Below, one piece after another: positions 1-64,000 of a DNA stretch of 64,000 nucleotides. The notes under the pieces were generated by a model. The model searched no databases, was not told the DNA's origin, and worked only from the letters and a program-made list of their open reading frames with translations. Both the position numbers and the translations under genes were made by a program. The stretch is from Nitrosopumilus zosterae (GTDB taxonomy: Archaea; Thermoproteota; Nitrososphaeria; Nitrososphaerales; Nitrosopumilaceae): the NCBI RefSeq assembly GCF_025998175.1, contig NZ_AP026695.1:248001-312000 (forward strand), written 5' to 3'. Position 1 is the first letter of the stretch. The number at the start of each line of letters is the position of its first letter.

Positions 1-11
1 AAACGTTACTT

Positions 12-25
12 TACTGATCTCGTAC
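12..25 (+). promoter_or_regulatory. 14-nt element upstream of small AMO-linked gene, copy 1
   Basis: The sequence TACTGATCTCGTAC occurs here and again, identically, at 476-489 upstream of the next small membrane gene. A TATA-like AGTTAAATAA lies near 56-65. Related GATC/TCGTA words occur upstream of amoX and amoB. This is possibly an activator or repressor site. The function is inferred; only the repetition is seen. Confidence 0.4.
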
Positions 26-97
26 ATTATGTCGAAAATTGGTGTTTAGAATAAAAGTTAAATAAGTCTCTGGCTTCAAAACGAGCAGGTAAACGGT

Positions 98-430
98 ATG
101 AATACAAAAATACTATTAGCAGCATCCTTAGTTGCTGTCTTCACTATGGGATTCTATGCAGAAGATGCAATAGCATTTGCACAATACATGGGAAACGTTG
201 GTAGTGAAGGGGAAACCGGATCTTACACATTAGAAGAAGCACTTGAAATTCAAAGAAGAAGAATCGAAGCTGCTGAAGCAAATCCCGCCTCTGGTTCAGG
301 AACTCCATATCTTGACGCAAGTGGTGTAGTTGGTGCCTCAGTTATCGCAGGTGCAGTGTTCGGTGGTATTGCAGGAGCATTCTTCATTAGAGGAAGATCT
401 GGCAAATACGCAGCAATGGGCAGAGGATAA
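98..430 (+). CDS. Small secreted/membrane protein of the AMO locus (AmoY/AmoZ candidate)
   Basis: The 110-residue protein has an N-terminal signal peptide (about residues 1-26, ending EDAIA) and one Gly/Ala-rich transmembrane helix near residues 76-98, followed by a short basic tail (RGRSGKYAAMGRG). The stretch between them is polar and predicted to lie outside the membrane. It sits with a second small membrane gene beside amoB, and archaeal AMO was recently reported to contain extra small helical subunits (AmoX, AmoY, AmoZ). Position, size and topology make this a candidate for one of them, but I cannot tell which. A shared 14-nt upstream element links it to the next gene. The assignment is inference; the gene itself is certain. 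Confidence 0.6.
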   Translation: MNTKILLAASLVAVFTMGFYAEDAIAFAQYMGNVGSEGETGSYTLEEALEIQRRRIEAAEANPASGSGTPYLDASGVVGASVIAGAVFGGIAGAFFIRGRSGKYAAMGRG

Positions 431-460
431 TCAAACCTCACTTTTCTCTTATTTTATTTT
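431..460 (+). terminator. Pyrimidine-rich terminator
   Basis: T/C-rich run (ACTTTTCTCTTATTTTATTT) directly after the stop codon, the usual form of archaeal intrinsic termination; no hairpin is needed. Comparable runs follow nearly every gene of the AMO locus. Confidence 0.45.
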
Positions 461-475
461 CTACGTCTCAGTGGA

Positions 476-489
476 TACTGATCTCGTAC
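476..489 (+). promoter_or_regulatory. 14-nt element upstream of small AMO-linked gene, copy 2
   Basis: Exact copy of the 14-mer at 12-25. It lies 22 nt upstream of the TATA box at 511-518 (TATATATC), whose centre is 26 nt from the ATG at 541, so the transcript is probably leaderless. Confidence 0.45.
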
Positions 490-540
490 TTTCTGATAAT
501 AAAAGAAATGTATATATCGCACAAATAGAGCCAAATTATC

Positions 541-810
541 ATGACTCCTATCGTAGGAACTTTCCTAAGCATCCTGTCATCACTTACAGGACAACTGGGA
601 CCAAACTATGATCCATTATTCTATGATGTAATGATTTACATCTTCGGAACCATGATGTTCACAATATTCCTTCTAGGAATTATCTCATTCTGGTTACGTG
701 TACACGGATGGGCTTACAAGGACAACCGTGAGAGATGGGTCGATGAGTTGGACAGACACTTTGAAAGAGAAGGCATTGGTCTGATTCCAGACAACGGCAA
801 ATACTGGTAA
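541..810 (+). CDS. Small membrane protein of the AMO locus (AmoY/AmoZ candidate)
   Basis: The 89-residue protein has one clear transmembrane helix (about residues 28-51, DVMIYIFGTMMFTIFLLGII) and a charged C-terminal amphipathic half rich in Arg, Asp, Glu and Trp (DNRERWVDELDRHFEREG). There is no cleavable signal peptide. The start is supported by a TATA box 26 nt upstream. Together with the preceding gene it is a candidate for one of the additional small subunits reported for thaumarchaeal AMO. I base this on position, size and topology only; an unrelated small membrane protein is the alternative. Confidence 0.6.
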   Translation: MTPIVGTFLSILSSLTGQLGPNYDPLFYDVMIYIFGTMMFTIFLLGIISFWLRVHGWAYKDNRERWVDELDRHFEREGIGLIPDNGKYW

Positions 811-921
811 AATTACTACCTTTCTTCTTTTCATTATTTTTAATAATTTTAGAAAACTCTGTTTATTTTCTAAAGTTATGATTTTTTCTAGTTCTCAATT
901 ACTAATTTTTTAATTATGGGA

Positions 922-1455
922 TTAATCACTAGTTTTCAATTCTGGAAGGTAATCTTTGTCTTTTGATGAATCATAATCTTTTGATGTAAATACTGCTTTG
1001 TAGTGATACTTGTCTTGTAATGGGGTTTTGAGACCCATCTCTGATAACCTGTCATTAACATAAATTTCTGTTTTTGACTCTTCCATATCTCTAATTTTAA
1101 ACTTGGAAATGTATAGGAAATGTCCTATTTCAAAATTAGGGTTTTCAGTCCATTCTGCATATACCGTGCCATCATTAGAAAGCGTGTATATGGCCCTTTG
1201 ACACCCTTCTGTGATTCCGATATTTGGTTGAACTTCGGCTTTCTGACCATCCAAAATCATTTCAAATGTGAATGATATTTTCCAATCAGTATCAATATTG
1301 TCAATACAAGCATTATGTGGTTGTCCACCTATCATTGGGTTTACTACGAAACTAGTAAGCAGTACTGCAATACCACCTATGATGGCACTTATCACAAGAA
1401 ATTTTATTGTCTTATTTCTTTTGTAAGGATCTCCCATTCCAGGATATTTCATCAT
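922..1455 (-). CDS. Membrane-anchored hypothetical protein
   Basis: The 177-residue protein has a short cytoplasmic N-terminus (KYPGMGDPYKRNKT), one transmembrane helix (about residues 19-42) and an extracytoplasmic domain of about 130 residues containing two cysteines (HNACID, EGCQRA) that could form a disulfide. I recognise no family. It lies between the small AMO-linked genes and amoB, in the same orientation as the next gene and amoB. A role at the cell surface is likely from topology; a link to AMO is only positional. Confidence 0.7.
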   Translation of the reverse strand: MMKYPGMGDPYKRNKTIKFLVISAIIGGIAVLLTSFVVNPMIGGQPHNACIDNIDTDWKISFTFEMILDGQKAEVQPNIGITEGCQRAIYTLSNDGTVYAEWTENPNFEIGHFLYISKFKIRDMEESKTEIYVNDRLSEMGLKTPLQDKYHYKAVFTSKDYDSSKDKDYLPELKTSD

Positions 1456-1490
1456 GATGATTTTAGACGGATTCCTTAAAGTCCTTTCTC

Positions 1491-1856
1491 TTACTCAAAC
1501 ATTATCTCAATAGTATCAAATTGATCTTGATGATCTGCAAGAAAATATGTGATTTCATCTGAGTCAATCTCTAGCCATTCTGATTCACCTTTGTAAGGGA
1601 GGTAATCTTCTACAAACAAATCATCTGCTCCCGTCATTCTGACAATTACTTTGTCATTTTTTGATTTTAACTCAAAGGGTAATTTGAGAACTTTACCTCG
1701 TCTCTGGTTTTGAATGTTAACTTTGAAAATATCTGAACGAAATTCAACTTCTCCAAAAAAATAACTCTGAAAAATATCTAGTTTGATTATTCTAAAACTT
1801 AGCACAATTTCAATACTATTTTCTAGAAGATAAAACTTGGTTTCAAATCGATACAC
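1491..1856 (-). CDS. Hypothetical protein
   Basis: The 121-residue protein has no signal peptide, membrane helix or recognised motif. It is rich in beta-prone segments (LLENSIEIVLSFRI, DKVIVRMTGADD) and ends acidic. It is cotranscribable with the gene at 922-1455, 35 nt downstream, and with amoB upstream. The function is unknown. Codon use looks like that of its neighbours, so it is probably a real gene. Confidence 0.6.
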   Translation of the reverse strand: MYRFETKFYLLENSIEIVLSFRIIKLDIFQSYFFGEVEFRSDIFKVNIQNQRRGKVLKLPFELKSKNDKVIVRMTGADDLFVEDYLPYKGESEWLEIDSDEITYFLADHQDQFDTIEIMFE

Positions 1857-1873
1857 TACTCATATGACTAATT

Positions 1874-1897
1874 ATAAAATGAAAAGGAAAAGGTTGG
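1874..1897 (-). terminator. amoB 3' element, identical to that of amoA
   Basis: Downstream of amoB, minus-strand sequence beginning CCAACCTTTTCC and ending CATTTTAT (24 nt) is identical to 4565-4588 downstream of amoA. It is pyrimidine-rich and fits an intrinsic terminator or an mRNA 3'-end element. The exact identity is seen; the function is inferred. Confidence 0.5.
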
Positions 1898-1902
1898 GTT
1901 GT

Positions 1903-2472
1903 TTAGATTACTTGCCAGGGTCGTGTTGCAAACGTAATGACATAACCAACACCTATTATGATTGATTGATATGCGATGTTAGTATATGGGATTGGTTTGA
2001 TGATTGGATCTCCTTCAACGACTACTGTTTGACCTGGACCAAGTCCTGGACCAACTTTTGCTACATTGAGTTGGGTGTGTACGTGGTATACACCTGCTTC
2101 AAGTGCTTTTGCAGATAATGAATAATCGACGACAGCGTTACCTGGAATGTCAAAGACGTTTCCTGGTGGATCTCTTGCTAGCATCTCCCATCTGTTACCT
2201 GCGTTGGTTGACTCTGTGAATATTGAGAGCCATCCTCTTAGGTCTCTTTCTACAAGGCTGACTAGTGTTCCTTGAACTGTCAAGGTTTCGCCAGTTTGTA
2301 GGGATTGTCTGTTAAAGGTTTCATCCTCAATTCTGATGAAACGACTCTGGAGTTGTGCTTGGACACCGTGTGCATCTGCAGTTGGAATTACGGATTCAAC
2401 CCAGTTGAAACCTAATGTTCCTAGTGCAAGTACTACAGCTAGTCCAAATACGAAAATTCTTTTTTCGACCAT
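1903..2472 (-). CDS. amoB: Ammonia monooxygenase subunit B (AmoB)
   Basis: AmoB carries the soluble cupredoxin-like domain of the copper membrane monooxygenase that oxidises ammonia to hydroxylamine. The protein has 189 residues. A signal peptide (about 1-34) ends ...TADA, so that His35 becomes the N-terminal residue; with His130 and His132 (YHVHTQ) it reproduces the copper ligands of PmoB. A C-terminal membrane helix spans about 166-185. It is shorter than bacterial AmoB/PmoB, which have two cupredoxin domains; the short form is normal for archaea. I chose MVEKRIF as start because the signal peptide begins there; an in-frame ATG 18 codons upstream gives an unlikely extra hydrophobic stretch. 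It is divergent from amoC. Confidence 0.96.
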   Translation of the reverse strand: MVEKRIFVFGLAVVLALGTLGFNWVESVIPTADAHGVQAQLQSRFIRIEDETFNRQSLQTGETLTVQGTLVSLVERDLRGWLSIFTESTNAGNRWEMLARDPPGNVFDIPGNAVVDYSLSAKALEAGVYHVHTQLNVAKVGPGLGPGQTVVVEGDPIIKPIPYTNIAYQSIIIGVGYVITFATRPWQVI

Positions 2473-2505
2473 AGTTATCCCTAATATTGAGGAGATAATA
2501 CACAT

Positions 2506-2536
2506 CGTTATATGTTTTACCTTCATTACGAGGATC
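2506..2536 (-). promoter_or_regulatory. amoB promoter with GATC/TCGTA motif
   Basis: On the minus strand a TATA-like ACATATAACG (2515-2506) lies about 36 nt before the ATG. Further upstream, GATCCTCGTAA (2536-2526) resembles the motif upstream of the two small AMO-linked genes and amoX. The rest of the amoB-amoC intergenic region (2537-2690) is very AT-rich and holds nothing else I recognise. Confidence 0.4.
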
Positions 2537-2696
2537 GATGCTTGATATAATGTTAATCATCGATGTTATACAATGAAAATACTAAAAAAATAATAAAATT
2601 ATTTTAATTTACTAAACAACTAATGTTATTTTTTTTAGAAAAAATCAATAACAATATAAAAATTCTAATAAAATTATTCAATTTTCAATCTCTTAC

Positions 2697-2704
2697 TTTA
2701 TATC
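2697..2704 (+). promoter_or_regulatory. amoC TATA box
   Basis: TTTATATC centred about 26 nt before the amoC ATG at 2727, consistent with transcription starting at or next to the start codon. No GATC/TCGTA motif is visible here, unlike the other AMO promoters. Confidence 0.55.
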
Positions 2705-2726
2705 CCGAATTCACACCTAGTCTAGC

Positions 2727-3290
2727 ATGGCACAGATGCCCGCATTAATCCCAAAAGAAGTTGAGATTCAGAGACTTAAAAAAATCTGGCTCATCGTTAT
2801 TGCTATGGGATCTACTGCAGCATCAGTCGAAGTTGATAACTTCGTTGATGGTTCTCTACATCAGACTTCTATCAGAGATAGTGCATTTACACCAGCACAC
2901 TGGTGGTTGTATTCCCACTTCATCACATTACCACTTGGATGGGGAGCAGCAGCAATCTATGATAGAAAAGTACCAGTTCTTAGAGGTCCTAACAATTCAA
3001 TGAACACAGGATTGAAGATGACCATTCTTGGTTACCTTGCAACAATGTTTACAATTGGGGTCAATGAGATGTGGCACTTCTGGTTTGTAGAGGAAATATT
3101 TGCGGTTCCAAATCACTGGATGTTTAACATGGGTGTAGTAGTTGCATTCATGGGTGCACTTGCATACGTAGTCAGAGTATATGCTAGACTCGTAGAATTA
3201 GGTGCAGAAACTCCTGGAGAGAACCCATATGTTGCAGAAATGTACAAGATGGCCTTAGAAGGCAAATTGTACAGCAGATCAATTCCATAG
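2727..3290 (+). CDS. amoC: Ammonia monooxygenase subunit C (AmoC)
   Basis: AmoC is the integral membrane subunit that holds the CuC site now thought to be catalytic or close to it. The 187-residue protein keeps the ligand triad spaced as in PmoC: Asp41, His45 and His58 (DGSLH followed by a His 13 residues later in DSAFTPAHW). Several membrane helices follow, and a conserved NEMWHFWF segment lies near residue 112. It is shorter than bacterial AmoC, as is usual in archaea. It is first in the amoC-amoX-amoA direction, and each gene has its own promoter-like box and pyrimidine-rich end, so the genes may be transcribed separately. Confidence 0.97.
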   Translation: MAQMPALIPKEVEIQRLKKIWLIVIAMGSTAASVEVDNFVDGSLHQTSIRDSAFTPAHWWLYSHFITLPLGWGAAAIYDRKVPVLRGPNNSMNTGLKMTILGYLATMFTIGVNEMWHFWFVEEIFAVPNHWMFNMGVVVAFMGALAYVVRVYARLVELGAETPGENPYVAEMYKMALEGKLYSRSIP

Positions 3291-3296
3291 ACAAAT

Positions 3297-3316
3297 TGTG
3301 CAAAAGCACATTTTTT
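3297..3316 (+). terminator. amoC hairpin-T terminator
   Basis: A TGTGC/GCACA stem with an AAAA loop (3297-3310) is followed at once by six T (3311-3316) and more pyrimidines. This has the form of a bacterial-type intrinsic terminator, and is more structured than the plain T-rich ends of the neighbouring genes. Confidence 0.6.
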
Positions 3317-3340
3317 CTCTTTTATTATTTTAAAAAAAGA

Positions 3341-3380
3341 CGTGGATCGTACTAACACTCCTGTTTAAGAAAGACTTAAA
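3341..3380 (+). promoter_or_regulatory. amoX promoter region
   Basis: GTGGATCGTACT (3342-3353) shares the GATC/CGTAC word with elements upstream of the small AMO-linked genes. A TATA-like ACTTAAAAGA (3371-3380) follows, about 30 nt before the amoX ATG. Confidence 0.4.
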
Positions 3381-3406
3381 AGAATCTGATTTAGAATAAT
3401 TCCAGA

Positions 3407-3769
3407 ATGACTCTTCCTAAAGGATTCGGTTCTGGCGGCACTGGTGGATCATCAAGTGCTGATATAGAACGAATGATTGGACGACGCGTTGAAAATATGA
3501 CTGGTATGATAACAGTTTCATTCTGGGCAGCATTATTGGCTACTTTTGGTGGTACTGCAGCTGGATACTTCTATTATCCATGGGCATATCCAACAGCAAG
3601 TGGACACTTTGCATTCATCGTACTCGCAATCATTGAGGCAATAGGTTACATCTTCTGTGTTAAAGTCATGGAAGAAGGTTCCAACAAAAACAGTAATGGT
3701 ATAGTTGCCGCTAGTATTGCAGGCGCAACCGCATTTGTACTATTCGTATCACTGTACGTTGGTTGGTAA
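3407..3769 (+). CDS. amoX: AmoX, archaeal AMO subunit
   Basis: AmoX is a small protein found only beside archaeal amo genes and reported as part of the archaeal AMO complex. The 120-residue protein starts with a Gly/Ser-rich cytoplasmic stretch (GFGSGGTGGSSSAD) and has three hydrophobic segments (about residues 35-56, 66-85 and 98-118), the first joined to a YFYYPWAYP turn. No metal-ligand pattern is obvious, so a structural role is most likely. Its position between amoC and amoA is the standard one. Confidence 0.92.
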   Translation: MTLPKGFGSGGTGGSSSADIERMIGRRVENMTGMITVSFWAALLATFGGTAAGYFYYPWAYPTASGHFAFIVLAIIEAIGYIFCVKVMEEGSNKNSNGIVAASIAGATAFVLFVSLYVGW

Positions 3770-3880
3770 TCGAACACTTCATTACACTTCTTTTTCATTT
3801 TAATTTTAAACAGCCCAGTTTTGATTACATTTTTTCCTATTTTCTAAAGTCAAAACAACGATCTCCTTCATACTCTAAAA

Positions 3881-3890
3881 TTTTATATAC
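3881..3890 (+). promoter_or_regulatory. amoA TATA box
   Basis: TTTTATATAC is centred about 26 nt before the amoA ATG at 3912, so the transcript is predicted to be leaderless. CGATCTCCTTCATACT (3859-3874) just upstream is a weak relative of the GATC/TCGTA motif. Confidence 0.55.
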
Positions 3891-3911
3891 TGACCGTTTC
3901 TTTGACATCAT

Positions 3912-4562
3912 ATGGTCTGGTTAAGACGATGTACACACTACTTATTCATAGTAGTAGTTGCAGTTAACTCAACACTGTTAACAATTAATGCAGGAGACTA
4001 CATCTTCTACACTGACTGGGCTTGGACTTCGTACACGGTATTCTCAATATCGCAAACGTTGATGCTTATTGTAGGTGCAACATATTACCTAACATTTACA
4101 GGCGTTCCAGGCACAGCAACGTACTACGCTCTAATTATGACAGTATACACATGGATAGCAAAAGCCGCATGGTTTTCGTTAGGATATCCATATGACTTCA
4201 TTGTAGTTCCAGTTTGGTTACCTTCAGCGATGCTGTTGGACTTAGTCTACTGGGCAACAAAGAAGAACAAGCACTCCTTGATACTGTTTGGCGGCGTACT
4301 GGTAGGAATGTCATTGCCATTGTTCAATATGGTAAACCTGATAACAGTAGCAGACCCACTAGAAACGGCATTCAAATATCCAAGACCAACATTGCCACCA
4401 TACATGACACCGATAGAACCTCAAGTTGGAAAGTTCTATAACAGCCCAGTGGCTTTAGGTGCAGGTGCTGGTGCAGTATTGGCATGTACGTTTGCAGCGT
4501 TAGGTTGTAAACTTAACACTTGGACATACAGATGGATGGCCGCTTGGTCAAAGTGGGACTAA
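3912..4562 (+). CDS. amoA: Ammonia monooxygenase subunit A (AmoA)
   Basis: AmoA is the integral membrane subunit of AMO and the standard marker gene for ammonia oxidisers. The 216-residue sequence is the archaeal type, beginning MVWLRRCTHYLF and ending WMAAWSKWD, with about six membrane helices and the conserved loop FKYPRPTLPPYMTPIEPQVG near residues 155-175. The conserved acidic and aromatic segments NAGDYIFYTDWAW and FTGVPGTATYYA are intact. It lies 143 nt after amoX with its own TATA box, and is followed by the 24-nt 3' element shared with amoB. No sign of truncation. Confidence 0.98.
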   Translation: MVWLRRCTHYLFIVVVAVNSTLLTINAGDYIFYTDWAWTSYTVFSISQTLMLIVGATYYLTFTGVPGTATYYALIMTVYTWIAKAAWFSLGYPYDFIVVPVWLPSAMLLDLVYWATKKNKHSLILFGGVLVGMSLPLFNMVNLITVADPLETAFKYPRPTLPPYMTPIEPQVGKFYNSPVALGAGAGAVLACTFAALGCKLNTWTYRWMAAWSKWD

Positions 4563-4564
4563 AT

Positions 4565-4588
4565 CCAACCTTTTCCTTTTCATTTTAT
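4565..4588 (+). terminator. amoA 3' element, identical to that of amoB
   Basis: A 24-nt pyrimidine-rich sequence (CCAACCTTTTCC...CATTTTAT), three nucleotides after the amoA stop, is identical to the minus-strand sequence after amoB at 1897-1874. It is probably a terminator or 3'-end signal; identity over 24 nt outside coding sequence suggests selection or gene conversion. Confidence 0.5.
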
Positions 4589-4699
4589 TAATCTCGCTTA
4601 GAGTATTCTCTAAATTTCTAAACTTGATTAAAAAATATTGCACAGCTTGTGATCTTTTATTGTCTCTTTTGACAATATGTAATCTTGTGATGATAATTA

Positions 4700-5560
4700 T
4701 TGAAACAGCAATATGGTCAGATTCTAGTTACACCAAAACCATTTGTAAAATGGGCTGGTGGAAAACGTCAATTAATTCCAATTCTGAATGAAAATTTACC
4801 TAAAACATTTGGCACTTATTTTGAACCCTTCCTGGGAGGTGGTGCATTACTTTTTCATATGCTAACAGAACGAAATGGGCAAAAATGTAGCATTTCTGAT
4901 CTTAATTCAGATTTGGTATTGTCATACATTACCATTAGAGATAGAATAGACGATTTGATTTCTTCTCTAAAAAGTCATGAAAAAAATTACCAAAAAGATT
5001 CCAAATCATACTATTATTCTGTTAGAGAAAGCAATCCAAGAAACGAAATTGAAAAAACATCCCGATTAATCTTTTTGAATAGAACCTGTTTCAATGGATT
5101 GTATCGTGTTAACAGCAAAGGTAAATTCAATGTACCTATAGGAAAATACACTAACCCAAATATTGTAAACGAGGATAATCTTCGTTCAGTAAGTAGCATA
5201 TTGCAATCAAGCAAGGCATCCATCAAATGTCGTGATTTTGAGGCAGTTCTTAGAGATGCCAAAAAAGATGATTTGGTATACTTTGATCCGCCATATCAGC
5301 CAGTTAGTAATACAGCAAATTTCACCAGCTATACAAACAAGGATTTTACATTTGATGATCTAAACAGACTAGCAGAACTTTGCACGAAACTGGATTCAAA
5401 AGGATGTAGAGTTCTTCTGTCCAATTCCAACTCTAAAGAAGTTGCAGAAATATTTTCCAACGAACCTTGGAAAATAAGTAAGATTCAGGCAAATCGCTCA
5501 ATTAATTCAAACTCTAAAAAACGAACCGGCCACTTTGAATTACTGATTAAAAATTATTAG
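4700..5560 (+). CDS. Orphan Dam-family (D12 class) DNA adenine methyltransferase
   Basis: N6-adenine DNA methyltransferase of the alpha/D12 class. Motif X (FVKWAGGKRQL, residues 15-25) and the SAM-binding motif I (EPFLGGGAL, 42-50) come first, with the catalytic motif IV DPPY at 196-199. The length of 286 is normal for a Dam-like enzyme, whose common target is GATC. No restriction endonuclease lies nearby, so it is an orphan: regulatory, protective, or a remnant of a mobile restriction system. The start is TTG; no in-frame ATG precedes motif X. Its place directly after amoA, together with GATC words in AMO promoters, is noted as a finding. Confidence 0.88.
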   Translation: MKQQYGQILVTPKPFVKWAGGKRQLIPILNENLPKTFGTYFEPFLGGGALLFHMLTERNGQKCSISDLNSDLVLSYITIRDRIDDLISSLKSHEKNYQKDSKSYYYSVRESNPRNEIEKTSRLIFLNRTCFNGLYRVNSKGKFNVPIGKYTNPNIVNEDNLRSVSSILQSSKASIKCRDFEAVLRDAKKDDLVYFDPPYQPVSNTANFTSYTNKDFTFDDLNRLAELCTKLDSKGCRVLLSNSNSKEVAEIFSNEPWKISKIQANRSINSNSKKRTGHFELLIKNY

Positions 5561-5561
5561 A

Positions 5562-5635
5562 AGCTTCGAACGGGATCTGAACCCGCGACCTTTACATTAC
5601 CAATGTAACGCTCTACCAGGCTGAGCTATCGAAGC
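5562..5635 (-). tRNA. tRNA-Thr(GGT)
   Basis: A 74-nt cloverleaf without intron. The acceptor pairs GCTTCGA with TCGAAGC, and the anticodon stem TTACA/TGTAA encloses loop TTGGTAA (anticodon GGT). The T-arm GCGGG-TTCAGAT-CCCGT is present. The discriminator is U. Confidence 0.95.
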
Positions 5636-5726
5636 ACGAAAATTGTCTGTAGAAAATCCTTATAATTCTTCATTCTGAGCATTATTCTTCTAAACTATTA
5701 AATTTCACACAAATTTCTAGACTTTT

Positions 5727-5848
5727 GGAGGAGTAATCAAGCCTGGCCAAAGTAAGCATTATGTGCTTTTGGACATGCAGGACTTAAGATCAAATAATGG
5801 GTGATCCTGTCTCTCAGGAGTTCGTGGGTTCAAATCCCACCTCCTCCA
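5727..5848 (+). tRNA. tRNA-Leu(TAA) with two introns
   Basis: The acceptor GGAGGAG/CTCCTCC is perfect, the T-arm is GTGGG-TTCAAAT-CCCAC, and a long variable arm (CTC...GAG) marks a type II tRNA. The anticodon stem is CAGGA/TCCTG with loop CTTAAGA, anticodon TAA at 5785-5787. Two insertions must be removed to fold it. One is 22 nt in the D-arm (5753-5774), where helix CCAA/TTGG separates bulges AGT and ACA. The other is a canonical 15-nt intron after position 37 (5789-5803), where helix CTTA/TGGG separates bulges AGA and TGA. Both fit the bulge-helix-bulge rule of archaeal splicing endonuclease. The mature RNA is 85 nt. Confidence 0.9.
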
Positions 5849-5853
5849 TTACT

Positions 5854-6240
5854 CTATTTTGGATGTTTTATTCCTCTAGAATTTAGGACTTCGTATACAT
5901 CTGGTAATGAGAAAACAAAACCAACATGTACACAATCTTTTTCATCACATAACTGACAAAACAACTCGCCTTTTTGAACTGCAACTTCTGCGATTCTATT
6001 TTTGATATTGTCTTTTAGAATAACTCGATCATCATCTACAGAAATTTTTTCAATCTTGGGTGCATATCTTGCAAAAGTCTTGTCCTTTTGCATCATCTCT
6101 TCTAACATGTAAGTTACATAACCTGAAAAACTATTGACCCCTTTCATCGTAAGGTCGTCTTTACTATTTTGATAAACTTGATGGAATTTATCATAAACTG
6201 TTTCTGAAACTGTGATTGATTTGAATCCGGCTTTTGGCAA
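5854..6240 (-). CDS. Hypothetical protein with C-terminal metal-binding cysteines
   Basis: The 128-residue protein begins AGFKSITVSETVYDKFHQVYQ, which looks like a ribbon-helix-helix type strand and helix, followed by a region with SGYVTYMLEEMM. The C-terminal half has CQLCDEKDCVHVGF (about residues 97-110), a likely Zn site made of three Cys and one His. A DNA-binding regulator is plausible but unproven. The 3' end comes within six nucleotides of the tRNA-Leu gene on the other strand. Confidence 0.65.
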   Translation of the reverse strand: MPKAGFKSITVSETVYDKFHQVYQNSKDDLTMKGVNSFSGYVTYMLEEMMQKDKTFARYAPKIEKISVDDDRVILKDNIKNRIAEVAVQKGELFCQLCDEKDCVHVGFVFSLPDVYEVLNSRGIKHPK

Positions 6241-6403
6241 TTTACTTTTCCTTACCGTACAATAAAGTACTCAAGTATTTAATGTTTTATTCCACGGGTG
6301 CTGTTACCTTGGTGGTTGATTTTACCCGTTGCAGATCAGTTGATGATAATCAAAATTGGATATTACCTAACTGATTATATTTGAGATTTGTATCAGTTTT
6401 AGT

Positions 6404-6880
6404 ATGACCAGTCAATATGTAATAATTGGAATTGCAGTCGGTGTTTTCATTGCTGGGATAGGGGTAGGATATGGTGTTTTACAAAGTACATCAACTCCCA
6501 ACTATATGCAGATGACACCTCAACAGATGCAACAAATGATGAATGATCCTAATATGATGAATCAATGGCATCAAACTATGATGAATGATCCTAATGCCAT
6601 GAATCAATGGATGGGTATGATGATAAATGACCCACAAGCCATGACACAGATGCACAATACGATGATGGATAATAATCAGCACATGAGTACCATGATGCAA
6701 CCAATGATGAACCACATGATGAATGATCCTGTAATGAGGGATCAGATGATGGGCATGATGATGAACAATCAGGGGATGATGAACCACATGATGAGTAATC
6801 AACAAATGATGAACATGATGGGAATGAACAACTCCATGATGATGGGTAACATGATGGGCAACAATATGATGATGCCTTAA
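6404..6880 (+). CDS. Membrane-anchored methionine-rich repeat protein
   Basis: The 158-residue protein has one N-terminal membrane anchor (about residues 6-26), and the rest is low-complexity Met/Asn/Gln sequence: about 48 Met in total, with imperfect repeats of NDPN-MM-NQW at the start and MM-NHMM later. There is no Cys and only a few His. Met-rich clusters are known from periplasmic copper-handling proteins, so extracytoplasmic Cu(I) binding near a copper enzyme locus is a reasonable guess. Compositional repetition alone could also make it a spacer or surface protein. The antisense frames here are His-rich only because ATG read backwards is CAT. Confidence 0.75.
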   Translation: MTSQYVIIGIAVGVFIAGIGVGYGVLQSTSTPNYMQMTPQQMQQMMNDPNMMNQWHQTMMNDPNAMNQWMGMMINDPQAMTQMHNTMMDNNQHMSTMMQPMMNHMMNDPVMRDQMMGMMMNNQGMMNHMMSNQQMMNMMGMNNSMMMGNMMGNNMMMP

Positions 6881-6966
6881 TCTTGACTTCTTTCACTACT
6901 TTTTCACAATCACCCCACACGTAAATGAAAATTAGTCTTTATACAATACCTGCATGCAAAAACACT

Positions 6967-7860
6967 ATGGGTAAAGGCTATTCCACTGAATCAATTAGAG
7001 AAAAACTGATTTCATCTTTGGAAGATTCTGTTACTGGAATGTCTGGAGTAGAGCTTTCTAAAAAAGTTGGAGTCAATAGAATTACCATGTCCAAATATCT
7101 CAAAGTTTTTGCAGCTGAAGGATTGCTTCGACAGAAAAATATTGGAAATGTTACCTTGTGGTTTTTAGAACCAGGTCAAGAATCTTTTAATTTCCCTGAT
7201 GATTATTTCAAAATATCTCCTATCTTCCTAGATTATTTAGTAAAGGGTACTGATGAGCAAACTCATTCTTTAATTCGGAATTGTTTACATTCGGGGGCAA
7301 CCACTGATCGTTTAATTCTTGAAGTAATTTTTCCTGCAATTGATTATGTGCAAAATTTGTATGATGCTGGAAAAATCGGAACTGCAGAACTTAGTCTCTT
7401 AAAAACTACCATTTCAAAATCATTTCAAATTTTTAATCAAATTCCGATAGTATCTGATCCAAAAAAGAATGTGGTAGTAATTGCAGCTGATTCACAAAGT
7501 ATCCTGATTTCAGAAGCTGCCTCTGCTGCATATCATTCAGATAGCTGGAAGGTTTCTCATCTGGGAGATATGTCTTTCGCAATTGATGTCTTGTTTGATT
7601 TAGATTTTCAAAAATTGATTGGAAAAATATGGAAACAAAAACCTGGAATGCTGTTAGTAGTTGTATTCTCAAATTCTGATGAAGGACTAAACTTTTTTGC
7701 AAATTCCATTAATCCAATTAAAGACAAATCTGGAAAACATATGAAATTAGCTCTTTGTGGTAAAATATCCAAAAAATCTAAAATTAACTCTGATCTTGTT
7801 TCTGAAAAACTTGATGATATTTTACAATGGTCTAAAACAGTTTCTCAAAATTTGAAATAA
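6967..7860 (+). CDS. HTH regulator with degenerate B12-binding-like domain
   Basis: The N-terminal winged helix-turn-helix (about residues 10-65; VELSKKVGVNRITMSKYLKV) is followed by a helical segment PAIDYVQNLYDAGKIGTAEL that resembles the cap domain of cobalamin-binding modules. A Rossmann-like domain then starts VVVIAADSQSIL and ends near LALCGKI. The layout matches B12-dependent sensors, but the DxHxxG cobalamin-ligating motif is absent, so the ligand may differ or be lost. I place the start at 6967 because a TATA box (CTTTATACAA, 6936-6945) lies 26 nt upstream; an in-frame ATG at 6925 lies before that box. It may regulate neighbouring genes. Confidence 0.7.
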   Translation: MGKGYSTESIREKLISSLEDSVTGMSGVELSKKVGVNRITMSKYLKVFAAEGLLRQKNIGNVTLWFLEPGQESFNFPDDYFKISPIFLDYLVKGTDEQTHSLIRNCLHSGATTDRLILEVIFPAIDYVQNLYDAGKIGTAELSLLKTTISKSFQIFNQIPIVSDPKKNVVVIAADSQSILISEAASAAYHSDSWKVSHLGDMSFAIDVLFDLDFQKLIGKIWKQKPGMLLVVVFSNSDEGLNFFANSINPIKDKSGKHMKLALCGKISKKSKINSDLVSEKLDDILQWSKTVSQNLK

Positions 7861-7867
7861 TGAAAAA

Positions 7868-7942
7868 TGGGCCCGATGTGATTCGAACACATGACCTTTC
7901 GATTATCAGTCGAACGCTCCAGCCAAGCTGAGCTACGAGCCC
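7868..7942 (-). tRNA. tRNA-Ile(GAT)
   Basis: A 75-nt cloverleaf without intron. Acceptor GGGCTCG/CGGGCCC, anticodon stem TTCGA/TCGAA with loop CTGATAA (anticodon GAT), T-arm ATGTG-TTCGAAT-CACAT. The discriminator is A. Confidence 0.95.
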
Positions 7943-7975
7943 ACGAACAAATCTCTAGGCAGCAGTCATTTAAGT

Positions 7976-8530
7976 TTAATTTTCTTTCCACTTGATTGAA
8001 CAGCCGATTGACGGATCAAAGTCATTTTCAATTTTTTCACCCGCCAACAGTTTTTGTATATTGTTGATCATTGTCTTTTCAGTGGCAGTATCATCTGGTT
8101 TCATGGCATTATCAATTCTTCCATGAAAAACTAGTTGTTTTTGACTATTGAATAGAAATGGGTCTGGAGTACACATTGCGCCATACTTCTTGGCAATTTC
8201 TTGAGTCTTATCTACTAAATAATCAAACTTGAATCCTTTTTCTTTTGCAGTCTCTTTCATAGCTTCAAAACTATCTTCTGGATAATCAGTAGAGTCATTA
8301 CTGTTAATTCCTATTATTGCAATTTCTTTTCCAAATTTTTCATACAGCTCATTTAATGCATCAGCTTTGGCTTTAACATATGGACAATGATTACACATGA
8401 AAATAACCAAAATTCCTTTGTAATTACTATAATCTGCCAATGAATGTTTTTTGTCATCAATTCCTAATAATTCAAAATCAGGCGCAATACTTCCTGTTTT
8501 TAGCTTTACTTGCGATTCTAAAAGTACCAT
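7976..8530 (-). CDS. Thioredoxin-fold redoxin (AhpC/TSA-like)
   Basis: A thioredoxin-family protein of 184 residues. GSIAPDFELLGIDDKKHSL is the typical start of peroxiredoxin/redoxin proteins, and CNHCPYVKA near residue 46 is a CxxC site of the PRX-like group. A cis-Pro-like region, YGAMCTPDPFLF, follows, and a further Cys sits near the end (IGCSIKW). It probably acts as a cytosolic thiol oxidoreductase; the substrate is unknown. I chose the ATG at 8530 rather than two codons upstream because a TATA-like ATTTTATTTG lies 26 nt away. Confidence 0.85.
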   Translation of the reverse strand: MVLLESQVKLKTGSIAPDFELLGIDDKKHSLADYSNYKGILVIFMCNHCPYVKAKADALNELYEKFGKEIAIIGINSNDSTDYPEDSFEAMKETAKEKGFKFDYLVDKTQEIAKKYGAMCTPDPFLFNSQKQLVFHGRIDNAMKPDDTATEKTMINNIQKLLAGEKIENDFDPSIGCSIKWKEN

Positions 8531-8610
8531 GAACAAACAATCCTGTTTTCAAATAAAATTCTTGCCAAGAAGACAACAATTAAAATCCACACAATAATCA
8601 GTCTCCCTGT

Positions 8611-8684
8611 GGGCCGGTAGTATAGCCTGGTAGTATACCCGCCTTGCACGCGGGGGGTCACGGATTCAAATTCCGTCCGGTCCA
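8611..8684 (+). tRNA. tRNA-Ala(TGC)
   Basis: Acceptor GGGCCGG/CCGGTCC contains the G3-U70 wobble pair that identifies alanine tRNAs. The anticodon stem is CCCGC/GCGGG with loop CTTGCAC (anticodon TGC), and the T-arm is ACGGA-TTCAAAT-TCCGT. No intron; the discriminator is A. Confidence 0.96.
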
Positions 8685-8730
8685 CTTCTTATTCATACGA
8701 TCAGTGCTGAATTTCAGACTGCTGGATGGA

Positions 8731-8738
8731 TTTAAATA
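8731..8738 (+). promoter_or_regulatory. TATA box of the 33-residue gene
   Basis: TTTAAATA is centred 26 nt before the ATG at 8761, a strong leaderless promoter arrangement. Confidence 0.6.
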
Positions 8739-8760
8739 GGATAAGTTTCCGTTTTTTCTT

Positions 8761-8862
8761 ATGACAAGTGCAGCAGACGCATGGCCGGTATTTATTCCAC
8801 TCATTGTCGGTTTGACTCCAGGTTTGATTTACTGGTTAGCAATTACCGCAAAGAGAAAATAA
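8761..8862 (+). CDS. 33-residue single-helix membrane protein
   Basis: A tiny protein starting MTSAADAWPVF, with one membrane helix (about residues 9-28) and a basic end (AKRK). The strong TATA box at the leaderless distance, the T-rich terminator after the stop (CTATTTTTTAATCTCTTTTT) and the positive-inside arrangement support a real gene. Single-helix subunits of respiratory complexes or transporters look like this, but no family can be named. Confidence 0.65.
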   Translation: MTSAADAWPVFIPLIVGLTPGLIYWLAITAKRK

Positions 8863-8995
8863 AATTACATCTATTTTTTAATCTCTTTTTATTATCTTTA
8901 TTTTTAGTGTAAACTGGGTGAACTGATGTTACCTTTCTTGTTCACTATATGTTATGTTTAATGAAATTAATCTCAAAAATCAATGAAATTAAGCA

Positions 8996-10060
8996 ATGAG
9001 ACTTTTTCTACGTTTATTTTTGATTCTGCTTTTAGTTCCTTTCTCATATGCATTTTCAGCAGAATCTACTGACACTGCACCTACACTAACTGTATCTCTT
9101 CTGAATAAAACTCCTTTTGTTTATCAGGATTCAGAGGGTTATGCGGTTGTTGTAGGTCTTGTTGAAAATAATGATCCATTATCTTCTGTAACAAATATTC
9201 GAATTCAAGTAAAGTTTTTTGACGATTATAATCCTAATCCTTTAGAGATAGTTCAAGGAAGTACAACACTTGAAGTAATTTCAGCAAATGGAAAATCTCC
9301 ATACTCTATTCGCTCTGAAACTCCAAATCCTAACATAACTCAGGCGTCAGTTTCCCTATTAGGATTTGATTCTTCAGTAGAAAAACAAAAGGGGTTATCC
9401 GTATATTCAAGTGATGTGTTTCTTGATTCATCTTTAAGATTTTCAGGAGTTTTGAAAAATACTGGAGCGCCAAATTCTGATACTAAAGTCTACCTTGCAT
9501 TCTATGATGGTTTTGAACCATCGCGAATTATTGCAGTTTCTACCATTGAACTTGGAGATGTAGAGCCTAATACTGAGGTACCTTTTGAAATAAATGAAAA
9601 AATTAATCCTAAATCCGTAGGATTTTTGCTTTTCGCAGAATCCAATATTTTCAATTCTAATTTTGTAGATGTAAAAATTCCTCCTCCTCAATTAATGACA
9701 AAATTAGTTTCAATTTCTAATGTTTCTGTAAAAGATACTAAAGGAAACAATCTATCTGAAATTAAACTGGGTTCTACTGTAAACATAGAAAGTCAAACTC
9801 TTGTGGAATTTTCTGAGAAAGAAATTCCTGCAGAAACTCCCTATACGTATTATGTACAAATCAAAGAATCTGGAGAACTTCCTTATGTCGAGTTTGTTGG
9901 CAAGTTTGATGGTCGATTCATTGGAAATGGGCCTCAGTCTCAATCCATAGATTGGATTCCTGAAAAGAAAGGATTGTTTTTCATTGAAACATTTGTTTGG
10001 GATAGAAATAATGTTCCAATATCAGACCAGGGACCATTCGTTCTAATTCTAGTAAACTAG
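8996..10060 (+). CDS. Secreted protein with Ig-like/CARDB-like repeats
   Basis: The 354-residue exported protein has a signal peptide (about 1-22, LILLLVPFSYAFSA). Three beta-rich modules of about 100 residues follow. The first two contain the pattern 'N..L/V..V...V.F.D......I......L..V.P......F/Y.I' typical of FxLYD or CARDB adhesion-type domains (YAVVVGLVENNDPL, FSGVLKNTGAPNS). There is no membrane anchor at the C-terminus. It is probably a cell-surface or pseudoperiplasmic protein; the ligand is unknown. Confidence 0.7.
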   Translation: MRLFLRLFLILLLVPFSYAFSAESTDTAPTLTVSLLNKTPFVYQDSEGYAVVVGLVENNDPLSSVTNIRIQVKFFDDYNPNPLEIVQGSTTLEVISANGKSPYSIRSETPNPNITQASVSLLGFDSSVEKQKGLSVYSSDVFLDSSLRFSGVLKNTGAPNSDTKVYLAFYDGFEPSRIIAVSTIELGDVEPNTEVPFEINEKINPKSVGFLLFAESNIFNSNFVDVKIPPPQLMTKLVSISNVSVKDTKGNNLSEIKLGSTVNIESQTLVEFSEKEIPAETPYTYYVQIKESGELPYVEFVGKFDGRFIGNGPQSQSIDWIPEKKGLFFIETFVWDRNNVPISDQGPFVLILVN

Positions 10061-10093
10061 TAGATTTATTTTAAAAGAATTTTAAACATATGC

Positions 10094-10570
10094 ATGTCAA
10101 AATATTCTCTTGTTGCAATGGGTGGTACTTTTGATATTATTCATAAAGGACATTTAACATTACTTTCAAATGCATTTGATATTTCTGACAAGGTAATAAT
10201 AGGACTCACCAGTGATGAGCTTGCAGAAAAAAAGAAAAAAACTCTAATTAATAAATATGAAAAACGACTTGAAAATTTAACTACACTTCTTTTAAAAAAA
10301 TACTCTCGTAGTTCTTTCCAGATTAGTAAATTGAATAATGATTTTGGACCTGCAGTGCTAGAAAAAGAAGTTGAAGCATTGGTTGTAAGTGATGAAACTA
10401 GTAATCAAGGAAATGTTTTAAATAAATTGAGAGAAGATATGAAACTTCCTCCTGTCCAAATTATCACTGTTCCAATGTTTTTGGCAAAAGATGGTAAAAG
10501 AATATCTACTACCAGAATAAAAAATTCTGAAATTGATGTTGAAGGAAACTTGCTTTCAATTGACAAGTAG
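10094..10570 (+). CDS. coaD: Pantetheine-phosphate adenylyltransferase, archaeal type
   Basis: A nucleotidyltransferase of the HxGH class that transfers AMP to 4'-phosphopantetheine in coenzyme A synthesis. GGTFDIIHKGH (residues 10-20) is the family signature, with the HKGH nucleotide-binding motif. ISTTRIKN (near 135-142) replaces the bacterial ISSTxIR motif. The length of 158 fits. Archaeal CoaD is distantly related to the eukaryotic domain rather than to bacterial CoaD. Confidence 0.88.
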   Translation: MSKYSLVAMGGTFDIIHKGHLTLLSNAFDISDKVIIGLTSDELAEKKKKTLINKYEKRLENLTTLLLKKYSRSSFQISKLNNDFGPAVLEKEVEALVVSDETSNQGNVLNKLREDMKLPPVQIITVPMFLAKDGKRISTTRIKNSEIDVEGNLLSIDK

Positions 10571-10622
10571 CTTGTCTAACTTTGAGTAATTGTGATAAAT
10601 CAAAATTTCTGAATTTTACTTC

Positions 10623-10952
10623 ATGGCAATCATTAATCACATGATGAAAAAAATTGATACCGATGTATCAAATCTCAAACAGGGATTACATCCACAAAAT
10701 CTCTCATATTGGTATGGTAAAATTATCAAGGAAACAATTGAAATGGCACCTCCATGGTTACAAGATAAAATCAAAGTCCATCAAGATCCTATACTTTCAA
10801 TGAAATTCAATTTAGATATTTCAAAACGTGCAGTCAGATACTTTATGATTGTAGTTGACAATAATTTAGATGAGATGCCTTATTCAACCAAACTTTATTT
10901 TCTCAAAGTTCAAGAAATACTGTCCACTGAAATGGATAAATCTTTAGTTTAA
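10623..10952 (+). CDS. Hypothetical helical protein
   Basis: The 109-residue protein appears mostly helical, with no membrane segment or metal site. The conserved-looking core is LSYWYGKIIKETIEMAPPWLQDKI and the tail is YFLKVQEILSTEMDKSL. It follows coaD by about 50 nt on the same strand. I do not recognise a family; in style it resembles small thaumarchaeal conserved proteins. Confidence 0.65.
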   Translation: MAIINHMMKKIDTDVSNLKQGLHPQNLSYWYGKIIKETIEMAPPWLQDKIKVHQDPILSMKFNLDISKRAVRYFMIVVDNNLDEMPYSTKLYFLKVQEILSTEMDKSLV

Positions 10953-11025
10953 TATGATTTTTTTATTTTAGGCACAAATTCAAGCTCTAAGTATCTATAA
11001 TCAATCAAACTTAATTTTGAATATA

Positions 11026-11730
11026 ATGGAACTTTACAAATCAAAGTATTCTGATAAAAAAGATTCACGGAGAACATCAAAACGAGAAAATAACCCTTCT
11101 CGCTCTTTTAGAAATTCTAGTAATGACAGAAGCTCAAGATATTCACGAGATGACAAAAGAGGAGAATCAACAACTGTAACATGTGCTGATTGTGGAACTG
11201 AATGTCAAATTCCATTTGTTCCAAGAACCAACAAACCTGTTTACTGCAGTGATTGTTTCAGACAAAACAAACCACAAGATTCCAATAATGATCGATATTC
11301 ACGAGATGACAGAAGCTCAAGATCTTACAATCATCAAGAATTCACTAGAACTGATTCTAGATCTAAAAAATCTAAAGGTGATAAATTCTTAAAAAAACAA
11401 GAGAGTTTCTATTCTGGTGGTTCAGAAAAATTCTATGCAACTCTAAAAGAAAAATTATTTGAAATTTTAGGTGGCAAGTCTTGCTCTAGTTGTGGATTTA
11501 AAGATGAAAGAGCTTTAGGAATCAGTCACATATTTGATGATTCTCCCGACAGTCTTGGACGTGGAGGGGCTGCTTCTTCATGGGGCAAATATATTTCTGA
11601 ACCTGAACTTGCTAAAAAGGATCTGAGAGTTCTTTGCTTGAACTGTAATGAAATAAGACAACCTGTATCAAAACCTAAAGAAAATTCTTCAAAATCTAAA
11701 CCTAAAAAGAGTAGATATTTTCCTAGATAA
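11026..11730 (+). CDS. Zinc-ribbon protein with HNH-like C-terminal domain
   Basis: The protein has 234 residues. A Ser/Arg/Asp-rich N-terminus (RSSRYSRDDKRGE) leads to a zinc ribbon with CADCG and YCSDCF. After another SR-like linker comes a C-terminal domain with CSSCGF, GISHIF and LRVLCLNCNEIR, a treble-clef/HNH-like metal-site arrangement. RS-rich linkers plus zinc ribbons suggest nucleic-acid binding, and nuclease activity is possible but not shown. The start is set at the ATG 11026; a TTG three codons upstream is in frame. Confidence 0.7.
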   Translation: MELYKSKYSDKKDSRRTSKRENNPSRSFRNSSNDRSSRYSRDDKRGESTTVTCADCGTECQIPFVPRTNKPVYCSDCFRQNKPQDSNNDRYSRDDRSSRSYNHQEFTRTDSRSKKSKGDKFLKKQESFYSGGSEKFYATLKEKLFEILGGKSCSSCGFKDERALGISHIFDDSPDSLGRGGAASSWGKYISEPELAKKDLRVLCLNCNEIRQPVSKPKENSSKSKPKKSRYFPR

Positions 11731-11791
11731 TCCTAAAATCATTATTGATAATTTATTAACACTTTAATTATAATTATTTTAGAATCATATC

Positions 11792-11875
11792 ATGAATGGC
11801 GATTTTAAAGCACTAGGAATTTCTTTGATAATCATGGTTGGCATAGTGGCACTATATACCGCGTTTGGCTCCTAG
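11792..11875 (+). CDS. 27-residue single-helix membrane protein
   Basis: A tiny frame (MNGDFKALGI...AFGS) made of a short polar start and one membrane helix (residues 8-25). AT-rich TATA-like sequence (TTAATTATAATTATTTTAGA) precedes it by about 20-30 nt. Its stop ends one base before the stop of the convergent gene. It is similar in style to the 33-residue gene at 8761. Support is moderate. Confidence 0.45.
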   Translation: MNGDFKALGISLIIMVGIVALYTAFGS

Positions 11876-11876
11876 A

Positions 11877-12158
11877 TTATTCTTTAACTATTTCTATAGT
11901 TAATCCATCAATTTTTGTAGAAATGATTTTGTGTTTTTTTTCAAGTACAGATTGAATAAAATCCGCAAATTTTTCAACACTCTCTTCATCTTTGAACATA
12001 ATACTGTGAGCTGATTTATCTTTCAATAAAATAACTAATTCATTTTTTATAATATTCAGAATTGATGTGATGTATGTCTCTTTTCCCTCTTTGATAAAAA
12101 TAAGACTGCCAAATTTTTGAACTTCATACTTATCATCAAATGTTATGCTGATTTTCAT
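11877..12158 (-). CDS. Hypothetical protein coupled to trpS
   Basis: The 93-residue protein has beta-alpha character (KISITFDDKYEVQKFG..., HSIMFKDEESVEKFADFIQS). Its start codon overlaps the trpS stop by four bases (ATGA-type coupling), so the two are cotranslated. No known family. A role connected to tRNA charging would be only a guess from coupling. Confidence 0.65.
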   Translation of the reverse strand: MKISITFDDKYEVQKFGSLIFIKEGKETYITSILNIIKNELVILLKDKSAHSIMFKDEESVEKFADFIQSVLEKKHKIISTKIDGLTIEIVKE

Positions 12159-13267
12159 TTATTCTCTAAAAGAAATTCATGTATCTTGTCTTTTGCTTTT
12201 TCTCTTTTTTCCTGATGAATTGATAGAAAATCATTAATTTTCTCAATTAAAATCGCTTTTAATTCTCCTGAAAGTAATTTTCCAGACTTATAATCCTCAT
12301 AAATCGCTTTTAATTTATTATCATCCGGTTCAAAAAATATTCTCAGATATTGATATGCGACATCAATATCTGGATTTCCACCAATCTTTCTATGTTGTTC
12401 AATATCTGGCTGGCCTCCAGAAAATGCATGCTTATTGATTTTCTTCTTTACTACATTTGGAGAATCAGTTGTGTATATTGTTCCATTATTATCTGACGCT
12501 GACATTTTACCACCTGGACCTTCTAATGAAGGAATCATTATGTTATGAATTAATGCTGGTTTTGGTTTTCCAATCTTTGGCGCAATATCTCGTGTTAATC
12601 TAAAGTGAGGATCCTGATCTACTCCTAATGGAATTAAAACTGGTTTATTCTCAATAAAACATGGTGCAGATTGTAAGGCTGTATAGAAAATCATTCCAAT
12701 ATTTGTTTCATTTGTAAATCCAAATGTTGCTTTTGTATTAGAAAAATTAATTTTTTTTGCAACTTGAGCTGCAATTGGATACAATGTTTGAATATTTTTT
12801 GTATTGATAATGATTTTTGTTTTATCTGATTTGAAACCTAACGCAATAAAATCAAGAGCGTTTTCATAAGCAAACTTATTCGTCTCCTCTAAAGTGAGAT
12901 TAGATTTTGAAAAAAATTTTTCGTCATCTGTAAGCTGAAAATACATGTTAGTATCAAATTTTTCTTGAAGCCATTTTGAAAAAACCCATGGAACCAGATG
13001 TCCAATATGCGTGTGACCTGAAGGACCCCTTCCAGTATATAGAAAGAATTTCTGTCCTTTCTGATAATCATCCAAAATTCTATTCATTTCTCTATGAGAG
13101 AAAAAAATACCTCGCCTGAGCATAAAATGATCCTCTCCAACTACAGTCCTGATTCTTCCTAGCAACTCTGATGAAATTCTTTCAGTTCCAAACTTCTTGA
13201 TTAATTTATCATAATCTATATCTCCTTCAACATGCCAAGGAGTCACAATAAAGTCGTCAGCTGACAT
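12155..13267 (-). CDS. trpS: Tryptophanyl-tRNA synthetase
   Basis: A class I aminoacyl-tRNA synthetase of the archaeal/eukaryotic type, 370 residues, which charges tRNA-Trp. The ATP-binding motifs are intact: HIGH at residues 87-90 (within GPSGHTHIGH) and KMSAS at 254-258. LTDDEKFF and GVDQDPHFRLTRD are typical TrpRS segments. The gene is divergent from pheS; both starts lie about 25-27 nt from one palindromic TTTAAA. Its substrate tRNA-Trp, with two introns, lies at 20.97 kb. Confidence 0.97.
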   Translation of the reverse strand: MSADDFIVTPWHVEGDIDYDKLIKKFGTERISSELLGRIRTVVGEDHFMLRRGIFFSHREMNRILDDYQKGQKFFLYTGRGPSGHTHIGHLVPWVFSKWLQEKFDTNMYFQLTDDEKFFSKSNLTLEETNKFAYENALDFIALGFKSDKTKIIINTKNIQTLYPIAAQVAKKINFSNTKATFGFTNETNIGMIFYTALQSAPCFIENKPVLIPLGVDQDPHFRLTRDIAPKIGKPKPALIHNIMIPSLEGPGGKMSASDNNGTIYTTDSPNVVKKKINKHAFSGGQPDIEQHRKIGGNPDIDVAYQYLRIFFEPDDNKLKAIYEDYKSGKLLSGELKAILIEKINDFLSIHQEKREKAKDKIHEFLLENK

Positions 13268-13288
13268 TCAATTTGACTTAGGTTAAGG

Positions 13289-13294
13289 TTTAAA
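13289..13294. promoter_or_regulatory. Palindromic TATA box shared by trpS and pheS
   Basis: TTTAAA reads the same on both strands. Its centre is about 24-25 nt from the trpS ATG on the left and 27-28 nt from the pheS TTG on the right, so one element could position TBP for both leaderless transcripts. No second TATA-like sequence is visible in the 51-nt gap. Confidence 0.5.
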
Positions 13295-13318
13295 AAGTCT
13301 TTTTCGAACTTTCTGCTG

Positions 13319-14704
13319 TTGTCACAAGTTTTTCATGAAATTGAAAAAAAAATTATCACTTCGTTAAAAGACAATCCAAAACAAACAATGGAAAAACTTG
13401 AGAAATCAACCAATCTTTCTTCTGATCAAATAAGACGTGGAGTTGAGTGGCTCAAACTAAAAGAATTGGCAAATGTAGTTGAATCAACAACTAGTATATT
13501 TTCACTTGGGAAAAATGGTCTTGAGGCATTTGAGAAAGGACTTCCTGAAAGAAGATTGCTAAACCTGTTAAAAGATGGTCCAAAAACAATGCAAGATCTA
13601 CAAAAGGAACTTGGTTCAATTTTTGGTCCTGCAATGGGTCTTGCAAGAAAAAATAATTGGATTGAAACTAATGAAAAAATATCTTTAAAACACTCTCCAA
13701 TAGAACTGCCAGGAGAGAAAACACTTAAAAAAATTGGAAATGGCAAACAACCAAAAAATGAAATTGATGTTGTTGATTTATCTAGTCTTTTGACAAGACC
13801 TGACTTTCTTATCGAAGATATTCAAAAATCAAAAGAAATCTCACTAACCAACCATGCAAAATCAATTGAGCTCTCAGAATCTATTGGTGCAATTGATGTA
13901 GAAGCCGAAGTTCCTCAGATTTTTGCTGCAAGGACTCATCCACTCAAAGACACCATTGATGAAATCCGTGAAATCTTTGTGACTCTGGGATTTTCTGAAA
14001 TTGTCGGTAGTATGTCTCAGTCTAGCTTTTGGAATTTTGATGCACTTTTTACACCACAGGATCACCCTGCCCGAGAATTACAAGATACATTCTATCTTGA
14101 TGTGGTCTCTGCAAAAAAGATTGGGACGCCTGAACAAATCAAAAATGTTTCAGCATCTCACAAGAAGAACTGGAGATATCTCTGGGATGTCAACGAAGCA
14201 AGAAAGATGGTTCTTCGAACCCACACAACATGTGTTACAATCAAACATCTGGCAGAAACAAAACCTGATGAAGCAAGAGTATTTTCAGTTGGTCGTGTAT
14301 TTAGAAACGAAAAGGTAAGCTATAAGCATCTTGTAGAATTTAATCAGATTGAAGGTGTTGTTGTTGGAAAAAATGCAACACTACGTGATTTGATGGGAAT
14401 TCAAAGAGAATTTTATAAAAGAATTGGAATTACAAAAATTAAATTCTGGCCAACATTTTTTCCATACACTGAACCATCGTTACAAACAATGGTGTATAAT
14501 GATAGGTTGGGAAAATGGGTTGAGTTATTTGGAATGGGAATCTTTAGACCTGAAGTTACAAAGCCCCTTGGAATAAACAAACCTGTCTTGGCATGGGGTG
14601 GTGGAATTGAGCGAATTGCTATGCTAAAGTATGGTCTAGATGATGTTCGTGAATTTTACAACAACAACCTAAACTGGTTAAGGAGTGTAAATAAATGCCA
14701 GTAG
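13319..14704 (+). CDS. pheS: Phenylalanyl-tRNA synthetase alpha subunit
   Basis: Class II catalytic subunit, 461 residues. Two winged-helix domains at the N-terminus (about residues 1-75 and 75-120) are typical of archaeal/eukaryotic PheS. The catalytic core follows with HPARELQDTFYL, motif 2 FRNE (GRVFRNEKVSYKH) and motif 3 GIERIAML near the end. The start is TTG, placed by its distance to the TATA box; the next in-frame ATG (residue 24) would remove part of the first winged helix. It overlaps pheT by 10 nt. Confidence 0.96.
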   Translation: MSQVFHEIEKKIITSLKDNPKQTMEKLEKSTNLSSDQIRRGVEWLKLKELANVVESTTSIFSLGKNGLEAFEKGLPERRLLNLLKDGPKTMQDLQKELGSIFGPAMGLARKNNWIETNEKISLKHSPIELPGEKTLKKIGNGKQPKNEIDVVDLSSLLTRPDFLIEDIQKSKEISLTNHAKSIELSESIGAIDVEAEVPQIFAARTHPLKDTIDEIREIFVTLGFSEIVGSMSQSSFWNFDALFTPQDHPARELQDTFYLDVVSAKKIGTPEQIKNVSASHKKNWRYLWDVNEARKMVLRTHTTCVTIKHLAETKPDEARVFSVGRVFRNEKVSYKHLVEFNQIEGVVVGKNATLRDLMGIQREFYKRIGITKIKFWPTFFPYTEPSLQTMVYNDRLGKWVELFGMGIFRPEVTKPLGINKPVLAWGGGIERIAMLKYGLDDVREFYNNNLNWLRSVNKCQ

Positions 14705-16326
14705 TCGAAATTTCATATTCTAATCTGCAAAAACTGATTGGCAAGTCATCAAAAAAACAAATCTCTGAATCATTACCCTTTCTTGGTCTAGATGTTGAAT
14801 CTGAAGAGGGTGATTTGGTTAGAGTTGAATACAGTCCAAACAGACCAGACTATTCAACTGATTTTGGAATTGCTCTTGGAATGCAGGGTTTACTTGGAGT
14901 AAAAACTGGTGCAATTAAACTAAATATAAAAAAATCAAATTATTCAATCAAGGTAAATTCCACAGTATCAAAAATAAGACCATTTGTTACAGGAATTATT
15001 GCAAAAAACGGCAAAATTGATGACAAATTTATCAAGAAGCTAATGGCAATGCAAGAGGATCTTCACTTTGGAATTGGTCGAAAAAGAAAAAAGTCATCAA
15101 TTGGAATACATGATCTAGACAAAATTTCATTTCCGTTAACGTATACGACCACAAACAAAACTCATTCTTTTATTCCTCTAACAGCTACAAGTAAAATGAG
15201 CATATCTGAGATTCTAGAAAAAACAGTTGTTGGAAAAGACTATGGGAATTTGCTCAGAAATTCTTCTCAGGTTCCAATTCTCTTGGATTCGAATTCTGAT
15301 ACTGTGTCATTTCCACCAATAATAAACGCCGCCGTTACCACTATTACTCCTAAATCAAAGAATCTCTTTGTTGAAGTTACTGGAATCAATAAAAATGATG
15401 CAGAAGATATGTTGTCTATTGTTGCAACAATTCTTCAAAGCGCAGGATTTTCTTTGTATGGTGTAAAGATTACAGGAGCTAACAATTCATCGCCCAAATT
15501 AGGATTAAGAAAAATTACAATATCTCCTAATTTGATCACTGAGACTTTGGGTCTTTCATTGAGTTCTTCAAAAATAATAACAGCATTGAAAAAATCTCGA
15601 TTAGATGCAGTATCTAAAGGAAATAATATAATCTGTACAATTCCTGCATACCGATTTGATATATTTGGTCCTATGGATTTAGTCGAAGAAGTTGCCTTAG
15701 GTTATGGGATACAAAACTTGGAACCTATACTTTCTCCATCACAAACAATTGGCCAAACAAATCTAATTTCTAACAAACTCAAATCTTTGTCACTAACTGT
15801 TGTAGGATTAGGTTATCTTGAAGTTCTCAATTCAAGCTTGACTAGCAAGCGAATTTTGTATGAAATGACAAACAGAGAATCAAAGAAAATAATTTCTGTA
15901 CTTGACTCAAAAAGTCAAGAGCATACCATTCTACGAAATTCTATCTTACCAGGATTAATTGAAAATTTGTCCAGAAACATTCATGCAGTATATCCTCAAA
16001 AATTATTTGAAACTGGAACTATATTTTCAGATGACAATGTGATTGATGAAAAAGTAAGCTTTGCTGGAATCAGTGCACATCAAGATGCAAACTTTACAGA
16101 GATTAAATCTGTTTTACAATCTGTACTAAAAACTGCATTTAATTTTGAAATTGAAACAAAAACTTTTGAAGATCCAATATTTGAAAATGGTCGTTCTGCA
16201 GCAGTTTTTGTAAATGGCAGACAAATGGGAATTATTGGTGAAATTAGTTCCAAAACAATTGAAAACTATAAGATTCGTGTTCCTGCAGTAGGCTTTGAAA
16301 TTGTATTGTCTGGATTTGTTTTTTAA
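14695..16326 (+). CDS. pheT: Phenylalanyl-tRNA synthetase beta subunit
   Basis: The 543-residue archaeal-type PheT lacks the bacterial OB and anticodon-binding extensions. Features: N-terminal B1-like domain (VEYSPNRPDYSTDFGIALG), B3/4 editing domain (HFGIGRKRKKSSIGIHDLD), B5 domain, and a catalytic-like core with LRNSILPGLIENLSRN. It forms a heterotetramer with PheS and edits Tyr-tRNA-Phe. The ATG lies inside the end of pheS, so translation is coupled. Confidence 0.96.
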   Translation: MPVVEISYSNLQKLIGKSSKKQISESLPFLGLDVESEEGDLVRVEYSPNRPDYSTDFGIALGMQGLLGVKTGAIKLNIKKSNYSIKVNSTVSKIRPFVTGIIAKNGKIDDKFIKKLMAMQEDLHFGIGRKRKKSSIGIHDLDKISFPLTYTTTNKTHSFIPLTATSKMSISEILEKTVVGKDYGNLLRNSSQVPILLDSNSDTVSFPPIINAAVTTITPKSKNLFVEVTGINKNDAEDMLSIVATILQSAGFSLYGVKITGANNSSPKLGLRKITISPNLITETLGLSLSSSKIITALKKSRLDAVSKGNNIICTIPAYRFDIFGPMDLVEEVALGYGIQNLEPILSPSQTIGQTNLISNKLKSLSLTVVGLGYLEVLNSSLTSKRILYEMTNRESKKIISVLDSKSQEHTILRNSILPGLIENLSRNIHAVYPQKLFETGTIFSDDNVIDEKVSFAGISAHQDANFTEIKSVLQSVLKTAFNFEIETKTFEDPIFENGRSAAVFVNGRQMGIIGEISSKTIENYKIRVPAVGFEIVLSGFVF

Positions 16327-16389
16327 GTGATTTTAGACCTAATCCTATGATTTGATCTCTATAGTTTTTAGTATAGTTTGACTTTATGT

Positions 16390-16558
16390 CTATTGCCCGA
16401 GAGCAAGCATACAGACGGATTAGGATGAGATGATCGTTATGATACCAGTGATTTCTAATTCACCCAGGTATGCTACATTATGGGCAACCCCGGTTTCAGA
16501 ACGCGAGGAGGCTTATGGCTATACCCATGATTTTGTGCGAGTCAGAACCGGGGAACAA
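16390..16558 (+). ncRNA. Probable double-hairpin H/ACA guide RNA
   Basis: Non-coding stretch with two H/ACA-like hairpins. Hairpin 1: lower stem GCATAC/GTATGC (16407-16412/16468-16473), internal loop AGAC/ACCCAG, upper stem GGATTAG/CTAATTC, then ACA at 16475. Hairpin 2: lower stem CCCCGGTT/AACCGGGG (16488-16495/16546-16553), loop near TCAGAA/AGTCAG, upper stem CGC/GCG, then ACA at 16555. In both, the top of the 3' side of the pocket is 14-16 nt before ACA, the rule for pseudouridine guides. An outer TTGCCC/GGGCAA pairing also exists. The target is not identified. Transcription is inferred from structure only. Confidence 0.6.
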
Positions 16559-16604
16559 TCCTCTTTCAAAAACGATAAAACATCCCTTGACAAAGAAAAA
16601 TGAA

Positions 16605-17024
16605 ATGGTAAACTATTGGTTAGCAAAGCAAGAACCGAGTGGTCCAAGGGGATATAATTTTGAACAGCTTAAAAAAGAAAAATCAACTGTATGGGACGGT
16701 GTTCACAATAATCTGGCATTAAAACATATGCGAGAAATGAAACCTGGTGATCTAGCATTTTTTTATCATACAGGGGATGAAAGACAAGCTGTTGGAATAA
16801 TGCAGATCACTTCAAAACCATATTCTAATCCAAAAGAAGATGTTGAACGTTTCATTGTTGTTGATGTAAAATATAAAAAATCATTGAAAAATCCAGTAAC
16901 TCTTGATGAAATGAAGAAAAATAAAAAATTCCAAGATTGGGAACTTCTTCGAATCTCAAGGCTATCTGTCATGCCAGTCCCAAAACCCATTTGGGATGAA
17001 ATTTTAAAGATGTCTCAAGGCTAA
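16605..17024 (+). CDS. EVE domain protein
   Basis: The 139-residue EVE (PUA-like) protein begins YWLAKQEPSGPRGYNFEQL, with WDGVHNNLA, MKPGDLAFFYHTGDERQAVGI and a final MPVPKPIWDEIL, all characteristic of the family. EVE domains bind modified nucleotides or RNA; some act in RNA modification readout or defence. I place the start at 16605 (MVNYW) because the preceding in-frame stretch runs through the structured RNA. Confidence 0.9.
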   Translation: MVNYWLAKQEPSGPRGYNFEQLKKEKSTVWDGVHNNLALKHMREMKPGDLAFFYHTGDERQAVGIMQITSKPYSNPKEDVERFIVVDVKYKKSLKNPVTLDEMKKNKKFQDWELLRISRLSVMPVPKPIWDEILKMSQG

Positions 17025-17068
17025 CAAAAAACGGTTTATTGATATAGTCGACTTATCTCATAAAAAAT

Positions 17069-17308
17069 ATGGCAACAGCTTATGTTTTAATAAACTGTGA
17101 ACTAGGTTCTGAGGAAGCTATTATTCAGCAACTCAAAGGCTTAGAAGGTGTAAAAGAAGTTCATGGAACTTTTGGTGCATATGATATTTTGGCCAAAATT
17201 GAATCTGATACTGTAGAAAAACTAAGAGAAACAATCACCTGGAAGATCAGAAAAATTGAAAAGATTCGTTCAACTCTTACCCTGATGGGTATTGAAGGCC
17301 AAACATAA
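17069..17308 (+). CDS. Stand-alone Lrp/AsnC ligand-binding (RAM) domain
   Basis: A 79-residue protein that is only the alpha-beta ligand-binding domain of Lrp/AsnC regulators (AYVLINCELGSEEAIIQQL, VHGTFGAYDILAKIES, IRSTLTLMGIE). It has no DNA-binding helix-turn-helix. Such proteins oligomerise and may sense amino acids or modulate full-length Lrp proteins. A distant relative lies at 62956. TATA-like sequence precedes it. Confidence 0.85.
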   Translation: MATAYVLINCELGSEEAIIQQLKGLEGVKEVHGTFGAYDILAKIESDTVEKLRETITWKIRKIEKIRSTLTLMGIEGQT

Positions 17309-17326
17309 ACACCCTTTTTTCTTATT

Positions 17327-17890
17327 ATGATTTTACATTTTATTTTTGTCATAAAAGAAGAAGATCGTGAAAAACGAAAATTCGAGTTTGAATATATTAA
17401 GAAAATGGGTCAATTTTACAAAGTATGGATTAAAGAAAAATTTGGACGAGATTATGAAATTCAATGTGATGAATTGATTACTACACCCAGAAGTATTCTT
17501 CAAAGACTAGATATTCCTACATTTATCCGTGATCATGAACAACGAGGAAAAGACATTTATCATTTTTACCTAACACATTTCAAACCACTGTGGACTGATT
17601 GCACTTGTGATGGATATAATGCAGAAAATTTCGGATTGGTATATTGGCAACCACTTCAAGGAAATGATCCATTATTTCTTGCAGAGAAAAATTGTACCAG
17701 TGTATCTCATGTTTTACTTCACGAGTTTTTACGAATTCTTGGACACAAAAAATTCATACAAGAAGTACATGATATTTGGACAAAACATCTCTTTGAACAA
17801 TTAGAGTTTGAACAATACGGTGAAGACTTTCAAAAAACTGATGATAAACCCATGTTTCTAACAATGGATACTTCTCAATTAAATTTGTAA
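17327..17890 (+). CDS. Hypothetical protein with HE...GH motif
   Basis: The 187-residue protein has no signal peptide. Its centre has several Cys (DCTCDGYNAENF, EKNCTSVS), and it contains SHVLLHEFLRILGHKKFIQEV (about residues 126-146). The HExxx...GH pattern is reminiscent of zincin peptidases but does not match HExxH, so peptidase activity is not claimed. It follows the Lrp-like gene by 18 nt and may share its transcript. Confidence 0.65.
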   Translation: MILHFIFVIKEEDREKRKFEFEYIKKMGQFYKVWIKEKFGRDYEIQCDELITTPRSILQRLDIPTFIRDHEQRGKDIYHFYLTHFKPLWTDCTCDGYNAENFGLVYWQPLQGNDPLFLAEKNCTSVSHVLLHEFLRILGHKKFIQEVHDIWTKHLFEQLEFEQYGEDFQKTDDKPMFLTMDTSQLNL

Positions 17891-17902
17891 ATATTTTTTA
17901 AA

Positions 17903-18535
17903 TTAACACTTTGTTACAGAATAAATATTGTTTTCAAAGTTAGCTGTTTTGAAATCTAATTTATTTTCAGGATCATTTGTTCTCGATTTACTTAGGTTCT
18001 CGAGTTCTACTAGTGCATCTCCTCTAAATCCCACTGAAGAGCCGTAAATTGCATCAGCTAACATTGTTCCATGATCTCCTTTTTTAATGTCATCAACCAT
18101 ATCGTAAAATCTAATGGTTTCTTTTTTGTTAACAGGATTGCCTGTTGCTTTGTTATATGCAACTGAAATATACATTCCATTATTTTTTACTGCAACAGGA
18201 ATCTTGTGATTTTTTCCTGATGCACCAGGAATTGTTTCATTAACCAAAACCTCACATTTATGATACATACTAGAAACATATGCGTAGAATCTATATTGTG
18301 CATATTTTCCAGCGTTATCTTCCTCACAACCAACAAAAACTTTGTGTAATAATTCTAAAGCATCATCATTCATACTTTGTAATCTGTCATCAATTCTACC
18401 TCTTTCAAGCAGATCTGATTTACATTCTTTAGCAATTAAAACTAGAATAAAATCTGGTAGATTGTAATTCTTTAATGCAGCAACAAACGCCCCTGCCTGT
18501 GACATTCCAAATTTTGGAAAACCCTTATTGACCAT
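17903..18535 (-). CDS. Hypothetical protein
   Basis: A 210-residue soluble protein without recognised motif. It contains ALKNYNLPDFILVLIAKECKS near the start and HKIPVAVKNNGMYISVAYNKA in the middle. It is convergent with the preceding gene, 12 nt away, and divergent from aconitase. Probably a lineage-specific conserved protein. Confidence 0.65.
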   Translation of the reverse strand: MVNKGFPKFGMSQAGAFVAALKNYNLPDFILVLIAKECKSDLLERGRIDDRLQSMNDDALELLHKVFVGCEEDNAGKYAQYRFYAYVSSMYHKCEVLVNETIPGASGKNHKIPVAVKNNGMYISVAYNKATGNPVNKKETIRFYDMVDDIKKGDHGTMLADAIYGSSVGFRGDALVELENLSKSRTNDPENKLDFKTANFENNIYSVTKC

Positions 18536-18681
18536 ATTTACAATTCACCTCAAAAAACATACTACTCCCCAACAATGAAATAAAACATGCTTTTCGCTTA
18601 TAATTGTTAAGGAATTTTTGCGCCTATTTCATCATTTTTAATTAATTTTTAATTGTAAATATTAAATTCAGGAAAAACTCC

Positions 18682-20955
18682 ATGTTTTTTGTGAACATCG
18701 ATACTACTCCTGAACTTGTTTCAAATGTTTATTCAAAAATAAAAGAAAATATTGCAAAATATAGAAAAGTTGTAGGAAGACCTCTAACCCTTACTGAGAA
18801 AATTTTATCTGGACATCTTTATGAAATTCCTGACAATACTATTGCTGGTGGAAAAGATTATGTTTTTCTAAAACCTGATCGAGTTGCATTACAAGATGTT
18901 ACAGGTCAAATGGTAATGCTTCAATTTATGCAGGCCGGATTAAAACAGTCAGCTTTACCAACAACTGTTCACTGTGATCATCTGATAAGAGCTGAAGTTC
19001 AAGGCGATGTTGACATGAAGGTTTCTCTTGATGAAAATAGTGAAGTTTTCAAATTTTTACAATCAGCTGCTGCAAAACATGGATGTGGTTTTTGGAAACC
19101 CGGTGCTGGAATCATACATCAGGTAGTTCTTGAAAATTATGCATTTCCAGGTGGATTAATGATTGGGACAGATTCGCATACTCCGAATGCTGGAGGATTG
19201 GGAATGATTGCAGTTGGTGTAGGTGGATTGGATGCAGCTGAAACAATGGCAGGATTACCTTGGGAATTACTTTATCCAAAAAAAATTGGTGTTAAATTAA
19301 CTGGGGAACTAAATGGGTGGACAGCACCTAAAGATATTATCTTAAAAGTTGCTGAAGAACTAACTGTTTCTGGAGGAACTAATTCAATTGTTGAATACTT
19401 TGGTCCTGGTACAAAATCTATTAGTTGTACTGGAAAAGCCACTATTACAAATATGGGTGCAGAAATTGGAGCGACTTGTTCAATTTTTCCATATGATGAA
19501 AGAATGGAAACTTATCTAAAATATACAAACAGAGAAAAAATTGCTGAATTAGCAAATCAAAATAAAGAATTACTTGTTGCTGATCCTGAAATTGAATCCA
19601 ATCCGGAAAACTTTTTTGATCAAATAATTGAAATTAATCTTTCTGCATTGGAGCCTCATATTGTTGGGCCTCATACTCCTGATTTAGCAAGATCAATTTC
19701 AGAATTAGGCGATGATGTAAAATCAAATGATTACATTGATCCAATATCTGTTGCACTAATTGGAAGTTGTACAAATTCATCTTACGAAGATATGTCTAGA
19801 GTTGCAAGTATTGCAAAACAAGCAAAGGAAAAAGGAATCAAATCAAAAATTCCGCTATTAATTACACCTGGTTCTGAACAGATTCGTGGAACTATTGAAC
19901 GAGATGGTCAAATGGATTCTCTTAAAGAAATTGGTGCAACCGTTCTAGCAAATGCATGCGGTCCATGTATTGGACAATGGAATAGGCCTGAATTAAAAAA
20001 TGAAGAGAAAAATACTATCGTTACTACATTTAACAGAAATTTTCCAGGAAGAAATGATGGTCATCGTAATACTCTGAATTTTATTGGAAGTCCTGAGATG
20101 ATCATTGCATTGGCTTTAGGAGGTAAATTATCCTTCAATCCGTTAAAAGATGAACTTACAGCATCTGATGGAACAAAATTCAAACTAGATCCTCCAAAAC
20201 CTGCACCAGAAGTTCCTGAAAATGGCTTCAAGATTCCTGAAGGAATTTTTATTGCACCTCCTGAAAATTCAGATGATGTTGAAGTAATTATTGATCCTAA
20301 CAGTAAAAGATTGCAACTTTTAGAACCCTTTTCAAAATGGAATGGACAAGACTTTGTAGATTTGCCAATATTGGTAAAAGCTAAAGGAAAATGTACGACT
20401 GACCATATTTCTCCTGCTGGGGCATGGTTATCCCTTAGAGGACATTTAGACAATCTCAGTGATAACATGCTTCTGGGAGCAGTTAATGCCTTTAATGACG
20501 AGGTTGGTAAAGGTAAGAATATTCTCAATAACCAACTTGAATCATTTTCAAAGATTGCAAGACAGTTTAAAGAAAAACAAATGAGATGGGTGATAATTGG
20601 TGATAATAATTATGGAGAAGGCAGTAGTAGAGAACATGCTGCAATGTCTCCTAGATATCTGGGATGTGCGGCAGTAATCACCAAAAGCCTTGCTAGAATT
20701 CATGAAACAAATTTGAAAAAACAAGGAATTTTGGCACTTACATTTAGTAATCCTGATGATTATGAAAAAATTCTGGAAGATGATAAAATTAGTCTTCTTA
20801 AATTAAATGAGTTGGAACCACATAAACAAGTAAAATGTATTATTTCTCATAATGATGGAAATACAGATGAAATTTTGCTAAACCATTCGTACAATAAATC
20901 TCAGATTGAATGGTTCAAAGCTGGTTCTGCACTAAACGTTCTAAGAAACAGGTAA
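18682..20955 (+). CDS. acnA: Aconitate hydratase
   Basis: Interconverts citrate and isocitrate; in ammonia-oxidising archaea it serves the oxidative or biosynthetic TCA reactions. It has 757 residues. The [4Fe-4S] ligands are Cys363 (GSCTNSSYED) and Cys426/Cys429 (NACGPCIGQW). DSHTPNAGGLG and GEGSSREHAAMSPRYLG are substrate-binding signatures of the large domain and the C-terminal swivel domain. It is monocistronic, followed by tRNA-Trp on the other strand. The family is closest to the mitochondrial/AcnA-like type. Confidence 0.96.
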   Translation: MFFVNIDTTPELVSNVYSKIKENIAKYRKVVGRPLTLTEKILSGHLYEIPDNTIAGGKDYVFLKPDRVALQDVTGQMVMLQFMQAGLKQSALPTTVHCDHLIRAEVQGDVDMKVSLDENSEVFKFLQSAAAKHGCGFWKPGAGIIHQVVLENYAFPGGLMIGTDSHTPNAGGLGMIAVGVGGLDAAETMAGLPWELLYPKKIGVKLTGELNGWTAPKDIILKVAEELTVSGGTNSIVEYFGPGTKSISCTGKATITNMGAEIGATCSIFPYDERMETYLKYTNREKIAELANQNKELLVADPEIESNPENFFDQIIEINLSALEPHIVGPHTPDLARSISELGDDVKSNDYIDPISVALIGSCTNSSYEDMSRVASIAKQAKEKGIKSKIPLLITPGSEQIRGTIERDGQMDSLKEIGATVLANACGPCIGQWNRPELKNEEKNTIVTTFNRNFPGRNDGHRNTLNFIGSPEMIIALALGGKLSFNPLKDELTASDGTKFKLDPPKPAPEVPENGFKIPEGIFIAPPENSDDVEVIIDPNSKRLQLLEPFSKWNGQDFVDLPILVKAKGKCTTDHISPAGAWLSLRGHLDNLSDNMLLGAVNAFNDEVGKGKNILNNQLESFSKIARQFKEKQMRWVIIGDNNYGEGSSREHAAMSPRYLGCAAVITKSLARIHETNLKKQGILALTFSNPDDYEKILEDDKISLLKLNELEPHKQVKCIISHNDGNTDEILLNHSYNKSQIEWFKAGSALNVLRNR

Positions 20956-20967
20956 TGAAATTTTACG

Positions 20968-21121
20968 TGGGGCCGACCGGAATCGAACCGGCGACCTACG
21001 GGTCACTACAGCTCCAAACTTACATCATCCGTGAGTCAGTTTAGCTTAGTTAACCTTTGGAGCCCTTAGCGGTGATCTTTTTCGTAGACACTGTCGCCCT
21101 ACCAGGCTAGGCTACGACCCC
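20968..21121 (-). tRNA. tRNA-Trp(CCA) with two introns
   Basis: The acceptor is GGGGTCG/CGGCCCC and the T-arm GCCGG-TTCGAAT-CCGGT. Folding requires removal of two introns. The first is non-canonical, 27 nt, in the 5' anticodon stem (21092-21066): helix GGCG/CGCT separates bulges ACA and AAG, leaving stem ACGGG. The second, 53 nt, is canonical after position 37 (21056-21004). The mature anticodon arm is ACGGG-CTCCAAA-CCCGT, anticodon CCA. The mature RNA is 74 nt with discriminator A. The large intron contains TTTGGAGC, an exact 8-nt complement of GCTCCAAA of the anticodon region. Confidence 0.9.
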
Positions 21122-21211
21122 ACAAACAAGAATGAAAAAGACTTGAATTTTAAGTTATTTTTAACCAAGATTTATTTGCAATCAACATCAATTTGTAATT
21201 GTTAGTTTATC

Positions 21212-21745
21212 ATGATCAAACCAATTTACTTTGCATTAGGCGCAATTCCTGTAATTGTGGCGCTTTTAATTTCAGTTCCACTACTTACGAAAAATGAAAT
21301 TCCTATATCTGCTGCACATTCTTTTGATAAAATTGATATTGAATATACAAAACATCAATTAAAGAAAATATCATATGGGATTACGGAGCGAGTTGGAGCC
21401 CAAAAAACAGAAATTCTTTCTATAAAAAATGATGGTGATGTCAAGTATTCTGTAACAGAACATGGATACATCCAACCTGATATTCGTTCAAAACTGGATA
21501 AAGACAAACTGGATAAACTAAAAGCCTTGATCAAAGAAACTGGTTTTATTGCAATTCCTTCTGAATCATTCTCTATACTAGAAAATGTAACCGAGTATCA
21601 AAAATCAAATGTGAAAATTACTCTCAATGGACACGTAAATCAAATTCATTGGCCTGAACAGAATGCAACATCTGATTTTATTCCTCCAATAATCACTATG
21701 GTCGAATCAGAACTTGATCAGATAATTTCTCAAATTGGTGAATAG
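21212..21745 (+). CDS. Secreted or membrane-anchored hypothetical protein
   Basis: The 177-residue protein has an N-terminal hydrophobic segment (about 5-27, FALGAIPVIVALLISVPLL) that is a signal peptide or anchor. The rest is a soluble domain with KYSVTEHGYIQPDIRSKLDKDKL and a helical C-terminus. I recognise no family. It lies 30 nt before pdxS on the same strand and could be cotranscribed. Confidence 0.65.
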   Translation: MIKPIYFALGAIPVIVALLISVPLLTKNEIPISAAHSFDKIDIEYTKHQLKKISYGITERVGAQKTEILSIKNDGDVKYSVTEHGYIQPDIRSKLDKDKLDKLKALIKETGFIAIPSESFSILENVTEYQKSNVKITLNGHVNQIHWPEQNATSDFIPPIITMVESELDQIISQIGE

Positions 21746-21775
21746 GTACAAATAGTCTTTAGTGAAAATTAGAAT

Positions 21776-22744
21776 ATGCTTCCATTATCTGGTGAACGAT
21801 TTGATGCTAAAGGAATAATCTCAGATAAAATAAACTCTGTTAACACTTTACGTGGTTCATCAACTGTTAAACGTGGTTTTGCCCATATGCTAAAAAATGG
21901 AGTGGTGATGGATGTTACAACTGTAGAACAAGCTCAAATTGCAGAGGAAGCTGGAGCAGTATCTGTTATGGTTTTGGATAAACTTCCATCCGAAGTCAGA
22001 AAAGCCGGTGGGGTTGCACGAACTGCAAGTATTAGAATTATTGAAGAAATAATGAATTCTGTAACAATTCCTGTAATGGCAAAATGTAGAATTGGCCATG
22101 TCAATGAAGCATTAGTTCTTCAGGAAACTGATGTTGATATGATAGATGAATCAGAAGTTCTAACTCCTGCTGATGAATTTCATCATATTTGGAAATGGGA
22201 TTTTACAACACCTGTTGTCAATGGTGCTAGATCTTTGGCTGAAGCCTTAAGGAGAATTGAAGAAGGTGCATCAATGATTAGAACAAAAGGGGAACCTGGA
22301 ACTGGAAATGTTGCAGAAGCTGTTACTCATATTAAAAAAGTCAATGATGAATTAAGAACAATTAAAGCAATTTATGATTCTGGAGATAATCAAGATTTAG
22401 TTAGAATTGCAAGAGAATTCAAAGTATCTTATGATATTGTTCAGCAAACTGCAAAACTTGGTAGATTGCCAGTGGTAAATTTTGCTGCTGGTGGAATTGC
22501 AACTCCTGCTGATGCTGCATATTTGATGTCTCTTGGATGTGATGGAATTTTTGTAGGTTCTGGAATTTTTAATGCAGACGATGCCAAAGAAAGAGCAAGA
22601 GCAATAGTTTTAGCTACTACTTTTTGGAATGAATCTGATAAAGTCAAAGAAGCTCAAAAAATGATAGATGAAAGACAATCTATGATAGGCTTGGATGTCA
22701 AAACATTAGAATTACGTATGCAAGATCGTGGAGGCTCATCATGA
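21776..22744 (+). CDS. pdxS: Pyridoxal 5'-phosphate synthase, synthase subunit
   Basis: PdxS makes PLP from ribose 5-phosphate, glyceraldehyde 3-phosphate and ammonia delivered by PdxT. The 322-residue TIM barrel carries the catalytic lysines in [11 protein letters not shown] and [11 protein letters not shown], with [11 protein letters not shown] and the phosphate site [10 protein letters not shown]. The length is slightly above the bacterial 294 because of an N-terminal extension ([13 protein letters not shown]) and an insert near residue 200. Its stop overlaps the pdxT start. Confidence 0.97.
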
Positions 22745-23358
22745 GTCTAAATGTAGGTGTTTTATCTATACAAGGTGATGTTCAAGAAAATCTTTTGTCA
22801 GTTAAAGCTGCAATAGATGAATTAGGAATCGATGGTAAAGTGCTCGGTGTCAAAACACCTGAAGAAATATCAAAATTAGATGGCTTGATAATTCCTGGCG
22901 GTGAAAGTACTACCATTGGCCAACTTTCTTTAGTAAATGGTTCGCTAAAGGTTCTAAAAGAAAAAATTGAAAATGGGATGCCTGTACTTGGAATTTGTGC
23001 TGGAATGATTATGCTATCAAATTCTGCAAGTGATCGAATTATTGGCGAAACTGATCAACCTCTTTTGAATATTCTTGATATTAAATTAGAGCGAAATTCT
23101 TTTGGACGACAAAAAGAATCCTTTGAAGCTGATGTATCTTTAGATTCGATAGGCATTCCAAAATTCACTGGCGTGTTTATTAGAGCTCCCTCTGTTTCGG
23201 ATGTTGGATCTGATGTAGAAATTCTATCAAAATTCAACGATCGCATAATTGCAGTCAAAAAAGGCAATGTGATTGGTACGTCTTTTCATCCTGAACTTAC
23301 TAAAGATTTTTCATTACACAAGTATTTTATCAATCTTGTAAAATCATTAAAAAATTAA
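22741..23358 (+). CDS. pdxT: Pyridoxal 5'-phosphate synthase, glutaminase subunit
   Basis: A class I glutamine amidotransferase, 205 residues, that releases ammonia from glutamine for Pdx[11 protein letters not shown], the nucleophile Cys in GICAGMIML and the His-Glu pair in SFHPELT are all present. The ATGA overlap with pdxS indicates translational coupling. Confidence 0.97.
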
Positions 23359-23415
23359 CAAAAAATGATGATTTGTAAGCAATTCTTTTTAATCATTGAC
23401 TAGTCGAGCTATAAA

Positions 23416-24531
23416 ATGAATGAAAAATTTGTGTTGTTTGGTGTTTTAATCGCTATTTTGATGGGTGGTTCCTTTGGAATATTTTCTATTGAGGATTCCT
23501 TTGCTGAAGATAATCTTTCTGTAAGTAGAGAAGATTCTGAAGCATATAAAAAACAAATTGAAAAACAAGAAGAACAAAAACAAAAAGCTGAAGAAAGAAA
23601 ACAAAAACTAGAAGAAAAACAAGAAGAACAAAAACAAAAAGCTGAAGAAAGAAAACAAAAACTAGAAGAAAAACAAGAAGAACAAAAACAAAAAGCTGAA
23701 GAAAGAAAACAAAAACTAGAAGAAAAGAAAATTAAATTAGATTCTAATAGAAAAAAACTTGAAGAAAAATTATCTGAAAAGATAAACAAATATGAAGAAA
23801 AATTGAGGGAAATCAAAGAAAAATATCTCAACCGATTCAATTCTGATTTTTCAGGTGATACAGAAAAATTTTCAACTGCTGCATTAAATCTAGACAATGA
23901 AATAAATAAAAAATCAGAAGAAATCCGTAAAAAACTTGAGGAAAAACAAGAAAAATTAGATTTTAGAACGCAAAGGATTCTTGAGAAAATTAATGATGGT
24001 GATTATTTAGGTGATAAGATTAGCTCATCCACTAAAAATGAAACTTATGAACTTGTTTTTGATTCTGTAACTGCAACAGGAATTCATAACAATACGCAAT
24101 CATCATTTCTTGAAGGTAATATGATCTTCAAGATATTTGATAAGAGTAAATCAAATCTAAAATTAGAATTACAAGAATGTCACATTCTTGTGGATAATGT
24201 TCCTTACAATTGTGGTTTTGGTAAAGCTAGAACCATCACTTCTGGAGATTCTGGTGTTAAAGATTCATTAGTTATTCTTGCATTCTTGGAAGATGCTGTT
24301 ATTGAAGAAGTTCACTCTACCCTCAAAATTTCATTAAGTGCTGATTCCCCTATAGGTGATATTGATGATTCATCACAAGTTTCGATTCTAGGACCTCAAA
24401 GCAAAATTTCTGGCATGTGGTTTTTAGATGGAACTGGAACTTTAACTAGAACTGTTTTAACAATTGATGATTCAACGGATGATGAAATTACTGTTGAATT
24501 AAATGAATCTATTGGTGTTAGCGGGAATTAA
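23416..24531 (+). CDS. Secreted coiled-coil protein with tandem 18-residue repeats
   Basis: The 371-residue exported protein has a signal peptide (about 1-30, ending EDSFAED). A long Lys/Glu/Gln coiled coil covers residues 40-190, including three exact-length repeats of QEEQKQKAEERKQKLEEK. A beta-rich domain of about 160 residues follows, with two Cys (ECHILVDNVPYNCGFG), possibly disulfide-bonded. It is likely a surface or envelope spacer. It is followed after two bases by another secreted protein, probably in one operon. Confidence 0.75.
   Translation: MNEKFVLFGVLIAILMGGSFGIFSIEDSFAEDNLSVSREDSEAYKKQIEKQEEQKQKAEERKQKLEEKQEEQKQKAEERKQKLEEKQEEQKQKAEERKQKLEEKKIKLDSNRKKLEEKLSEKINKYEEKLREIKEKYLNRFNSDFSGDTEKFSTAALNLDNEINKKSEEIRKKLEEKQEKLDFRTQRILEKINDGDYLGDKISSSTKNETYELVFDSVTATGIHNNTQSSFLEGNMIFKIFDKSKSNLKLELQECHILVDNVPYNCGFGKARTITSGDSGVKDSLVILAFLEDAVIEEVHSTLKISLSADSPIGDIDDSSQVSILGPQSKISGMWFLDGTGTLTRTVLTIDDSTDDEITVELNESIGVSGN
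23566..23727 (+). repeat. Three tandem 54-nt repeats
   Basis: A 54-nt unit starting CAAGAAGAACAAAAACAAAA is repeated three times at 23566, 23620 and 23674 inside the coiled-coil gene. The copies are almost identical at DNA level, so copy number may vary between strains. Confidence 0.85.
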
Positions 24532-24533
24532 CA

Positions 24534-25220
24534 ATGCTTAGAAAAAATTTATTTTTTTCACTTGGTTTTATTCTCTCAATTTTATTAATTTCATGTCCTT
24601 CACTCTCTTTTGGTGAAAAGGATACTGTATCTGTTGAATCATTTGATGTCCATTATGATATTGAAAATGGAATTCTTGAATCAATTTTCTTAGATCCTGA
24701 TTTTATAGAATTACTCATAACAATGAATACATCATCGGATGGTACTTTTGAAATTACAATTCCGAGAAATCTTTTAGATGCAAAATTTGATGCATCTGAT
24801 GATGTTTTTTTCATTTTAGTTGATGGATTTGAAACTGATTATGTAGAAATAAATTCTGATTCAAACTCTAGAACACTTGTAATTCCATTTTTTTCTGGTG
24901 ACTCTGTAATTGATATTATTGGAACAAATGCATTTAATCCGTTTTCAACAGAACCTGAAATCCCATCATGGATTAAGAATAATGCAGGATGGTGGGCTGA
25001 TGGACAAATTGATGATACTGCCTTTATTCAAGGAATTCAATATTTGATTACTGAGGGAATAATGGCTATTCCTCAAACTGAATCTGGAGTATCATCTGGA
25101 AATAAAATCCCATCATGGATTAAGAATAATGCAGGATGGTGGGCTGATGGACAAATTGATGATACTGCCTTTATTCAAGGAATTCAATATTTGGTAACCA
25201 ATGGTATTTTAGATGTCTAA
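24534..25220 (+). CDS. Secreted protein with duplicated Trp-rich surface domain
   Basis: The 228-residue exported protein has a signal peptide (about 1-27). A beta-sandwich-like domain of about 110 residues is followed by two copies of a module with IPSWIKNNAGWWADGQIDD and AFIQGIQYL. This WIKNNAGWWA module recurs in exported proteins of ammonia-oxidising archaea. The two copies are identical over 89 nt, so the duplication is recent or maintained by conversion. The function is unknown; a surface role is likely. Confidence 0.75.
   Translation: MLRKNLFFSLGFILSILLISCPSLSFGEKDTVSVESFDVHYDIENGILESIFLDPDFIELLITMNTSSDGTFEITIPRNLLDAKFDASDDVFFILVDGFETDYVEINSDSNSRTLVIPFFSGDSVIDIIGTNAFNPFSTEPEIPSWIKNNAGWWADGQIDDTAFIQGIQYLITEGIMAIPQTESGVSSGNKIPSWIKNNAGWWADGQIDDTAFIQGIQYLVTNGILDV
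24958..25046 (+). repeat. 89-bp perfect direct repeat, copy 1
   Basis: Begins AAATCCCATCATGG and ends CAATATTTG. It is identical to 25105-25193, 147 bp (49 codons) downstream, so the reading frame is kept if recombination adds or removes a unit. Confidence 0.95.
25105..25193 (+). repeat. 89-bp perfect direct repeat, copy 2
   Basis: Second copy of the repeat at 24958-25046, encoding the last module of the secreted protein. Confidence 0.95.
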
Positions 25221-25228
25221 CTAGGCTC

Positions 25229-27547
25229 TTAATCCAACAAATTATGCATGGATTTCAAATCTTTCTTAAACGGTTCCAAAATTTCTGGAATTTCTACCTT
25301 GATTGAATCTTTTAATGATAGACTCTGAGATTTTTTCTCATTCCATACTTTTGAATTAAAATCAATAATTTCTTTAGTAATGCTACTTTGTTCTTCAAGG
25401 TTTTCTGCTTCGATTTGCTTTTGCTTGTGAATACTTTCTTTTGAATACAAAGTTTTCCACAAATGTTCTGTGATAAATGGAGTTATTGGCGCTAATAACT
25501 TCAAAATGGTTGACAATGTTTTATGTAAAGTAAAGATTGCTCCATCTCTTTCTTCATCAGAGAATCCTATTCCATACGCTCTTGCTTTGACCATTTCAAT
25601 ATAGTGTGCTGCAAACAAATTCCATGTAAATTCTCTAATAGCAATTGCTGGGATGAAAAAATTATATTCTTCATATCCTTTCTTACATTCTTTAACTAGC
25701 TTGTCTAATTCTGATAAAATCCATTTGTCTGACGCAGTAGTTTTTCCGGATTCAATAACTGGAAAACTGGACAAAAATCTTGAGACATTCCACAATTTAC
25801 TGAGAAATTTTTTGGTGGATTCTATTTTTTGCTCATTACATCTAAAATCATACCCGTGATTGATTTCACTTGCACTCCAAAATCTGAAAGTATCCGCACC
25901 CAGTTTTTCAATTACAGGCAAAGGATCAATCGCATTTCCTTTACTCTTACTCATCTTCATTCCCTTTTCGTCAAGACCATACCCCATTACCCAAGCTTCG
26001 TTCCATGGTTTCTTCCCTGTAAGTTGCTCACACCTAAGTAGCGTATAGTATAACCATGTCCTGACAATATCTTTCGCTTGAGGTCTTATTGATGTAGGAT
26101 ATACCTTGTTGAAAAATTCATCATCCCTGTTGTATTTGCTAATGAATAATGGTGATACACTAGAATCCATCCATGTATCAAATGTGCGCTCCTCTCCAAC
26201 AAATTCAGTTGAATCGCATTTGAGGCAATTATTAATTGGGCATTCTTCGTTCCATGGTTTGTAATATTTTCCAGGCTCAGGAATGTGTGGTTCTGAGCAT
26301 TTTTTGCAGTACCATATTGGGATTTCAGTACCATAATACCGTCTTCTAGATATTGGCCAGTCAATATTGATAGATTCTAGCCAATTCATTAGAATTTGCT
26401 TATGCATTGGTGGATAAAATTCAATTTCCTGTCCAAGCGTTTTTATTTTTTCAACTGATTCTTTTTGTTTAAGATAATACTCTTCCATTGGGATAATTTC
26501 AATCGGTGTTTTACTTCTCTCTGAAACAGGTGTTCTGTGACTAATCTCTTCTATCTTTTCTACAAATCCTCTAGATTCCAAGTCTTCTATGATCTTTGTT
26601 CTAGCTTGTTTTGGTTTCAGTCCAGTATATTCTCCTGCAACCTCGGTCATTTTTCCATCTAATCCAATTGCCACAATCTCCTCTAACTTTAGTTCTCTAA
26701 ACAATGCAACATCATTTTGATCACCATAACTACATACCATTACTGCACCAGAACCAAATTCTTGCTGAGCAGAATGATGTGTTCGTAGCTCAACTTCTGC
26801 ATTAGTAATTGGAACAATTACTTTTTTTCCTATATGCTTAGTGTATCTTTCATCTTCAGGGTTTACAATGATTGTTCTACATGCACAGAGTAATTCTGGT
26901 CTTGTACTTGCAATGATTATTTCTTGGTCTGTGTCTTTAATTTTAAATTTCATGTACACTAATTTTGTAGATAGATCCTCGTATGTGATTTCTGCATCTG
27001 CAATTGTTGTTCCAGATACCCAATCATAATTATTCGGTCTATTTGCAAGATATACTTGTCCTTTTTTCCACAAGTTGATGAATGTTGATTGTGTTAGCGT
27101 TCTGTATTCTTCTGAATCTGTTCGGTAATAATTTGCAAAATCTCCACTAATCCCCAAACTTTTCATAATCAGAACCATTTCAGCTTCTAAATCGTCTAAC
27201 GCATCTCTGCACAAATTCAGAAATTCTCCTCTGTCAGTTTCTCTCATTCTGATATTGTGTTTCTTCTCAGTGTACAATTCAACTGGTAATCCATTTCTAT
27301 CAATCCCTATAGGAAAGTAGACATTTTTTCCTGCCATTCTTGCTGTGCGTGCAATCATATCAATTTGTGAATAATGAGCAGCTGCTCCGATATGCCATGG
27401 CCTTCCTGAAGGATATGGTGGTGGAGTATCTATGGTATAGTTGTCTTCAGTTGGTAAAAAGTCATAAATTTTTTCATTCTCCCATTGTTTTAGAATTTCC
27501 TTCTCTAATTCTGGATTCCATGCTTTTTCTGATATTTTAGGTTCCAT
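25229..27547 (-). CDS. valS: Valyl-tRNA synthetase
   Basis: Class I synthetase, 772 residues, archaeal short type. PSGRPWHIGAAAHYSQIDM carries a HIGH variant (HIGA), and KMSKSKGNAIDPLP is the second signature. The editing domain has ASTRPELLCACRTIIVNPED. Zinc-type Cys motifs (WYCKKCSEPH, CLKCDST) lie between the editing and catalytic parts. The ValRS call rests on SKGNAIDPLPVIEKLGADTF; LeuRS and IleRS are longer and differ there. Confidence 0.93.
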   Translation of the reverse strand: MEPKISEKAWNPELEKEILKQWENEKIYDFLPTEDNYTIDTPPPYPSGRPWHIGAAAHYSQIDMIARTARMAGKNVYFPIGIDRNGLPVELYTEKKHNIRMRETDRGEFLNLCRDALDDLEAEMVLIMKSLGISGDFANYYRTDSEEYRTLTQSTFINLWKKGQVYLANRPNNYDWVSGTTIADAEITYEDLSTKLVYMKFKIKDTDQEIIIASTRPELLCACRTIIVNPEDERYTKHIGKKVIVPITNAEVELRTHHSAQQEFGSGAVMVCSYGDQNDVALFRELKLEEIVAIGLDGKMTEVAGEYTGLKPKQARTKIIEDLESRGFVEKIEEISHRTPVSERSKTPIEIIPMEEYYLKQKESVEKIKTLGQEIEFYPPMHKQILMNWLESINIDWPISRRRYYGTEIPIWYCKKCSEPHIPEPGKYYKPWNEECPINNCLKCDSTEFVGEERTFDTWMDSSVSPLFISKYNRDDEFFNKVYPTSIRPQAKDIVRTWLYYTLLRCEQLTGKKPWNEAWVMGYGLDEKGMKMSKSKGNAIDPLPVIEKLGADTFRFWSASEINHGYDFRCNEQKIESTKKFLSKLWNVSRFLSSFPVIESGKTTASDKWILSELDKLVKECKKGYEEYNFFIPAIAIREFTWNLFAAHYIEMVKARAYGIGFSDEERDGAIFTLHKTLSTILKLLAPITPFITEHLWKTLYSKESIHKQKQIEAENLEEQSSITKEIIDFNSKVWNEKKSQSLSLKDSIKVEIPEILEPFKKDLKSMHNLLD

Positions 27548-27554
27548 TTCTTAA

Positions 27555-28370
27555 TTATCTTGAAATATTTGAAATGATGTGAGATCCTTTATTGTAACCT
27601 TCATAGATGTAAACACCTACTGCTTCTACATTCGATGGCATTTTTGGCGCTAATAATTTTATAATCTCACTTGACAGATTCTCTACTGTAGCTTCTCCTT
27701 CTAAAAGATAGGTTGTGTTCTTTGGAACTTGTAATTCAAACATTCCTTTGGGACCTTCAAATTGAATGTGGTAATGTGAATCGTCTTCTTTCTTTAGATA
27801 TTTTCTGTTGATAAAAAATTTATGATCAAATACATTTACAACTTCTTTGATGATTTTTTTAGCCTCTCCAAAATCTAAAAGTAAGTTATCTTTCATCTGC
27901 CCTACAAGTTCAACCATTACCGAAGATGTATGTCCATGTAAAATAGAACATTTTTCAACCAATGGAAGAATATGTGCATAATCAAATGAGAAAGATGCAT
28001 CTTCTAAAAATATTGAACCTGTTTGTGGTGTTTTATCATAAAATACCACATCTTGTAATTCTTTAATCTGTGCAACATATTTTGCATGGCCTATTGCCAT
28101 TACTTTTTCTTGAGGAAAGTCTTCTTTGATTTGCTTGTATTTTTCAATATCTTCATCAGTATCAATTACTTCGATCAATCCTTTTTCAGTTTTAAAATCT
28201 ACTGAGACCTCAATTCCATTTTTTAATATAATCTTGTGATTGTATTGGTATTCTTCTTCAAGAAATGTTAGCATTTGAGCTACTGTTAATTCAGTTCTCG
28301 TTTTGAGCAAATTACCCTTTTTATCGATATATCTAAAATCTGAATCTAAAATTGTCGGACTTGCTGTCAT
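27555..28370 (-). CDS. QueD/PTPS-family protein with extra N-terminal domain
   Basis: The C-terminal half (about residues 125-271) is a 6-pyruvoyl-tetrahydropterin synthase/QueD fold. The zinc histidines are in FSFDYAHIL and HGHTSSVMVEL, with the catalytic-type Cys in EKCSILHGH. It probably makes carboxytetrahydropterin for archaeosine or a pterin. The N-terminal half is unusual: NGIEVSVDFKTEKGLIEVID followed by a helical region resembles a PD-(D/E)XK nuclease-like fold but lacks the catalytic Lys. It lies seven bases after valS, and a PCD gene is 67 nt upstream. Confidence 0.8.
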   Translation of the reverse strand: MTASPTILDSDFRYIDKKGNLLKTRTELTVAQMLTFLEEEYQYNHKIILKNGIEVSVDFKTEKGLIEVIDTDEDIEKYKQIKEDFPQEKVMAIGHAKYVAQIKELQDVVFYDKTPQTGSIFLEDASFSFDYAHILPLVEKCSILHGHTSSVMVELVGQMKDNLLLDFGEAKKIIKEVVNVFDHKFFINRKYLKKEDDSHYHIQFEGPKGMFELQVPKNTTYLLEGEATVENLSSEIIKLLAPKMPSNVEAVGVYIYEGYNKGSHIISNISR

Positions 28371-28437
28371 TTGAAGTCATCTGGCTTTGGATATAATATA
28401 AATTCTGTAATGATGGTCCTAAAATTCCTCATTAAAT

Positions 28438-28713
28438 CTATGCTAAGGAATTTAGGATTTTGGCAAGATTGATGTCATTTTTTGTTATTCCTCCAGCATC
28501 ATGTGTTGTTAATTCTATGGTGATTCGATTGTATACATTAAACCATTCTGGATGATGATTCATTTTTTCAATCTCCATAGCTGCTCTAGTCATAAAACCA
28601 AATGCCTGGTTAAAATTTTCAAATTTAAATTCTTTATGTAATTTTTCGTTAACAATGATCCAACCGGGCAAATTCTTTAATTGTTCATCAATTTCTAATT
28701 GCGATAGTCGCAT
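28438..28713 (-). CDS. Pterin-4a-carbinolamine dehydratase
   Basis: The 91-residue PCD/DCoH family protein carries the signature [20 protein letters not shown] followed by THDAGGIT, including the HH, Trp and Asp of the active site. The enzyme recycles pterin after aromatic hydroxylation, or may act in molybdopterin-related metabolism. It sits upstream of the QueD-like gene on the same strand; a shared pterin context is plausible. Confidence 0.93.
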
Positions 28714-28781
28714 TGAATTGTCTTAATATAACGTTAAATTAAAAGATTGATTCAATACCTTCCTATGGAGTTTGTGTTGTA

Positions 28782-29543
28782 ATGGCTATGAATGAATTGA
28801 ATAAAAAATTACTTGAAAATATTAAAGATTCTATTTCCGAGACTGTTCAAAAAAAGAAAATTGGAATTGCATTTTCAGGAGGTGTAGATAGTACATTAAT
28901 TTCAAAAATCTGTTACAACATGAATTATGATGTTGTTTTATTGACGATTGGATTTTCTGAATCACATGATATTTTATTTGCCAAGCAAGTCAACGAATAT
29001 CTAAAATACCCTCATCATATTCTAGAAATTGATTCTAAAACTTTTCCTGATGTTTCTTTAAAAATTAAACAAAAAATACAAACCGAAAATTTATCTTGGA
29101 ATGAAAACTGTATTGCATTTTATTATGTTTCTAAACTGGCAAATAGACTAGAACTTGATACTGTAATTACAGCTAATGGTATAGATGAATTATTTTGTGG
29201 CTACAACGCCTATAGAGAAGCATTTTCAGAAGGAGAATCTAAAATTCATGAGGTAATGATTACAAAATTAAACAATGAATTAAAAATGATGAAGGCCGTG
29301 AATCTCATCGCATCTGAATTTGGAGTAAAAATACTTCAACCTTTACTCTCTTCAAAATTTATCGAGTATGCAAAAACTATCCCGATATCTGAAAAAATTC
29401 ATGATTCTGAGGATTTGTACCGAAAACACATCATAAGAAAATTAGCAAGTGACATTAAAGTCCCAGAACTTTCTTGCACAAAACGAAAGAAAGCATTACA
29501 ATATGGATCAAAAATTCATAAAGCCTTGCTAAAAACTAGATGA
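28782..29543 (+). CDS. Asparagine synthetase-like PP-loop protein without glutaminase
   Basis: The 253-residue protein has the PP-loop SGGVDSTLISK (about residues 33-43), ANGIDELFCGYNAYREAF typical of the asparagine synthetase synthase domain, and a C-terminal SCTKRKKALQYGS. The N-terminal glutaminase domain of AsnB is missing, so it must use free ammonia or a partner. It may make asparagine or adenylate another carboxylate, such as in tRNA-base or cofactor synthesis. It overlaps purB tail-to-tail by 8 nt. Confidence 0.8.
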   Translation: MAMNELNKKLLENIKDSISETVQKKKIGIAFSGGVDSTLISKICYNMNYDVVLLTIGFSESHDILFAKQVNEYLKYPHHILEIDSKTFPDVSLKIKQKIQTENLSWNENCIAFYYVSKLANRLELDTVITANGIDELFCGYNAYREAFSEGESKIHEVMITKLNNELKMMKAVNLIASEFGVKILQPLLSSKFIEYAKTIPISEKIHDSEDLYRKHIIRKLASDIKVPELSCTKRKKALQYGSKIHKALLKTR

Positions 29544-30897
29544 ATTTTCTAATTGTATTTTGAACAGATTTTTCTACATTCTTTATAATTGCAGAAGATG
29601 CACCCAGATGTTTTTCTGGTGAAAATATTGAATCAATTTCTTTATCAGTTAATTTTGAAGAAAATGCTTTGTCCTTTTTGATTGCATCGATATACTGCAT
29701 TCCCTTATCATTTGCCTCAAATGCAACTCTTTGAACATCCTTGTATGCTACAAATCTGGGTATTCCTTTTTTGATTAGTGCTTCTAAGACAAATTCAGCA
29801 AAAATTTGTCCTTTGGTTATGTACAAATTATCTACAATCCTTTTTTCATTAACCATCAAGTTTGAAACAATTCTAGTCATGGTTTCAAGCATTTCATCAA
29901 CCAAAATGGATACTGTTGGAATTACAAATCTTTCATTAGCTGAATTTGACAGATCCCGTTCATGCCATAATGGAATATTCTCAAAAGAAACCGCAACTTG
30001 ACTTCTTACTAATTTAGATAATGATGATACTCTTTCACTTTTGATTGGATTTCTTTTAACAGGAACCGCACTACTTCCCATTTGACCTTTCTTGAATTGT
30101 TCTGCTACTTCAGCAATCTCTGTTCTTTGTAAGTTTCTAATTTCTATTGCAATTTTTTCTAAAGTTGCTCCAATTAGTGCTAATTCAAATACATATTCTG
30201 CATATCTTTCTCTTGGAATGACTTGTGTTGTAACTTCTGCTGGAAATAATTTCAATCTTTTAGCTACTCTTTTTTGTACCTCAAGTGATTTTGCACCCAT
30301 TAGTGATCCTGTTCCAACAACCCCTAATGTCTTACAAATTAAAATTCTCTTTTTAATTTCTTCTATTCTTTCTACATGTTTTGCCATTTCAGCTGCCCAA
30401 TTTGCAAATTTTAATCCAAATGATATGATACTTGCATGCTGTCCATGAGTTCTTCCAACAGCTGGAATTTTTTCGTATTTTATTGCTTTTTTTGCAAGAA
30501 TTGATGCCATCTTTGCAACCTTTGGTTCAATGATTTGTAATGCATCTCGCATTTGCATTGAGTTACTTGTATCTACCAAATCATTACTTGTTAATCCATA
30601 ATGTATCCATGGTCTGGCATTTTTACTACATTTTTCACTTAATGATTCTACAAGAGCTGCAGTGTCATGATCACTTTTTACTTCTAACTGTTTAATTCTT
30701 TTAGCCGAAATTTTTCCAGACACTGCAATTTTGAATATTTCTTTACCTACACTTTTTGAGATCATCCCTATCTCACTTTGTGAAATTGCAGCTGCTCCTT
30801 CAATCTCTAGTTGGTAATCCACTTTCTTCTGTTCACTAAAAATAATCAACATTTCTTTTGTTCCATAACGACCACTATCAATAGGTAAAATTGCCAA
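29536..30897 (-). CDS. purB: Adenylosuccinate lyase
   Basis: Catalyses two steps of purine synthesis, including adenylosuccinate to AMP. The 453-residue fumarase/aspartase superfamily enzyme carries the signature GSSAVPVKRNPIKSE (near residue 275-290), SNDLVDTSNSMQMRDAL and the catalytic-His region VGRTHGQHASI. PurA, the preceding step, lies at 48.3 kb. Confidence 0.97.
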   Translation of the reverse strand: MAILPIDSGRYGTKEMLIIFSEQKKVDYQLEIEGAAAISQSEIGMISKSVGKEIFKIAVSGKISAKRIKQLEVKSDHDTAALVESLSEKCSKNARPWIHYGLTSNDLVDTSNSMQMRDALQIIEPKVAKMASILAKKAIKYEKIPAVGRTHGQHASIISFGLKFANWAAEMAKHVERIEEIKKRILICKTLGVVGTGSLMGAKSLEVQKRVAKRLKLFPAEVTTQVIPRERYAEYVFELALIGATLEKIAIEIRNLQRTEIAEVAEQFKKGQMGSSAVPVKRNPIKSERVSSLSKLVRSQVAVSFENIPLWHERDLSNSANERFVIPTVSILVDEMLETMTRIVSNLMVNEKRIVDNLYITKGQIFAEFVLEALIKKGIPRFVAYKDVQRVAFEANDKGMQYIDAIKKDKAFSSKLTDKEIDSIFSPEKHLGASSAIIKNVEKSVQNTIRKFI

Positions 30898-30942
30898 TAA
30901 TCTTACTCTTTTTACACCGAAAATAAATCTACTTGTGAACGA

Positions 30943-31053
30943 TTAATTCACTCTATCTCGTAATTCATGGCAATCACACAAACAACCTTTCTTACATTTC
31001 ATTCTCTTACAGTCAGCACACACTTTTTTGTTCCAATATGGTGCAGTATTCAT
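30943..31053 (-). CDS. 36-residue cysteine-rich protein
   Basis: A small frame starting MNTAPYWNKKVCADCKRMKC and ending RDRVN. It has six Cys and a His in a CxxC...CxxxCxCxCH pattern, strongly suggesting a bound zinc. It lies one base downstream of the small membrane gene. The Cys spacing makes chance unlikely, but no family is recognised. Confidence 0.6.
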   Translation of the reverse strand: MNTAPYWNKKVCADCKRMKCKKGCLCDCHELRDRVN

Positions 31054-31054
31054 A

Positions 31055-31276
31055 CTAGTATCTCTGGGTTGCCTTGAAATTTCCTTTTTTTATCTGAAAG
31101 AGGATTTTGATTAAATAAAGTGTCCAAATACCCATTAAAATAAAATATAAAATACTCATATCTGGTTCTTCTGAAATTACATCTTTTTCAATCTCTTCTG
31201 GTTGATCAAATGGCGTTACATACACAATTCCGAGAAAAATTGGAATCCCGACTAATACAATTAATGGTATTGCCAT
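31055..31276 (-). CDS. Small two-helix membrane protein
   Basis: The 73-residue protein has membrane helices at about residues 1-21 (IPLIVLVGIPIFLGIVYV) and 43-63 (MSILYFILMGIWTLYLIKIL), joined by an acidic loop and followed by a basic tail. It lies in a tight minus-strand cluster with the Cys-rich gene and the CBS gene. No function is known. Confidence 0.6.
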   Translation of the reverse strand: MAIPLIVLVGIPIFLGIVYVTPFDQPEEIEKDVISEEPDMSILYFILMGIWTLYLIKILFQIKKGNFKATQRY

Positions 31277-31282
31277 GATTTT

Positions 31283-31744
31283 TTAATTATATGGACTATA
31301 ATTTGAATAAATTTTTGCTACAGAATGAAAATACATGTCTTTGATATCCTCTTCAACACAAACTGCTAATAAATTAACAATGTCTGATGCTGTAATTATT
31401 CCAACTATATTACCATCATCAATAACAGGTAATTTTCTTATGCCTCTATCATGCATCAAATCTGCTGCAGCTCTAACTGATTCATCTGAATTTATTGAAA
31501 ATAGCGGTGATGACATAATTTGTTTTATTGGAGTGCTGATTTGATATGCATGAGCTGCAACTTTTACCGCAAAATCTCTATCCGTAACAATTCCAATTGG
31601 CGTGTTATCTTCCATGATGATGACTGCCCCAACTTTAGAATCTTCCATCATTTTTGCAGTTTCATTCACTGTTAACGATGCATCCACAGAAATTACTGAT
31701 TTTGTCATTACGTCTGCTATTGTTGTTGTTTTTGCATCTGTCAT
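31283..31744 (-). CDS. Two-CBS-domain protein
   Basis: The 153-residue protein is a tandem pair of CBS domains. IADVMTKSVISVDASLTVNE with VGAVIIMEDNTPIGIVTDRD forms CBS1, and IKQIMSSPLFSINSDESVRA with IRKLPVIDDGNIVGIITASD forms CBS2. Such pairs bind adenine nucleotides and act as energy or redox sensors. I start at MTDAKTTT; the in-frame extension upstream is unlike CBS proteins. Confidence 0.92.
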   Translation of the reverse strand: MTDAKTTTIADVMTKSVISVDASLTVNETAKMMEDSKVGAVIIMEDNTPIGIVTDRDFAVKVAAHAYQISTPIKQIMSSPLFSINSDESVRAAADLMHDRGIRKLPVIDDGNIVGIITASDIVNLLAVCVEEDIKDMYFHSVAKIYSNYSPYN

Positions 31745-31830
31745 TTTACAAATATGTTTTCTATAATTACATATTTTATAGTCGCCTAGAATATCAAAGA
31801 TGAAAATCATCCTAGGCAATATCAACTAAA

Positions 31831-31840
31831 TTTAAATAAA
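31831..31840 (+). promoter_or_regulatory. TATA box of the universal stress gene
   Basis: TTTAAATAAA is centred about 26 nt before the ATG at 31861. This spacing selects that ATG over an in-frame TTG two codons upstream. Confidence 0.6.
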
Positions 31841-31860
31841 AAATTCTCTAGATTTTGACT

Positions 31861-32286
31861 ATGGGGACTCAAATTAAGAAAATTCTTGTTCCTTTAGATG
31901 GTTCTTCTAATTCTTTTCGAGGTCTTGATTTTGCTATTCATATGGCAAGAGAATGCCATGCAACAATAACTGGTTTGTATGTTGCAGGAATTGCTAAACC
32001 TCGAACTAATGATCCAATCACTCCTTTAGAGAAAATTTTATTGGATAATGCCCAAAAAATTATGAAAAAAGCCAAGTTAAAGTCAGCACAAAAAGGAATT
32101 CTCTTTTTTGACAGAGTAACATATGGTGATGACGGAAAAAGAATTGTTGAAACAGCAGAAAAACACAACTTTGATCTTATTGTAATCGGATCTAGAGGTA
32201 TGGGTGCTGCAAAAGAGATTTTTTTAGGAAGTACATCAAATTACGTACTTCATAAATCCAAAAAACCTGTACTCATAATAAAATAA
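31861..32286 (+). CDS. Universal stress protein (UspA family)
   Basis: The 141-residue single-Usp-domain protein starts IKKILVPLDGSSNSFRGLDFA. The ATP-binding signature near the end is GSRGMGAAKEIFLGSTSNYVLHKS, i.e. G-2x-G-9x-G(S/T), so it is probably the ATP-binding type. Divergent from the CBS gene; both families respond to energy stress. Confidence 0.94.
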   Translation: MGTQIKKILVPLDGSSNSFRGLDFAIHMARECHATITGLYVAGIAKPRTNDPITPLEKILLDNAQKIMKKAKLKSAQKGILFFDRVTYGDDGKRIVETAEKHNFDLIVIGSRGMGAAKEIFLGSTSNYVLHKSKKPVLIIK

Positions 32287-32312
32287 GTTATCATAAAAAA
32301 AATCTTTAGATT

Positions 32313-32453
32313 TTAAACATCTATTCCTGTTATTGTCCAATCTAATGCTCTAAGAACACCTTGATAATATTTCATAGCATCCATAGAACCACATTCTACC
32401 AATCTTTTTTCAATTTCTTTTCTATATTCCTCAATTTCTTTTTCAGTTTTCAT
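32313..32453 (-). CDS. 46-residue hypothetical protein
   Basis: A small helical protein: MKTEKEIEEYRKEIEKRL, then VECGSMDAMKYYQGVLRAL and WTITGIDV. Codon use and the well-formed amphipathic start suggest a true gene. No family is recognised and no membrane segment is present. Confidence 0.55.
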   Translation of the reverse strand: MKTEKEIEEYRKEIEKRLVECGSMDAMKYYQGVLRALDWTITGIDV

Positions 32454-32531
32454 GAATATTTTATCACAAAAATATTCGACTCATTAATCTTTTGATTCTA
32501 AATTAATCCTTTTTCTAACCTTGAAGGAATT

Positions 32532-32732
32532 CTAACTTCTTGATCTTTTTCGTACAGCTGCATTTTTCTTCGATGATCTGGCCTCTTGTGTCTTTGCTTT
32601 TGATTTTGTAACCTTCCCTTCAGGTTTGATACTTTTTCCACTTCGTCTGGCAGCACGAGAAGCTTCTGCTCTAATTTTTTGTTCTTCCTTTTGCTGTTCA
32701 ATTTCTTTTTCAGTTAGTTTTTTTCTTGCCAC
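32532..32732 (-). CDS. Small highly basic protein
   Basis: A 66-residue Lys/Arg/Glu-rich protein starting with GTG (ARKKLTEKEIEQQKEEQKIR) and ending KKNAAVRKRSRS. It is likely a coiled helix plus a basic tail that could bind nucleic acid or the ribosome. Another frame over the same bases is less protein-like. It is divergent from rtcB. Confidence 0.5.
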   Translation of the reverse strand: MARKKLTEKEIEQQKEEQKIRAEASRAARRSGKSIKPEGKVTKSKAKTQEARSSKKNAAVRKRSRS

Positions 32733-32859
32733 AAAGAATGAATTATTTTATCATAGATAAATTGGATCATCCATTTCATATTTCACACTTATTTTCAAAA
32801 TCTCATTTCGATTCTTCTGATGATTTAAATTGGATTGAAAAGAATTTTTACCAATACTC

Positions 32860-34308
32860 ATGTCTTCTACTACACCAAGAAAAATTGGAGAAAACCAATA
32901 TCAAATTGATGTCGATTCAAATTTTGGAATGAAAGTTCCTGTTAGGATTTACGCTGATGAACCATTATTACAAAAAATGTTATCTGATAGAACTATTATG
33001 CAGGCACGAAATGTAGCCTCAATTCCTGGAATTGTGGGACATAGTGTTGTTTTGCCTGATGGACATGAGGGTTATGGTTTTCCAGTAGGTGGTGTAGCCG
33101 CAATGGATGCTGAAGAGGGAATGATTAGCCCTGGTGGTGTAGGATATGATATCAATTGTGGAGTTAGGTTACTTCGTTCAAATTTAGATGAACAAACAGT
33201 TCGTTCTAAACTAAAAGAACTTGTAAATGATCTTTTCAGCTCTATTCCTTCAGGAGTGGGTTCTAAAGGTGCTGTAAAACTTACTCATTCAGAACTTGAT
33301 GAGGTTTTGGTTAAAGGTGTGAATTGGGCAATTGATCATGGTTATGGCTCATCAAATGATTCAGATGTTTGTGAAGAAAATGGGCAAATTCAAAATGCTG
33401 ATCCAAACAAAGTTTCTGATAAAGCAAGGAAAAGAGGTGCTCCTCAACTTGGTAGCTTGGGTTCTGGAAATCATTTTCTTGAGGTGCAAAAGGTTTCAGA
33501 AATACATGATGAAGAAGCTGCAAACAGAATGGGAATTAAAGAAGGAACAATAACCGTTTTAATTCATTGTGGTTCTAGAGGTTTTGGTCATCAAGTTTGT
33601 AGTGATTATCTTAGAGTTTCAGAACAAGCCATGCAAAAATATGATATTGATTTGCCTGATAGAGAACTTGCATGTGTTCCAAACAACTCTGAAGAAGGTG
33701 AATCCTATAGAAAAGCAATGTTTGCAGCACTAAATTTTGCATGGAGTAATAGACAAATGCTCACTCACTGGACTAGGAATTCTTTTGAACGTGTATTTCA
33801 CCAAACAGAATCTGATCTTGATATGAAGTTAGTTTATGATGTTGCCCATAATATTGCAAAAGTGGAAAAACACAATGTTGATGGAAAGGAAAGAAAACTT
33901 GTTATACATAGAAAAGGTGCAACTAGAGCATTTCCTGCAAACCGTCAAGAGATTCCTTCCAAATATCGTGATTTAGGCCAGCCTGTTTTAGTTCCTGGCT
34001 CTATGGGAACTTCAAGCTGGATTTTACTTGGTCAACCAAATTCTATGAATTTGAGTTTTGGCTCTACTGCTCATGGTGCTGGTAGGACAATGTCTAGATC
34101 TAAAGCCAGACGGAACTATACTGAAAATGATGTTAAAAAGTCTCTTAATGACCAGGGAATATTTATCAAAGCATTAACACGAGATGGGGTTGTGGAAGAA
34201 ACTCCTCAAGCATACAAAGATGTTGATGCAGTAGTTAACGTATCCCATAATTTAGGAATAGCCACAAAAGTAGCAAAATTAGTGCCTATTGGTGTGATTA
34301 AAGGTTGA
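32860..34308 (+). CDS. rtcB: RtcB tRNA-splicing ligase
   Basis: Joins tRNA exon halves (2',3'-cyclic phosphate to 5'-OH) after archaeal endonuclease cleavage, using GTP and Mn. It has 482 residues. DGHEGYGFPVGGVAA and GGVGYDINCGVR carry metal ligands. His405 in STAHGAGRTMSRSKA matches the guanylylated histidine of Pyrococcus RtcB. GSMGTSSWIL is also conserved. It is followed by two overlapping genes, so translation is coupled. The two-intron tRNAs in this window are expected substrates. Confidence 0.97.
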   Translation: MSSTTPRKIGENQYQIDVDSNFGMKVPVRIYADEPLLQKMLSDRTIMQARNVASIPGIVGHSVVLPDGHEGYGFPVGGVAAMDAEEGMISPGGVGYDINCGVRLLRSNLDEQTVRSKLKELVNDLFSSIPSGVGSKGAVKLTHSELDEVLVKGVNWAIDHGYGSSNDSDVCEENGQIQNADPNKVSDKARKRGAPQLGSLGSGNHFLEVQKVSEIHDEEAANRMGIKEGTITVLIHCGSRGFGHQVCSDYLRVSEQAMQKYDIDLPDRELACVPNNSEEGESYRKAMFAALNFAWSNRQMLTHWTRNSFERVFHQTESDLDMKLVYDVAHNIAKVEKHNVDGKERKLVIHRKGATRAFPANRQEIPSKYRDLGQPVLVPGSMGTSSWILLGQPNSMNLSFGSTAHGAGRTMSRSKARRNYTENDVKKSLNDQGIFIKALTRDGVVEETPQAYKDVDAVVNVSHNLGIATKVAKLVPIGVIKG

Positions 34309-34721
34309 GCGAAGAAGATTTTGAACTTGAAAGATTAAAGGCAAAACGACTTGCTGAAATGCAAAAAAATATTTCTTCCAGACAAGCGACTAATGAATCT
34401 CCAGACACTAAAAAGAAAATTATTACGAAACCTAGAGATTCACTTGTAAAAATTCTTGGATTTCGAGGATTAGAAGTTTTAGAAAACGCTGAAACCCAAT
34501 TTCCAAATGAAACAAAACTTATTGTAGAAAAATTATCTGAATTAATTAAAACAGGTGAAATTAATGAAACACTTGATGGCGGAAAATTATTGATGTTGTT
34601 TAGATCGGTCGGACTCAATGTTAGGATGGAAACTAAAATCAATGTTGAACAAGATGGGAAATTTGTATCATTAAGTGACAAACTTAGTAGCAAATCATCT
34701 CAAAATAGTGATGAAGAATGA
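34305..34721 (+). CDS. PDCD5-family DNA-binding protein
   Basis: The 138-residue protein begins with EEDFELERLKAKRLAEMQKN, typical of the PDCD5/TFAR19 family (helical, binds double-stranded DNA or associates with ribosome/translation factors). The core VKILGFRGLEVLENAETQFP is also family-like. The C-terminus is Ser-rich and acidic. The TTG start overlaps the rtcB stop (TTGA), and its own stop overlaps the next start, so the three genes are coupled. Confidence 0.75.
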   Translation: MSEEDFELERLKAKRLAEMQKNISSRQATNESPDTKKKIITKPRDSLVKILGFRGLEVLENAETQFPNETKLIVEKLSELIKTGEINETLDGGKLLMLFRSVGLNVRMETKINVEQDGKFVSLSDKLSSKSSQNSDEE

Positions 34722-35029
34722 ATATTGTTTTAGAAATCGGAACAAAAAACTACATTGATGATCTCTTGTCAATTAAAAAATCCCTCTCACACATGGAAAG
34801 TCTTCTGGCATGTTACAATGGATATGCTCTTAGCGAACCCTCTTCAAAATTTGGATGGACTTTTTTTAAACTAGCTTTTAAACCTGAATTCCAAACTGGT
34901 ATTGAAGAAAAGTTTTCTGATATGATAGAAAAATACCAATGGAGCAGTTCCCCACAAAAATTTACGAAGTTTATGACAGATTATTTTCTTTCTAGAGGAT
35001 GTAATGTTAAAATAAAATTGTCTGACTAG
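34718..35029 (+). CDS. Hypothetical protein, third gene of the rtcB operon
   Basis: A 103-residue soluble protein ([37 protein letters not shown]) without recognised motif. It is coupled by a 4-nt ATGA overlap to the PDCD5-like gene and ends with a 4-nt overlap with the convergent uS11 gene. A role in RNA or translation is only guilt by association. Confidence 0.65.
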
Positions 35030-35526
35030 ACTCTTCTTCCTCTTTTTCCACCTTTCTTTCTGGTGGTATCATGAGGAATAGGTGTTACATCATCAATTCT
35101 TCCAATCTTAAATCCGCCTCTTGCCAAAGCTCTAATCGCAGCTTGTGCTCCTGGACCCGGTACTCTGGAACCAACTCCGCCAACCGCACGAACTCTTATG
35201 TGAAATCCTGTAAATCCTTTGGTTCTTGCAGATTCTACCACTGCATTTGCGGCTTTCATTGCAGCAAATGGTGATGATTCATATCTATCGGCATTAACAT
35301 GGATTCCGCCTGAACTAATAGCAACAGTCTCTGCACCAGTAAGATCAGTCATGTGAATAATTGTGTTATTGTAACTACTGTAAATATGGGCAATTCCCCA
35401 TTTATCAGGTCCTTCTTTCTTAGCCTCTGGTTGAGCTTTAGTTTCTACGTCAGTTTCTACTTCCTCAACTGGTATTTCTGCCTCTTCAACTGAAACTTCT
35501 TCAACCTGTGCTTCGATTTCTGACAA
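35026..35526 (-). CDS. rps11: Ribosomal protein uS11 with acidic N-terminal extension
   Basis: uS11 binds 16S rRNA in the platform of the small subunit. The core ([57 protein letters not shown]) is complete. About 40 residues at the N-terminus ([20 protein letters not shown]) are strongly acidic, unlike usual archaeal uS11. The start is TTG, placed by a TATA-like TTTTTAAACC 26 nt upstream. Confidence 0.96.
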
Positions 35527-35631
35527 TGTCTACTCACACCTTAAAGGGTTTAAAAAACATTGATTTTCTAACTTTGCCTACATTTGGTTACTTTACTAGA
35601 AAATGATGATTATTCATATACTATTTCTATC

Positions 35632-35964
35632 ATGTTTTCTTTAATGGCATCAATTCTCGTATTGGCAATTGGTATTGGAATAACCGTTGCATTGGTAGGT
35701 TCTGTAATGTTTCAAATTCTTATACCGCTCAATGAAGATGTTTTATCCCCTCTTGAAGAAAAATGTCAACAGATTGCTAATGAAGGATATAAAATTCACT
35801 CACTTTATCCTGATTCAAATCCTGAAGATCTTCTTGAGTCTGATATGAAACGATTGATGTATCTTGATGATGTGTGGATTAAAGAATGTGTTTCTGTTCT
35901 TCCTGCCGATTCAATATTTAACATTGTAAATAATGTTGATCGCAATTTTTCCTATGGTGAATAG
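35632..35964 (+). CDS. Membrane-anchored hypothetical protein
   Basis: The 110-residue protein has one N-terminal membrane helix (about 3-30, LMASILVLAIGIGITVALVG) and a soluble acidic part with two Cys (EEKCQQIANEGYKI, IKECVSVLPADSI). An in-frame TTG 16 codons upstream is a possible longer start. It ends three bases before the convergent thiL. Confidence 0.6.
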   Translation: MFSLMASILVLAIGIGITVALVGSVMFQILIPLNEDVLSPLEEKCQQIANEGYKIHSLYPDSNPEDLLESDMKRLMYLDDVWIKECVSVLPADSIFNIVNNVDRNFSYGE

Positions 35965-35967
35965 CCA

Positions 35968-36915
35968 TCAAAAATGTTTCCAACCTAAATCTTTTAGAGT
36001 CACATAATCTTTTTCTGCTTTTACAAATACCCCTTTTCCCGAAGTTACTTGCCCAATTTGTATAATCGGTGTTTTAAGTGATCTGGCATTTTTTATAATA
36101 ATTTGTTTATATTTTGGCGATACTGTAAATACAAATTCATATTCCTCTCCTCCATGAAAAACTAACGAATTCAAATCTAATTTATGGGATTTTGCATAAT
36201 TTTCTAAATCATTACCTGCAGGTATATTGTTGATTAGAAATTTCTTTTTACTTTGTTTTGACATTTCATTTAGAGTTGTAGATAATCCATCACTGGAATC
36301 CATTGATGATGAAAAATATTTTTTATTTTTTAATCCAAATTTGAGCTTTGGTTTTGGATTAATCATCGATTTTATTGATTTTACTGCAAATTTTCCACTC
36401 TCTTTTCTTTTACCAAGAAGCAAATCTAATCCAACAGATGTATATCCAAACGGTCCAGTTACAAAAATCAGATCTCCCTTTTTAGAACCTTTTCGAGTTA
36501 CTATATTCTTTGAATTTCCAAAAAGTGTTACATTGAACACAATTTCCTTACCTGCATTTGTATCTCCACCCAAAATTTTTATTCCATATTCACTAGATGC
36601 TTTTTTGAAACCCTTTACAATGTCTAAAATTTTTGAACGAGAAATCTTTTTTGGTAAATTTACTGAGATTATTCCATATTCTGGTTTTATTCCTTTAGCT
36701 GCAAAATCACTTACACATGCAATTATGCTTTTCCTTGCAGCATCTGTTAATTTCATTTTAGGTGGGATATCTGTACTTTCTACTAATGTGTCTGTCTTAG
36801 ATATGATTTTGATTTTTCCTAAATTGAATATTTCTACATCTTCAGAAACAAATTCATTGTTTCCTAATCCCTTTTGAAAAATTTTGATTATTGAAGATTC
36901 ATCTAACTTTATCAT
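35968..36915 (-). CDS. thiL: Thiamine-monophosphate kinase
   Basis: Phosphorylates thiamine monophosphate to thiamine pyrophosphate. The 315-residue AIRS/PurM-fold protein carries SKTDTLVESTDIPP, the Asp-rich SDFAAKGIKPEYG, ILGGDTNAGKEIVF, and SMDSSDGLSTTLNEM, all metal- or ATP-binding segments of ThiL. It overlaps the upstream phosphohexomutase gene by 17 nt, so the two form an operon. Confidence 0.94.
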   Translation of the reverse strand: MIKLDESSIIKIFQKGLGNNEFVSEDVEIFNLGKIKIISKTDTLVESTDIPPKMKLTDAARKSIIACVSDFAAKGIKPEYGIISVNLPKKISRSKILDIVKGFKKASSEYGIKILGGDTNAGKEIVFNVTLFGNSKNIVTRKGSKKGDLIFVTGPFGYTSVGLDLLLGKRKESGKFAVKSIKSMINPKPKLKFGLKNKKYFSSSMDSSDGLSTTLNEMSKQSKKKFLINNIPAGNDLENYAKSHKLDLNSLVFHGGEEYEFVFTVSPKYKQIIIKNARSLKTPIIQIGQVTSGKGVFVKAEKDYVTLKDLGWKHF

Positions 36916-38197
36916 AACTTTGTTTCACTATTTCTAATGTTTTCTTTGTAATTTTTTTACATTTGTCTTCATTATTTGATTCTGCAGAAATTCTTATGAT
37001 GTCTTCAGTATTTGATTTTCTGATCAAAATCCAGCTGTCTTCGTCAATAATTCCTTTAATTCCATCCTGCGTGTTTACTTCAGAATATTCTTTTGAAAAT
37101 TTATTTTTTATCTCTTCTATTACTTTATCATGAAAATTTGAATCCACATTAGTTTTTTCTCTAATTTGAAAATAATTTTTCATGTAATTTAATATTTCAT
37201 TAAATTTTGGACTTCCTAACATGGATGCAATTAAACCACTTGTCAAGATTCCTTCCCTACAATAGTTGAATTCCGGTAAAATAAAACCTCCACTGCTTCC
37301 TTCCCCTCCTGCTTGAGCATTAGTTTTAAGCATCATTTCTATGACATTCGCTTCTCCTACTTTTGATCTTTTAACAGAACCCCCTTTTTCTTTGATGAAT
37401 TTTTCTATTGAAACGCTTGTATCGATACTCAAAACAAAATCTTTGTATCCCAATTCAAGAGATTTTGCGACTCCCAATCCTAATGTTACATCTGGAGTTT
37501 GTTTTTCTCCATTTCTTACTACTACTAAGCGATCTCCATCTAAATCAAATGCAAATCCAATTTCTTTTTTCATAGATGCTGCAATTAATTCGAACAATTC
37601 ATCTGATGTAGGATCTGGTCCTCTAGAACATTGTGAAAGATCTTCATTTAATACCTCTACATTACATCCTGATGTCCTTAGCAAATCTGGCGCAAATCCC
37701 TTTGCTGCGCCTCCGCCAACATCTATCACTATATCTGGAGAATTCTCAATGTCTCCTATGATTTTTTTTGCGTCTTCGATATATGTTGATGTAATGTCCT
37801 GTTCAATTCCAATTTTTGATTTTGAATTTTCCTGATGCTCAATTATTTTAGGGAGTTCATGTTCATTAATTCCTCTTCCTTCAATAATGAATTTCATTCC
37901 ATTCCATTCTATTGGATTATGAGACGAAGAAACTACCAACCCTGCACCATACTTTCTTGCTTCTCTAAAAACTACGGGGGTTGGTACAGTTTCTAAATTA
38001 TACACATTAATTCCATTTTTCATCAGTTCTGCACTGGCAGTATTTTTTATCATAGAGCCTGAAGGTCTGGTGTCTTTTCCAATTACACATTTTTGTGATT
38101 TGATTAAACTTGAAAAATTATTACAAAATTCTAACACATCTTTTAGATTGAGATCTTCTCCAAATATTCCTCTCACTCCAGAAATTGTTTTCTTCAA
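36899..38197 (-). CDS. glmM: Phosphoglucosamine/phosphomannomutase
   Basis: A phosphohexomutase of 432 residues. The phosphoserine loop is SSSHNPIEWNGMKF (about residues 94-107), the metal loop DLDGDRLVV, the sugar-binding loop GGEGSSGGF, and the phosphate loop near the C-terminus RISAESNNED. The family interconverts hexose 1- and 6-phosphates for UDP-GlcNAc or GDP-mannose supply; the exact substrate cannot be read from sequence. Confidence 0.92.
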   Translation of the reverse strand: MKKTISGVRGIFGEDLNLKDVLEFCNNFSSLIKSQKCVIGKDTRPSGSMIKNTASAELMKNGINVYNLETVPTPVVFREARKYGAGLVVSSSHNPIEWNGMKFIIEGRGINEHELPKIIEHQENSKSKIGIEQDITSTYIEDAKKIIGDIENSPDIVIDVGGGAAKGFAPDLLRTSGCNVEVLNEDLSQCSRGPDPTSDELFELIAASMKKEIGFAFDLDGDRLVVVRNGEKQTPDVTLGLGVAKSLELGYKDFVLSIDTSVSIEKFIKEKGGSVKRSKVGEANVIEMMLKTNAQAGGEGSSGGFILPEFNYCREGILTSGLIASMLGSPKFNEILNYMKNYFQIREKTNVDSNFHDKVIEEIKNKFSKEYSEVNTQDGIKGIIDEDSWILIRKSNTEDIIRISAESNNEDKCKKITKKTLEIVKQSYDKVR

Positions 38198-38250
38198 TTA
38201 ATCCAACTCGGAAAGGCTTTTTATTAACTCTGATGGATTTATCCAAAAGT

Positions 38251-38324
38251 GCCTTGGTAGCTCAGCCTGGTAGAGCGAACGCCTCGTAAGCGTTAGGTCG
38301 TGGGTTCGTACCCCATCCAGGGCT
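38251..38324 (+). tRNA. tRNA-Thr(CGT)
   Basis: Acceptor GCCTTGG/CCAGGGC, anticodon stem AACGC/GCGTT with loop CTCGTAA (anticodon CGT), T-arm GTGGG-TTCGTAC-CCCAT. No intron. The discriminator is U, as in the other Thr tRNA at 5.6 kb. Confidence 0.95.
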
Positions 38325-38365
38325 TTGTTTTGTTATTTTTAAAATCAATTTCATTTTTTAAATAT

Positions 38366-38443
38366 TTATTCATCAAAGGCTTCAATATCTATTTCTAATT
38401 CTTTTCCTAAACCTTCCCACCACTGTGTTGTTTGTTCCGTCAT
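38366..38443 (-). CDS. 25-residue acidic peptide, possible
   Basis: A short frame starting MTEQTTQWWEGLGKELEIDI and ending with acidic residues (EAFDE). It has no TATA box that I can place with certainty. It resembles the acidic 24-residue frame at 46025. Support is weak; listed because composition is protein-like. Confidence 0.35.
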   Translation of the reverse strand: MTEQTTQWWEGLGKELEIDIEAFDE

Positions 38444-38530
38444 GCTCCCCTGATAAAATACATTGAATCGTCCTTTATAGATCTGTCGGTTGAATAATTA
38501 CTGATCATTTCTTAACAATTTCTAAAATAT

Positions 38531-38719
38531 CTACTCTTCTTTTTCATCTTGTTTTCTTTTCATTTTTCTATATATGATTATCAAAAGTGTACCTCCAGCA
38601 CAACCCCAAAATAATTCTGATGTGCCATTTTTTATCCCATATGGTTCGAATACCCCTACAAACCCAAGCGACATTATTGCTACAAGAACTAAACCTATCA
38701 TTTCAAGTATTTTTACCAT
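38531..38719 (-). CDS. Small two-helix membrane protein
   Basis: A 62-residue protein with helices at about 5-26 and 36-51 and a Lys-rich end (RKMKRKQDEKEE). The loop has FEPYGIKNGTSELFWG. It is divergent from a similar small membrane gene at 38781. Function unknown. Confidence 0.55.
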   Translation of the reverse strand: MVKILEMIGLVLVAIMSLGFVGVFEPYGIKNGTSELFWGCAGGTLLIIIYRKMKRKQDEKEE

Positions 38720-38780
38720 GATCTTCTATTGTAATCATGTGATATCAAAAAGATATATGGTTTTGTAAACCAAACCATTT

Positions 38781-38993
38781 GTGGATAAATATCTTCTAAT
38801 AATCTTAATTTTTATGGTTGTGACAATCCCTGTAGCGTTTATTGAACCATCTTCAGGACAAGTTCGAGATCCTCCCCTTATTCCACTATTTTATGCAGCG
38901 ATAGCAGGAATAATTATTATTTTAGTTTACAGTTCTTACAAAGAAAAACAAGAACGACAAAAAGCTAATGCTAAACGAAGATCTAGAAAATAG
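38781..38993 (+). CDS. Small two-helix membrane protein, GTG start
   Basis: The 70-residue protein has two membrane helices (about 4-22 and 34-50) and a strongly basic tail (KEKQERQKANAKRRSRK). Its layout mirrors the divergent neighbour at 38531, including a Pro-containing loop of similar length. They may be distant paralogues or partners. Confidence 0.55.
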   Translation: MDKYLLIILIFMVVTIPVAFIEPSSGQVRDPPLIPLFYAAIAGIIIILVYSSYKEKQERQKANAKRRSRK

Positions 38994-38996
38994 ATT

Positions 38997-39278
38997 TTAA
39001 AGTTCTAATCCAAAAGATTCTGCAATACTTGAAAAGTTTGCATATGATTCCAAATACTGTCTTCCCTTTGGTGTAATTACAAAAGTATTCTTTCCATCAA
39101 ATTCAATTTTGTTAATTAATCCTGCACCTGTTAAATTCTGCAAGAATTTGGATAATCTTGAATGTGATAAATTTGCCTTTGTAAGAAGCGAAGTTGTCTT
39201 GATACCCTCCTGTCCTGACTGTTCTGTAGCTGTCAGTAAATCGGCAACTATTTGCATACTAGTTCTGTATGAAACCAT
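38997..39278 (-). CDS. Small winged-helix transcription regulator
   Basis: The 93-residue single winged-helix protein has TSLLTKANLSHSRLSKFLQNL as the recognition region and LINKIEFDGKNTFVITPKG as the wing. It is a clear paralogue of the gene at 46096 (shared YRT-M-I-DIL/DLL start, KAN-SHSR core and FG-L end). I set the start at MVSYRTSM by that alignment and a TATA-like CTTATATCTG 26 nt upstream. It probably binds DNA as a dimer. Confidence 0.85.
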   Translation of the reverse strand: MVSYRTSMQIVADLLTATEQSGQEGIKTTSLLTKANLSHSRLSKFLQNLTGAGLINKIEFDGKNTFVITPKGRQYLESYANFSSIAESFGLEL

Positions 39279-39362
39279 ATCATACATAATTTGAAACTCA
39301 GATATAAGGGTATTACCATTAATTCAGATCAGATAAATAAGCTCTAGGTTGATTTGTCTGCA

Positions 39363-39944
39363 TTGTCTTCCCAATCATCCATACCATGGTTTGATGATTT
39401 TGTAGGTGTCGCATATAGATATTATGACCTTAGAATGAATGTTGTTCCTTTATTTACTGATAGAAAAGAATCTGCGTCTATTTGGCACGATACGATCCAT
39501 TGGTGGGTAGATCCATCTATCAAACTACGATTTGTAGAAATTGGTGATAATTATTGGTTCATTATGGGATCAGATTCCCAAAAGCCTGATACCAACCTAT
39601 CTTTTTTCAAAATATTGCCAAAATCTGAAAATTATGAACGATTTAAGAAAGGACATGGCGGTGAAGCATATGTTAGATTAGGAGTGTATGCAAAAAAATC
39701 TCTTGATGATGTAAAAAAAGATGCTTTATGTGATTGCAGTCATGAAGCTCAGGATCATGATGAAAATGATAATGATGTATGTCTTTACAACAATTGTGAT
39801 TGTAAAAAATTTTCTAGCTTTCAAATAAATTTATTGAAAAGAAAAAAAACCACCACTGATATAAAATTTTTAGAAGAAAATGATGTAAAAGATGATCCTC
39901 TTGCATGGAATTGTCTTAATGTAAATAAATATTCAAAAATCTAA
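39363..39944 (+). CDS. Hypothetical protein with Cys/His metal-binding insert
   Basis: A 193-residue protein with aromatic-rich N-terminal half (YRYYDLRMNVVPLF, WHDTIHWWVD). Near residue 136 it has CDCSHEAQDHDENDNDVC followed by CDCKKF, a probable Zn or Fe site. A TTG at 39363 lies 26 nt from a TATA-like AGATAAATAA; an in-frame TTG at 39354 is the alternative. No family recognised. Confidence 0.65.
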   Translation: MSSQSSIPWFDDFVGVAYRYYDLRMNVVPLFTDRKESASIWHDTIHWWVDPSIKLRFVEIGDNYWFIMGSDSQKPDTNLSFFKILPKSENYERFKKGHGGEAYVRLGVYAKKSLDDVKKDALCDCSHEAQDHDENDNDVCLYNNCDCKKFSSFQINLLKRKKTTTDIKFLEENDVKDDPLAWNCLNVNKYSKI

Positions 39945-40105
39945 TCCAAATGTTTGTTAACTCTAATATGTTCTCCTGGATAATGTTCATTAATTTTTTT
40001 GGAATAGCAATTTCCGCAAATCAAACCTTCTATTCCCCATTCACTCATTGGTTTGAATCTAAGTTGAATTTTTCCACTACAAATAGCGCATTTTTCTTTT
40101 GACAC
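39941..40105 (-). CDS. 54-residue zinc-ribbon protein
   Basis: A frame starting with GTG (SKEKCAICSGKIQLRFKPM) with the second half containing LICGNCYSKKINEHYPGEHI. CxxC...CxxC with about 20 residues between makes a complete zinc ribbon. It overlaps the convergent gene's stop by four bases. A small nucleic-acid or protein-binding zinc protein is likely. Confidence 0.75.
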   Translation of the reverse strand: MSKEKCAICSGKIQLRFKPMSEWGIEGLICGNCYSKKINEHYPGEHIRVNKHLD

Positions 40106-40204
40106 CAAGTGTTTCTGGTATTTCTAATCGATATAAAAAACATTCTCGTAGAAAACACTACTCATAAAAAATTATGTTAAATATCACTGGGTTTTACTAA
40201 ATTT

Positions 40205-40266
40205 AGGTAGATAGCCTGACCAATGTAAACCTCCTGCAAGATTTTTACTTGGTTGGGCTTCTACCT
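40205..40266 (-). ncRNA. Long imperfect hairpin after the AIPR gene
   Basis: AGGTAGA/TCTACCT at the base, then AGCCTGACCAA/TTGGTTGGGCT (11 pairs including G-U), then GTAAA/TTTAC, with single T bulges between, give about 23 pairs. The outer edge is six bases past the stop codon of the AIPR gene, so it forms in that mRNA's 3' UTR. No T-tract follows. It may be a 3'-end stabiliser, a terminator or a small RNA; strand is assigned by association. Confidence 0.5.
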
Positions 40267-40272
40267 TCAAAA

Positions 40273-42024
40273 TTAAAATAAACTATTTGCTAGTTTTTTT
40301 AATGCTGTGATTTCATCATCTTCTTGTCTAATTTTTTTATCAATAACGCGTAGCATCGTATCATTCCAGACATGTTGAGAAAAGAAATTGTGTTTAGTGT
40401 TGGCTAATTCAATTTCATCATCTACGACAGTGTCCTCAAGAAATTTAGTAACCACTATATCTGTGATTTTTAAAATTCTAGAATTTAGTTTGAAACTGCG
40501 AAAAATAGGCTCCAACTTTCTAATATCTCCTTTATAATCTCCTTTTGATTCAAGAATTTTCTTATGAATTATTCTAAAATAAACTGCAACAAAAAACAAT
40601 GTTGCATATCTTTTTGTTTTGTGTCCTCCTTGTTTTCCGTACTTTAATGATTTTTTTGCAAATTCTTTGACAAGATATGGATACAGCAAAAGTCTGTAAT
40701 CATCTTTTAAATTGTCATTAAAAATATCATCATATTTGCTCCCTCTCGGAAGAAATTGAGCTGGTGAGCTATAAGCTTCTGTAGGTCTTTGTTCAATTCC
40801 TGCAACTAAAGATTGAATTGCATCTTTGGCAACAATGACTTTTTTATGATTGTCTGGAAGATAATTATTATAAATTAAATCTCCTTCATATTCACATTGT
40901 TTAGATTTTGATTTGGTATCGAAAGAACCTGCTTGAATTTCATAAAAATATCCGCAGTTTCTTAACTGCGATTTGATTGATTTATGAAAATCCATCAACG
41001 AAACAAGATCTTTTCCTCTGACAGAATTTTGAGAATTTCTATATTTTGTAATGTTGTTTTGTTCTTGTTCATCATTTGCTTTGATTATTGTAACTGTCAT
41101 GGAACCTTCCATGTTTTTTGTTCTCTTTGCATGATCTAGAATTGAGTTTGATGTTTGAGCACCATTGACAATTTGGGGTGCATGAAGCTCAATCAAATTC
41201 TCTCCCAATTCTGTAAAGTCACTAACTACAATAGTGATTCCATTATTGTAAAAAAAGAACTTACTTGGATTACTTTGCAGCGTCTCACGTAATCCTTTGT
41301 TAACTGTAGTCTTGAATTGCATCCATTGTCTAATATTTGATTCAAAAACATAATCCCTACTTTTATTCACAAATTCAGTTAATTCTCTTAATTTTAGAAT
41401 GCCTAATATTGTATTTTCATGTCTGAGCATTCTCTCTAATTTGATTGATGATTTTTTTCCTGCTGCTGGTTTTTTTATTCTGTCCCATAATTTTTGAATT
41501 ATTTTTTCTTCATCTATGATCTCAATTAATTCATCTTCGTATTCTACTTTCTGATCAGTGACATAACAGCATTTTATCTTTAGATTTTTTTCTTTAATTT
41601 TTGTTACAAGCTGGGCTAATTCAGGTCTCATTTTTGTTACATCTTTTGCAAATAATCGTTTTGCGTCTTCTTTGAATTTTGCAATTGCTTCTAATGAATG
41701 AGATGTGCCATATTTTGATTGAAATAATCTGATTGTATTGTCTGAAAAATCTACAGGTAGATAGGCATCTATCCCAAGATCATTTGCTCCATCCACAATT
41801 GCATCTGCCGCATCATCTTCTGTGGCTTCAAAAACTCTTGTTAGAACCCATTGAAGAAAATTATTTCCTTTTTCTACATCACTTTTTGAATTTTCTGCAT
41901 ATTCATGAATGCTTCCTCGAATATTTTCAGCAAATCCTTCAAGAGGTAGACTAGAGTTTTTTTGTATTAAAAGGGTATGTGAACCTGGAATGTATTCTAA
42001 CAATCCATTTCCGTTGTGAGTCAA
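40273..42024 (-). CDS. AIPR-family anti-phage protein with nuclease-like N-terminus
   Basis: The 583-residue protein has the AIPR (abortive infection phage resistance) core: FFFYNNGITIVVSDF, APQIVNGAQTSNSILDHAKR and NSQNSVRGKDLVSLMDFHKS (about 235-330). The N-terminal region has DGANDLGIDAYLPVD and then RLFQSKYG, a D...QxK arrangement typical of Mrr-like PD-(D/E)XK nucleases. It probably acts alone in defence by cutting nucleic acid; no methylase or partner gene adjoins it. A strong hairpin follows the stop. It may be horizontally acquired, though base composition looks local. Confidence 0.85.
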   Translation of the reverse strand: MTHNGNGLLEYIPGSHTLLIQKNSSLPLEGFAENIRGSIHEYAENSKSDVEKGNNFLQWVLTRVFEATEDDAADAIVDGANDLGIDAYLPVDFSDNTIRLFQSKYGTSHSLEAIAKFKEDAKRLFAKDVTKMRPELAQLVTKIKEKNLKIKCCYVTDQKVEYEDELIEIIDEEKIIQKLWDRIKKPAAGKKSSIKLERMLRHENTILGILKLRELTEFVNKSRDYVFESNIRQWMQFKTTVNKGLRETLQSNPSKFFFYNNGITIVVSDFTELGENLIELHAPQIVNGAQTSNSILDHAKRTKNMEGSMTVTIIKANDEQEQNNITKYRNSQNSVRGKDLVSLMDFHKSIKSQLRNCGYFYEIQAGSFDTKSKSKQCEYEGDLIYNNYLPDNHKKVIVAKDAIQSLVAGIEQRPTEAYSSPAQFLPRGSKYDDIFNDNLKDDYRLLLYPYLVKEFAKKSLKYGKQGGHKTKRYATLFFVAVYFRIIHKKILESKGDYKGDIRKLEPIFRSFKLNSRILKITDIVVTKFLEDTVVDDEIELANTKHNFFSQHVWNDTMLRVIDKKIRQEDDEITALKKLANSLF

Positions 42025-42099
42025 TTGAAATTTCTAATATGTTATATATTTAGAGAATTTGGTAATTATGTAATAACTTTGTTTTGGATGTGATGTTTT

Positions 42100-42510
42100 A
42101 TGATAAAAAAAATAACTATTTTGAGCGTAATTGGAGTAGCATTAATTGCAATTCTTGCATCCTCTCTTTCAAACAATTCTGATGATGAAAATCAAGAAAC
42201 GTCTGATGTGATTTTAAAAGGTGATATTATTATGCCTACAAAAGTTTCACGTCCAGGATGTGAGGTAAAAGACATTTGCTATATTCCCTCTAAAATTTTC
42301 ATTGAAAAAGGCAAACAGGTAACATGGATAAATGAGGATTCAGCATTTCATAGTGTAACTTCTGGTTTTTACAATGAACCTACTGAACTTTTTGATAGTG
42401 GATATTTAGATCCATTTGAATCCTTTTCTCTTACTTTTGATAATGAGGGAACATATGATTATTTTTGTACTCTTCATCCTTGGATGAAGGGACAAGTAAT
42501 AGTAGAATGA
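42100..42510 (+). CDS. Membrane-anchored plastocyanin-like blue copper protein
   Basis: The 136-residue exported cupredoxin has an N-terminal hydrophobic signal/anchor (about 4-22), then one cupredoxin domain with type 1 copper ligands His84 (SAFHSV), Cys123, His126 and Met129 (FCTLHPWMKG). An extra Cys pair (RPGCEVKDIC) may form a disulfide. Ammonia-oxidising archaea use many such proteins as electron carriers in place of cytochrome c, so it may carry electrons to or from the membrane oxidases. Confidence 0.93.
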   Translation: MIKKITILSVIGVALIAILASSLSNNSDDENQETSDVILKGDIIMPTKVSRPGCEVKDICYIPSKIFIEKGKQVTWINEDSAFHSVTSGFYNEPTELFDSGYLDPFESFSLTFDNEGTYDYFCTLHPWMKGQVIVE

Positions 42511-42581
42511 GGTACCCGAGGGAGTCGAACCCCCTTGTATAAGCTTTGCAGGCTCACGCATAACCGTTCTGCCAGAGTACC
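42510..42581 (-). tRNA. tRNA-Cys(GCA)
   Basis: Acceptor GGTACTC/GGGTACC with discriminator U (the Cys identity base), anticodon stem TGAGC/GCTTA with loop CTGCAAA (anticodon GCA), T-arm GGGGG-TTCGACT-CCCTC. No intron. Its 3' end abuts the stop codon of the blue copper gene. Confidence 0.94.
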
Positions 42582-42620
42582 GTTTTAAAAAACACAGAAT
42601 GAACAATTAAACTCTTTAGA

Positions 42621-42842
42621 TTAGAATTTGTTAAATGGCTTTGAAGCCAACTTCACATCTTCACCTTTTACCGTTTTTCTACCTGCATGAGAAGCCATAT
42701 CTACGGCACTTTTTGCAATACTGTCTGCAATCTCTTCAATAGCCCTTCTTAATTCATCTGCTGATTCATCACTTACTCTTTCAGCTCCAGCTTTTTTCAA
42801 AATTCTATACATTGCAGATAATCCAAGTTCTGATGATCTCAT
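42621..42842 (-). CDS. Archaeal histone
   Basis: A 73-residue histone-fold protein with [20 protein letters not shown], the central helix [20 protein letters not shown] and the end [16 protein letters not shown]. It is a single fold that should dimerise and wrap DNA. It has a slightly longer start (RSSELGLSA) than euryarchaeal histones. It coexists with an H1-like protein at 63285. Confidence 0.96.
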
Positions 42843-42938
42843 GAATTCTGTTTCAATTTTTCTCGAAAAAAGATTATGAGTGAAAAAATATCACTAAGGA
42901 ATCGATTTATACAGACTATTTTAAGAATTGATAAAGAA

Positions 42939-43694
42939 ATGACATGGTATATTGATTCTCACATACACTTGTCTGATTCAACATATGCATCAGATATTGG
43001 ATTTATTTTAGAGGAAATGAAATATCTAAAAATCAAAGCATGTTGTGTTTCAACGAATGTTGAAAATTCTTTACAAACTTTAAAGTTAGCACAAAAAAGT
43101 AATCTTGTTTTACCTTTTATTGGAATTCATCCTGAATGTGCGAATGATGATCTTGAAAAAATGATCAATTTGATAGAAAATAACTTTACTCATATTTCTG
43201 GAATTGGAGAAATTGGCTTAGATCCTACTTACGTGCATAGTCCTGAAGAAGAAAAAAAACAAAAACATGTTTTTGAAACTTTATTGTCAATTGCAGAAAA
43301 ATTTAACAAGCCAGTCTCTATTCATTCAAGAAAAAGTCTTGACGATGTTTTTGAAATAATGACATCCTTTAGCACTAAACATGCATTACTTCATTGGTTT
43401 GATGGCAGTAAAAAACAACTCACAAAAGCAATGGATATGGGATTTTTTGTATCTTATGGACCAGTCATGGTTTATGCAAATGATAAACAAACTTTAGTAT
43501 CTGTCACAGATGAATCAAAAATTCTTGTTGAAACAGATGGTCCAGTAAAATTCTCTAGGTGTTTTGAAATGAAATCTGGACAAGTAACTTTCATACCTAG
43601 TGTGATATTTTGTGCCTCAAAAATTCTAGGAAAAACGTTTGATGAAATGTCATTTTTATTGGAAAAAAATTCAAATTCATTCCTTGGAATATAG
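42939..43694 (+). CDS. TatD-family metal-dependent hydrolase
   Basis: A 251-residue TIM-barrel amidohydrolase-superfamily protein: YIDSHIHLSD at the start binds the metals, then GIHPECAND, GIGEIGLDPTY, KPVSIHSRKS, HWFDGS and ILVETDGPV. TatD proteins are 3'-5' nucleases. I start at MTWYIDSHIHL because a TATA-like sequence (TTTATACAG) lies about 30 nt upstream and the extension before it is not family-like. Confidence 0.88.
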   Translation: MTWYIDSHIHLSDSTYASDIGFILEEMKYLKIKACCVSTNVENSLQTLKLAQKSNLVLPFIGIHPECANDDLEKMINLIENNFTHISGIGEIGLDPTYVHSPEEEKKQKHVFETLLSIAEKFNKPVSIHSRKSLDDVFEIMTSFSTKHALLHWFDGSKKQLTKAMDMGFFVSYGPVMVYANDKQTLVSVTDESKILVETDGPVKFSRCFEMKSGQVTFIPSVIFCASKILGKTFDEMSFLLEKNSNSFLGI

Positions 43695-43703
43695 GTATAA
43701 AAT
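43695..43703 (+). promoter_or_regulatory. TATA box of eS17
   Basis: GGTATAAAATA, immediately after the TatD stop codon, is centred about 27 nt before the TTG start of eS17 at 43727. Confidence 0.6.
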
Positions 43704-43726
43704 ACCCTCCATTCTTAAAACGACTA

Positions 43727-44023
43727 TTGGATAGAATCAAACGTCTTTCATACGAAGTATTAGTAGATCATAAATCTAAATTTGGTGAGGATTTTGCCAA
43801 TAATAAAAAAGCACTAGATCAAATTTCTATTATTCGTTCTAAAGGTTTGAAAAACGAAGTTGCAGGTTATATTACAAAATTTATCAAAAAAGAGATCCGA
43901 GAAGAAAAATTCAAACAATCTAGAATTGAATCTTCGCGTGTAGAAGAACAAGAAGATGAGGAAATTCAATCTCAAGCACCTGAAACCGTTACAGAAGTAA
44001 CACCTGAAGAAAAAATAGAATAA
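43727..44023 (+). CDS. rps17e: Ribosomal protein eS17 with acidic C-terminal tail
   Basis: The first 60 residues match eS17 (DRIKRLSYEVLVDHKSKFGE, NKKALDQISIIRSKGLKNEV, AGYITKFIKKEI). About 30 further residues are Glu/Gln-rich (VEEQEDEEIQSQAPE), longer and more acidic than the usual archaeal protein. The start is TTG, supported by TATA spacing. Confidence 0.9.
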   Translation: MDRIKRLSYEVLVDHKSKFGEDFANNKKALDQISIIRSKGLKNEVAGYITKFIKKEIREEKFKQSRIESSRVEEQEDEEIQSQAPETVTEVTPEEKIE

Positions 44024-44063
44024 TAAATTAAGTATTAATTTTAGAATTTTTGATTAGATTCGT

Positions 44064-44837
44064 ATGATTGCCGTAAAACTAGTTGGAGGTGCTAAAAAGT
44101 CTTTTTTGAAAGAAATTTTGGAAATTGACAAATCTGATATCTCTATTCAAGAATTATTAGAATTATTATTAGAATTAAAGCCTGTTGACTCACCAAAATT
44201 GGATATAGAAAATATTCTAATTGCAATCAATGGTGTAGATTCTTCAGCTATGAATGGAAAATCTACAATAATAAAAAATAATGATCTTGTGAGTATTATT
44301 CCAGTAATTCATGGAGGAACATCAAAAAAAATCACCTTTGAAATATTGTCAAAACAAATCCAAATAATTGAAATCAAAGGTAAATCAACAATTGGTGTAA
44401 AATTTATTGATGATTTAAGAAAAAAATATCCCAAAATTCTATTTCAGGCTGTATCAAGTAATTTCATAATGAATGTATATCATTTAAAAAAAATCTTATC
44501 CTTATCTCTTGAATCTAAAAAAAATAATATTTTACTTTCAAATAAGCTTGAAACAGATATCCTGATGCGATTTGCATTGACTACCCAAATATCTGATGCA
44601 ATAATGACTGCAGGAATAAAACCCCGAACTAATTTTATTCTAATTGCTATTGGGAATAAAAAATTTTTAAATTTATTGTTTGATGATTTGTCTACACTAT
44701 CGGTGAATTTATTTTCCAAAAAAAATGACTCTTTTCTCAAAAAACACTTTAAAATTACACAAAAACAAATCGATTCTGCATACTCAAAAAATCCTTTAGA
44801 AGATATTTTGGTTGAAAAAGCCGCAGTCTTACTCTGA
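44064..44837 (+). CDS. MoaD/ThiS-like domain fused to KEOPS subunit Cgi121
   Basis: The 257-residue protein has two domains. Residues 1-86 are a ubiquitin-like MoaD/ThiS fold ending NDLVSIIPVIHGG, with the C-terminal Gly-Gly of sulfur carriers followed directly by the next domain. Residues 87-257 match Cgi121/TPRKB (LETDILMRFALTTQISDAIM), the KEOPS subunit that captures tRNA for t6A37 formation. The Gly-Gly is internal, so carrier activity would need cleavage. Neighbours are the tRNA-modification genes for THUMP/TAN1 and Sua5. Confidence 0.8.
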   Translation: MIAVKLVGGAKKSFLKEILEIDKSDISIQELLELLLELKPVDSPKLDIENILIAINGVDSSAMNGKSTIIKNNDLVSIIPVIHGGTSKKITFEILSKQIQIIEIKGKSTIGVKFIDDLRKKYPKILFQAVSSNFIMNVYHLKKILSLSLESKKNNILLSNKLETDILMRFALTTQISDAIMTAGIKPRTNFILIAIGNKKFLNLLFDDLSTLSVNLFSKKNDSFLKKHFKITQKQIDSAYSKNPLEDILVEKAAVLL

Positions 44838-45350
44838 TATACTGCGCTTTGTCTTTTCTACACTTAGTATGTCTGATTTTTTCAGAATAGAAATTCCTGT
44901 TTTATTTCCCAAAATCTCAATTAAAATAATTTTATCGGGAAATTCAAGTGATACCTTATTTTTTATTTTATTTGCAATTTTTGAAATAATTTCTTGACTG
45001 GATATGTCTGAATTTCTTTTTTCTATTGAAATTCTATATGTTTCTCCATCCAAAATCTGTTTTGAATCTTCGGAGATAATTTTTTCAATTTCTTCAATTT
45101 TTGTTTCAACAATTCTTTGAATCGGAATTACTCTTAGGCAATATCTTATACTCCATGGCTCATCAAGTAGCATTTCTTTCATTTTTCCTACCACCTCTAC
45201 AGGATTTAGATTCGTTTCAGCAGTCAAAATACCTGACATATTTGTGATTGAGATTTTTGCATCAGAATCTCCATATTCTTCTAAAATGTCTCTTAATTCA
45301 TCCTCAGTTTCTGTTTCCAGATGTCTGGCACAAGTAATTATCAAATTCAT
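44829..45350 (-). CDS. THUMP-domain protein, TAN1-like
   Basis: A 173-residue THUMP protein: LIITCARHLETETEDELRDIL, GILTAETNLNPVEVVGKMKE, then TYRISIEKRNSDISSQEIIS and FPDKIILIEILGNKTGISIL. TAN1-like proteins bind tRNA and help form ac4C12. It overlaps the Cgi121 fusion tail-to-tail by 9 nt, and its start overlaps the Sua5 gene stop by 4 nt, so it is in an operon with Sua5. Confidence 0.87.
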   Translation of the reverse strand: MNLIITCARHLETETEDELRDILEEYGDSDAKISITNMSGILTAETNLNPVEVVGKMKEMLLDEPWSIRYCLRVIPIQRIVETKIEEIEKIISEDSKQILDGETYRISIEKRNSDISSQEIISKIANKIKNKVSLEFPDKIILIEILGNKTGISILKKSDILSVEKTKRSISE

Positions 45351-45943
45351 ACTTCTAAAATATCCTCTTTACTTAACGAACCTTCTCGAATAATTTTGAT
45401 TTTTTCATTTTCTATTTCAATTATAGTTGATTCTGCTTTACTTGTAATTGTTCCTCCGTCAACAAAGATATCATAGTTTTCTATACTTCTAAAACATTCA
45501 TCTGGATTGGTAAATGATGGATGACCAGAAATATTTGCACTAGTTCCTACTAAAAATTTACATTCCTTCAAAATTTTTAATATACAATCATGTTTGGGAA
45601 CTCTTATAGCTATTTTATCATTCAAACTTAATGTTTTTTTTAAATCTTCATCAATTAATTTTGAAACTATCGTAAGGGGACCTGGCCAAAACTTTTCTAC
45701 AATTTTTTCTGTGAATTCATCTAAAAATACAATTTTTTTTGCAGTATTAATTGAATATGTTAAAACTGGTAATGATTTGGAGATATTTCTAGATTTAATA
45801 TCATAAATTTTTTTTACAGCTTCACCATTATATGGATCACATCCTATACCATATACTGTATCGGTTGGGTAAACTATGATCCCTCCTCTATTGATAATCT
45901 CCACTGCTCTCTTTATTCCATCTTGATCACATTTCACTTTCAT
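45347..45943 (-). CDS. Threonylcarbamoyl-AMP synthase (Sua5/YrdC)
   Basis: Makes threonylcarbamoyl-AMP from Thr, bicarbonate and ATP, the first step of t6A37; KEOPS then transfers it to tRNA. The 198-residue YrdC domain carries YPTDTVYGIGCDPYN, KSRNISKSLPVLT, KFWPGPLTIV and VGTSANISGHPSF. The C-terminal Sua5 domain of longer homologues is absent. Confidence 0.93.
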   Translation of the reverse strand: MKVKCDQDGIKRAVEIINRGGIIVYPTDTVYGIGCDPYNGEAVKKIYDIKSRNISKSLPVLTYSINTAKKIVFLDEFTEKIVEKFWPGPLTIVSKLIDEDLKKTLSLNDKIAIRVPKHDCILKILKECKFLVGTSANISGHPSFTNPDECFRSIENYDIFVDGGTITSKAESTIIEIENEKIKIIREGSLSKEDILEV

Positions 45944-46024
45944 TGTTCATTATAGTTTTTTTTGTTTAATTATCATTTACTTTTGAATACATTTTTAATA
46001 GAATGGTATTTTCACTTGTAAAGT

Positions 46025-46099
46025 ATGTCCACTCCTTCTGATTATGAAGATACAGAATTTGAAGATGATTTTGATGATGACTTTGATGTAGAAAACTAA
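46025..46099 (+). CDS. 24-residue acidic peptide, possible
   Basis: The frame starts MSTPSDYEDTEFEDDFDDDF and ends VEN. It is extremely acidic, with about half Asp/Glu. A TATA-like TTTTTAATAGA lies about 30 nt upstream. It overlaps the convergent winged-helix gene's stop by four bases. Could be a real micro-protein; evidence is limited. Confidence 0.4.
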   Translation: MSTPSDYEDTEFEDDFDDDFDVEN

Positions 46100-46383
46100 A
46101 TATTTAATCCAAAATTGTCTGCAAAATTTGTAAATGTGTTATATGCTTGAAGGAATTCTCTGCCTGTTTGACTAATTCTATATTTGTTTGAACCTTGAGA
46201 ATCAATTTGTTCCAAAAGTCCTTGAGACACTAATGTTTTTAGAATTCTAGAAATTCTTGAATGAGAAATATTTGCTTTTCTAATTAGGTATGTTACTGTT
46301 GCTCCATCCTCGTCTTGTAGATCATCTCTAGTCGTTGATAGAATATCTCCAATGATTTTCATATGTGTTCTATATTCTGCCAT
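46096..46383 (-). CDS. Small winged-helix transcription regulator
   Basis: The 95-residue winged-helix protein starts AEYRTHMKIIGDILSTTRDD, with VTYLIRKANISHSRISRILK and the wing QIDSQGSNKYRISQTGREF. It is a paralogue of the gene at 38997, with the same length and a similar end (FADNFGLNI versus IAESFGLEL). Single-domain regulators of this kind are abundant in ammonia-oxidising archaea. Confidence 0.87.
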   Translation of the reverse strand: MAEYRTHMKIIGDILSTTRDDLQDEDGATVTYLIRKANISHSRISRILKTLVSQGLLEQIDSQGSNKYRISQTGREFLQAYNTFTNFADNFGLNI

Positions 46384-46502
46384 TTACTTAATGGAATATC
46401 ATTCTAATTTCTATGAGAGTTCATTGATATTTTCCAATAAACAAAAAAGATAAAAGAATTTGACAATTTTTTCATCTCTGCTTTTCTGAGCCTGTATTCA
46501 CA

Positions 46503-47144
46503 TTATTCGAAATCATCATCAAACTTTATCCTAGTTAATGGGACTTTACTTATTGGAATGAATAATGCTACTAATCCTCCAATTTTGATTGTCATTGATG
46601 CTGTGTATAATATTGATTCGGGAAATACAAAAGAATACCATCCTAAAAATTCGCCCAATGCTAAAAGTCCTAAACCAACAGCTACTGAAATCGCCCCTTT
46701 ATTCTTATTTTCAAAATATGATAACATTGTTTCTATTGCACCATATGCTAACAAAATGAAAGACACTGATCTGAAAATATGCTCTAATTGAACTGACGAA
46801 ACTAAGAATAAAGGTAAGATTCCTACTGATCTAAAATAACTTGATTTAGGAAAAAACGATTTTATGCTATGTGAAAGTGCAATGAAAAAATATCCTACTG
46901 TTTGAATTGCAATTCCTAAAGTTTGCACCCATCGTTCTATGGTTCCAGATTTTATAACAAAATCTTCTATAATGTAACCCATCCATATAACAAAAAATCC
47001 TAAACTAATTGACAAAAATGCAATTGATAATCTAAATAATGTAGGACTTCCAGTGTTTCTAAATCCTATAATTGACATTATTCCTATGACTAATCCTACT
47101 AAAAACCCTACAAGATTAAGGATGTTTTCTAACAAAAATTCCAA
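46503..47144 (-). CDS. Polytopic membrane protein
   Basis: A 213-residue protein with about seven membrane helices spread along its length and a short acidic C-terminus (FDDDFE). No transporter or receptor motif is evident. The seven-helix arrangement is similar in style to small archaeal sensor/HTTM-like proteins, but no Lys for retinal is obvious. Function unknown. Confidence 0.7.
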   Translation of the reverse strand: MEFLLENILNLVGFLVGLVIGIMSIIGFRNTGSPTLFRLSIAFLSISLGFFVIWMGYIIEDFVIKSGTIERWVQTLGIAIQTVGYFFIALSHSIKSFFPKSSYFRSVGILPLFLVSSVQLEHIFRSVSFILLAYGAIETMLSYFENKNKGAISVAVGLGLLALGEFLGWYSFVFPESILYTASMTIKIGGLVALFIPISKVPLTRIKFDDDFE

Positions 47145-47204
47145 TGATGTTTAGAACCTCTTTGAACTAATTATTTTAATCTGATGAATGATTTTACCCT
47201 GTTG

Positions 47205-47414
47205 TTAATCCCATTCATCCAAAGATCCCGAAGTATGACCTTCTGTACTTCCAGTATAATCTCCGAGAATATCTGAATATTTAGATTCATTATGTGCAAC
47301 AAATTTAACATATTCTCCATAACTCATATCAAAATCACACGAACCACATTTTACAACTGAAAAATCCATTGCCAATTCTGCATCTTCTTTACATTTGGGG
47401 CATTTTATCTTCAT
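47205..47414 (-). CDS. Small zinc-ribbon protein
   Basis: The 69-residue protein starts IKCPKCKEDAELAMDFSVVK and continues CGSCDFDMSYGEY, giving CxxC...CxxC. The C-terminus is Ser/Gly-rich and acidic (DYTGSTEGHTSGSLDEWD). Probably a Zn-binding adaptor; partner unknown. Confidence 0.75.
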   Translation of the reverse strand: MKIKCPKCKEDAELAMDFSVVKCGSCDFDMSYGEYVKFVAHNESKYSDILGDYTGSTEGHTSGSLDEWD

Positions 47415-47492
47415 ATTGGCTTTTGGTCTTTGTTAATTATTATTACTTTAGATTCAAAAAAAGATAAAAGTAGTTTATTATTGATAATTTCT

Positions 47493-47774
47493 ATGAGTCG
47501 TATTTGTACCAAATGTAAAAATCCTATTCCTGATACTGAACAATTAGGTGTTGTTGCTGAGAAATATCCTACTTGTAACAAGTGTTGGGCTGAATGGAAA
47601 GAATATCAAATAATGGTAATGAATGAGATGAAACTTGACATGTCTATGCTTGATCATAGGAAATTATTGAAAAAACATGAAAAGATCTTTGTAGGCGTAT
47701 TGTCTCCTGAAGGAGAAGTTATAGATTATACAAATGAGGATAATCGTAAACCTGATGAGCCTACTAATGCCTAA
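47493..47774 (+). CDS. Zinc-ribbon protein with YggX-like segment
   Basis: The 93-residue protein has a Zn-ribbon-like start (RICTKCKNPIP, YPTCNKCWAEW) and then EWKEYQIMVMNEMKLDM with HRKLLKKHEKIF, which resembles the helical core of bacterial YggX iron-trafficking/oxidative-damage-protection proteins. The resemblance is by eye. I start at MSRICTK; the stretch upstream is not protein-like. Confidence 0.65.
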   Translation: MSRICTKCKNPIPDTEQLGVVAEKYPTCNKCWAEWKEYQIMVMNEMKLDMSMLDHRKLLKKHEKIFVGVLSPEGEVIDYTNEDNRKPDEPTNA

Positions 47775-48232
47775 AATTTCAAGTGTTTTTTAGCATTATC
47801 TGGTATAACTATCATTACCCTTCTTTTTGCATTTTCATCCAAGTCGTTGATGATTTTTTTTATGGTGTCAGCAAGAATTTCTTTCTCATTCTCTTCTAAT
47901 GTTAAAAACACTTCTAAAATTCCATCTAAATTAAAAGAAATTAATTTTTGAGGTGATTGGGCAACTTCTACAATATATGCTGTAAACAATCCTTTTCTCT
48001 GTTCTTCTGAAAGTGTAGTTAAAATTTTGAGCCATGTTCTGAAAAGCTTTGAAAAATTAGGGAATGGGATTGTTGGACCTGCTTCTAACGCATTATTGAT
48101 CACTTCCTTTTGATCCAATTCGGGCAATGAAAAAAATTCCATCATTCTTTTTTTAAGAATTGGATTTCTTAGAAAATCTGGAAGATTAGCTAAATTAATT
48201 ATAATATTTCCAGCAAAATTTTCTCCTACCAT
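47771..48232 (-). CDS. Hypothetical helical protein
   Basis: The 153-residue protein is predicted nearly all helical (ILKKRMMEFFSLPELDQKEV, WLKILTTLSEEQRKGLFTAY, KEILADTIKKIINDLDENAK). It has no membrane segment. Overlaps the convergent gene by four bases. It resembles archaeal HEAT-like or helical-bundle proteins in style only. Confidence 0.65.
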   Translation of the reverse strand: MVGENFAGNIIINLANLPDFLRNPILKKRMMEFFSLPELDQKEVINNALEAGPTIPFPNFSKLFRTWLKILTTLSEEQRKGLFTAYIVEVAQSPQKLISFNLDGILEVFLTLEENEKEILADTIKKIINDLDENAKRRVMIVIPDNAKKHLKF

Positions 48233-48311
48233 CGATCTAATCGAATTATTGCTGAATATAAAATCATGTGGTAATACTTTAGCTTAAATAAACGAAATAG
48301 AATTGCACTAC

Positions 48312-49313
48312 ATGACATCAACTGTAGTTGTTGGCGGATTTTTTGGTGATGAAGGGAAAGGAAAAATAATTTCATATTTGGCAATCAAAGATAATCCTAC
48401 AATTATAGTTCGTGGTGGTGCTGGCCCTAATGCTGGTCATACCATTAGAGATGGTGATAAAGTGTATAAAGTTCGAATGCTCCCAAGTGGTTTTTTGAAT
48501 AAAAATGCCAAAGTAATGATCGGTCCAGGAGTTGTAATTAATCCCGAAGTTCTTAAAAAAGAAATTAATGATTTTGAAGTTTCAGGACGTTCATTTATTG
48601 ATAAACACTGTGGAATCATTGAGGAAACTCATCTTATTAGAGATTCTAAAGGTGAATTAAAAGATAAAATTGGCAGTACTGGTTCTGGCACAGGACCTGC
48701 TAATGCTGATAGAGCCATGAGAGTTTTGAAACTTGCAAAGGACTTTGATTCATTGTCTTCTATTATCACGGATGTTCCCCAAGAAATTAACACTGCATTA
48801 AGTAAAAATGAACATGTTTTGGTAGAAGGTACTCAAGGAACTTTTCTTTCCTTATGGCATGGAACATATCCATTTGTTACCTCAAAAGATGTAACTGCAT
48901 CCGGTATTTGTGCTGATGTAGGCCTTGGACCTACAAAAGTAGATGAGGTGATTGTTGTTTTCAAATCCTATGTTACGCGTGTTGGGACTGGTCCTCTAGA
49001 AAAAGAATTGTCTTTAGATGAGGCAGAAAAAAAAGGATGGTCTGAATTTGGTACTGTCACAGGTCGTCAAAGACGTGCAGCTGATTTTGATTTTGATTTA
49101 GCTAGGCGTGCAATCATGCTTAATGGAGCAACACAAATCTCTATTACAAAATTAGATGTACTTTTTTCAGATTGTGCAGGTAAAACATCCTTTGATGAAT
49201 TATCTGATGATGCAAAATCGTTCATAAAAAATATTGAAAATGAACTAAATACGCCTGTAACAATTATTGGTACTGGTCCTGCAGTTAATGATGTAATTGA
49301 TAGAAGAAACTAG
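48312..49313 (+). CDS. purA: Adenylosuccinate synthetase
   Basis: Joins IMP and aspartate using GTP, the first step of AMP synthesis; PurB (29.5 kb) does the second. It has 333 residues, the short archaeal type (bacterial PurA is about 430). GGFFGDEGKGKIISYLA holds the P-loop and catalytic Asp, GGAGPNAGHTI the substrate His, and GTVTGRQRRAADFD the late signature. The ATG at 48312 gives the normal start. Confidence 0.95.
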   Translation: MTSTVVVGGFFGDEGKGKIISYLAIKDNPTIIVRGGAGPNAGHTIRDGDKVYKVRMLPSGFLNKNAKVMIGPGVVINPEVLKKEINDFEVSGRSFIDKHCGIIEETHLIRDSKGELKDKIGSTGSGTGPANADRAMRVLKLAKDFDSLSSIITDVPQEINTALSKNEHVLVEGTQGTFLSLWHGTYPFVTSKDVTASGICADVGLGPTKVDEVIVVFKSYVTRVGTGPLEKELSLDEAEKKGWSEFGTVTGRQRRAADFDFDLARRAIMLNGATQISITKLDVLFSDCAGKTSFDELSDDAKSFIKNIENELNTPVTIIGTGPAVNDVIDRRN

Positions 49314-49362
49314 GCTCCAAATTTTTGGATAAGTTTAATTTGATAATCTACAATAAACATCT

Positions 49363-50049
49363 GTGGATAAATTACAAACTACTACCATTGATAAATTCCC
49401 ACGTTACATTCAAGTACATTCAACTTTAGAATTTACTAGGCTCGTTTGTGCACTTGAGCGTGCACCACGTGTATCTTTTTTACATGATCATAATGGGAAA
49501 AAAATATTATCAGTGCAGATGGATATTCTAAAAGAAAAACCAATTGTGTATTATACTCCTCTAGAACATAATGGTCATTATCTTTGTTATGGATTAAAAG
49601 GCGGAAAAGAGGAATCTGCAATTGTAGATACCACTTCTGATGCGAGTAAGCTTTATTCTCCTATCGTTAGAATCAAATCCCTTCCTAAAACATTACAACC
49701 AGGAAATGGCACTCTTGATAGATATCAGCCAATTGAATTGGAAGATTTGTACAGCCTAGCAAAACTTACTTGGGGTTTTGAAGAAATTCCTTTTCCATTA
49801 TTCTTATTTCCACGTAATGATAAATGGTTAATTGGAGTTTTCATGAACTTTAATGATGAAGGAACGTCATATTTTTGTCATGTAGTTTTAGACGAAGATC
49901 CTGATAAACCGTTCTTAAAATTCTCAACTACAGATGGAACATTACCGTCCTTTGTGGAAAATCCTTCTGAGCATGGTTATTCTTATATCAAAATAATAAA
50001 ATTAAAAGACACACATCCTTTAGTTGATTATGGTCACCTTCCAAACTAG
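49363..50049 (+). CDS. Hypothetical protein, GTG start
   Basis: A 228-residue soluble protein with mixed beta structure (FLHDHNGKKILSVQMDILKE, EIPFPLFLFPRNDKWLIGVF). No catalytic motif or membrane segment is visible. It overlaps the start of pyrF by about 20 nt, so the two genes are coupled. Function unknown. Confidence 0.65.
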   Translation: MDKLQTTTIDKFPRYIQVHSTLEFTRLVCALERAPRVSFLHDHNGKKILSVQMDILKEKPIVYYTPLEHNGHYLCYGLKGGKEESAIVDTTSDASKLYSPIVRIKSLPKTLQPGNGTLDRYQPIELEDLYSLAKLTWGFEEIPFPLFLFPRNDKWLIGVFMNFNDEGTSYFCHVVLDEDPDKPFLKFSTTDGTLPSFVENPSEHGYSYIKIIKLKDTHPLVDYGHLPN

Positions 50050-50770
50050 ACTTTCGCAGATCTCTAAAATTAATGGAAAAGTAATCCTTGCAAATGATTA
50101 TGATCGCTCTGTAAAAAACCTGGAAACAAAAACTATCCAAAATATTAAACAATTACATCCTTTTCTGTGTGGCATTAAACTAAATTTTCATTTACTATTG
50201 CCACTCAGTGCTAAAGCAATTCTTAAAATCAATAATACTGCACACAGATATGGTTTACAAACAATTGCCGACATAAAACTAAATGATATAGGAAATACAA
50301 ATCGAGTTACAACAGAACATCTTTGGAATTTAGGTTTTGATGCAGTAATTGCAAATCCGATCATGGGTCTTGACAGTTTAAAAAATTTGGTTAAATCATC
50401 TCACAAAAGTGGAAAAGGTGTTATTACTTTATGTCACATGAGTGCCCCCGAAGCTAGATTGTCGTATGACATGGAAATCAAAATGGGTAGAAAACAACAA
50501 TTATACCAATTATTTCTAAATTGGGCTTTGGCTGCAAAAGTTGATGGCATTGTTGTTGGAGCAACTTTTCCAAAAATTATTCAATACTGTTCTAAAAAGG
50601 CAGGCAAAAATTTAAAGATCTTTTCTCCCGGTGTTGGAACTCAAGGTGGTAATGCAAATGAAGTAATTTCGTCTGGAACTGATTATTTGATTGTAGGTAG
50701 AACCATACTAAATTCTAAAAACCCTTCAAGTGTTGCAAAAGAATTACAATTACAAAGTTTTGGAAAGTAA
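50030..50770 (+). CDS. pyrF: Orotidine 5'-phosphate decarboxylase
   Basis: Last step of UMP synthesis. A 246-residue TIM-barrel with the catalytic motif DIKLNDIGNTN (about 81-91, the Asp-x-Lys-xx-Asp triad), the substrate region ANDYDR near the N-terminus, SPGVGTQGGN and VGRTIL near the end. I start at the ATG 50030; an in-frame TTG two codons earlier is possible. Confidence 0.94.
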   Translation: MVTFQTRLSQISKINGKVILANDYDRSVKNLETKTIQNIKQLHPFLCGIKLNFHLLLPLSAKAILKINNTAHRYGLQTIADIKLNDIGNTNRVTTEHLWNLGFDAVIANPIMGLDSLKNLVKSSHKSGKGVITLCHMSAPEARLSYDMEIKMGRKQQLYQLFLNWALAAKVDGIVVGATFPKIIQYCSKKAGKNLKIFSPGVGTQGGNANEVISSGTDYLIVGRTILNSKNPSSVAKELQLQSFGK

Positions 50771-51169
50771 CATCTGAGCTCTAGTTAAAACTGTTTTAGC
50801 ATTATCAAATGTTGTTTTTTCCATCGCTGTGTTGTAATCCATCCATGTATAATTTTGATGTTCATGTGAAATTTCAACTTTCTCAGTTTTTGTTTCGGCC
50901 AAGAAAAATACTACTTTCTTATGAATTAATTCTCCTTGATATTGAAAATTATATTCAATCCATTCTTCAAAATTTTCTATAAATCTGATGTCTGTTATTC
51001 CTGTTTCTTCTCTTGTTTCTCTAATTGCAGTCTGATGTGTTGTCTCATTCACTTCCATTTTTCCTTTTACAAAATCCCAATGCCCAGATGGATAATGCAA
51101 TAATAAAAATAAGTTTTTTGAATCTTCTTTTCTGAATATCACGATTCCTGCTGATGTTTCTTCAATCAT
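50750..51169 (-). CDS. Nudix hydrolase
   Basis: A 139-residue Nudix protein. The box Gx5Ex7REUxEExGU is complete in GKMEVNETTHQTAIRETREE followed by TGI. The short form with HWDFVKGKME resembles Ap4A hydrolases. It overlaps pyrF tail-to-tail by 21 nt and the upstream uppS-like gene by 4 nt. Confidence 0.93.
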   Translation of the reverse strand: MIEETSAGIVIFRKEDSKNLFLLLHYPSGHWDFVKGKMEVNETTHQTAIRETREETGITDIRFIENFEEWIEYNFQYQGELIHKKVVFFLAETKTEKVEISHEHQNYTWMDYNTAMEKTTFDNAKTVLTRAQMLLSKTL

Positions 51170-51939
51170 TTTCCTAACCTTCTTTTTCTTTCCTGAAAAG
51201 TTCTAATTGCTCTCATCAAATCAATTTTTCTAAACTCTGGCCAAAAAATATCCATAAACACCAATTCACTATATGCACTTTGCCACATTAGAAATCCACT
51301 CAATCTTTTCTCTCCTGATGTTCTCAATATCATATCTGGGGATGATTGAGGTAAATGTGATGTGTAAAGATTTGCTTCGATCTCTTTCTTATTGATGTCT
51401 TCAACATTTAATGAACCATCTTTGATTTTTTCTCCTATTTTTTTTACAGCATCTACTAATTCGTATTGTCCTCCATATGCTAATGCTATATTTAGAAAAT
51501 GGTTATGGTAATTTTTTGTAGCTTCATCCAATCTTCCAAGAATTTCTTTTATTGAATCTGGTAAAAGTTCGATTCTTCCAATTCCCTTAACTCTCATTTT
51601 ACATCGATGAATTCTTGGATCATTGTACAGTTTTTCTAATCTCATACGAATCAATTCGTAAAGATATTCTAATTCATCATCCTTTCTATTCAGATTCTCT
51701 GCTGATAATGCATACAGTGTTACGATTTTAATATCAAATTCTTCACACCAATCTAAAAGATTTTCTACTGCATCGGCTCCTTTCCAATGACCTTTTTTTG
51801 GCATTGTTAGATGTCTTTTAGCCCATCTTCTATTTCCATCTAAAATTAAGGCAACATGATTTGGAATGTCTCCATTCTGAATTTCTCTTTCTAGCCTTCT
51901 TCCATAGATTTTGTAAAGTCCAGATAATTGAAAAACCAC
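51166..51939 (-). CDS. uppS: cis-Prenyltransferase (UppS/DHDDS family)
   Basis: Makes long-chain polyprenyl diphosphate used as glycan carrier lipid. The 257-residue protein has HVALILDGNRRWAKR (catalytic Asp), GHWKGADAVENLLDWC, TLYALSAENLNRKDDEL, DMILRTSGEKRLSGFLMWQ and YSELVFMDIFWPEF. All signature regions are present. Coupled to the Nudix gene by a 4-nt overlap. Confidence 0.95.
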   Translation of the reverse strand: MVFQLSGLYKIYGRRLEREIQNGDIPNHVALILDGNRRWAKRHLTMPKKGHWKGADAVENLLDWCEEFDIKIVTLYALSAENLNRKDDELEYLYELIRMRLEKLYNDPRIHRCKMRVKGIGRIELLPDSIKEILGRLDEATKNYHNHFLNIALAYGGQYELVDAVKKIGEKIKDGSLNVEDINKKEIEANLYTSHLPQSSPDMILRTSGEKRLSGFLMWQSAYSELVFMDIFWPEFRKIDLMRAIRTFQERKRRLGK

Positions 51940-52038
51940 TTCTTTTATTTTACTAATATCCGTTCACCTCTTGATTAGTATGTGATTGGAGATATCAGTG
52001 TTATTCAGAAATTTATCTTTATTCCTAAAGACTGTTAT

Positions 52039-53184
52039 TTAGTCTGAAATCATTTCTTGATTTTTATGCTTTCTATATTTCTTGAACAAAATAGTGGCTG
52101 AAATCAATGTTGCAGCTAATCCTCCCAACAAAGGTGGAATCAAAGTAAATGAACTTTCTTCATAAATCATAATGTTGGTGAATTGTGCTACTGTTGGATA
52201 TAATGAAATTAGAACTATGATTCTTAAGCTATCACTAATTTGTCTTGGAATTCCTCCTATCCAATTACTAAGCAATGTACCTGCAAAAATTGCTCCCATA
52301 CCAATCCATAAAATTGGTAATGCTCCAACAACAAATTGTCCAATTATCATCTTGTCTGTAATCTTTGAAATTAATTGTGTATCTGCTTCAATTAATTCTG
52401 AATCCACAGAATTGATTCCAGCAGGAACCGATGAAAGTATCAATAATATTCCTGCAACCATTGTAAACATTCTGATAAAACCCATCGGAGTTGGTTTTGA
52501 CCAATTTGATAATGCTCTATCTATATCAAATGCTCTGATCAAAAATGCTCCTCCTAAAATACTCACAAGTACTGCAAATATTTCTGCAGTATATCCAAAT
52601 GCAGTTGCAATTCCACCAATTAACAAAAGAATTCCGGGAACTCCCAAAAAGAATTTGGAATATTTTGAATCATAAGCAAGCATTTTTAGATATTTTCCAA
52701 AAACTGCATAGGAATATTCTACACTTCTACTTACTTTCATCACAACTCGTTGGACTGATACTACTGGTAGAACATTTTGTATTACTGGAATTACACTTTC
52801 GTCATCTTCTCCGTCAGAAACTATGACTGCTCCATTTGCAGAAAAATTCTCTAAAACCTTTCTTGTCTCAGCTAATATTTTTTCATCTGCTTGAACTCCT
52901 CTATCTTTAACTCCTGCAACAGTTATTACTTCAACTTGGTATCCCTTACTGATCAAATCTTCATATGTCTTTATTGCTGCAAAAATTGAATTTGAATCCG
53001 CATCTTCAGGATCTTCCAATGCTAATCTCTGAGCTGCCTCTATACATGCATCTCTGCCTATAACCGGTGTAGCAATCCTAGCTTTTTCTCCTACATCATT
53101 ATCTCTATCAATACAAATAACAAGTAGTCTATTTGCTGCTGACGCATTAACATCTTTTTCCACCTTGTCGGATTGCTGAGACAT
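52039..53184 (-). CDS. DUF373 membrane protein
   Basis: The 381-residue archaeal protein has a cytosolic N-terminal domain (about 1-175; LLVICIDRDNDVGEKARIAT, IGRDACIEAAQRLALEDPED) and then six to seven membrane helices. DUF373 is widespread in archaea, and its N-terminal domain resembles a nucleotide- or metal-binding Rossmann/toprim-like fold. The biochemical role is unknown. Confidence 0.9.
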   Translation of the reverse strand: MSQQSDKVEKDVNASAANRLLVICIDRDNDVGEKARIATPVIGRDACIEAAQRLALEDPEDADSNSIFAAIKTYEDLISKGYQVEVITVAGVKDRGVQADEKILAETRKVLENFSANGAVIVSDGEDDESVIPVIQNVLPVVSVQRVVMKVSRSVEYSYAVFGKYLKMLAYDSKYSKFFLGVPGILLLIGGIATAFGYTAEIFAVLVSILGGAFLIRAFDIDRALSNWSKPTPMGFIRMFTMVAGILLILSSVPAGINSVDSELIEADTQLISKITDKMIIGQFVVGALPILWIGMGAIFAGTLLSNWIGGIPRQISDSLRIIVLISLYPTVAQFTNIMIYEESSFTLIPPLLGGLAATLISATILFKKYRKHKNQEMISD

Positions 53185-53254
53185 TCTATTTCTATTAGAG
53201 AATTACTTTTTAACGATTTCCAACCACTCTGATTAGTAAAATTGGGTTTTGAGC

Positions 53255-53755
53255 CTAATTCGGTCTTTGCTCTTCGGAATTTCTTGCATAATCAAGAGAT
53301 TCTTTTTTCAATGATTCTATTTTTTCTATGACTTCATCTATTTCAGCATCTGTGCTTCCTTTTTCAATTAAATTAGCTAATACCTTGGTTTCATCAATAT
53401 AGGACTTGAATTTTTTCATTGCGTTCATGTAGCTAATGTAGCTATCTTGCCATATTTCTGGAGGTTTTGATGTTACAAATTCACTAATTTGAGATGTTAC
53501 TTGTGATGAAGTGACTTCTGCTACTACAATATAGTCTCGTGGAGAAATTTCGCCATTACGGAGGTTTTGATATTCAATTTCTATTGATTCTTGCAGTACT
53601 TCATGGATGTTCTTTACACCATTAAGATACCCCTCATAATCAGATACTACAAAAGTTGTTTCACCCTCTGGCGGAACTAACCACAACAAAAAACTGGCAC
53701 CAGTAATTGCAGCTAAAATTATGACCGTTATTACAATCCCTTTTTTTGATGCCAT
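53255..53755 (-). CDS. Membrane-anchored helical hypothetical protein
   Basis: The 166-residue protein has an N-terminal membrane helix (about 7-28, IVITVIILAAITGASFLLWL), then a helical extracytoplasmic domain (EGYLNGVKNIHEVLQESIEI, YISYMNAMKKFKSYIDETKV). It ends with a charged coil. Function unknown. The 250 nt between it and 54006 are AT-rich with no gene I can support. Confidence 0.65.
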   Translation of the reverse strand: MASKKGIVITVIILAAITGASFLLWLVPPEGETTFVVSDYEGYLNGVKNIHEVLQESIEIEYQNLRNGEISPRDYIVVAEVTSSQVTSQISEFVTSKPPEIWQDSYISYMNAMKKFKSYIDETKVLANLIEKGSTDAEIDEVIEKIESLKKESLDYARNSEEQRPN

Positions 53756-54005
53756 TTTGTAATTTTATGGTCAGGGTGTTTATAATTGGTAATAATTTAA
53801 AAAATTATAATTTACATACAAACATTTGAAAAAACAATACTATTGTACTGAATTTCGCAGATTTTTTTTATAAATTGGTTATATTAAATGAATTTTTTAA
53901 TAATTTTTACTTTTTACAGTCCAAAAAAATTACGTGTATCCAGTCTATAGTTAAATAAATTTTACAGCCTCTTCCTAAATACCCGTAAGATTGACAAATT
54001 TTAGA

Positions 54006-54155
54006 ATGGTTCAAGCATATTGCGTAAAATGCAGAGCAAAAAGGGATATCAAAGATCCCAAAGAAACTAAACTAAAGAATGGACGTCCAGCTGTAAAAGG
54101 CACATGTCCTACTTGTGGAACTAATGTATTCCGTATTGGCGCAATGCCAAAATAA
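54006..54155 (+). CDS. 49-residue DUF5679-type zinc-ribbon protein
   Basis: The frame starts VQAYCVKCRAKRDIKDPKET, continues LKNGRPAVKGTCPTCGTNVF and ends RIGAMPK. CxxC...CxxC makes one zinc ribbon. This compact family occurs widely in archaea and some bacteria. It lies just before aIF2-beta; a ribosome- or nucleic-acid-linked role is plausible but unproven. Confidence 0.85.
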   Translation: MVQAYCVKCRAKRDIKDPKETKLKNGRPAVKGTCPTCGTNVFRIGAMPK

Positions 54156-54228
54156 TAACTTCTAACAAAAGTCCACTCGAATTCTCTTTTTCAAAACCAA
54201 TATAGAGTCTAGTATACATTGTCATTTA

Positions 54229-54651
54229 TTGACTAAAGCAGAATATGAAAAACTACTCAAACGTATTCAGGACAAATTAGGTGATAATAATGAAGATTCT
54301 TCGACTAGGTTTGAACTTCCTATTGTAGATGTAATGTGGGAAGGACAAAAAACTTTTCTTCGTAATTTTTCAGAATTTCCAAAGGTTCTTCGCAGAGATC
54401 CTGATAAAGTTCTCCAATATCTCTCAAAAGAATTTGCAGTTCCTGCTGAAAGACTTGGTGATAAAGCGATGTTTGTAGGACGGCGAGCTCCTGACGATTT
54501 TACAAGATTATTTCAAATTTATGTTAAAGATTACCTTGAATGTCCTACATGTAAAAGTCCAGATACTAAAATCCTTAAAGAAAATCGCATCTCATTTTTA
54601 ATTTGTGAAGCATGTGGTGCAAAGTCTACTTTGAAGGGTAAATATGCGTAA
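54229..54651 (+). CDS. eif2b: Translation initiation factor aIF2 subunit beta
   Basis: Part of the heterotrimer that brings Met-tRNAi to the ribosome. It has 140 residues: an N-terminal helix, the core (FPKVLRRDPDKVLQYLSKEF) and a C-terminal zinc ribbon CPTCKSPDTKIL with ICEACGAKST. The start is TTG; a TATA-like TATAGAG at 54201 is about 26 nt away. Its stop overlaps the next start. Confidence 0.95.
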   Translation: MTKAEYEKLLKRIQDKLGDNNEDSSTRFELPIVDVMWEGQKTFLRNFSEFPKVLRRDPDKVLQYLSKEFAVPAERLGDKAMFVGRRAPDDFTRLFQIYVKDYLECPTCKSPDTKILKENRISFLICEACGAKSTLKGKYA

Positions 54652-54947
54652 TGCAGTTCTCAGTACGTGTAACTGAGTATCAAAAAAATATGATGCTCAA
54701 TATTTGTGATGCTGAATTGTTAGGGAAAAAAATTATTCAGGATGAATTAAACATCCATATCAGCGAAAGCTATTATGGTCAACGATTTGTTGAAAAAGAC
54801 GAAGCGATTAATTTGCTAAAACAATCTTCGATTATAAACATGGTCGGAAAAGAAACAATTTCATTGTCTATTAATCTTGGAGTAGGTTCTGAAAATGGAG
54901 TTAAAACAATTTCTGGCGTTCCATTTCTGATCGTTTTTAATATGTAA
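54651..54947 (+). CDS. DUF424 protein
   Basis: A 98-residue archaeal DUF424 member (FSVRVTEYQKNMMLNICDAE, KKIIQDELNIHISESYYGQR, NMVGKETISLSINLG). Its frequent neighbour is aIF2-beta, as here, where the genes overlap by one base. The family is thought to bind RNA or assist translation, without direct proof. Confidence 0.88.
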   Translation: MQFSVRVTEYQKNMMLNICDAELLGKKIIQDELNIHISESYYGQRFVEKDEAINLLKQSSIINMVGKETISLSINLGVGSENGVKTISGVPFLIVFNM

Positions 54948-55029
54948 TGTTCTGAAGATTTGATTTTTGATTCTTGTTTATTTTTTTACAAAGGAAATCT
55001 CTTTTATCTAGTCTTTTCAATAATACTCA

Positions 55030-55854
55030 TTGTCCAATGATATGAATTCTGATGATGTAATGTCTGATGATTTACTTTTTGATGATTTGAGTAGAAAGAT
55101 AGAATCCAAGGTTGATAAAAAATTAATTTTTAAATCTAAACGAGGAGGTCTGAAGGACGGATTCAAAAAAGGTAAAGTGATCAATGAAGTTTTGGATAAA
55201 CCAACTGTCATGACTCTTTACAAAATGATCACGGATCATGTTATTGCATATGTTAATGGAGCTATAAGTGCTGGAAAAGAATCAGTTCTTTTTTGGGGTG
55301 TTGATGGAAATGATGTTAATGTAGCATTAAAAATTTATTTGGTTAGTACATCAAATTTTAAAAAACGTGAACCATACATACTTGGTGATCCAAGATTTTC
55401 TCATATCAAAAAAGGTACAAAAAATTTAGTTTATCTATGGGCAAAAAAGGAATTTCGTAACTTATCTCAATGCTATGAGGCTGGAATTCCAGTTCCAAGA
55501 CCGCTTTACCTTGTAAAAAATATCCTGATGATGGAATTTATAGGTCAAGATGGCGCTCCATCCAAATTATTACTATATTCAGAAGTTGATGAAGATGATT
55601 ATCATAAAGCAATTTGTATCATTAAGGATCTTTACAATAAAGCAAAGTTGGTCCACGGTGATTTTTCAGAATATAATATTTTTAAAACGGAAAATGGATT
55701 AGTAGTTTTTGATCTAGGTTCTGGAGTTGATCTTAGACATCCAAATGCACAAGAATTTCTTAAAAGAGATATTAATAACATTACAAAATTCTTCCATAAA
55801 AGAGGAATTTCTGTTGAAGATCCAATTAAATTATTTGAGGAAATTGTACAATGA
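55030..55854 (+). CDS. rio1: RIO1-family protein kinase
   Basis: Atypical serine kinase needed in late maturation of the small ribosomal subunit. The 274-residue protein has ALKIYLVSTSNFKKREPYIL (ATP-site Lys), WAKKEFRNLSQCYEAGIPVP, the catalytic loop LVHGDFSEYNIF and the metal loop VVFDLGSGVD. An acidic N-terminus precedes the domain. I keep the TTG at 55030 because CTTTTATCTA (55001) lies at the TATA distance; an ATG four codons later is the alternative. Overlaps the KH gene by 4 nt. Confidence 0.93.
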   Translation: MSNDMNSDDVMSDDLLFDDLSRKIESKVDKKLIFKSKRGGLKDGFKKGKVINEVLDKPTVMTLYKMITDHVIAYVNGAISAGKESVLFWGVDGNDVNVALKIYLVSTSNFKKREPYILGDPRFSHIKKGTKNLVYLWAKKEFRNLSQCYEAGIPVPRPLYLVKNILMMEFIGQDGAPSKLLLYSEVDEDDYHKAICIIKDLYNKAKLVHGDFSEYNIFKTENGLVVFDLGSGVDLRHPNAQEFLKRDINNITKFFHKRGISVEDPIKLFEEIVQ

Positions 55855-56423
55855 GTTTTGAAAAATTAATTCGTATTCCAAATGATAGAATTGCTGTTTT
55901 AATTGGAAAATCGGGTAATGTGAAATCAAAAATTGAATCTATATGTCATGTTTCTTTAGACATTGATGGTGAAACTGGTGAAGTTTTTATTAAATCTCAA
56001 GGTGATGTAGAAAAAATTCAACCATTCAAAGCAATGGAAATTGTTACAGCTATTGGTAGAGGTTTTTCACCAGAAAATGCTATGACTTTATTGCAAGGTG
56101 AAAATGCATTGCATGTAATTGATCTTAGAGAATTTGCTGGAAAATCTAATGCCAATGTTGAAAGGATAAAAGGGAGGATCATTGGAGAAGGTGGTAGAGC
56201 TAGACGAAATATGGAAAATCTTAGTGGTACTCATATCTCAGTTTATGGAAAAACTGTTTCAATTATTGGTGATTCAAGTAAATTACGATTAGCTGTGGAT
56301 GCGATATCTTCTATTTCAAGTGGAAGTATGCATGGAGCAGTTTATACAAAATTAGAAGCTGCAAATCGAAGAGATAAACAAGAAAAAATGAAATTATGGG
56401 AAGATCAAGATGTCTTTGATTAA
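55851..56423 (+). CDS. KH-domain RNA-binding protein (Dim2/Pno1-like)
   Basis: A 190-residue protein with two KH domains: IPNDRIAVLIGKSGNVKSKI and GRIIGEGGRARRNMENLSGT, the second with a clear GxxG loop. Archaeal Dim2-like proteins bind the 3' end of 16S rRNA and work with RIO kinases, matching this coupling. It overlaps the start of top6B by 14 nt. Confidence 0.93.
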   Translation: MSFEKLIRIPNDRIAVLIGKSGNVKSKIESICHVSLDIDGETGEVFIKSQGDVEKIQPFKAMEIVTAIGRGFSPENAMTLLQGENALHVIDLREFAGKSNANVERIKGRIIGEGGRARRNMENLSGTHISVYGKTVSIIGDSSKLRLAVDAISSISSGSMHGAVYTKLEAANRRDKQEKMKLWEDQDVFD

Positions 56424-58278
56424 AGAAAAATTTAACCAAATTTCACCTAGTGAATTCTTTTACAGTAACCGTGATTTAGCCGGATTTAGCAATCCTACGC
56501 GCTCTCTCTACACTGCAGTAAGAGAATTTGTTGAAAATGCATTAGATGCCTGTGATCAAAAAGGAATTCTTCCAGATGTTCATTTAATTATCAAGGCTGT
56601 AGATCCTGAAAAATCTGACCCAAAACCATACATTTTGACTGTAAAAGATAACGGGCCTGGAATAGATCCTGAACACATTCCACTTGCATTTGGTACTGTA
56701 TTGTATGGTTCCAAATTTGGACTTAAACAGGCAAGAGGTATGTTTGGACTTGGTGCAACTATGGCAATTCTGTATGGACAAATTACAACTAACAAACCTG
56801 TTACTGTGAAAAGTTCTGTAGATGGAAGCACTCAAGATGAATTTGAATTATTATTGGATATTCAAAAAAACAAACCTGTGATTGTAAAGCACACCACAAA
56901 AGAAGTTTCAAAGAAAGGTCTTTCAGTGAGCATTTGTTTAGAAGGTGATTATTCTAAAGCAGGAAACAAAATCAGAGACTATGTTTATGAAACTTCTTTG
57001 ATTACTCCTTATGCATCAATAACTTTTGATGATCCTAAAGGGGAAAAATTCTCTCATCCACGATTTGTAAAAGACATCCCTCCACCTCCAACAATAATTA
57101 GACCTCATCCTCATGGAATTGATGTAGAAAGAATAAGAAGAATGATTGTCGAATCTCAATTTGAAATTCCAAATATTGATGACGCAATGATTGAAAAAGT
57201 ACGAAAAGATCTAGGATTATCGGTGAAAAATCTTAGCTTTACTGCTATTATGGATAAGGCAAAGAAAAAATGGAAAACTTTGTCACGTCAAGTTAGAGTA
57301 GTTATTGCTTTGATGTCATTTCTAAAAATGGATTTTGAAAAACTAAACAAAATAAAAATTGAAGATATTGATATGCCTAACAAAAAATTATTTTATTGGG
57401 ATTTTGGTGATTCACAATCAAAATCTGTAGACATGGATCCTGAAAGTTCCTATTTCAAACAATTAACTAATACGGTTCAAGGCGAACCTTTGACTACATT
57501 TTTGACTAAAAGATTTCAAAGAATAGGTCCTACTACTGCACTCAAATTTGCAGAATTTGCTGGATTCAAACCTGAAAAGCGAATGGGTACTATGACCAAT
57601 CAAGAATTAGTTAACCTGAGTGACTCTCTTCAAAAATTTGACGATTTTCTTGCACCTGATCCAAGCTGTCTTGCTCCTTTAGGAGAAGGACCTTTAGAGA
57701 AAGGAATACAGAAATTTTTTAATCCTGACTTTGCTGCTGTAGTTCAACGTCCTGCATCTGCATATTCTGGATTTCCTTTCATAATTGAGATGGGAATTGC
57801 CTATGGTGGCGATATTAAAACTGGTGGACCACATGTTTACAGATATGCAAACAGAATTCCGTTGCTCTATGATGAAGGTAGTGATGTAGTACTCAAAGTT
57901 GTTAATGACACTGACTGGGGTAGATACAAGGTTAAAGGAGATCCTCCATTCATAATTGTGTCTCATATTTGCTCTACTAGAATTCCATACAAGACTGCAG
58001 GAAAAGAAAATGTTGCTGATAGACCTGAAATAGAAAGAGAGCTCAGATTGGGATTACAATACCTGTCCAGAAAATTAGCTGCATACATGTCTAAAAGAGG
58101 ACAAGCTGATATGGCAAAAAAGCGAGCAAATCTTTATGCAAAATATATTCCTTTAATTGCAACTTTTGCCACAGAATTAGCAGGGAAGAAAAAAGAACCT
58201 AATTTTAAAAAAATATTGGAAAATGAAAATATTGAATCTAAGAAAACAATAGATGAGGAAAATGAAGTTGAAAACTAA
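56410..58278 (+). CDS. top6B: DNA topoisomerase VI subunit B
   Basis: ATPase subunit of the type IIB topoisomerase. The 622-residue GHKL protein has the Bergerat motifs EFVENALDACD (N box), DNGPGID and GMFGLGATMA, then an H2TH-like region (RIGPTTALKFAEFAG) and the transducer domain. The C-terminus is charged and overlaps top6A by 26 nt. The gene is cotranscribed with ribosome-maturation factors. Confidence 0.96.
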   Translation: MSLIKEKFNQISPSEFFYSNRDLAGFSNPTRSLYTAVREFVENALDACDQKGILPDVHLIIKAVDPEKSDPKPYILTVKDNGPGIDPEHIPLAFGTVLYGSKFGLKQARGMFGLGATMAILYGQITTNKPVTVKSSVDGSTQDEFELLLDIQKNKPVIVKHTTKEVSKKGLSVSICLEGDYSKAGNKIRDYVYETSLITPYASITFDDPKGEKFSHPRFVKDIPPPPTIIRPHPHGIDVERIRRMIVESQFEIPNIDDAMIEKVRKDLGLSVKNLSFTAIMDKAKKKWKTLSRQVRVVIALMSFLKMDFEKLNKIKIEDIDMPNKKLFYWDFGDSQSKSVDMDPESSYFKQLTNTVQGEPLTTFLTKRFQRIGPTTALKFAEFAGFKPEKRMGTMTNQELVNLSDSLQKFDDFLAPDPSCLAPLGEGPLEKGIQKFFNPDFAAVVQRPASAYSGFPFIIEMGIAYGGDIKTGGPHVYRYANRIPLLYDEGSDVVLKVVNDTDWGRYKVKGDPPFIIVSHICSTRIPYKTAGKENVADRPEIERELRLGLQYLSRKLAAYMSKRGQADMAKKRANLYAKYIPLIATFATELAGKKKEPNFKKILENENIESKKTIDEENEVEN

Positions 58279-59386
58279 TAAAGAAAAAAATAAGATAAAA
58301 GATCGGAGTAAAAAAGCTGATGAAAAACAAAAGAATATCCTTGAGATGCTTAAAAGTCATGGTGCCAAAATATATGAAGATCTAGAAAACGGACAATTTC
58401 CAAAATTCTCCATTCCAAGTAGATCTGTGAGCAACATTGTTTATGATAAAAATCTGAGACAATATATTTTGGGAAATAATTCTGCAATTAGAAGTTCCAG
58501 AAATTCCTCTCAATTAAGATCTTTTACACAATTGATGTGGCTTGCATTCTTTGCAAATAGATTAACTCAAGAAAAAAAATCATCTACTTTGAGAGATGTT
58601 TATTATTCATCACAAGCATTTGCAATTGAATTTGAAGATCAATCAGAATCGGATAACATTATAGTAGATTTGGAAGCAGTCACCTCAAAACCTAGAGAAG
58701 ATTTTCACATATTCCCTGAAGAGAGAAGCTCCATTTTTGGTGATTTGAATATTGAGTATACAATTCCTGGATATGAAGGAAAAACCATGAACTTGTCAAA
58801 TCATCCTGATGGTTATTCTATTGGTCCAAGTTTGACAACTGCAGAATTAGTTGATACAAGTGCTGAAATTGTAATTGCTATTGAAAAAGGTGGTCTTTTT
58901 ACACGATTTGTTGAAGAACAAATTGATAAAAAATTCAAATCCATTATTATCAATACAGGCGGTCAGGCCCCTCGTTCAACTAGAACTTTACTAAAAAGAC
59001 TTCATGAAGAAATGGGCTTACCTGTAATTGTTCTTACAGATGGAGACGTGTATGGAGAACATATTGCTATGGTTATAAAATCTGGTTCTGCAAATGCAGC
59101 ACATCTAAGAGAGCTTACAGTTCCTGATGCAAAATGGGTGGGAGTATGGGCTACTGATATTGAAAAATATAAACTCCCTACGATTCCTATGACTGAATCT
59201 GACATAAAGCGATGTTATGATTTACAAAAAGATCCTAGATATGAAGATGGTATTTGGAAAAAAGAGCTTGATGTATTTTTAAGATTGAAAAGAAAGGCAG
59301 AATTAGAGGCTTTCTCAAAATACGGTCTTACAAATATTACTGAAAAATATCTTCCACAAAAATTAGAACTAGCAAAAAGTCTTTAA
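58253..59386 (+). CDS. top6A: DNA topoisomerase VI subunit A
   Basis: DNA-cleaving subunit, homologous to Spo11. The 377-residue protein has the WHD/CAP region with the catalytic tyrosine in LRDVYYSSQAF (Tyr117/118, the second expected to be active) and the toprim Glu and Asp motifs IAIEKGGLF and VLTDGDVYGEH. A Lys-rich N-terminal extension precedes the conserved part; the MKLK three codons downstream is an alternative start. Confidence 0.96.
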   Translation: MRKMKLKTNKEKNKIKDRSKKADEKQKNILEMLKSHGAKIYEDLENGQFPKFSIPSRSVSNIVYDKNLRQYILGNNSAIRSSRNSSQLRSFTQLMWLAFFANRLTQEKKSSTLRDVYYSSQAFAIEFEDQSESDNIIVDLEAVTSKPREDFHIFPEERSSIFGDLNIEYTIPGYEGKTMNLSNHPDGYSIGPSLTTAELVDTSAEIVIAIEKGGLFTRFVEEQIDKKFKSIIINTGGQAPRSTRTLLKRLHEEMGLPVIVLTDGDVYGEHIAMVIKSGSANAAHLRELTVPDAKWVGVWATDIEKYKLPTIPMTESDIKRCYDLQKDPRYEDGIWKKELDVFLRLKRKAELEAFSKYGLTNITEKYLPQKLELAKSL

Positions 59387-59869
59387 TTATTTTATTCTCA
59401 GTGTCAAGACACCGTTTCTATATTTGAAATCAAATATCTGCATCTCATTTGCACCTTCTATTGGAACCTCCTTTGAAAATCCTGCAGTTCCACGAATGTA
59501 TAAAATTCCATCAACTAATCTAACTGCAATTTTGTCTTCAGGTCCTGGGACTTCAGCTACAAAAACAAATTCTCCTTCACCTTTGATCAAATCGTAAACC
59601 CAATTCTTTGTTTCTTGTTCTCTTGCTTGAGTGTATAGTGGTTTTTGATCTTTTGTCATTTTCTTTAAAACTCTGACCCAATAAAACATAGTTAAAGCTG
59701 CTGCACCAATTAAAATAAAACTCACAAACCCTGAATCAGCTCTTTGTGTCATGATATAGATTATTCCTAAAAACAGAATTACGATAATTGGTATTACAAA
59801 ATTTAATGACTGCTCATTTGAATATGCTCCCTTATAACTTGCCAAACAGTAAAAATTTGGGTTTACCAA
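59387..59869 (-). CDS. Membrane-anchored Hsp20/CS-like domain protein
   Basis: The 160-residue protein has two membrane helices (about 23-40 and 47-66), then a beta-rich domain resembling the alpha-crystallin/CS fold (EFVFVAEVPGPEDKIAVRLV, LYIRGTAGFSKEVP). It ends RNGVLTLRIK, close to the typical GVLTIxIPK of Hsp20. It is convergent with top6A with no gap. Probably a membrane-tethered chaperone-like protein. Confidence 0.75.
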   Translation of the reverse strand: MVNPNFYCLASYKGAYSNEQSLNFVIPIIVILFLGIIYIMTQRADSGFVSFILIGAAALTMFYWVRVLKKMTKDQKPLYTQAREQETKNWVYDLIKGEGEFVFVAEVPGPEDKIAVRLVDGILYIRGTAGFSKEVPIEGANEMQIFDFKYRNGVLTLRIK

Positions 59870-59934
59870 ATATAAAGTATCTTTGGTATTGAGACAACCA
59901 TGTCTTTTATTTGTACTTTAATTGTATTATACTC

Positions 59935-60063
59935 ATGGAAATACATCCTGACGAAATTGTTAAGTCAAAAAATAATGCCTCAGAATTATTCTGTCCTTCT
60001 ATGAGATCAGAAGATCCCATCTATAGTTCAAATTGTAAAGAAAGTGATTTTTTGATCTTTTAA
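59935..60063 (+). CDS. 42-residue hypothetical protein, possible
   Basis: The frame begins MEIHPDEIVKSKNNASELFC and ends CKESDFLIF, with two Cys. TATA-like TTTATTTG lies 26-30 nt upstream. No family, repeat or membrane segment. Support is weak. Confidence 0.35.
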   Translation: MEIHPDEIVKSKNNASELFCPSMRSEDPIYSSNCKESDFLIF

Positions 60064-60092
60064 TAACTAGTTTATTTTATTATAATAACAAC

Positions 60093-61118
60093 ATGAAAAC
60101 ATCATTCCTAGCAATTTTTGTAGTTGCTGTTTTGTTGACAGGAACCATTGCAGGCCCTATTGGGTTAATTCAATCTGCAGATGCTCTAAAAAGTAAAGGA
60201 AATTCTGCAAGTGCAATTAACTCCAAAAAAGTTTGTGGAGATAGACTTTGTTCTGAACCTCCAAAAAATGAGGTAAAATCTTCTGATAAAACAAAAGAAG
60301 AAATAAAATCTGAAAAGAAAACAGAATCTGCTACAAAAGCACAAGAAGCTCCAAAAAAGGACGCAAAATCTGAGACAATGGAAAAAGCCCAAGAAATAGC
60401 TACATTGAAAGTTCCCAAGACTGTTACTGGTGTGATTACTTCAGTACAAGATCCTGGACAAGGACATGAAAATCATCAACTTGCTATACTTTTGCCACCT
60501 AGTGACAAAGTATATCGTGGATATGTCTCTTTTACTGCGACTGAAAATGTTCAACTAGTTGCGTTACACGGTCCACTAAAAGCAGGTATGGATAAAGGAC
60601 AAGCAATTTGGACAACTGATGGTAAAACAAAATTTGGTCTAACATTTGTAGATAAAGAAAGCTCTACTGGTGTTTGGCAATTTACGGGAAATGCAGTAGC
60701 ACTTCATACAAAAAATACTGAACCATTCACTGTGAGTTATTCAATAACTTACACAGAACAAATTGTAGATGGTCAAAAAGTATTCAGAAGCACTATGACC
60801 TCAGTACAAGATCCTGGAATCGGACATGAAAATCATCAGCTTGCGTTATTGTTGGCCCCAAGAGACAAAGCCTATTCAGGATATTTGACATATGATGCAT
60901 CTGAACCTGTTCAGATTGTGACCTTGATAGGACCGTTATCTCAAGGAGAACTTAGAGGATTGCCCTCATGGACTCCTGATGGTGAAACATTCTTTGCATT
61001 GTCGATTGTTCCTACAAAAGCTTCAGGCTCAGTACAGTTTTCGGGAAATGCAATAGCACTTCATACAACAAATACTGAACCATTCACTGTAAGCTACTCT
61101 CTGGTGCTTACAAAGTAA
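60093..61118 (+). CDS. Secreted protein with two tandem HENHQL domains
   Basis: The 341-residue exported protein has a signal peptide (about 1-31). A Lys/Glu/Ser linker (35-105) precedes two copies of a domain of about 115 residues. Each starts TSVQDPGxGHENHQLA and ends with FxGNAxALHTxNTEPFTVSYS. The duplicated beta-rich modules differ at many positions, so the duplication is old. Two Cys in the linker (KVCGDRLCSEP) may pair. Likely cell-surface; ligand unknown. Confidence 0.75.
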   Translation: MKTSFLAIFVVAVLLTGTIAGPIGLIQSADALKSKGNSASAINSKKVCGDRLCSEPPKNEVKSSDKTKEEIKSEKKTESATKAQEAPKKDAKSETMEKAQEIATLKVPKTVTGVITSVQDPGQGHENHQLAILLPPSDKVYRGYVSFTATENVQLVALHGPLKAGMDKGQAIWTTDGKTKFGLTFVDKESSTGVWQFTGNAVALHTKNTEPFTVSYSITYTEQIVDGQKVFRSTMTSVQDPGIGHENHQLALLLAPRDKAYSGYLTYDASEPVQIVTLIGPLSQGELRGLPSWTPDGETFFALSIVPTKASGSVQFSGNAIALHTTNTEPFTVSYSLVLTK

Positions 61119-61150
61119 TTTTTTTTATATGAGTAAAAATTATTACAAAT

Positions 61151-62443
61151 ATGAATTTTCTTACAATTTCACTAATGGCTATCTTGGTAACTGGTGTTAT
61201 TGCCCCTTCATTACAGTATTCTAATGCTGATGTATTGCCACCCAACCATCAAGTGGATATCGGAATTTCAACAGAAGATGTTGTATGTGATAGTGGTTTG
61301 TATAAAGTCATACGTGCTGCAAATAGTTCCATAGCATGCGTTAAAGCAAAAAATGTCTTAAAACTCATTGCTAATGGATGGGCAACTACTGTTGACAAGG
61401 AACCTATTGATGAAGAGGTACTTAACACAATAATTAATAGAAAAAGTATTGATCTTGCCCAAATCAACATTCTTGAAACTGTTGCACTAAAGACACAAAC
61501 TGGTACTGCCGCTTCTGGAAAATCAGTATCTAACTATGACGTTATTTTTGAGATCTGTGCTTATACTCCCATTTATGCTCCTGATGTCAATGTTGCTTCT
61601 GACAGTGAAACCAAACACTATGAATTAGCAAATTTGATTGATGCTGATTCATGTGTGATTAGTGTAACAAAAATAAAAGCAACTGATCCAACTTCTATCA
61701 AAATTATTTTGCTAAACAAAGGAGATATCTCTGAAAAAGTTGTAATGCTTCAAAATGAACTTGATTCATTAAAAGAACAATTGACAACTATTAGATCATC
61801 ACTCAAAGTCACTGATCCTGATTCACAAAAACAAGGAGTCAAAATCGCTGAACTCCGAAAACAAATTAATGATAAACGTGAACAGCTTCACAGAACCTTA
61901 TTTGCTATTCATTTACCTTCCACGGCAAAAGATAAAATTGGTGAAATGACATTCTCAGGAAACGTTATTGAAGGAAATTCTGCAAGTGTGTTGTCTGTTT
62001 TAAATGCAACACAGACCCCTGGTCTTTATGATGCTATATTTGAGGTATGTGCAGGATCAACTACAATAAAACTTCCAGTAATCAAAGTAACTTCTGATAA
62101 ACAATCTCAAACCATAAAGATGGGTGATAAGATATCTGCAAACTCTTGCCAAATGACTTCTGTAAAAATAGAGGCAAATGACAAATCTACAATATCTGTA
62201 ACTCCTGCTGGAAATGCTGATTCATCAAACAAAGCATCTGACTTGGAAGTACGAATTAATAGTTTACAAGCATCAATGATACAAGAAAAACAAACTCTAA
62301 AATCATTAATTCATAATCCTGATAGGCCTGAAAACTTTGTAGAACTAGTTGATACACATGTAATCAAAATTATAGAGTTGAGAAATCAACTAATTCTTGC
62401 AAAGGCAGAATTTAGCAAGATTATGTATCAAACCTATAACTAG
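61151..62443 (+). CDS. Secreted protein with repeated domain and coiled coil
   Basis: The 430-residue exported protein has a signal peptide (about 1-27), then a short Cys-containing motif (DVVCDSGLYKVIRAANSSIA) that recurs in exported thaumarchaeal proteins. Two beta-rich domains with YDVIFEICAYTP and YDAIFEVCAGST each precede a coiled coil (VVMLQNELDSLKEQLTTIRS; LEVRINSLQASMIQEKQTLK). So one module of beta domain plus coil is duplicated. It follows the previous secreted gene by 32 nt. Confidence 0.72.
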   Translation: MNFLTISLMAILVTGVIAPSLQYSNADVLPPNHQVDIGISTEDVVCDSGLYKVIRAANSSIACVKAKNVLKLIANGWATTVDKEPIDEEVLNTIINRKSIDLAQINILETVALKTQTGTAASGKSVSNYDVIFEICAYTPIYAPDVNVASDSETKHYELANLIDADSCVISVTKIKATDPTSIKIILLNKGDISEKVVMLQNELDSLKEQLTTIRSSLKVTDPDSQKQGVKIAELRKQINDKREQLHRTLFAIHLPSTAKDKIGEMTFSGNVIEGNSASVLSVLNATQTPGLYDAIFEVCAGSTTIKLPVIKVTSDKQSQTIKMGDKISANSCQMTSVKIEANDKSTISVTPAGNADSSNKASDLEVRINSLQASMIQEKQTLKSLIHNPDRPENFVELVDTHVIKIIELRNQLILAKAEFSKIMYQTYN

Positions 62444-62658
62444 TATCAATAAAATAATTCTTACGCTCTCTTATTACACTACTTGGTTTTTGTTTCAATC
62501 TTGTCGATGTTTTCTTTACTAGTAAAGCAGGCACGTTGGTGTTGCATTACATAATTTGAGATCCAACCAAAAATCAGATATTTTAACGTACTATGTATTT
62601 ATAATAATAAGATTAGATGCTGTTTTTTACTATTTTAGAGGCTCATTTCTATGTACAA

Positions 62659-62847
62659 TCAGTTGTTTTGTAAGATATGATCTGTATCAAATATACTGAT
62701 TGATTTTTTGATATTTCTACTAGTATTGATATACTGAAAATTCCTTTTCTCACATAATAGAAATATGATTGAAGCCTGAACGTCAATTTCACCAATAAAC
62801 TTTCCACAAACAGAACATTTTACCTGTTTCTTGTCATAAATATTCAT
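62659..62847 (-). CDS. Small protein with degenerate zinc ribbon
   Basis: The 62-residue protein starts with KCSVCGKFIGEIDVQASIIF, a half zinc ribbon, but the second cysteine pair is reduced to one (LLCEKRNF). The remaining Cys cannot complete a CxxC-CxxC site, so it may be decaying or bind metal as a dimer. The 215 nt upstream of its end (62444-62658) hold nothing I recognise. Confidence 0.45.
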   Translation of the reverse strand: MNIYDKKQVKCSVCGKFIGEIDVQASIIFLLCEKRNFQYINTSRNIKKSISIFDTDHILQNN

Positions 62848-62955
62848 TTAATCTAATATTGGACATATTTTTATTTATTTTATATTAAGCTCTACTCTTG
62901 AAATTATCATTTTTTATGAACATGATGTTATAATTATCTAAAACATAGATAGTAT

Positions 62956-63180
62956 ATGACCTATGAAGTTTTAGTGACTTGTAATGATGGAAAACGAAAT
63001 TATGCAATTCAAAGATTGAAAGAATTTCATGACATAAAGAATATACAGCAAAGAAAAAATCCGAACGAAGTTTTAGCACAAGTAAAATCTGATGATAAGA
63101 ACTATGTGATGGCAAATATAGTTCAAAGAATTCAAGACATAGATGGAATTTCTGGTACATCTGTTTTACCATTTGTCTAA
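62956..63180 (+). CDS. Stand-alone Lrp/AsnC-like ligand-binding domain
   Basis: A 74-residue protein with the beta-alpha-beta-beta-alpha-beta pattern of the RAM domain (YEVLVTCNDGKRNYAIQRLK, EVLAQVKSDDKNYVMANIVQ, IDGISGTSVLPFV). It lacks a DNA-binding domain. It is more diverged than the gene at 17069. Probably a sensor or oligomerisation partner. Confidence 0.65.
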   Translation: MTYEVLVTCNDGKRNYAIQRLKEFHDIKNIQQRKNPNEVLAQVKSDDKNYVMANIVQRIQDIDGISGTSVLPFV

Positions 63181-63284
63181 AACAAAATTATTTTTTATTT
63201 TGTAATTTTGCTAAATTTTATTGAGTTTGCATAAATTTTTTCTGATGTGTTTATTATTTAATTGTGTAAAATTGTTCATGATTA

Positions 63285-63602
63285 ATGGCAACAAAAAAAC
63301 GATCAGCTACTAGAAAAGCAAAAAGATCTGTAAGAAAAGCTGCAAAAACAACTAAAAGAACAGCAGCCAAAGCAAAGAAAACTGTTAGAAAAGCAAAAAA
63401 AACCGTAAGAAAAGCTACAAGAACAGTTAGCAAGGCAAAGAGGAGAGCACAACTAGTAGCAAATAAGAGAAAACGGGATCTTCAGAAAGCAAATACTAAA
63501 GTCAAAAGTATGAAGAAGGCCCTAAGAAATGCAGAAAAGACTGCTAGAAAACAAAAATCGACATATCAAAAGGCTCTGAAAAGAGCAACCCAAACCAAAT
63601 AA
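63285..63602 (+). CDS. Histone H1-like Lys/Arg/Ala-rich protein
   Basis: The 105-residue protein is almost entirely Lys, Arg, Ala and Thr (KKRSATRKAKRSVRKAAKTT; KTVRKAKKTVRKATRTVSKA), like the tail of histone H1 or bacterial H1-like proteins. The second half (KRKRDLQKANTKVKSMKKAL) is more helical. It presumably compacts DNA or binds RNA. It has no Cys, Trp or acidic region. Coexists with the core histone at 42621. Confidence 0.8.
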   Translation: MATKKRSATRKAKRSVRKAAKTTKRTAAKAKKTVRKAKKTVRKATRTVSKAKRRAQLVANKRKRDLQKANTKVKSMKKALRNAEKTARKQKSTYQKALKRATQTK

Positions 63603-63673
63603 TTTCTCTCTTTTTTATTTTTAATTACATTGAAACTCGACAATACTAAGAAATCCTATTTGAGCATAATTTT

Positions 63674-64000
63674 TTAGGAAATGTTGAATAGTTTTTTTGC
63701 ATTTTTAAACATAAAATTATCTCTGAACTCTTTTTTGATATTTAATTTAGCTACAAAATTAAGATATGAGTCCATTGAACTAATTGGCCAATCTGTTCCG
63801 TATAATAAATAACGTGGTTCTCCTGCATAGTTTATCAATTCTGCAACTTTCTCCTTCATCATCTTTTCAAAAAAATGATCAAAAGAACCTACTACCAGAC
63901 CTGAAACATCTGCATAGACATTTTTATTTTTGTAAATGACCTCTTGTGCATCTTGAATCCAAGGGTTTCCTAAATGACACATGACTATTTTTAGTTCAGG
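63674..64000 (-). CDS. Amidohydrolase (Amidohydro_2 family), partial
   Basis: The C-terminal 109 residues are present; the gene continues past the window edge, its first codons being PELKIVMCHLGNPW. MCHLGNPW (metal His) and YLLYGTDWPISS (catalytic Asp) fit metal-dependent hydrolases/decarboxylases of the amidohydrolase 2 group. The substrate cannot be inferred. Confidence 0.8.
   Translation of the reverse strand, partial: PELKIVMCHLGNPWIQDAQEVIYKNKNVYADVSGLVVGSFDHFFEKMMKEKVAELINYAGEPRYLLYGTDWPISSMDSYLNFVAKLNIKKEFRDNFMFKNAKKLFNIS

Follow-up and report, generated by a model that had tools for sequence, protein, structure and literature searches.

A tRNA-Trp gene with two BHB-type introns in Nitrosopumilus zosterae and its intron-free counterpart at the same locus

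Introduction

Noncanonical tRNA introns are a described feature of the Thaumarchaeota, for which the tRNAscan-SE 2.0 survey counts 107 (PMC8450103). The same survey states as a general principle that, in case of closely set introns, one has to be removed first to allow formation of the next BHB. The thaumarchaeal splicing endonuclease is described in a review as an alpha2beta2 enzyme and is associated with non-canonical introns (PMC4090602). A second related system is given by the tRNA-Trp intron of Haloferax and Pyrococcus, which guides the modifications Cm34 and Um39 (PMC7994747).

Here we describe a tRNA-Trp gene of Nitrosopumilus zosterae, located in a window of 64,000 nt (contig NZ_AP026695.1, positions 248,001 to 312,000). 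A sequence-only reading of this window had proposed a tRNA-Trp(CCA) with two introns at 20968-21121. Sequence and orthologues confirm this gene at exactly these coordinates, on the minus strand from 21121 to 20968. The overall picture, i.e., the only tRNA-Trp gene found in the genome, carrying two archaeal BHB-type introns and spliced at 28/29 and 37/38, is in our judgment very probably correct.

Results and Discussion

Anatomy and identity of the gene

The components of the gene are compiled in Table 1. The acceptor stem reads GGGGUCG/CGGCCCC, the D arm GCCU...GGGC, the anticodon loop CUCCAAA, and the T arm GCCGG-UUCGAUU-CCGGU, followed by the discriminator A73 at 20968. Removal of the 53-nt intron at 37/38 (21056-21004), correctly recognized before as canonical, creates the CUCCAAA loop and provides the CCCGU partner strand. 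With both introns excised, the predicted product ACGGG-CUCCAAA-CCCGU is obtained together with a complete cloverleaf sequence.

Table 1. Coordinates and basis of assignment of the features of the tRNA-Trp gene (window positions) and of two further tRNAs of the same genome
Feature	Position	Strand	Basis
Exon 1, nt 1-28 (acceptor 5' strand, D arm, A27 C28)	21093..21121	-	sequence; D arm identical in relatives
Intron 1, 27 nt, AGUGUCUACGAAAAAGAUCACCGCUAA, noncanonical site 28/29	21066..21092	-	sole stem-restoring excision site here
GGCG (nt 23-26), BHB 1 central helix 5' strand	21095..21098	-	predicted fold, conserved pairs
CGCU, BHB 1 central helix 3' strand, within intron 1	21068..21071	-	predicted fold, conserved pairs
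Intron 1 inner hairpin GUGUCU / AGAUCAC with loop	21072..21091	-	predicted fold; first inner pairs compensated in relatives
Exon 2, GGGCUCCAA (nt 29-37), anticodon CCA	21057..21065	-	sequence
Intron 2, 53 nt, canonical site 37/38	21004..21056	-	excision product; orthologous in relatives
Intron 2 box D'-like CUGA	21036..21039	-	kept together with the C' box in 53/62 distinct genes
Intron 2 box C'-like GGAUGAUGU	21022..21030	-	alignment of orthologues
Intron 2 UUUGGAG, complement of anticodon loop CUCCAAA	21012..21018	-	covaries with nt 37 between families
Intron 2 GUAG, proposed BHB 2 central helix 3' strand	21006..21009	-	G-Y-R-G kept in orthologues; thermodynamically poor
Exon 3, nt 38-73 (anticodon stem 3' strand, variable loop, T arm, acceptor 3' strand, A73)	20968..21003	-	sequence
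L219, seeming D-arm-insert tRNA	G000:C1:59733-59798		by eye, tRNA-Arg(CCU)
L220, seeming D-arm-insert tRNA	G000:C1:189353-189409		by eye, tRNA-Met

Neither ARAGORN nor the Rfam model RF00005 detects the gene, and a permissive Rfam search of the region returned only weak tmRNA-like matches, which arise through the shared T arm. The failure of the standard searches would be expected of a decayed pseudogene whose work is done by a different tRNA-Trp. However, no other candidate was found in the one-contig genome of 1.775 Mb, in which the gene fully matches only itself and none of the RF00005 tRNAs elsewhere reads CCA (three anticodons were read by eye). Furthermore, seven other genomes of the genus carry this gene with 100% identity over 153 nt despite differing flanks, and its exon stem covaries among orthologues. 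We therefore regard decay as extremely improbable. The two-intron gene also occurs in genome G126 (L121).

Two further tRNAs of the genome, tRNA-Arg(CCU) and tRNA-Met as judged by eye, are missed by ARAGORN; in both, the D arm seems to be interrupted by an insert (Table 1).

Comparative evidence for intron 1

Shuffling of the 32-nt segment, with the flanking GGCG and CCCGU held fixed and success defined as a Watson-Crick stem after some excision plus a BHB at that place, gave both together in none of 300,000 shuffles; 0.5% of them permitted restoration of the stem alone. More decisive against chance is the comparison across orthologues. Throughout the order, excision at 28/29 yields a 5-bp anticodon stem in all 49 distinct parsed orthologous genes bearing intron 1; this site is unique except in the two sequences of family f14, for which an alternative site one base off pairs as well. 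According to the pattern search, intron 1 is present in 70 of the 250 genomes of the order (counted from the rows as 91 pattern-matching genomes minus nine without intron 1 minus twelve intron-free).

Pairs of the anticodon stem covary across the splice junctions and span both introns: G29-C41 is replaced by A29-U41 in L130-L133 and L137-L139, and A27-U43 by U27-G43 in L140-L141. Among the 35 distinct contexts the length of intron 1 ranges from 16 to 29 nt. Its inner helix shows compensated changes (G-C/A-U and U-A/C-G), and the central helix GGCG/CGCU hardly varies. An empty site is provided by family f10, which keeps the 37/38 intron and lacks intron 1, so that ACAGG directly abuts CUCCA. 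Identity, boundaries, BHB, and mature stem are supported by the comparison of sequences. Intron 1 is an archaeal splicing-endonuclease (BHB) intron of known kind.

Structure of BHB 1 and proposed splicing mechanism

The bulges ACA and AAG proposed around the helix GGCG/CGCU are recovered in the predicted minimum-energy fold of the unconstrained precursor, except for G29, for which the fold shows pairing with the D loop. In this fold, GGCG is paired with CGCU, ACA forms the bulge, and GUGUCU/AGAUCAC the inner hairpin; on the 3' side, AA stays unpaired and the nucleotides from G29 on pair with the D loop. The arrangement of a 3-nt bulge, a 4-bp helix, and a 3-nt bulge is conserved; it is a relaxed BHB, the strict outer helix being absent or replaced by pairing with the D loop. 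In the mature tRNA, GGCG provides the 3' strand of the D stem, and since both pairings are mutually exclusive, formation of the D stem would have to await release of the intron 1 motif.

The following course of events may be proposed. In the precursor RNA, the D-stem strand GGCG would pair with CGCU, which is located shortly before intron 1 ends, and the intron hairpin would be stacked inside. We infer that the splicing endonuclease cuts at AC^A and AA^G and that subsequent ligation joins C28 to G29; formation of the D stem and of the complete anticodon stem would be possible only after this step. Intron 2 would be cut at 37/38 within a relaxed BHB. Two PF01974 proteins are encoded in the genome and likewise in all six relatives checked; by eye, one has the Tyr/His/Lys pattern and the second seemingly lacks it. 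The presence of two such proteins fits an alpha2beta2 splicing endonuclease.

Order of splicing

In the proposed BHB 2, GUAG of intron 2 faces C32 U33 C34 C35 with a C34/U mismatch, and its register is fixed because the 3-nt bulge UGA precedes CCCGU. It had been argued that intron 1 splits the anticodon stem supporting this second motif and that splicing therefore probably must be ordered. The first part holds for two of the five pairs, which are indeed separated, but GGG29-31/CCC39-41 remains unsplit by intron 1, and therefore the second motif can still be supported.

Each BHB was forced in a thermodynamic folding model and its cost taken relative to the modelled ensemble. Under this model, which ignores K-turns and tertiary structure, fails to reproduce the cloverleaf of the mature tRNA, and thus weighs little in either direction, the costs in the intact precursor are 0.2 kcal/mol for BHB 1, 14.2 for BHB 2, and 16.7 for both, which corresponds to a mildly anti-cooperative coupling of about +2.4. 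Once intron 1 is removed, BHB 2 costs 11.4 kcal/mol, i.e., 2.8 less, so that this mismatched motif lies 11-14 kcal/mol above the modelled ensemble. The median coupling over all orthologues amounts to +1.9; in families f2 and f14 it is close to zero or below. As a proof of order the model was rejected due to the misfolded mature tRNA and the mixed sign of the coupling across families.

An obligate order, in which BHB 2 is unrecognizable until intron 1 has gone and an intermediate retaining only intron 2 exists but one retaining only intron 1 does not, would agree with the nearly free formation of BHB 1 in the intact precursor, with the 2.8 kcal/mol gained for BHB 2, and with the general principle for close-set introns (PMC8450103). 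Due to the intact GGG/CCC segment, the co-folding of both motifs at +2.4 kcal/mol, and a coupling that is zero or below in f2 and f14, we nevertheless consider it rather unlikely. What is left of the original argument is that, according to the model, removal of intron 1 first would be mildly favoured; that it must come first finds little support here.

Intron 2 resembles a C/D guide RNA

In 53 of the 62 distinct genes, intron 2 has the same layout: CUGA, 4-10 nt, a box (R)RAUGAUGU, 3-4 nt, and a complement of the anticodon loop. This complement tracks the loop, since UCUGGAG occurs with CUCCAGA in f2 and f3, and UUUGGAG with CUCCAAA in the gene of the window; where UUUGGAG is combined with CUCCAGA, pairing proceeds through G-U. 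In f2, f3, f14, and f17, the nucleotides 5' of CUGA are complementary to nt 38-43 and place C39 at N+5. Between L140 and L141 this guide for nt 39 differs by a compensated pair (GGGUAA/UUACCC vs. GGGUCA/UGACCC).

It is tempting to speculate that intron 2 acts here as a methylation guide for Cm34, and perhaps nt 39, like the introns of Haloferax and Pyrococcus. Conservation of the D'/C' boxes and the loop complement, covariation of the latter with nt 37, and the D' guide with its compensated change in the families mentioned above speak for such an activity. On the other hand, the guide for nt 39 is lost in the family of the window gene, in which neither nt 34 nor nt 39 falls at N+5. Terminal C and D boxes were not recognized by eye at the ends of intron 2 in the alignment of orthologues, and for C34 the N+5 rule would require a D box at the place occupied by GUAG. 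A working guide in this gene is hence doubtful in our opinion. Intron 2 resembles a degenerate intron-encoded C/D guide RNA rather than a demonstrated member of this class, and its D'/C' element and loop complement would most simply be explained as remnants of the guide RNA encoded by archaeal tRNA-Trp introns.

A search for rRNA targets of the D' guide gave none above chance (one 9-bp match compared to 2.45 such matches in shuffles). Matches of up to 10 bp in the other tRNAs of the genome follow conserved D-loop words. The idea that intron-free genomes encode the guide elsewhere, as a trans-acting copy, was rejected, as only pattern matches were obtained, none of them consistent between genomes.

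Two alleles at one locus

Among the 35 genomes of the genus covered by the pattern search, the two-intron gene is present in 19, an intron-free gene matching the same pattern in 11, and another intron-free variant in 5. Two-intron and intron-free genes alternate at one locus (L026-L032, L069-L074, L118-L120, L123, and L145-L148 against L001 and L004-L016). Wherever the flanks are readable, both alleles are situated between an aconitase gene and the homologue of ORF 21212-21745. After splicing, the two-intron gene shows 12 differences from the intron-free gene over 73 sites, and eight of these differences form four compensated pairs. The proximal upstream sequence differs according to the allele.

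In trees of the flanking proteins the alleles interleave. The tree of 58 rows shows 6 changes and that of the 27 well-covered rows 5; at least 4 changes are forced by starred branches in each tree. Monophyly of the intron-free rows is rejected (p-AU 0.00028 in the flanking-protein tree). Within one allele type, the compared tRNA genes are 98-100% identical, whereas the aconitase flank reaches 79-92%. Selection on the tRNA sequence would account for the identity of the exons, but it leaves unexplained why either block reappears in a scattered manner. Repeated replacement of the whole tRNA-Trp gene by homologous recombination is the simplest reading suggested by these observations. Recombination of the flanks themselves, or an ancestral coexistence of both copies, is a possible cause of the interleaving as well. 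We lean only slightly towards block switching within the genus by horizontal homologous replacement, by which both introns are gained or lost together and not singly. A partial literature search yielded no publication on such switching of tRNA-Trp alleles.

If block switching holds true, the introns are dispensable as a set, and close relatives represent a natural comparison with and without them. Possible roles of the introns in guiding modifications, in the order of splicing, or in protection against integrating elements could thus be addressed by comparing wild strains. The main value of the locus lies in this comparison of two-intron and intron-free tRNA-Trp genes at the same position in closely related ammonia-oxidizing archaea.

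Inserts and further introns at related loci

At L178 (G009), approximately 5 kb separate the 3' end of tRNA-Trp (tRNA at 1976-2132) from a 30-bp exact repeat of this end at 7200-7229 (both positions on the reverse complement of the locus), a layout like that of an att-flanked island. The ORFs of this insert are DNA-methyltransferase-like, possibly of restriction type, and transposase-like; an integrase was not seen by eye. At L179 (G013), approximately 7 kb of inserted genes, including tyrosinase-like and response-regulator-like ones, are located downstream of tRNA-Trp (1926-2082), between this gene and the aconitase gene, with no recognizable repeat of the tRNA end.

The tRNA-Trp genes of other genera seem to contain additional introns near nt 8-10 (L022 of G054 and L050 of G083), in the D arm (L093 of G045 and L094 of G160), and in the T loop (L025 of G051 and L040 of G163). 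Within the order, the tRNA-Trp gene looks like a hot spot for introns.

Comparison with known systems

Compared to the guide-encoding introns of tRNA-Trp (sR50 of Pyrococcus and the Haloferax pre-tRNA-Trp; PMC7994747), intron 2 shares the canonical site, the D'/C' boxes, and the loop complement, and families related to that of the window gene also share a D' guide aimed at nt 39. The window gene itself differs by unrecognizable terminal C/D boxes, by the loss of the nt 39 guide, and by a spacing that does not suit C34.

With the noncanonical and multiple BHB introns of archaea (PMC8450103 and PMC4090602), the gene has in common a site outside 37/38, BHB junctions, the co-occurrence of a canonical intron, and a host endonuclease of the two-subunit type; there is no difference in kind. 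The gene thus belongs to a known archaeal kind, and its intron 1 may well be included in the tRNAscan-SE 2.0 survey. As a two-intron archaeal tRNA gene it is ordinary; compared to this known arrangement, the switching of allele blocks is the less expected part.
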